From positions 1 to 12,861 of the forward strand of contig JASHXR010000081.1 of NCBI GenBank assembly GCA_030043435.1: a stretch of 12,861 bases of DNA. Direction: 5' to 3'. A program made the translations under genes and the position numbers. This DNA is from Microcaldota archaeon (GTDB lineage: Archaea; Micrarchaeota; Micrarchaeia; Micrarchaeales; CABMGC01). Every line of letters starts with the position of its first letter. Within the stretch, counting starts at the first letter, position 1. Positions 1-12,861 of this stretch are shown here, piece after piece. The notes beneath the pieces are model-generated. The model was not told the DNA's origin. It saw nothing but the letters and a program-made list of their open reading frames with translations, and did not search any database.

Positions 1-16
1 CAGCAGATGCGGCGCG

Positions 17-1417
17 CTAGAGCGTCCTGAGCGCATCTATGGGCTCCATCTTCGAGGCCTTCCAGGCTGGATATATGCCGGCTATCATGCTTATGACCAC
101 TGCTATGGCAATAGCCTCGGCTATCACAGACAGGGTGAAGACGGGCTCCACAGAAGTAGAGGAGGTCGTGGTAGTGGATGGTGCGGCGCTGGCCGAGGTT
201 GAATAAAATTGCGCCCCTCCACCTGCTGTGGAGACGAAGGCCGTCCCTCCGCCTCCCCTACCTGAGAATCCTCCTGCGTCGCTGCCGAAGGTCCTTGCGC
301 CGGATCCTGCAGTGAAAGAGGTAGGTGCAGCGGCGGTGGGGGTGCTGTGCAGTCCACCTGCTGAAGAGATCGCGTATGAGGCCAGCACTCCGGAGCCGAG
401 GCCGAGAACCCCGCCGAGGAGGCCTATCACCACAGCCTGGAACATGAAGATCAGTAGAACGTCCTTGCTCTCGAACCCTATCGACTTGAAGATGCCTATG
501 TCGTGTATCCGCTCAGACACCGACATCAGCATCACGTTCATTATGCCTATCGCTGCTACGAGAAGCGAGATGCCTGCTATCACTATGTAGAGCGTGGTCG
601 TGCTCGAGGTTATAGACGAGAAGGTGGATGCCAGAGACGCAGTGTTGGTGACTCTTGCGTTGTCTCCGTATACGACCTCAAGGAGGGATGTCAATGCGGT
701 GACGCTGGACGCGCTGTTGGCCTTGACAAGTATCTCGCTGTACGAATCCTTGTCCAGCAGGACCTCTGCGTAGGATAATGAGAAGAAGACGCTGTCGTCC
801 ACGGATATGAGCGAGGTGCTGTGGTCGTCGAGGACTCCGGATATAGGGATGGCAATCTTTGACGAGGAGGAGCCTCCGCCCCCGAATCCGCCACCGCTGC
901 TTCCCGAGACTTCCAAAGTGCCGGTTTCGTTGGCCCCAATCTGCTGCACGTCAGGCTCAGAAGTTGACGAGAATGCTACGCTATAGCCTATGTCTGATGA
1001 TGGCGTCAGGTTATCCGAGTAGAGGGCTCCCTGATATAGGAAGGTGGAGTTGCCCATTATCTCGTCCAGCCCATTCGTACTCACCCCGAGTATCGTCACC
1101 GACTGGTTCTCTCCGTCGACTGTGAGCGTGCCGCTTCCCGTGACTATCGGAGTTACGCTGCTTACGTTAGGCAACGTCTCTATCTCAGCGACATCTGCGC
1201 TCGTCAGTAAGGTCTTGCCGCTGGGCGAGACCAGTATCGCGGTAGGACCGAGCGAACCCAGGGACTTCTGGATGCTGGCGCTTGTGCCTGCCGTCTGGGA
1301 TGTAAGCGCCACTATCGACGCTACCCCTATTATCACCATGATTATGGTGAGCGCGGTCCTTACCTTCTTCTCCTTCAGCTGGATTATGCCAAGCCTGACG
1401 ATATCCCTTACGTCCAT
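17..1417 (-). CDS. MacB/FtsX-type ABC transporter permease
   Basis: Predicted membrane permease of a MacB-like (type VII) ABC system, which usually couples ATP hydrolysis to mechanical work on extracytoplasmic substrates rather than to classical transport. The 466 residues show the family layout: TM1 about 21-43, a large external MacB_PCD-like domain about 44-270, then three C-terminal helices at about 276-298, 320-350 and 427-449. The FtsX signature lies around 300-340 (SERIHDIGIFKSIG) and the protein ends in the usual YPAWKASKMEPIDALR-type tail. Two features are unusual: a Gly/Ser tract at about 171-186 in the external domain, and a long Gly/Ser/Thr/Ala-rich stretch at about 351-425 between TM3 and TM4, where family members normally have a short loop. 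It starts 9 nt after the stop of the secreted-protein gene and is the third gene of the operon. The substrate is unknown. The family call is firm. Confidence 0.9.
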   Translation of the reverse strand: MDVRDIVRLGIIQLKEKKVRTALTIIMVIIGVASIVALTSQTAGTSASIQKSLGSLGPTAILVSPSGKTLLTSADVAEIETLPNVSSVTPIVTGSGTLTVDGENQSVTILGVSTNGLDEIMGNSTFLYQGALYSDNLTPSSDIGYSVAFSSTSEPDVQQIGANETGTLEVSGSSGGGFGGGGSSSSKIAIPISGVLDDHSTSLISVDDSVFFSLSYAEVLLDKDSYSEILVKANSASSVTALTSLLEVVYGDNARVTNTASLASTFSSITSSTTTLYIVIAGISLLVAAIGIMNVMLMSVSERIHDIGIFKSIGFESKDVLLIFMFQAVVIGLLGGVLGLGSGVLASYAISSAGGLHSTPTAAAPTSFTAGSGARTFGSDAGGFSGRGGGGTAFVSTAGGGAQFYSTSASAAPSTTTTSSTSVEPVFTLSVIAEAIAIAVVISMIAGIYPAWKASKMEPIDALRTL

Positions 1418-1426
1418 CTATATGAC

Positions 1427-2758
1427 CTACCTTGGCTTGGGCTTCTCGGCGCGCTTCCGCTTGTTGAGCATCGGCACTCCGACGAATATCACGGCAATGG
1501 CGGCTACGAAGGCGGCTATCGCGATATACAGGCCGGTATCACCGCTGCTGCTTGCGCTGGTGCTCAAAGGCGTACCTCCCGTAGTCGAGCCGGAGAGCCC
1601 GCTTGATCCTGAGCTTGTTATATTGACTGTGACGTTTACAATAGAGCTCAGCGCCTCCCTGAAGCTGCCGAGATAGTCAAGCTTTATAGGTATGGTGTAT
1701 GACCCTGACTTGACTGACGAGTTGGCCATGAGGGTGAGGCTGATGGGCGTAGGCGTCTCTGTGCCTATGCTGCCTATGTAATCTGAGCTCGTGGTGCCGT
1801 AATCAGAGAACCCGCTCGGCAGGATTGCTGTAGCGTTTGCATTCGAGACCCCGCTCGTGCCGGTGTCTGTTATTACAAGCGATATCAGGAAGATGCTACC
1901 AGGGGTGACGCTGGTTGGGGTGATGCTGATGCTTGACGGCACCATGACCACTGTTCCGCTGGAGAGCATTGAGAAGCTGTCCATCGCCTGCGCGAACTCC
2001 GTCCCGTTATACAGCGTTATAGAGACGTTGAACGGGAATATCTGCGATGCGTTCTCGTACATCTCCTCTGTAACGTTCACCGTGGCGTACGGAGCCAGGG
2101 AGCTTATCTCGATTGGCTTGTGGTTTATGAACGTTATCCCGGACTGGCTGCTTGAGATCGAGGTCTGGGCAGAGATGCTGTTAAGCGTAGAGTCGCCAGT
2201 GTTCTTGAAGCTTAGCGTCAGGTTGTTCACCTGCCCTGAGACCAGCACATCGGTAGATAGGTTCACCTGCAGCGGAAAGTCGGAGGGGCAGTTCAGCACG
2301 TCGAGGGTGACGTTCTTGACCTGGCTTGAAGTGTAGATGTTAAGATAGTCGAAGGTTATTGGTATCTCCAGAACTGTGAGCCCTGGAGACGTGTTGTAAT
2401 CGAAGAATATTGGCGCATCGATGACATCAGAGGTATGTGGATTTATGCTGTTCACTGTAATGGTGCTTGGCTGGATTATGTTCTTGTTGCTGAATGAGAG
2501 CTGGACGTCTGACATGCCGGCCCCATACGCGTTACCGTAATCGGTTATGTTTAGCGGTATGAAGTTTGTCAGGCCCCTGCACACAGTGATTGTGTTTGTA
2601 GTGATGTTGAACGTTGGGCTGGGAGGTATCGGAGCGCTGGTATTGGTGCCGCCATAATTGGACGAGTAGCCGTTAGACGCGTAGACTAGCGCAGGTACCA
2701 TCATGGCAAACAGCAGTAACGCTCCGATCTTCCTATACAAATCTTTTTCTATTTTCAT
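1427..2758 (-). CDS. Secreted, membrane-anchored S-layer-like (COG1361-type) protein
   Basis: Predicted surface protein of 443 aa. It has an N-terminal signal peptide (about 1-27, positive residues then a hydrophobic core ending LVYA), an all-beta exterior, and a C-terminal membrane helix (about 409-430) followed by a KRKR-rich cytoplasmic tail. Two internal segments, about 165-260 and 275-380, share the pattern 'long Thr/Ser stretch, N/DTG turn, then Asn-x-Thr', typical of CARDB/COG1361 'S-layer domain' repeats. A Ser/Gly/Thr linker (about 382-407) joins the repeats to the anchor. I count 15 N-x-S/T sequons in the predicted external part, so it may be heavily N-glycosylated. Cys60 and Cys157 are the only external cysteines and could form a disulfide. 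The gene lies one base downstream of the ATPase stop and 9 nt upstream of the permease. Similar triads (ATPase, COG1361 protein, FtsX-type permease) occur in archaea, but their role is not established. I assign no specific function. Confidence 0.8.
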   Translation of the reverse strand: MKIEKDLYRKIGALLLFAMMVPALVYASNGYSSNYGGTNTSAPIPPSPTFNITTNTITVCRGLTNFIPLNITDYGNAYGAGMSDVQLSFSNKNIIQPSTITVNSINPHTSDVIDAPIFFDYNTSPGLTVLEIPITFDYLNIYTSSQVKNVTLDVLNCPSDFPLQVNLSTDVLVSGQVNNLTLSFKNTGDSTLNSISAQTSISSSQSGITFINHKPIEISSLAPYATVNVTEEMYENASQIFPFNVSITLYNGTEFAQAMDSFSMLSSGTVVMVPSSISITPTSVTPGSIFLISLVITDTGTSGVSNANATAILPSGFSDYGTTSSDYIGSIGTETPTPISLTLMANSSVKSGSYTIPIKLDYLGSFREALSSIVNVTVNITSSGSSGLSGSTTGGTPLSTSASSSGDTGLYIAIAAFVAAIAVIFVGVPMLNKRKRAEKPKPR

Positions 2759-2759
2759 T

Positions 2760-3455
2760 TCAATTCCTCTTTTCCTCCTTTTCCAGCCGTCCGTCCTTTA
2801 TGTAGATTACATGGTCGCAATGCCTTGTCAGGTCGGGGTTATGTGTCACCATCACTATCGTGACCTTCTGCTTCTTGCATATCTCCTTGAAGAGCTTTAT
2901 GACCTCATCACCGGCCTTGGTGTCAAGGTTGCCCGTAGGTTCGTCGGCGAGTATCAGAGACGGGTTGTTGACAAGCGCTCGCGCTATCGCGACCCTCTGC
3001 TGTTGCCCGCCGCTGAGCTGCGTTGGCTTCAGATGAAGCCTTTCGCCAAGGCCCAGCCCGATGAGTATCTTGTCTGCCCTGGACCTTCTCTCAGCTTGCG
3101 TCATCGGGTTTACCATCAATGGCAATTCAACGTTCATCTCTGCATCTATGCCATTCACGAGATTGTACGCCTGAAAGATGAACCCAAGCTTCTGGTTCCT
3201 GAACTTGGCAAGCGTGACGCCGTCCATCTTGGAGGTGGGAATCCCGTCTATGTATACCTCGCCTCTCGTTGGTTTGTCTATGGTGCCGAGCATGTGCATC
3301 ATCGTGGATTTGCCGCTGCCCGAAGGGCCTACTATGGCGACAAATTCCCCCTGCTTCAGCGAAAAGGATACGTCAGTCAAGGCATCTACCTCTATTGCCG
3401 ATGACCTATAGACCTTGGAGACTTTGTCAACCTCCACAGAATATACGCCAGTCAC
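2760..3455 (-). CDS. ABC transporter ATP-binding protein (LolD/MacB-type)
   Basis: Cytoplasmic ATPase of the module, 231 aa. All nucleotide-binding motifs are intact: Walker [10 protein letters not shown] (43-51), Q-loop Gln95, signature LSGGQ (147-151), Walker B LILADE (167-172), D-loop NLD (176-178) and H-loop His205. Length and motif spacing match the LolD/MacB/FtsE branch, which pairs with four-TM FtsX-like permeases, here encoded two genes downstream. The start is a GTG at 3453-3455. No in-frame ATG lies between it and the upstream stop, and a start here gives the expected N-terminus before the first beta strand. A TATA-like box on the minus strand lies about 70 nt upstream. The gene overlaps nothing and is followed after one base by the surface-protein gene, so the three are very probably co-transcribed. 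The direction and nature of the transported or remodelled substrate cannot be read from the sequence. Confidence 0.93.
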
Positions 3456-3520
3456 GATATCACTAACTCGAACTATGTGCCGCTATTCTGACAGTAGTGT
3501 GGTGTACATCTGGCGGTCAG

Positions 3521-3530
3521 GATATATAAA
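3521..3530 (-). promoter_or_regulatory. TATA-like box for the ABC/S-layer operon
   Basis: Minus-strand TTTATATATC, a good archaeal TATA box. A start of transcription about 25 nt downstream (near 3497-3500) would give a leader of roughly 40 nt before the GTG at 3455. No other minus-strand gene could use it. Confidence 0.6.
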
Positions 3531-3543
3531 ACTTGTTATTACT

Positions 3544-3552
3544 TTCGTATTT
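3544..3552 (-). promoter_or_regulatory. Possible regulator half-site
   Basis: TTCGTATTT on the plus strand matches 8 of 9 positions of TTCGTTTTT, the left half of the palindrome that begins 24 nt further right. It lies 13 nt upstream of the ABC-operon TATA box. A single degenerate half-site can occur by chance in AT-rich DNA; its position is the only extra support. Confidence 0.3.
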
Positions 3553-3567
3553 TATGTCAACTTATAG

Positions 3568-3585
3568 TTCGTTTTTAAAAGCGAA
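3568..3585. promoter_or_regulatory. 18-bp near-perfect palindrome, candidate operator
   Basis: TTCGTTTTTAAAAGCGAA: the two 9-nt halves are inverted copies of each other at 8 of 9 positions. The same half-site (AAAARCGAA) recurs at 3628-3636 and twice at 4200-4219, upstream of the wHTH gene. The size and symmetry suit a dimeric winged-helix protein. It lies between the two divergent promoters. That it is an operator for the downstream regulator is inference. Confidence 0.5.
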
Positions 3586-3594
3586 GTGTAGTGT

Positions 3595-3607
3595 CTCTAA
3601 ATTAGAG
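3595..3607. repeat. 13-bp dyad CTCTAAATTAGAG
   Basis: Six-base arms CTCTAA and TTAGAG are exact inverted copies around one central A. It is unrelated in sequence to the AAAARCGAA motif but sits between two of its copies, so it may be a second protein-binding site. It has no U-run after it and the stem is AT-rich, so a terminator is unlikely. Confidence 0.4.
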
Positions 3608-3627
3608 GTTGTGACTGAGCGTGTAAT

Positions 3628-3636
3628 AAAAACGAA
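3628..3636 (+). promoter_or_regulatory. AAAAACGAA half-site upstream of a plus-strand TATA box
   Basis: Exact copy of AAAAACGAA, also found at 4211-4219. Both copies sit about 12-15 nt upstream of a TATA-like box, the place where archaeal activators often bind, next to the BRE. It is followed by GTG, as is the right half of the palindrome (CGAAGTG in both). Confidence 0.4.
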
Positions 3637-3650
3637 GTGATTGGAAATCT

Positions 3651-3660
3651 TTTTATATTT
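3651..3660 (+). promoter_or_regulatory. TATA-like box upstream of the two-TM protein gene
   Basis: TTTTATATTT on the plus strand. A transcript starting about 25 nt downstream would carry a leader of roughly 125-130 nt before the ATG at 3812, long for an archaeon. The alternative box at 3783-3790 would give an almost leaderless message, so which is used is open. Confidence 0.45.
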
Positions 3661-3782
3661 ACGTGGTATTAGAGATTGGCAGTGATGCCGGCGTATCTGC
3701 ATGGATAACATGACCGTAGCCACATTGAACTAAGGCAAGATGGTGGGACAGGCCACGTGACTCTTTTGCGGCTCGCTGGCGT

Positions 3783-3790
3783 TATTATAT
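3783..3790 (+). promoter_or_regulatory. Alternative proximal TATA-like box
   Basis: TATTATAT centred about 26 nt before the ATG at 3812, so a transcript from it would be leaderless or nearly so. It competes with the better box at 3651-3660. The presence of a GGTGG ribosome binding site at 3803-3807 argues for the longer transcript. Confidence 0.35.
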
Positions 3791-3802
3791 GCGAACGAAC
3801 AT

Positions 3803-3807
3803 GGTGG
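3803..3807 (+). promoter_or_regulatory. Ribosome binding site GGTGG fixing the start at 3812
   Basis: GGTGG followed by four A and then ATG. An out-of-frame ATG at 3801 overlaps it and reads into a different frame, so this site supports 3812 as the start of the two-TM protein. Confidence 0.5.
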
Positions 3808-3811
3808 AAAA

Positions 3812-4198
3812 ATGGCTACGAAGGCTGACTCGGGATGGTCGAACATTGAAAAGATAGGACTGGTGGTGCTTGCACTGGGAATCGCGTTCTTGGCTTACTC
3901 GGCATACAACTTTGTCATACCTAGTATACCGACGATAACCACGTCGCATGCGTTTAATGCAAGCGGATATCCAGGAAGCGGGAATTATGTAGGCGGAGGC
4001 GCTGGAGGGGGCGCAGCAAACTACAGCAGGTATGAATCTGATGCAGGAGCTGCGGGCTTCTCTCCGACAGCTTTTGAAGAGACCGGAACGCCATTCATAC
4101 TCAAAATAGGCGACATGCTCTCAGGAGCGCTGCTGGCGGTACTGGGCTTTGTCGTATTCAAGTATGGAGGGCTGAAGAAGGTGTTAAGGGCGAAGTGA
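3812..4198 (+). CDS. Small two-TM protein with glycine-rich external loop
   Basis: I do not recognise a family. The 128-aa protein has a hydrophobic helix at about 14-36, a 55-60-residue middle part, a second helix at about 97-118 and a basic C-terminus (KK, R, K), so both ends should be cytoplasmic and the loop external. The loop contains a Gly/Ala/Asn/Tyr-rich stretch at about 51-72 (GGGAGGGA core) and sequons at Asn49 and Asn70. There are no cysteines and no catalytic motif that I can see. It lies just upstream of the membrane-anchored regulator gene in the same direction, and divergent from the ABC/S-layer operon. A role as a surface or accessory membrane component of that system is plausible from context only. 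The ATG is preceded by GGTGG at good spacing. It looks real because of coherent topology and upstream signals. Confidence 0.75.
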   Translation: MATKADSGWSNIEKIGLVVLALGIAFLAYSAYNFVIPSIPTITTSHAFNASGYPGSGNYVGGGAGGGAANYSRYESDAGAAGFSPTAFEETGTPFILKIGDMLSGALLAVLGFVVFKYGGLKKVLRAK

Positions 4199-4199
4199 C

Positions 4200-4219
4200 A
4201 AAAGCGAATTAAAAACGAA
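4200..4219 (+). promoter_or_regulatory. Tandem AAAARCGAA pair upstream of the regulator gene
   Basis: AAAAGCGAA (4200-4208) and AAAAACGAA (4211-4219) are repeated 11 nt apart, about one helical turn, immediately after the stop of the two-TM gene and about 12 nt before the regulator's TATA-like box. Both 9-mers also occur exactly in the 3456-3811 region. This suggests autoregulation by the encoded winged-helix protein (inference). Confidence 0.5.
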
Positions 4220-4230
4220 ACGGAAGGAAC

Positions 4231-4240
4231 GTTTAATAAT
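4231..4240 (+). promoter_or_regulatory. TATA-like box of the wHTH regulator gene
   Basis: GTTTAATAAT. A transcript start about 25 nt downstream falls near 4260, beyond the upstream ATG at 4239 and just before the ATG at 4272. It therefore supports 4272 as the translation start. Confidence 0.45.
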
Positions 4241-4271
4241 GCAGAGGCGGCAAATAGAGTGTGGATATCTT

Positions 4272-5789
4272 ATGAGCAAGCATGGGAGCACTAAGGAGAA
4301 GATATTGAAGCTGATCTCTGGGGGGAAGACGAATCTCAGCAGCATCTCCGAAGAGCTGGATCTGGCGCCTTCCACGGTGAGCAAGCACCTCAATGACCTT
4401 GAGAGCGCAGGGCTGATAGAACCGAAGGACAGGGAGTTTGCCAGGAAGTGGAAGCACTATAGGATAAGCCAGCCAAGCGAGAGCAGGACTGAGAACGAGA
4501 TGATACTTAACAGCAGCCGCCTCTGGAAGAGCTCTGTGGTTGTCGCGGTCATAGCCATCGCCGTGGTGGGCTACCTCTACTTCACGAGCGTGAACTCAGA
4601 GTATATACCGATAAGCATAACCGACCCGCCCTCGGTCCCGGTAGGGACAACGGCGCTATACCTTAACTACTCCTCGCTGAGCGTGCACGTAGTCACAGGC
4701 AACTCGACGGGCTCGTGGATGCAGGTGAACTCAAGCGGCAGGCTCGATCTTCTGAGCCTCATAAACGAGAGCGAGGTGATTGGATCAGCGAAGATACCAA
4801 GCGGCGCCGAGATAGACATGGTGAGATTCAACATAACCTCGGCAAGCATAACAGTCGACAATGCCACCTACGGCGTGAGCCTTGCAGGCACCAGCGTCAG
4901 CGCAAGGGTCGATACGAGCAACAAGCTCAACTCCTCTTCAGGACTGCTCCTTGACTTCTCCCCAGTGGTGACTGAGCAGTATTCGGAGAATTTCACACCT
5001 GTGTTTGTGCTGATCCCTGCGCTCAGCGCAGCGGTCATGCCGTCTCCCGCAGGGCTTAGCGGTCCGCAGATAAGCAACTTTGTGAGCGGACACGCAAGGT
5101 ACCAGATGCAGCCGGGCCTTGGAGCGATGTTCCCTGTGCCCAGCGCAAACCTGACCGTACGTGCCTCTGTGAGCGGCTCAGGCAACTCTACCGCTCTCGC
5201 TGTCTCGCTCGTCAATGATGGCAACAGCAGTATAATGGTATACGGGATGATTGTAGGCGCGCCGCAGCCTGAAGGTAGAAACGCCACAATGAACGTCTCC
5301 GGAAACAGGTATCCGGTGCCACAGCAGGGCCAGGCAGGCGGCCAGTGGGTCACACGGCAGGACAACAACAGCATGTTCATAAACGGCGCGGCCCTAGGCA
5401 TGAACTCCTCTTACGCGAGGAACGGCACCTTCATGATCAAGCTCGCCACCCCAGTGAACAACATAATGATAGAGGGCGGGATACTGGGGGGAAGCGGCGG
5501 CCCGTATGGGCCGCAGTCTGGGCAGTTCGTCTTCATGAGCGGGCAGCCTGGCGCCATGCTTGTGGTATACAGCAATGAGAGCGTGGCGCTGTTGTCTCCA
5601 GGGCAGCAGCAGGTGCCTCCAACGAGCGCGATAGGATATGAGATACCGGCGCACGGCTCTGCCACGCTTGCGTTCTATGGGGAGCTGTTCCCGGGGATGG
5701 CGACGCAGCAGGAAAACTACACAGCACAGAACTACACTGTCTCGATAGTGACGGATGAAGGGATAGCAGTTGCTAACGCGACCTCCTAA
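4272..5789 (+). CDS. Membrane-anchored winged-helix regulator with external DUF4382-like domain
   Basis: Predicted one-component transmembrane transcription factor of 505 aa. Residues 8-66 form an ArsR/MarR-like winged helix: helix-turn-helix about 21-42 (SSISEELDLAPSTVSKHL) and a basic wing about 51-65. A single membrane helix follows at about 87-105, and the remaining 400 residues should be outside. Residues about 111-255 have DUF4382 character: a TDPPS-type first strand, a VTGNSTGSWMQV segment, LDLLSLINES and an IPSGAEIDMVRFNI strand. The C-terminal part (260-505) is Gly/Pro/Asn-rich beta protein without a family I know. There are 20 N-x-S/T sequons after the membrane helix. An in-frame ATG at 4239 would add 11 residues, but the TATA position and the N-terminus favour 4272. 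It overlaps the convergent DUF106 gene by four bases. It probably senses something at the surface and binds DNA beneath the membrane; the target is inferred from the repeated upstream motifs. Confidence 0.82.
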   Translation: MSKHGSTKEKILKLISGGKTNLSSISEELDLAPSTVSKHLNDLESAGLIEPKDREFARKWKHYRISQPSESRTENEMILNSSRLWKSSVVVAVIAIAVVGYLYFTSVNSEYIPISITDPPSVPVGTTALYLNYSSLSVHVVTGNSTGSWMQVNSSGRLDLLSLINESEVIGSAKIPSGAEIDMVRFNITSASITVDNATYGVSLAGTSVSARVDTSNKLNSSSGLLLDFSPVVTEQYSENFTPVFVLIPALSAAVMPSPAGLSGPQISNFVSGHARYQMQPGLGAMFPVPSANLTVRASVSGSGNSTALAVSLVNDGNSSIMVYGMIVGAPQPEGRNATMNVSGNRYPVPQQGQAGGQWVTRQDNNSMFINGAALGMNSSYARNGTFMIKLATPVNNIMIEGGILGGSGGPYGPQSGQFVFMSGQPGAMLVVYSNESVALLSPGQQQVPPTSAIGYEIPAHGSATLAFYGELFPGMATQQENYTAQNYTVSIVTDEGIAVANATS

Positions 5790-6358
5790 CTCTTGGCGGC
5801 GTTTGCTTTTGCAGCTCCAGTGGCCTTTGCCGCTGAGGCCTCGGCGGCCTTTGCTGCCGCAGTCTCTACCGCCTCTGCGGCCTCGGCAGCCTCCTGCTCC
5901 GCGTACTTCTTGCCGAACGACTTCTCGTCGACCTTCCGCAGGACCATCTGGGTGCTGAAGGAGATCGCCACAGTGAAGATGATGAAGTAGATGCTGTCGG
6001 TGAAGCCGGTGTACGTTATCGTGGTGACGAGGAGGTCCATGGTGCGCGTGCCGGATGGGAAGAGGTGCGGCAGCAGGAAGAAGTAGAATGCAACGGAGAT
6101 GACCAGGAGGATGGGCATCGAGCGCATCTGGTGCTTCGTGTTCTCCATGGCCACAGCAGACACCTCCTTCTGCTTGGCCATCATCTCCTCGGTTGAGGCG
6201 TGCGCCTTGGTCATCTCCTTGAGGTCGGCCATGTGGGCGTTGAGCTTCTTCTGCAGGCGGTAGGTCTTCTCTGCGCTCGAAATCTTCCTCTGTATTGAGA
6301 GCGAGATAGCTACATCTACAGCCGCTATGGCAGCCAGCTCCGGTATTATCAGGCTCAT
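5786..6358 (-). CDS. DUF106/EMC3-like membrane insertase (archaeal Ylp1-type)
   Basis: Archaeal member of the Oxa1/YidC/EMC3/Get1 superfamily, thought to help insert membrane proteins at the ribosome. The 190 residues show the family plan: TM1 about 3-22, a charged coiled-coil hairpin region about 24-75, TM2 about 80-99 and TM3 about 118-139. The C-terminus from about 152 is unusual: nearly 40 residues almost entirely of Ala, Glu and Lys, probably a charged helix or ribosome/RNA-contacting tail. The gene starts 10 nt after the adk stop, as in the conserved archaeal secY-adk-DUF106 cluster, although secY is not in this window. Its end overlaps the convergent regulator gene by four bases, leaving no room for a terminator between them. 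Confidence 0.88.
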   Translation of the reverse strand: MSLIIPELAAIAAVDVAISLSIQRKISSAEKTYRLQKKLNAHMADLKEMTKAHASTEEMMAKQKEVSAVAMENTKHQMRSMPILLVISVAFYFFLLPHLFPSGTRTMDLLVTTITYTGFTDSIYFIIFTVAISFSTQMVLRKVDEKSFGKKYAEQEAAEAAEAVETAAAKAAEASAAKATGAAKANAAKS

Positions 6359-6368
6359 TTGATCCCGT

Positions 6369-6947
6369 TCAGGCGGAGAGGTACTCCTTTATTATCCTGG
6401 AGAGCTCTGCCACAGCCTCAGACTGCTTCCCCTCGCTGTTGTATATGATATAGATGGGTATGCTCAGGTAGATCGCGCATGAAGAGAGGATGGCGAGGTT
6501 GATGTTCCTCTGCTCGTCTATCTCTGCCTCGGTATCGTTCATGTTCCTCCTGCCGGGCTTTGACGTGTCCCTGTGGCGCCTGGACCAGATCTCCTTGGCA
6601 GTGGCGTCTATGTAGATTATCGCCTTTATCCTGATGTGCTCGAGCTCGCCTATGGTCACGCCAGGGATGTATCTCCTCCCGAACTTTATGGTCAGGTGCG
6701 TGTCTATTATGCTATCCTGCTTCTTCTCGATTATCTTCCTGAACGCGAGCTCCCTGTCTGCCTTGATCTCGTCCTCGCCCCTCACCCCGAGCTTCTCCCT
6801 GTCAGTCAGGCCGGTGCGCTCCTTTGCTATCTGGAGCAGGACGTCGCCGAGGTTGATCACGCTTATCTTCGTGCCCTTAGAGATGGCGCCGATCACCGTA
6901 GACTTTCCGGCGCCGGGCGTGCCGACGAGGAGTATCAGCTTTGTCAT
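6369..6947 (-). CDS. adkA: Archaeal adenylate kinase
   Basis: Converts AMP and ATP to two ADP. The 192-aa protein has the P-loop GTPGAGKS at 9-16, the NLGD segment (about 32-35) that in the archaeal AdkA family follows the first nucleotide-binding strand, an IIDTH motif (80-84) and an arginine-rich lid (WSRRHRDT about 121-128, PGRR about 131-134). Length and motif order match archaeal AdkA (about 190 aa) rather than bacterial Adk, which is longer and has a different lid. A TATA-like box overlaps the end of the upstream thermosome gene, so adk and DUF106 can be expressed on their own short-leader transcript. DUF106 follows directly downstream. The pairing of adk with a translocation or insertase gene is conserved in archaea. 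Confidence 0.93.
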   Translation of the reverse strand: MTKLILLVGTPGAGKSTVIGAISKGTKISVINLGDVLLQIAKERTGLTDREKLGVRGEDEIKADRELAFRKIIEKKQDSIIDTHLTIKFGRRYIPGVTIGELEHIRIKAIIYIDATAKEIWSRRHRDTSKPGRRNMNDTEAEIDEQRNINLAILSSCAIYLSIPIYIIYNSEGKQSEAVAELSRIIKEYLSA

Positions 6948-6980
6948 TCAACCACAGGCGCTTATCCTTCTCGGTGCGTG

Positions 6981-6990
6981 GTTATAAAGG
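6981..6990 (-). promoter_or_regulatory. TATA-like box for adkA-DUF106
   Basis: Minus-strand CCTTTATAAC, immediately after the thermosome stop. A start about 25 nt downstream (near 6960) leaves a leader of about 13 nt before the adkA ATG. It suggests that adkA is not merely read through from the thermosome. Confidence 0.55.
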
Positions 6991-8646
6991 TTAGTCCTCT
7001 CCCATGCCGCCAGGAGGCATGCCGCCCCCTGGGCCGCCGCGGCCTGCGCCGCCCTTGCCCTTAGAGCTTATCATGTCGTCTATCCTCAGGATGGACGATG
7101 CAGCCTCTGTAGCGCTTGAGATAGCCTGGGACTTGACCTTTAGCGGCTCTATGACGCCGAGCTTCTCCATGTCCCCTATCACGTTCCTGAAGACGTCGAC
7201 GCCGTAGCGTGCGCCGTCCTTGGCCTTATGCCTCGACCTAAGCTGCACGAGCGTGTCTATCGGGTCCATGCCTGCGCTCTCTGCAAGCGTCTTCGGCACA
7301 ACCTCAAGAGCGTCGGCGAACGCGCTTATGGCGAGCTGCTCCCTGCCGCCCACGTCTGTGGCGTAGTCGCGCAGCTTCATGGCCACGTCGACCTCTGTGG
7401 AGCCGCCTCCGGTCACGTACTTGCCGTCCTCGATGGTGCTTGTGAGGGAGCCCATCACGTCGACGAGCGCGCGCTCGGTCTCGTCAGCGGCCTGCTTCGT
7501 GCCTGCCCTTATGAAGATGGTGACGCTCTTCGGGTCCTTGCACTTCTCGACGAAGACCATCTGCTCGCCGCCGACCTTCCTCTCCTCGACCTGGCCTGCG
7601 TAGCCGAGGTCCTTAGGAGAGAGGTCGTCGAGGCTCGTGACGAGCCTTGCGCCGGTAGCCTTGGCGAGCTTCTCTATGTCGCTCTTCTTCACCCTCCTGA
7701 CAGCCATTATGCCGGCCTTGGCAAGGTAGTGCTGCGCCACGTCGTCTATGCCCTTCTGTATGAAGACGACGTTGGCCTTGGACTTGGATATCTTCTCGAC
7801 CATGTCCTTGAGCATCTTCTCCTCCTGGTTGAGGAAGGCCTGCATCTGGTCCGGAGAGGTTATCTCTATCTTCGCGTCTACCTCGGTCTTCTCTATCTCT
7901 AGAGCTACGTCGAGGAGAGCTATGCCTGCGGACTTGACCAGCTTGGGCATTCCAGGATGGGCTATCTCCTTGTCTATGAGCACGCCGTTTATGAACTCCG
8001 TGTTCTCGACTGCGCCGCCCTCCTTCTTCTCAAGCTTTATGAAGTCCTTGTCTATAGTGACCTTCGCCCCATCCCTCACCGCGACCTGCTCTATGGCCTG
8101 CAGCGCGAGCTTCGTCAGGTACCTCTTGGTCTGGTCGCTGCCCACGTTCTTGGACCCGATAGACACAGAGGCTATCTCAAGCAGCTTCTCCTGGTTGTCT
8201 AGAGACGCGTCGCTGGCAGCGGCGCGTAGGAAGGCCTTTGACTTCTCGTGCGCGAGCCCGTATCCCTTGATTATCGCTGCTGGCGGCACGCCCTGGTCGA
8301 GCAGCTGGCCCGCATTCCTCAGCAGGTCGCCTGCGATTATAACTGCGGAGGTGGTGCCGTCGCCTACCTCCTTGTCCTGCGTCTTCGCCACGTCGACGAG
8401 TATCTTGGCTACAGGATGCTCTACGTTCATCTCCTCCAGGATCGTGGCGCCGTCGTTGGTTATGACGAGGTCGCCGAGCTCGCTAACGAGCATCTTGTCC
8501 ATGCCCTTGGGCCCCAGCGTCGTCCTGACTATGGATGCGACGGCATACCCTACCGCGATGTTGGTCCTCTGTGCCTCCTTTCCTATCAGCCTTGACGCGC
8601 CTTCCGGCAGTATCATGTACTGCTGCCCTAGTTGATTTTCAGCCAT
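6991..8646 (-). CDS. Thermosome subunit (group II chaperonin)
   Basis: ATP-driven folding chamber subunit of the archaeal/eukaryotic CCT type, assembled in two stacked rings in the cytoplasm. At 551 aa it has normal length. Visible family motifs are LGPKGMDKML (44-53), NDGATIL (64-70), GDGTTS (95-100), which carry nucleotide-binding and catalytic Asp residues, the VTGGGSTEVD motif of the equatorial domain in the last third, and VVPKTLAESAGMDPIDTL nearby. The C-terminus is a Gly/Met-rich tail (GGGMPPGGMGED), typical of chaperonins. The start ATG at 8646 is preceded by GTGAT. Three TATA-like boxes lie upstream, which would fit strong or multi-input expression. It separates eL14 from adkA, an unusual position for a thermosome gene. 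Only one subunit gene is seen here; others could lie elsewhere. Confidence 0.97.
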   Translation of the reverse strand: MAENQLGQQYMILPEGASRLIGKEAQRTNIAVGYAVASIVRTTLGPKGMDKMLVSELGDLVITNDGATILEEMNVEHPVAKILVDVAKTQDKEVGDGTTSAVIIAGDLLRNAGQLLDQGVPPAAIIKGYGLAHEKSKAFLRAAASDASLDNQEKLLEIASVSIGSKNVGSDQTKRYLTKLALQAIEQVAVRDGAKVTIDKDFIKLEKKEGGAVENTEFINGVLIDKEIAHPGMPKLVKSAGIALLDVALEIEKTEVDAKIEITSPDQMQAFLNQEEKMLKDMVEKISKSKANVVFIQKGIDDVAQHYLAKAGIMAVRRVKKSDIEKLAKATGARLVTSLDDLSPKDLGYAGQVEERKVGGEQMVFVEKCKDPKSVTIFIRAGTKQAADETERALVDVMGSLTSTIEDGKYVTGGGSTEVDVAMKLRDYATDVGGREQLAISAFADALEVVPKTLAESAGMDPIDTLVQLRSRHKAKDGARYGVDVFRNVIGDMEKLGVIEPLKVKSQAISSATEAASSILRIDDMISSKGKGGAGRGGPGGGMPPGGMGED

Positions 8647-8709
8647 ACTATCACTAATATAATCAGGAATCCCTGTATGTGCCGCTCTACCCGGATGTAT
8701 TGTTTATGG

Positions 8710-8754
8710 GTATAAATGACACACTTTTATATATGGTACAGAAAGGTATTTATA
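8710..8754 (-). promoter_or_regulatory. Three tandem TATA-like boxes upstream of the thermosome gene
   Basis: Minus-strand TATAAATA (8747-8754), ATATATAAAA (8725-8734) and ATTTATAC (8710-8717), about 16-22 nt apart. Each could place a transcript start between about 8725 and 8685, giving leaders of roughly 40-80 nt. No plus-strand gene lies to the right to use them. At least one is probably the thermosome promoter. Confidence 0.6.
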
Positions 8755-8765
8755 GGTTGTGGGGT

Positions 8766-8786
8766 CGCGCTCCGAGGGTGGGCGCG
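8766..8786. terminator. GC hairpin after the eL14 gene
   Basis: CGCGC and GCGCG form a 5-bp GC stem with an 11-nt loop, 44 nt beyond the eL14 stop and just before the thermosome TATA boxes. It could end or stabilise the eL34-cmk-eL14 message. No U-run follows on the minus strand, so the terminator role is weakly supported. Confidence 0.2.
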
Positions 8787-8829
8787 GACGGTACAGCCGC
8801 AATAGGCAGGCACTCCGGCTTCAGGCGCC

Positions 8830-9072
8830 TTATAGGCCTTTCAGCTTGGACGCCTCTACCTCCAAGGCCTTAGCGAGCTGCTCCTTGCTCGTCGGGTCTA
8901 TCTTCTCGACCAGGAACTCCAGGTGCCTTATGTTGACACTGCGCTCCTTGAGCCTCGTAGCGGTGACGATAGAGACGCGCTTCGCGTCTATTATCTTGGT
9001 TATCACCGCCCTCTCGCCTGCGTCCCTCCCGAACTTCTTTATGCATACCCTGCCTGCTTCCAAGAGTGCCAT
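8830..9072 (-). CDS. rpl14e: Ribosomal protein eL14 (L14e)
   Basis: Large-subunit ribosomal protein, 80 aa from the ATG at 9072. It shows the archaeal eL14 pattern: an EAGRVCIKKFGRDAG N-terminus forming the KOW/SH3-like barrel, then IIDAKRVSIVTA, the SVNIRHLEFL segment and a C-terminal helix LAKALEVEASKLKGL. An in-frame GTG at 9099 would add nine residues (MNGTRRDDR) that the family does not have and would overlap the cmk stop, so I prefer 9072. It follows cmk after 23 nt, as in the usual archaeal eL34-cmk-eL14 order. Downstream, where truB often lies in other archaea, is the thermosome gene. Confidence 0.93.
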   Translation of the reverse strand: MALLEAGRVCIKKFGRDAGERAVITKIIDAKRVSIVTATRLKERSVNIRHLEFLVEKIDPTSKEQLAKALEVEASKLKGL

Positions 9073-9095
9073 CCTATCATCTCGTCTCGTCCCAT

Positions 9096-9704
9096 TCACT
9101 GCTTGCGCCTTCCGCCGTCTCTAGCCTTGCCGTGATGAGTATCAAGCATGCCGCGCTTCTTCAGCTCAGCTGTTATCTGGTCTGCGGCCTCCTGCGCGGT
9201 TATGCTCTCTGTGTCCACTACCATGTCGAACGGCACGGTGTCGCGCCCGAACTCCATGTTGTAGAGCTTCTTGTAGAGCTTGTAGTTCTCGTCGTCGCGT
9301 ATCCTGGTGGTCCTGAGGGTCTCTGTGAGTGTAGTGCTGTCCCTCTTCGCCATGCGCTGCGCCCTGTTCTTCTCGTCAGCCTGGAGCCAGACCTTGAAGC
9401 CCTCGGAAGAGATCCACGGGGCCGTGTAGCTGGTCACTATGATGTCGCCCATGGAGATCTTCTCGAGGAGCCTGGCGTCCGCCTCCTTGTCGAACTCGGA
9501 GTTGGTCTCGCGCTCCTTGAGGAACCTGATGCCGTCCGGGGTGTCCCACCAGTTCTCCCCTCCTGGCTTGTACCCTCTGTCCACGGCCATCTCCTTGAGT
9601 ATGTCGCCGCCGCCTATGGAAGGCATGGACAGCTCTGCGCTCAGTATCCCGGCTACTGTGGTCTTCCCTGCTGCTGGCATGCCGGAGATGATTATCGCCT
9701 TCAT
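9096..9704 (-). CDS. cmk: Cytidylate kinase, archaeal type
   Basis: P-loop NMP kinase of 202 aa that should phosphorylate CMP/dCMP to the diphosphate. The P-loop GMPAAGKT is at 8-15, followed by a GGGDILKEM segment (about 32-40) that in the family binds the base, a long helical NMP-binding region, an arginine-rich stretch with RTTRIRDDENYKLYKKLY (about 130-147) and FDMVVDTE near the end. The DD-x-NY-x-x-Y motif is typical of archaeal Cmk. The C-terminal 15-20 residues are basic and variable (KARDGGRRKQ). Its place between eL34 and eL14 is the conserved archaeal arrangement and separates it from the adenylate kinase-like paralogues (Fap7/AK6). Confidence 0.88.
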   Translation of the reverse strand: MKAIIISGMPAAGKTTVAGILSAELSMPSIGGGDILKEMAVDRGYKPGGENWWDTPDGIRFLKERETNSEFDKEADARLLEKISMGDIIVTSYTAPWISSEGFKVWLQADEKNRAQRMAKRDSTTLTETLRTTRIRDDENYKLYKKLYNMEFGRDTVPFDMVVDTESITAQEAADQITAELKKRGMLDTHHGKARDGGRRKQ

Positions 9705-9723
9705 TCGATCTGCCTGTATGTGC

Positions 9724-10047
9724 TCAGTGGGAGATCATCTGGAGCACGTAGTTCCTCTGCTTTATGCCTATGTCGTTAAGCTTCATCTCGCCCTGCTCTA
9801 TCCTCGATGCCAGCTTTATGACGGTGCCTGTGCAGGTGGCGCAGAGGACGCCGCCGAAGAGCCTTGAGTTGGACTTCCTGGACCTCGGCGCGCGCTGGCG
9901 CGTCGGTATGCCGTTCAGCGCTGAGCCGCAGATCGGACAGTGCGGCATCTTCCCCCGCTTCCTCTCGTAATGGATGACGTGCCTCTGCTTGGGGGTCACC
10001 CTGTCAAGGCGCCGGAAGCTGCTGGACCTGTGCATAGGTTTTGGCAA
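9724..10047 (-). CDS. rpl34e: Ribosomal protein eL34 (L34e), TTG start
   Basis: Large-subunit ribosomal protein of 107 aa with two zinc-binding CxxC pairs (Cys37/Cys40 and Cys69/Cys72), the family's RSxSFRR N-terminal pattern and an HYERKR segment. The TTG at 10045-10047 is chosen because it yields MPKPMHRSSSFRR, matching the conserved MPxPxxRSxSxRR start, and because GAGGTG (10053-10058, minus strand) lies 5 nt upstream. The next ATG (10035) would cut off the conserved prolines. It is the first gene of the eL34-cmk-eL14 operon. Its probable leader contains a 6-bp hairpin and a second GAGGTG copy. The C-terminus (about 75-107) is longer than in many archaeal eL34 proteins, which are about 85-90 aa. 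Confidence 0.92.
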   Translation of the reverse strand: MPKPMHRSSSFRRLDRVTPKQRHVIHYERKRGKMPHCPICGSALNGIPTRQRAPRSRKSNSRLFGGVLCATCTGTVIKLASRIEQGEMKLNDIGIKQRNYVLQMISH

Positions 10048-10052
10048 TGTAA

Positions 10053-10058
10053 CACCTC
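10053..10058 (-). promoter_or_regulatory. Ribosome binding site GAGGTG of eL34
   Basis: GAGGTG on the minus strand, 5 nt before the TTG start. It decides the start codon. A second TGAGGTG copy lies 28 nt upstream on the other side of a hairpin. Confidence 0.6.
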
Positions 10059-10060
10059 AA

Positions 10061-10080
10061 TGCCCGAGTGGTTGGACGGG
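10061..10080 (-). other. Hairpin in the eL34 leader
   Basis: TGCCCG and CGGGCA (to 10081) pair as a 6-bp stem around an 8-10-nt loop (stem read on either strand). It stands between two TGAGGTG copies (10053-10059 and 10081-10087 as their complements), in the predicted 5' leader of the eL34 operon. The arrangement could control ribosome access, but a chance hairpin cannot be excluded. Confidence 0.35.
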
Positions 10081-10125
10081 CACCTCATCTCTTCAGGATA
10101 GGTACGGTAGTATTGACTGCCAACG

Positions 10126-10134
10126 TATTTATTA
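10126..10134 (-). promoter_or_regulatory. TATA-like box of the eL34-cmk-eL14 operon
   Basis: Minus-strand TAATAAATA. Transcription about 25 nt downstream would start near 10100-10105, giving a leader of about 55 nt that includes the hairpin and both GAGGTG copies. Confidence 0.45.
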
Positions 10135-10203
10135 GTTGCGGTATGACTGCGCCTGCAGGGCCGGAGAGCGCGATTAGTGGAACGCTTGGCAGGCTGTATC
10201 ACA

Positions 10204-10212
10204 CTTTATATC
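10204..10212 (+). promoter_or_regulatory. TATA-like box of the histone operon
   Basis: CTTTATATC on the plus strand. A transcript start about 25 nt downstream (near 10235) gives a leader of about 50 nt to the ATG at 10285. It is divergent from the eL34 promoter. Confidence 0.55.
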
Positions 10213-10284
10213 CCTTGCCGTCCATGTCTAACCGTGATGAGCCATTACTTCTGATTAGTGATGAAGATCTTGAGTGCTGATCGA

Positions 10285-10494
10285 ATGGCAAGGATACCGA
10301 GGGCGGCGATAAGGCAGCTCGTGAAGGGCTCCATCGGCGCGAAGATAACTGAGGCAGGGGCGGAGGAGCTCGCGAGGATGCTGGAGCGCGAGGCCGAGGA
10401 GATCTCGAGGTCCGCTGTGGAGAACGCTGCAAGGGAGGGCAGGTACAAGGTGACGAAGAAGGACGTCATGAAGTGCATAATGAGCAGGGGTTAG
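10285..10494 (+). CDS. Archaeal histone
   Basis: Histone-fold DNA-packaging protein of 69 aa, the usual size for HMf-like archaeal histones. It begins MARIPRAAIRQLVKG, matching the family's R-[IV]-x-R/K first helix, and continues with the long middle helix (about 22-50, LARMLEREAEEISRSAVENA) and the third-helix segment RYKVTKKDVMKCI, equivalent to the conserved R-x-T-V-x-x-x-D-I motif. Open frame continues upstream to a GTG at 10258 and an ATG at 10261, but that would add 8-9 residues without family counterpart, so I use 10285. Its stop codon is directly followed by the ATG of the next gene, so they form an operon. It acts as dimers or longer stacks wrapping DNA. The lysine-rich C-terminal part and the absence of a tail are ordinary. 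Confidence 0.92.
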   Translation: MARIPRAAIRQLVKGSIGAKITEAGAEELARMLEREAEEISRSAVENAAREGRYKVTKKDVMKCIMSRG

Positions 10495-11046
10495 ATGCGC
10501 GAGATAGAGGTCTTCAGGAGCCCCGACATGAGGCACAGGACAGCGGCATACTCTGCAGACGGGGTCTCGTGCGTCTGCATTGCCGAGCCTGTCAAGGATG
10601 GCGTGTTGGTGACCAGGTTCGGAGAGGGAGGGGAGGTGCTGGACCAGTCCGCCTCTGCTTCAGATGACGTCATGTGCGCGCTCTCAGCATACCTAGGAAG
10701 CTCCTTTGCGGCCAGGATAACGGATGTGGCCTCGTACAGCGCAGTGGCGGTGAGGCCGCGGTGCGGAGGGTGCGGGGGTAAGGTGGTCAGGGAGCTGGAC
10801 CTGAAGAAGCCGGAGGAGATAGCGGAGGTGCCGGTGCTCCCTGTCTTCGCGTGCACGAAGTGCGGGAAGAGGCTCTACCAGATAGGCAGGCGATACCTCA
10901 CGCACCTGGTAGAGAGAAACAAGTCGCTATTCGATGAGGCTGAGCTGAAGGAGCTCGACAGGAACGGCGACGCATTTATAAATACTCTCAGAGAGAATAT
11001 AGTCCGAGTCTTCGCCGCGAAGAAGATGGGAAGGCTGGAGATATAG
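10495..11046 (+). CDS. Unknown protein with a four-cysteine zinc ribbon
   Basis: I do not recognise a family. The 183-aa protein has an N-terminal alpha/beta part (about 1-85), a zinc-ribbon-like centre with CGGC (90-93) and CTKC (120-123) separated by 26 residues, and a C-terminal charged helical region (about 131-183) with basic end (AAKKMGRLEI). Extra cysteines at 26, 28 and 61 lie in the N-terminal part. No membrane helix or signal peptide is visible, so it should be cytoplasmic. Its ATG follows the histone stop without a gap (TAGATG), with AGGGG upstream as a possible ribosome binding site, and it is followed closely by the PRC-barrel gene. Position next to the histone and zinc-ribbon character suggest a nucleic-acid-related role; that is inference only. 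Confidence 0.8.
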   Translation: MREIEVFRSPDMRHRTAAYSADGVSCVCIAEPVKDGVLVTRFGEGGEVLDQSASASDDVMCALSAYLGSSFAARITDVASYSAVAVRPRCGGCGGKVVRELDLKKPEEIAEVPVLPVFACTKCGKRLYQIGRRYLTHLVERNKSLFDEAELKELDRNGDAFINTLRENIVRVFAAKKMGRLEI

Positions 11047-11057
11047 AGTTGGCGCGC

Positions 11058-11321
11058 ATGACGATGAGACTCTCTGACCTTTATGGCAAGACCGTCATCT
11101 CATCAAGGGGCGGGGTACTCGGCCAGGTGAAAGGGGTGGTGATAGACCTCTCATCCTCATCGGTCTCGCACCTCCTGCTCGGCAAGATAGAGGAGCTGGT
11201 AAGGAGCGACAACCTCAGGAGCGACTTCAGGAAGAACAGCGTGGCGTACAGCAGGGTCTCGAAGGTCTCCGAGGGCATAGTGGTCAAGGCCGAGGAGCCA
11301 GAGGCACAGCAGGCAAAATAA
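11058..11321 (+). CDS. PRC-barrel domain protein
   Basis: Small cytoplasmic protein (87 aa from the ATG at 11058) made almost only of a PRC-barrel: RLSDLYGKTVISSRGGVLG is the classic first part (strand, then GxxxG turn), followed by VKGVVIDLSSSSVSHLLL and a C-terminal EGIVVKAEE strand. Archaeal PRC-barrel proteins of this size include the CdpB family, which binds SepF at the division site, and others with ribosome or RNA roles (RimM-like barrel); I cannot tell which applies. In-frame alternatives are TTG 11049 and ATG 11064; the family start fits 11058 or 11064. It is the last gene of the histone operon, 11 nt after the zinc-ribbon gene. Confidence 0.85.
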   Translation: MTMRLSDLYGKTVISSRGGVLGQVKGVVIDLSSSSVSHLLLGKIEELVRSDNLRSDFRKNSVAYSRVSKVSEGIVVKAEEPEAQQAK

Positions 11322-11344
11322 GTAGGTAGTGCAGAGGGACCTAC
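11322..11344. terminator. Dyad between convergent genes
   Basis: GTAGGT (11322-11327) and ACCTAC (11339-11344) are exact inverted copies with an 11-nt loop, directly after the PRC-barrel stop and 20 nt from the peroxiredoxin stop. It could mark the end of both transcripts. No clear U-run follows on the plus strand, so it is only a candidate. Confidence 0.3.
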
Positions 11345-11364
11345 ACGGCCGCCTTCTTATGGGC

Positions 11365-11958
11365 TCAGAGCTTGCCTATGTCGTTTACGACGTCTATGTC
11401 TAGCGCGCGCTTGCCCAGCTTCCAGTTGGCTGGTATGGCGCATACATGTCCTGCGGCTGCTGGCGTATCCCTTATGTACTTCAGACCCATCAGCATGGTG
11501 TAGATGTGGTCGACGTCCTTGCCAAGGGCGTCGTTGTGGATCACGGCGTACTGCACCTTCCCATCAGGGTCGACGATGACAGTGCCCCTCCTTGCGGCTC
11601 CGCTCTCCTGGTTCAGATAGCCGTATTCAGTAGAGACCTTCTTGTTGAAGTCGTCGATGAGCGGGATCTTGCTCTCCTTTATCCTGGGCGAGGTGTCGGC
11701 CCACGCCTTGTGCGAGAAGATTGAGTCGGTGCTTATGCCCACTATAACCGCCTTGTTGTTCCTGAAGTTCTCGTAGGATGCCATGAACGCCTCTATGTCT
11801 GTGGCGCAGACGAACGTGAAGTCGCCTGGGTAGAATGTGAGTATGACCCAGCTGCCCTTGTGCGATGAGAGCCTGAACTCCTTTATCGCCTTCTCCTCGG
11901 GGAACCATGCTCTTGCCTTTATCTCAGGTGCCGGCTCTCCTATAGTCACTTGCGCCAT
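11365..11958 (-). CDS. 2-Cys peroxiredoxin (AhpC/Prx1 type)
   Basis: Reduces hydrogen peroxide and alkyl peroxides in the cytoplasm. The 197 residues match AhpC/Prx1: the peroxidatic motif PGDFTFVCATD has Pro44, Thr48 and Cys51, the catalytic Arg is 123 or 124 (GAARRGTVIVDP), and the likely resolving cysteine is Cys173 in GHVCAIPANW. Two details differ from the usual family sequence: after the peroxidatic Cys, A-T-D replaces the common P-T-E, and AI is inserted between the resolving Cys and PANW (commonly VCPANW). The essential residues are all present, so activity is expected. The start is certain: GGTGAT stands just before the ATG, and a TATA-like box lies 30-40 nt upstream. No reductase gene (AhpF, thioredoxin) is in the window. 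It seems monocistronic, convergent with the histone operon. Confidence 0.95.
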   Translation of the reverse strand: MAQVTIGEPAPEIKARAWFPEEKAIKEFRLSSHKGSWVILTFYPGDFTFVCATDIEAFMASYENFRNNKAVIVGISTDSIFSHKAWADTSPRIKESKIPLIDDFNKKVSTEYGYLNQESGAARRGTVIVDPDGKVQYAVIHNDALGKDVDHIYTMLMGLKYIRDTPAAAGHVCAIPANWKLGKRALDIDVVNDIGKL

Positions 11959-11961
11959 TTT

Positions 11962-11967
11962 ATCACC
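11962..11967 (-). promoter_or_regulatory. Ribosome binding site GGTGAT of the peroxiredoxin
   Basis: Full GGTGAT on the minus strand, a few bases upstream of the ATG at 11958. It is the clearest Shine-Dalgarno site in the window and confirms an archaeal-type anti-SD. Confidence 0.6.
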
Positions 11968-11987
11968 TTTAGTATTGGGGAAGAAAG

Positions 11988-11997
11988 GTATAAATCA
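11988..11997 (-). promoter_or_regulatory. TATA-like box of the peroxiredoxin gene
   Basis: Minus-strand GATTTATACC. Transcription about 25 nt downstream (near 11968) gives a very short leader that just includes the GGTGAT site. Confidence 0.6.
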
Positions 11998-12006
11998 CCA
12001 GGAGAT

Positions 12007-12059
12007 GCAGCTGCTATTCCAGACATTGGCCGAGCGGGCTTGGGAACCAAGGAAGCTGC
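12007..12059. repeat. Nested inverted repeats after rpoP
   Basis: Outer arms GCAGCT (12007-12012) and AGCTGC (12054-12059) enclose an inner perfect hairpin CTTGG-GAA-CCAAG (12039-12051). The structure starts 2 nt beyond the rpoP stop and ends before the peroxiredoxin TATA box, so it may end or protect the upstream operon's message. A fragment resembling a tRNA D-arm inside it does not continue into a tRNA. Confidence 0.35.
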
Positions 12060-12061
12060 GG

Positions 12062-12193
12062 TCAGTCAGTAGGGACCGACTTGGCAAGCGAGGACCTCCT
12101 CTTCGCCAGCACGCGGTACCCGCAGTAGGGGCACCTGATGAACTTCTCCAGGTTCTTTACCTCCTTTGCGCAATGAAGGCAGATATATGGCAT
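12062..12193 (-). CDS. rpoP: RNA polymerase subunit Rpo12 (RpoP)
   Basis: Small zinc-binding subunit of archaeal RNA polymerase, homologous to eukaryotic Rpb12, bridging the large-subunit assembly platform. The 43-aa product reads MPYICLHCAKEV, then a short linker, RCPYCGYRVL and a basic tail: two CxxC pairs (Cys5/Cys8 and Cys22/Cys25) that bind one zinc, and the CPYCGYR core is diagnostic. Normal length for the family is about 42-50 aa. It starts 15 nt after the stop of the 121-aa gene and has no strong ribosome binding site, so it is probably translated from the operon message. Being so short, it is easily missed by gene callers. rpoP next to eL43 is a conserved archaeal arrangement. Confidence 0.92.
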   Translation of the reverse strand: MPYICLHCAKEVKNLEKFIRCPYCGYRVLAKRRSSLAKSVPTD

Positions 12194-12208
12194 GGTCTCG
12201 TCTCTCGG

Positions 12209-12574
12209 TCAAGGCTGTTTTATCGCGGTCTTGAGCCACCGCGTCAGCTCGTTGTGCACGGGGCTCTTTGACGTGTCTATTATCCTGACGTTCATAGCTG
12301 TCTTGTACTCCTCCTCGTTCAGCGGCATCACAGGCTTGTACTGGCCCATCTTGGCGTAGTGCACCTCGAGCCAGTGCAGCTTGCCGTGCATGTAGTCCCT
12401 TACGACCTCCTCAGTGAGGGGCAGCGAAGAGAACGAGAAGACGATGCCGTTGCACCAGTAGAGCGGCATCGTGCCTGCTGGGGTGACCCTCTCGCGCAGC
12501 AGGTCCTCTACCTCGACAGCGACTATGTCGTGTATCACGATCTCGTTAGTCGGCTCGTACGTTATCCTTACCAT
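12209..12574 (-). CDS. Unknown 121-aa protein between eL43 and rpoP
   Basis: I recognise no family. The 121-aa product has no signal peptide or membrane helix and looks like a small soluble alpha/beta protein: beta-rich N-terminus (RITYEPTNEIVIHDIVAVEVED), a hydrophobic middle with LYWCNGIVFSFSSLPL (about 38-53), a helical stretch EEVVRDYMHGKLHWLEVHY and a C-terminal segment VRIIDTSKSPVHNELTRWL. It has one cysteine and several His/Trp residues but no obvious catalytic motif. It begins one base after the eL43 stop and ends 15 nt before rpoP, so it is part of the eL43-rpoP operon. In other archaea the neighbours in this cluster are exosome, Brix-domain, Pcc1 and prefoldin genes; this protein resembles none of them to my eye. 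Confidence 0.75.
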   Translation of the reverse strand: MVRITYEPTNEIVIHDIVAVEVEDLLRERVTPAGTMPLYWCNGIVFSFSSLPLTEEVVRDYMHGKLHWLEVHYAKMGQYKPVMPLNEEEYKTAMNVRIIDTSKSPVHNELTRWLKTAIKQP

Positions 12575-12575
12575 G

Positions 12576-12827
12576 CTACTTACCCTCCTGCGCCTCGGCC
12601 TGCCTGCCGAGTATCATGGCCGCTGTCTCTCCGGCGGCTGTCTTGAGCGAGTACGCGCCTCCTGCGAAGGTAGCGCCGCAGTGCCTGCACCTCCAGATGC
12701 CTGTGCTTACCCTCTTCACGGCGCTCTTCCCGCAGACGTCGCACATGTACCTCGCCTTCTTCTCCTTTGAGACGGCGATGAACCTCTTCCTTAGGCCCAC
12801 TCCGTACCTTATGCTAGCGTTCGACAT
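12576..12827 (-). CDS. rpl37ae: Ribosomal protein eL43 (L37Ae)
   Basis: Large-subunit zinc-ribbon ribosomal protein of 83 aa. The pattern RYGVGLRKRF (7-16), then MCDVCGKSAVKR and WRCRHCGATFAGGAYS gives two CxxC pairs (about Cys29/Cys32 and Cys47/Cys50) in the order and spacing of eL43. The C-terminal tail (about 62-83) is Ala/Glu-rich and longer than the core. The ATG at 12827 lies one base from the stop of the preceding gene, whose last codons supply a GTGAG-like sequence. It opens the visible part of an operon leading to the unknown gene and rpoP. Confidence 0.93.
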   Translation of the reverse strand: MSNASIRYGVGLRKRFIAVSKEKKARYMCDVCGKSAVKRVSTGIWRCRHCGATFAGGAYSLKTAAGETAAMILGRQAEAQEGK

Positions 12828-12828
12828 C

Positions 12829-12861
12829 TCACTCGCCTGTTGCCTTCTTCACCATCCTTGA
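12829..12861 (-). CDS. C-terminal end of an upstream gene (partial)
   Basis: The last ten codons and stop of a minus-strand gene that enters from the right: the frame reads SRMVKKATGE and ends one base before the eL43 start. The other minus-strand frames either stop at once or run on into eL43 out of frame. In archaea, the gene before eL43 and rpoP is often the exosome subunit Rrp42; ten residues are too few to test that. Tight spacing suggests the same operon. Confidence 0.4.
   Translation of the reverse strand, partial: SRMVKKATGE

Follow-up and report, generated by a model that had tools for sequence, protein, structure and literature searches.

Putative operator half-sites of a membrane-anchored winged-helix regulator beside an ABC exporter operon in a Microcaldota archaeon

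Genes and sites at the locus

The window, that is, the whole stretch of DNA analysed here (12,861 nucleotides), is the entire contig C29 of the genome G000 of a Microcaldota archaeon, which has 746,368 bases in 125 contigs and is 70.6% complete (G-numbers denote genomes and L-numbers loci). An ABC operon with an ATPase, a NEW3/CARDB-like protein and an FtsX/MacB permease, all on the - strand, is divergent from the gene of a putative regulator. The genes and the putative sites are as follows.

17..1417, - strand: FtsX/MacB-type permease of the ABC operon
1427..2758, - strand: NEW3/CARDB-like protein encoded in the ABC operon (Pfam matches weak and under the cut-off)
2760..3455, - strand: ABC transporter ATPase (matched best in NCBIfam by LolD and MacB, both under their cut-offs)
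3544..3552, - strand: putative half-site AAATACGAA (8/9, sequence match with 1 mismatch), proximal site of the ABC-operon promoter
3568..3576, - strand: putative half-site AAAAACGAA facing the ABC operon, exact copy, set back from the 3544 site by 24 bp, or about two helical turns
3577..3585, + strand: putative half-site AAAAGCGAA, exact copy, making an 18-bp palindrome with 3568-3576
3628..3636, + strand: putative half-site AAAAACGAA of the promoter facing the two-TM gene, exact copy, with BRE-like GGAAA at 3643-3647 and a TATA-like box at 3652-3659
3812..4198, + strand: two-TM small membrane protein gene, with an orthologue in G004
4200..4219, + strand: tandem AAAAGCGAA-TT-AAAAACGAA of the regulator's own promoter, two exact copies (4200-4208 and 4211-4219) at 11-bp spacing
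4275..5789, + strand: regulator gene (ArsR-type winged helix at residues 3-64, TM helix at 82-104, DUF4382-containing outside part)
4368..4406, + strand: recognition helix, residues 32-44, including Ser33 and Lys37

All five exact copies of AAAARCGAA listed in an earlier note on this DNA (starting at 3568, 3577, 3628, 4200 and 4211) were found, as was its 8/9 copy on the - strand at 3544-3552. The five lie within 652 bp. Dinucleotide shuffling gives an expectation of 0.03 copies per window and none of 200 shuffles reached five; with one mismatch allowed the window has 7 matches against 2.27 expected. The motif also passed the rarity check that the note had proposed, with 8 copies in the 746,368 bases of the genome, five of them inside these 652 bp of C29, and 4 for the reversed-pattern control. 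When 8 sites were placed at random 200,000 times, no placement put five of them into 652 bp.

The geometry described earlier was also reproduced. The copies at 3628 and 4211, said to lie 12-15 nt before TATA-like boxes, are 15 and 12 nt away from them, and the 4200/4211 pair, said to be one helical turn apart, has a spacing of 11 bp. In the regulator promoter a BRE-like stretch (4226-4231) is followed by the TATA-like box (4232-4239), and on the - strand the TATA-like box of the ABC operon, read from the sequence at 3531-3524, starts 12 nt downstream of the 3544 half-site. A single site likewise precedes the orthologous two-TM gene in G004. The halves of the palindrome at 3568-3585 agree, inverted, at 8/9 positions as the note had it, and can be described as two half-sites back to back, facing opposite promoters. 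Judging from the sequence, the predicted operator unit is the 9-bp half-site and the 18-bp palindrome is a local back-to-back arrangement of two of them. A different inverted repeat, CTCTAA-A-TTAGAG, with 6-bp arms around one base, is found at 3595-3607 between the 3577 and 3628 sites, where it overlaps a weak TATA-like stretch.

The regulator matches HTH_5 (PF01022) at 2.3e-11, above the Pfam cut-off, which places it among ArsR-type winged-helix proteins, and DUF4382 (PF14321) with 31 bits against a gathering cut-off of 25. Translation most likely starts at the ATG at 4275 (MSKHGSTK) and not at 4239, since the TATA-like box at 4232-4239 overlaps the latter ATG and close relatives begin with MSKHG. 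The AlphaFold model (mean pLDDT 76, pTM 0.58) has a winged helix at 3-64, one TM helix at 82-104 and a beta-rich outside part. Combining a DNA-binding domain with a TM segment in one chain, the protein classes as a one-component transmembrane transcription regulator. A hydrophobic 19-mer follows the HTH in all 109 proteins of at least 250 aa in the window's regulator family (f1). ArsR/SmtB members are soluble dimers with extra dimerisation helices and an inverted-repeat operator; the model has three helices and a wing ahead of the linker and TM helix, and the putative operators of its family are mostly direct repeats. In fold comparisons the winged helix resembles CzrA (Foldseek rmsd of ~1.5 over ~60 columns, probability 1.0, though with E of ~0.03-0.05) and also PH1932, and the search with the whole model found nothing at an E of 0.001 or lower. 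In NCBIfam the winged helix is matched best by MsvR. We do not assign the protein to MsvR, since this match covers only profile positions 12-73 of 236 and scores 32.9 bits against an equivalog cut-off of 220. Several relatives of the regulator carry names of Candidatus Micrarchaeota or Micrarchaeaceae, two are recorded as Marsarchaeota and a partial protein as Methanothrix; a full-protein search of named genome contigs gave a single, short N-terminal match in a bacterium.

Conservation and geometry of the tandem

The exact tandem pattern AAARCGAAN{2,5}AAARCGAA was scanned in 164 genomes of the order and was found at 43 sites in 38 of them. Thirty-five of these sites belong to the regulator/ABC-exporter module, and 31 of the 35 are located at the promoter of a family regulator or of an ABC operon, counting G007, described below, G076, where the tandem is ~150 nt upstream of the gene, and G157, where only a fragmentary HTH frame is found ahead of the ATPase. 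The four others (G079, G055, G146 and G149) are ~650 nt ahead of a regulator gene, with two small frames in between in G079, the only one of them read in detail. Five sites are outside the module (G021, G127, G129 twice and G043), and the remaining three are G034:C37, at a contig end, and G139:C20 and G150:C44, which were left out of the assignment. One contig, G007:C12 (L208 4922-4971), has the sites and the ABC operon with no regulator gene beside them and no clear TATA after the tandem, and is possibly a natural loss of the regulator.

Among the best-scoring sister-family homologues (at least 59 bits) 11 of 13 have the exact tandem within 100 nt, G130 and G120 being the two without it. An unbiased k-mer comparison retrieved AAAAACGA as the top 8-mer, present in 14/20 ABC-linked upstream regions vs 0/94 upstream regions of other paralogues. 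Outside the order, 24 exact tandems were found in 137 genomes, 12 of them in G274, and none of nine such sites in eight loci, viewed up to 1.5 kb on either side, was at a module. One locus outside the order (L298) has an ABC-ATPase-like frame ~1.1 kb from its tandem.

For the geometry we aligned 34 tandem sites, the 35 of the module less G161. Their spacing is 11 bp in 15 and 12 bp in 19 and never 10 or 13, and a TATA-like box begins 10-15 nt past the proximal half-site in 32/34, most often at 13. Information upstream of the tandem is low, which argues that its conservation is not general promoter similarity. As read from these alignments, the conserved operator would consist of half-sites pointing at the promoter, either two in tandem direct repeat with 11-12-bp spacing or just one. 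PhoB-type boxes are likewise 11-bp direct repeats, in tandem with the same one-turn phasing. The palindrome, whose conservation the earlier note had proposed to check, did not hold up as the conserved operator: the tandem is the usual form, and where inverted half-sites meet elsewhere, in G001 and G005, they are spaced differently. Two further features were seen in the family alignment anchored on the proximal half-site, a T run two turns upstream (-21 to -23) and a conserved T at +11, between the half-site and the BRE.

The check for conservation came out in favour of the sites, as the motif is kept before regulator orthologues and, less uniformly, before the ABC operon. Of the 15 divergent ABC promoters examined, eight show an exact AAARCGAA directed towards the operon and no more than 350 nt away (the window, G004:C55, G009, G002, G001, G007, G025 and G005), and the other seven have none. 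In G004:C55, G009, G002 and G025 the exact site is directly followed by a TATA-like box at 11-14 nt; in G001, G005 and G007 the ABC-side copy is about a turn or more further away. The variant AATACGAA, followed by a TATA-like box at 11-14 nt, precedes the ABC operon in the window, G004:C91, G008 and one G003 copy, with a distance of 13-14 nt in the last three. Neither the exact site nor AATACGAA is found within 350 nt of the ABC operon in the other G003 copy, G082, G095 and G106. In G106 a tandem is found further up, ahead of a two-TM-like gene, and this look-alike, recognised by eye, sits between the tandem and the ABC operon. Among 12 co-directional ABC operons, AAARCGAA is absent within 180 nt of the start of the ATPase gene in nine, and in the three others (G034, G156 and G158) it is found at the start codon itself, which is not a promoter position.

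Of the earlier proposal that the motif marks operators of the winged-helix regulator and defines a small regulon, the first part is strengthened by the conservation of the sites and their rarity elsewhere, and the second has no sign in its favour beyond the locus itself: one-mismatch tandems are not commoner in the family than the reversed pattern (29 vs 48; 26 vs 53). This last control is contaminated, real AAAGCGAAA sites matching the reversed pattern backwards, and we therefore relied on association counts, other promoters and shuffles. Upstream of an XRE-CBS gene on another contig of the same genome (G000:C83:1755, L007 1501-1530) there is a lone AAAAACGAA, with GGAAA and a TATA-like box after it at matching distance; by its site this gene is a candidate further target, and its best relatives in the genus are ~30% identical. 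At two other loci, L129 (G020:C25:39175) and L181 (G084:C41:1335), AAACCGA or AAACCTA tandem pairs were seen at genes near family regulators, and these genes, with signal-peptide-like starts by eye, are candidates for co-regulation.

Putative operator words and residue 37 in the regulator family

Paralogues with other recognition helices have different tandem words at the same promoter place, which can be written as AAAXC[G/T]A with X and Y (G or T) as the variable bases. In f1, gathered via the protein and not the motif, 114 of 119 sequences were used (three scored below 50 bits and two had short upstream regions), and a pair was defined as AAAXC[GT]A twice with at least 11/12 fixed positions. 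Such a tandem pair lies ahead of 83/114 regulator genes, 13 of Lys type and 70 of other types, with a best spacing of 11 bp in 75 and 12 bp in 8, and 31/114 upstream regions have none. The controls gave 4 on the reverse strand, 0 in coding DNA and 1 in one mononucleotide shuffle; in 100 dinucleotide shuffles of the upstream regions the mean was 1.9 pairs and the maximum 5. Other promoters of the same stretches have a pair in 7/413, the ABC operon of G007 among the seven. Alignment on the pair puts the TATA peak at an unchanged distance, with a BRE-like stretch in between. Being kept at orthologous promoters and rare at other promoters, the pairs behave as expected of an operator.

Residue 37 in these 83 regulators is Gln in 59, Lys in 13, Glu in 8 and Asp in 1, and was not read by the script in 2. 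In 81 f1 sequences, Lys37 goes with X = A or G in 13/13 and Gln/Glu37 with X = C in 66/68, the exceptions being G031 and G101, of the same genus, with Gln37 and A-type sites; the sequence with Asp37 (G035) has X = T. The presence of Lys37 against that of the motif in f1 gave 18/20 against 5/89 (Fisher p 3e-14), a descriptive value that treats related sequences as independent and so overstates their independence. Mutual information with X is highest at residue 37 among the domain columns, and when normalised by entropy residue 41 stands above it; with Y the highest is residue 33 normalised and residue 59 unnormalised. The f1 tree implies three changes of Lys37 and two of X, fitting two joint gains plus one Lys loss with no change of X, and since there are only 2-3 independent Lys37/X pairs significance is out of reach on this tree.

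An out-of-sample test was made in the sister family (f2), with the rule fixed before fetching 54 further genes, which were all the f2 matches listed and unfetched until then; sister-family loci fetched through the motif were left out as circular. A pair was found in 32/54 (reverse strand, 1) and none in the other 22, among which are three Lys sequences. X could be scored by script in 29 and was as predicted in 29/29 (2 Lys, 27 Gln/Glu). Three more, with Ala or Met at residue 35 and thus outside the expression used by the script, were read by eye; all have Gln37, two with C and one (L362) with C in the distal and G in the proximal half-site. Altogether the rule was right in 31/32 vs 29/32 for always predicting C, with only two Lys among them. 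A rule for Y (Ser33 giving G, Ala33 giving T) is not supported, with 21/29 in f2 vs 19/29 for always G; residue 32 (Pro or not) fits Y better, by eye and post hoc. Overall, the base at X tends to go with the amino acid at position 37 of the recognition helix, A or G with Lys and C with Gln/Glu.

Two operator types are found in the genome of the window itself. G000 has a second family regulator with Gln37 (G000:C100 near 5516, L132) and an AAACCGA tandem pair, next to the AAARCGA type of C29. In addition, a second regulator clade was seen beside an ABC ATPase gene (G075, G074, G073, G012:C22 and G027) with no AAARCGAA, and an AAACC-type pair is found instead in 4/5 of these loci.

Proposed mechanism, alternatives and known systems

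From the observed sites, their conservation, geometry, linkage and co-variation with the regulator we infer binding, a direction of regulation and sensing. The earlier reading of the motif as operator sites of the neighbouring regulator is supported by the sequence comparisons, with binding putative. In the reading that we prefer, with a probability of roughly 80%, the winged-helix domain of the neighbouring regulator, anchored in the membrane, recognises the AAAARCGAA copies as its half-sites. Besides its own gene, this protein would control the two-TM gene and the divergent operon of the ABC exporter, as a self-contained signal-response cassette, in a family whose members have their own operators. 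The regulator would sit in the membrane with its DUF4382-containing part outside, read DNA from there and bind one or two tandem half-sites on one helix face just upstream of BRE/TATA. Tandem binding at this place may bring contact with TFB/TBP and recruitment, and activation by this route is our first choice over repression, held with modest assurance, because of the orientation, the near-fixed TATA distance and the 11-12-bp phasing. A K37Q change would be expected to move the preference from AAAARCGAA towards AAAACCGAA.

The position of the sites does not in itself prove activation, since MaMsvR, with boxes upstream of TATA, is a proposed repressor (PMC3729527, consulted in part). The same operator and regulator might thus work in the opposite direction, the bound protein blocking access of TFB to the BRE until an outside signal relieves it. 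We regard this as possible, if the less probable direction. In its favour, the TTCG/CGAA boxes to which MaMsvR binds lie ahead of its own TATA, and blocking of the BRE has been proposed for that protein (PMC3729527); MsvR is the best, far below cut-off, NCBIfam match of the winged helix, and the half-site core CGAA is common to both. Against repression, several nt separate the end of the proximal half-site from the BRE-like stretch, the half-site keeps its direction and nearly its TATA distance as the EarA sites do (PMC10665913), and the archaeal membrane-bound ArnR and ArnR1 are described as activators (PMC6396743).

The near-fixed distance from BRE/TATA could also be expected if the motif were an upstream promoter element for a general factor, such as a TFB paralogue or a chromatin protein, and not for the local regulator. 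This is improbable, as the motif is rare at other promoters (the 7/413 given above), its sequence mostly changes with the recognition helix of the regulator, and the two operator types coexist with two paralogues in G000 (C29 and C100). Chance clustering of an A-rich word, for which the 12 scattered tandem matches of G274 could be invoked, is refuted by the conservation and further opposed by the enrichment in window and genome, the placements, the shuffles and the other promoters, leaving it a negligible probability.

With membrane-anchored control of the cassette as the preferred reading, the locus would belong to a family where a separate tandem operator AAAXC[G/T]A precedes most paralogues, with X mostly following residue 37. 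We consider it fairly probable that this is a lineage-specific membrane-anchored winged-helix family of Micrarchaeota-type archaea whose operators share one layout, a direct repeat of two AAAXC[G/T]A half-sites of 7-9 bp, spaced 11-12 bp and set at a nearly constant distance from BRE/TATA, and whose recognition obeys a residue-to-base code (Lys37 to A/G, Gln/Glu37 to C, with residue 32 or 33 influencing G or T), the paralogues in these ~1-Mb genomes running separate self-controlled circuits from the membrane. Should this hold, the operators of regulators in this uncultured lineage could often be deduced from sequence, and the recognition code would be a test case both for specificity change in winged helices and for the contact of a membrane-tethered factor with the archaeal promoter complex. 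The cassette also ties a putative sensor, whose outside part contains DUF4382, to a LolD/MacB-like exporter. A search of the open-access literature, with sources available in part, found no paper on operators of Micrarchaeota regulators, and one in which DUF4382 is mentioned along with archaea.

Several known systems share parts of this design, as described in the consulted parts of the sources. Bacterial ToxR/CadC-type regulators are also membrane-tethered winged helices, unlike the regulator studied here in working with the bacterial transcription machinery and in having other sensor domains. MsvR of methanogens has a similar winged helix and a site, TTCGTAN4TACGAA, with the CGAA core, and in M. 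thermautotrophicus msvR is divergent from its target operon; it differs in being a homodimeric, redox-sensitive proposed repressor on an inverted repeat (PMC3729527), and the MsvR model is matched by the window protein in its DNA-binding part only. ArnR and ArnR1 of Sulfolobus acidocaldarius are membrane-bound one-component activators acting at boxes upstream of BRE/TATA, whereas their boxes are inverted repeats, TCGAC-N5-GTCGA, in the flaB promoter, and their targets are type-IV-pili-like surface structures, with no DUF4382 or ABC linkage described in the part consulted (PMC6396743). EarA of Methanococcus and Thermococcales, an activator for which recruitment of TFB is proposed, has short sites, often up to three repeats, 9-11 bp upstream of the BRE; it differs in having the archaellum operon as target and a TACATA-type site (PMC10665913). 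TFB-RF1 of Pyrococcus furiosus differs in its palindrome TCTGAANTTCAGA and is otherwise alike in acting, as an activator, on its own operon and an ABC exporter operon; its site immediately precedes a weak BRE, with conserved spacing (PMC5937170).
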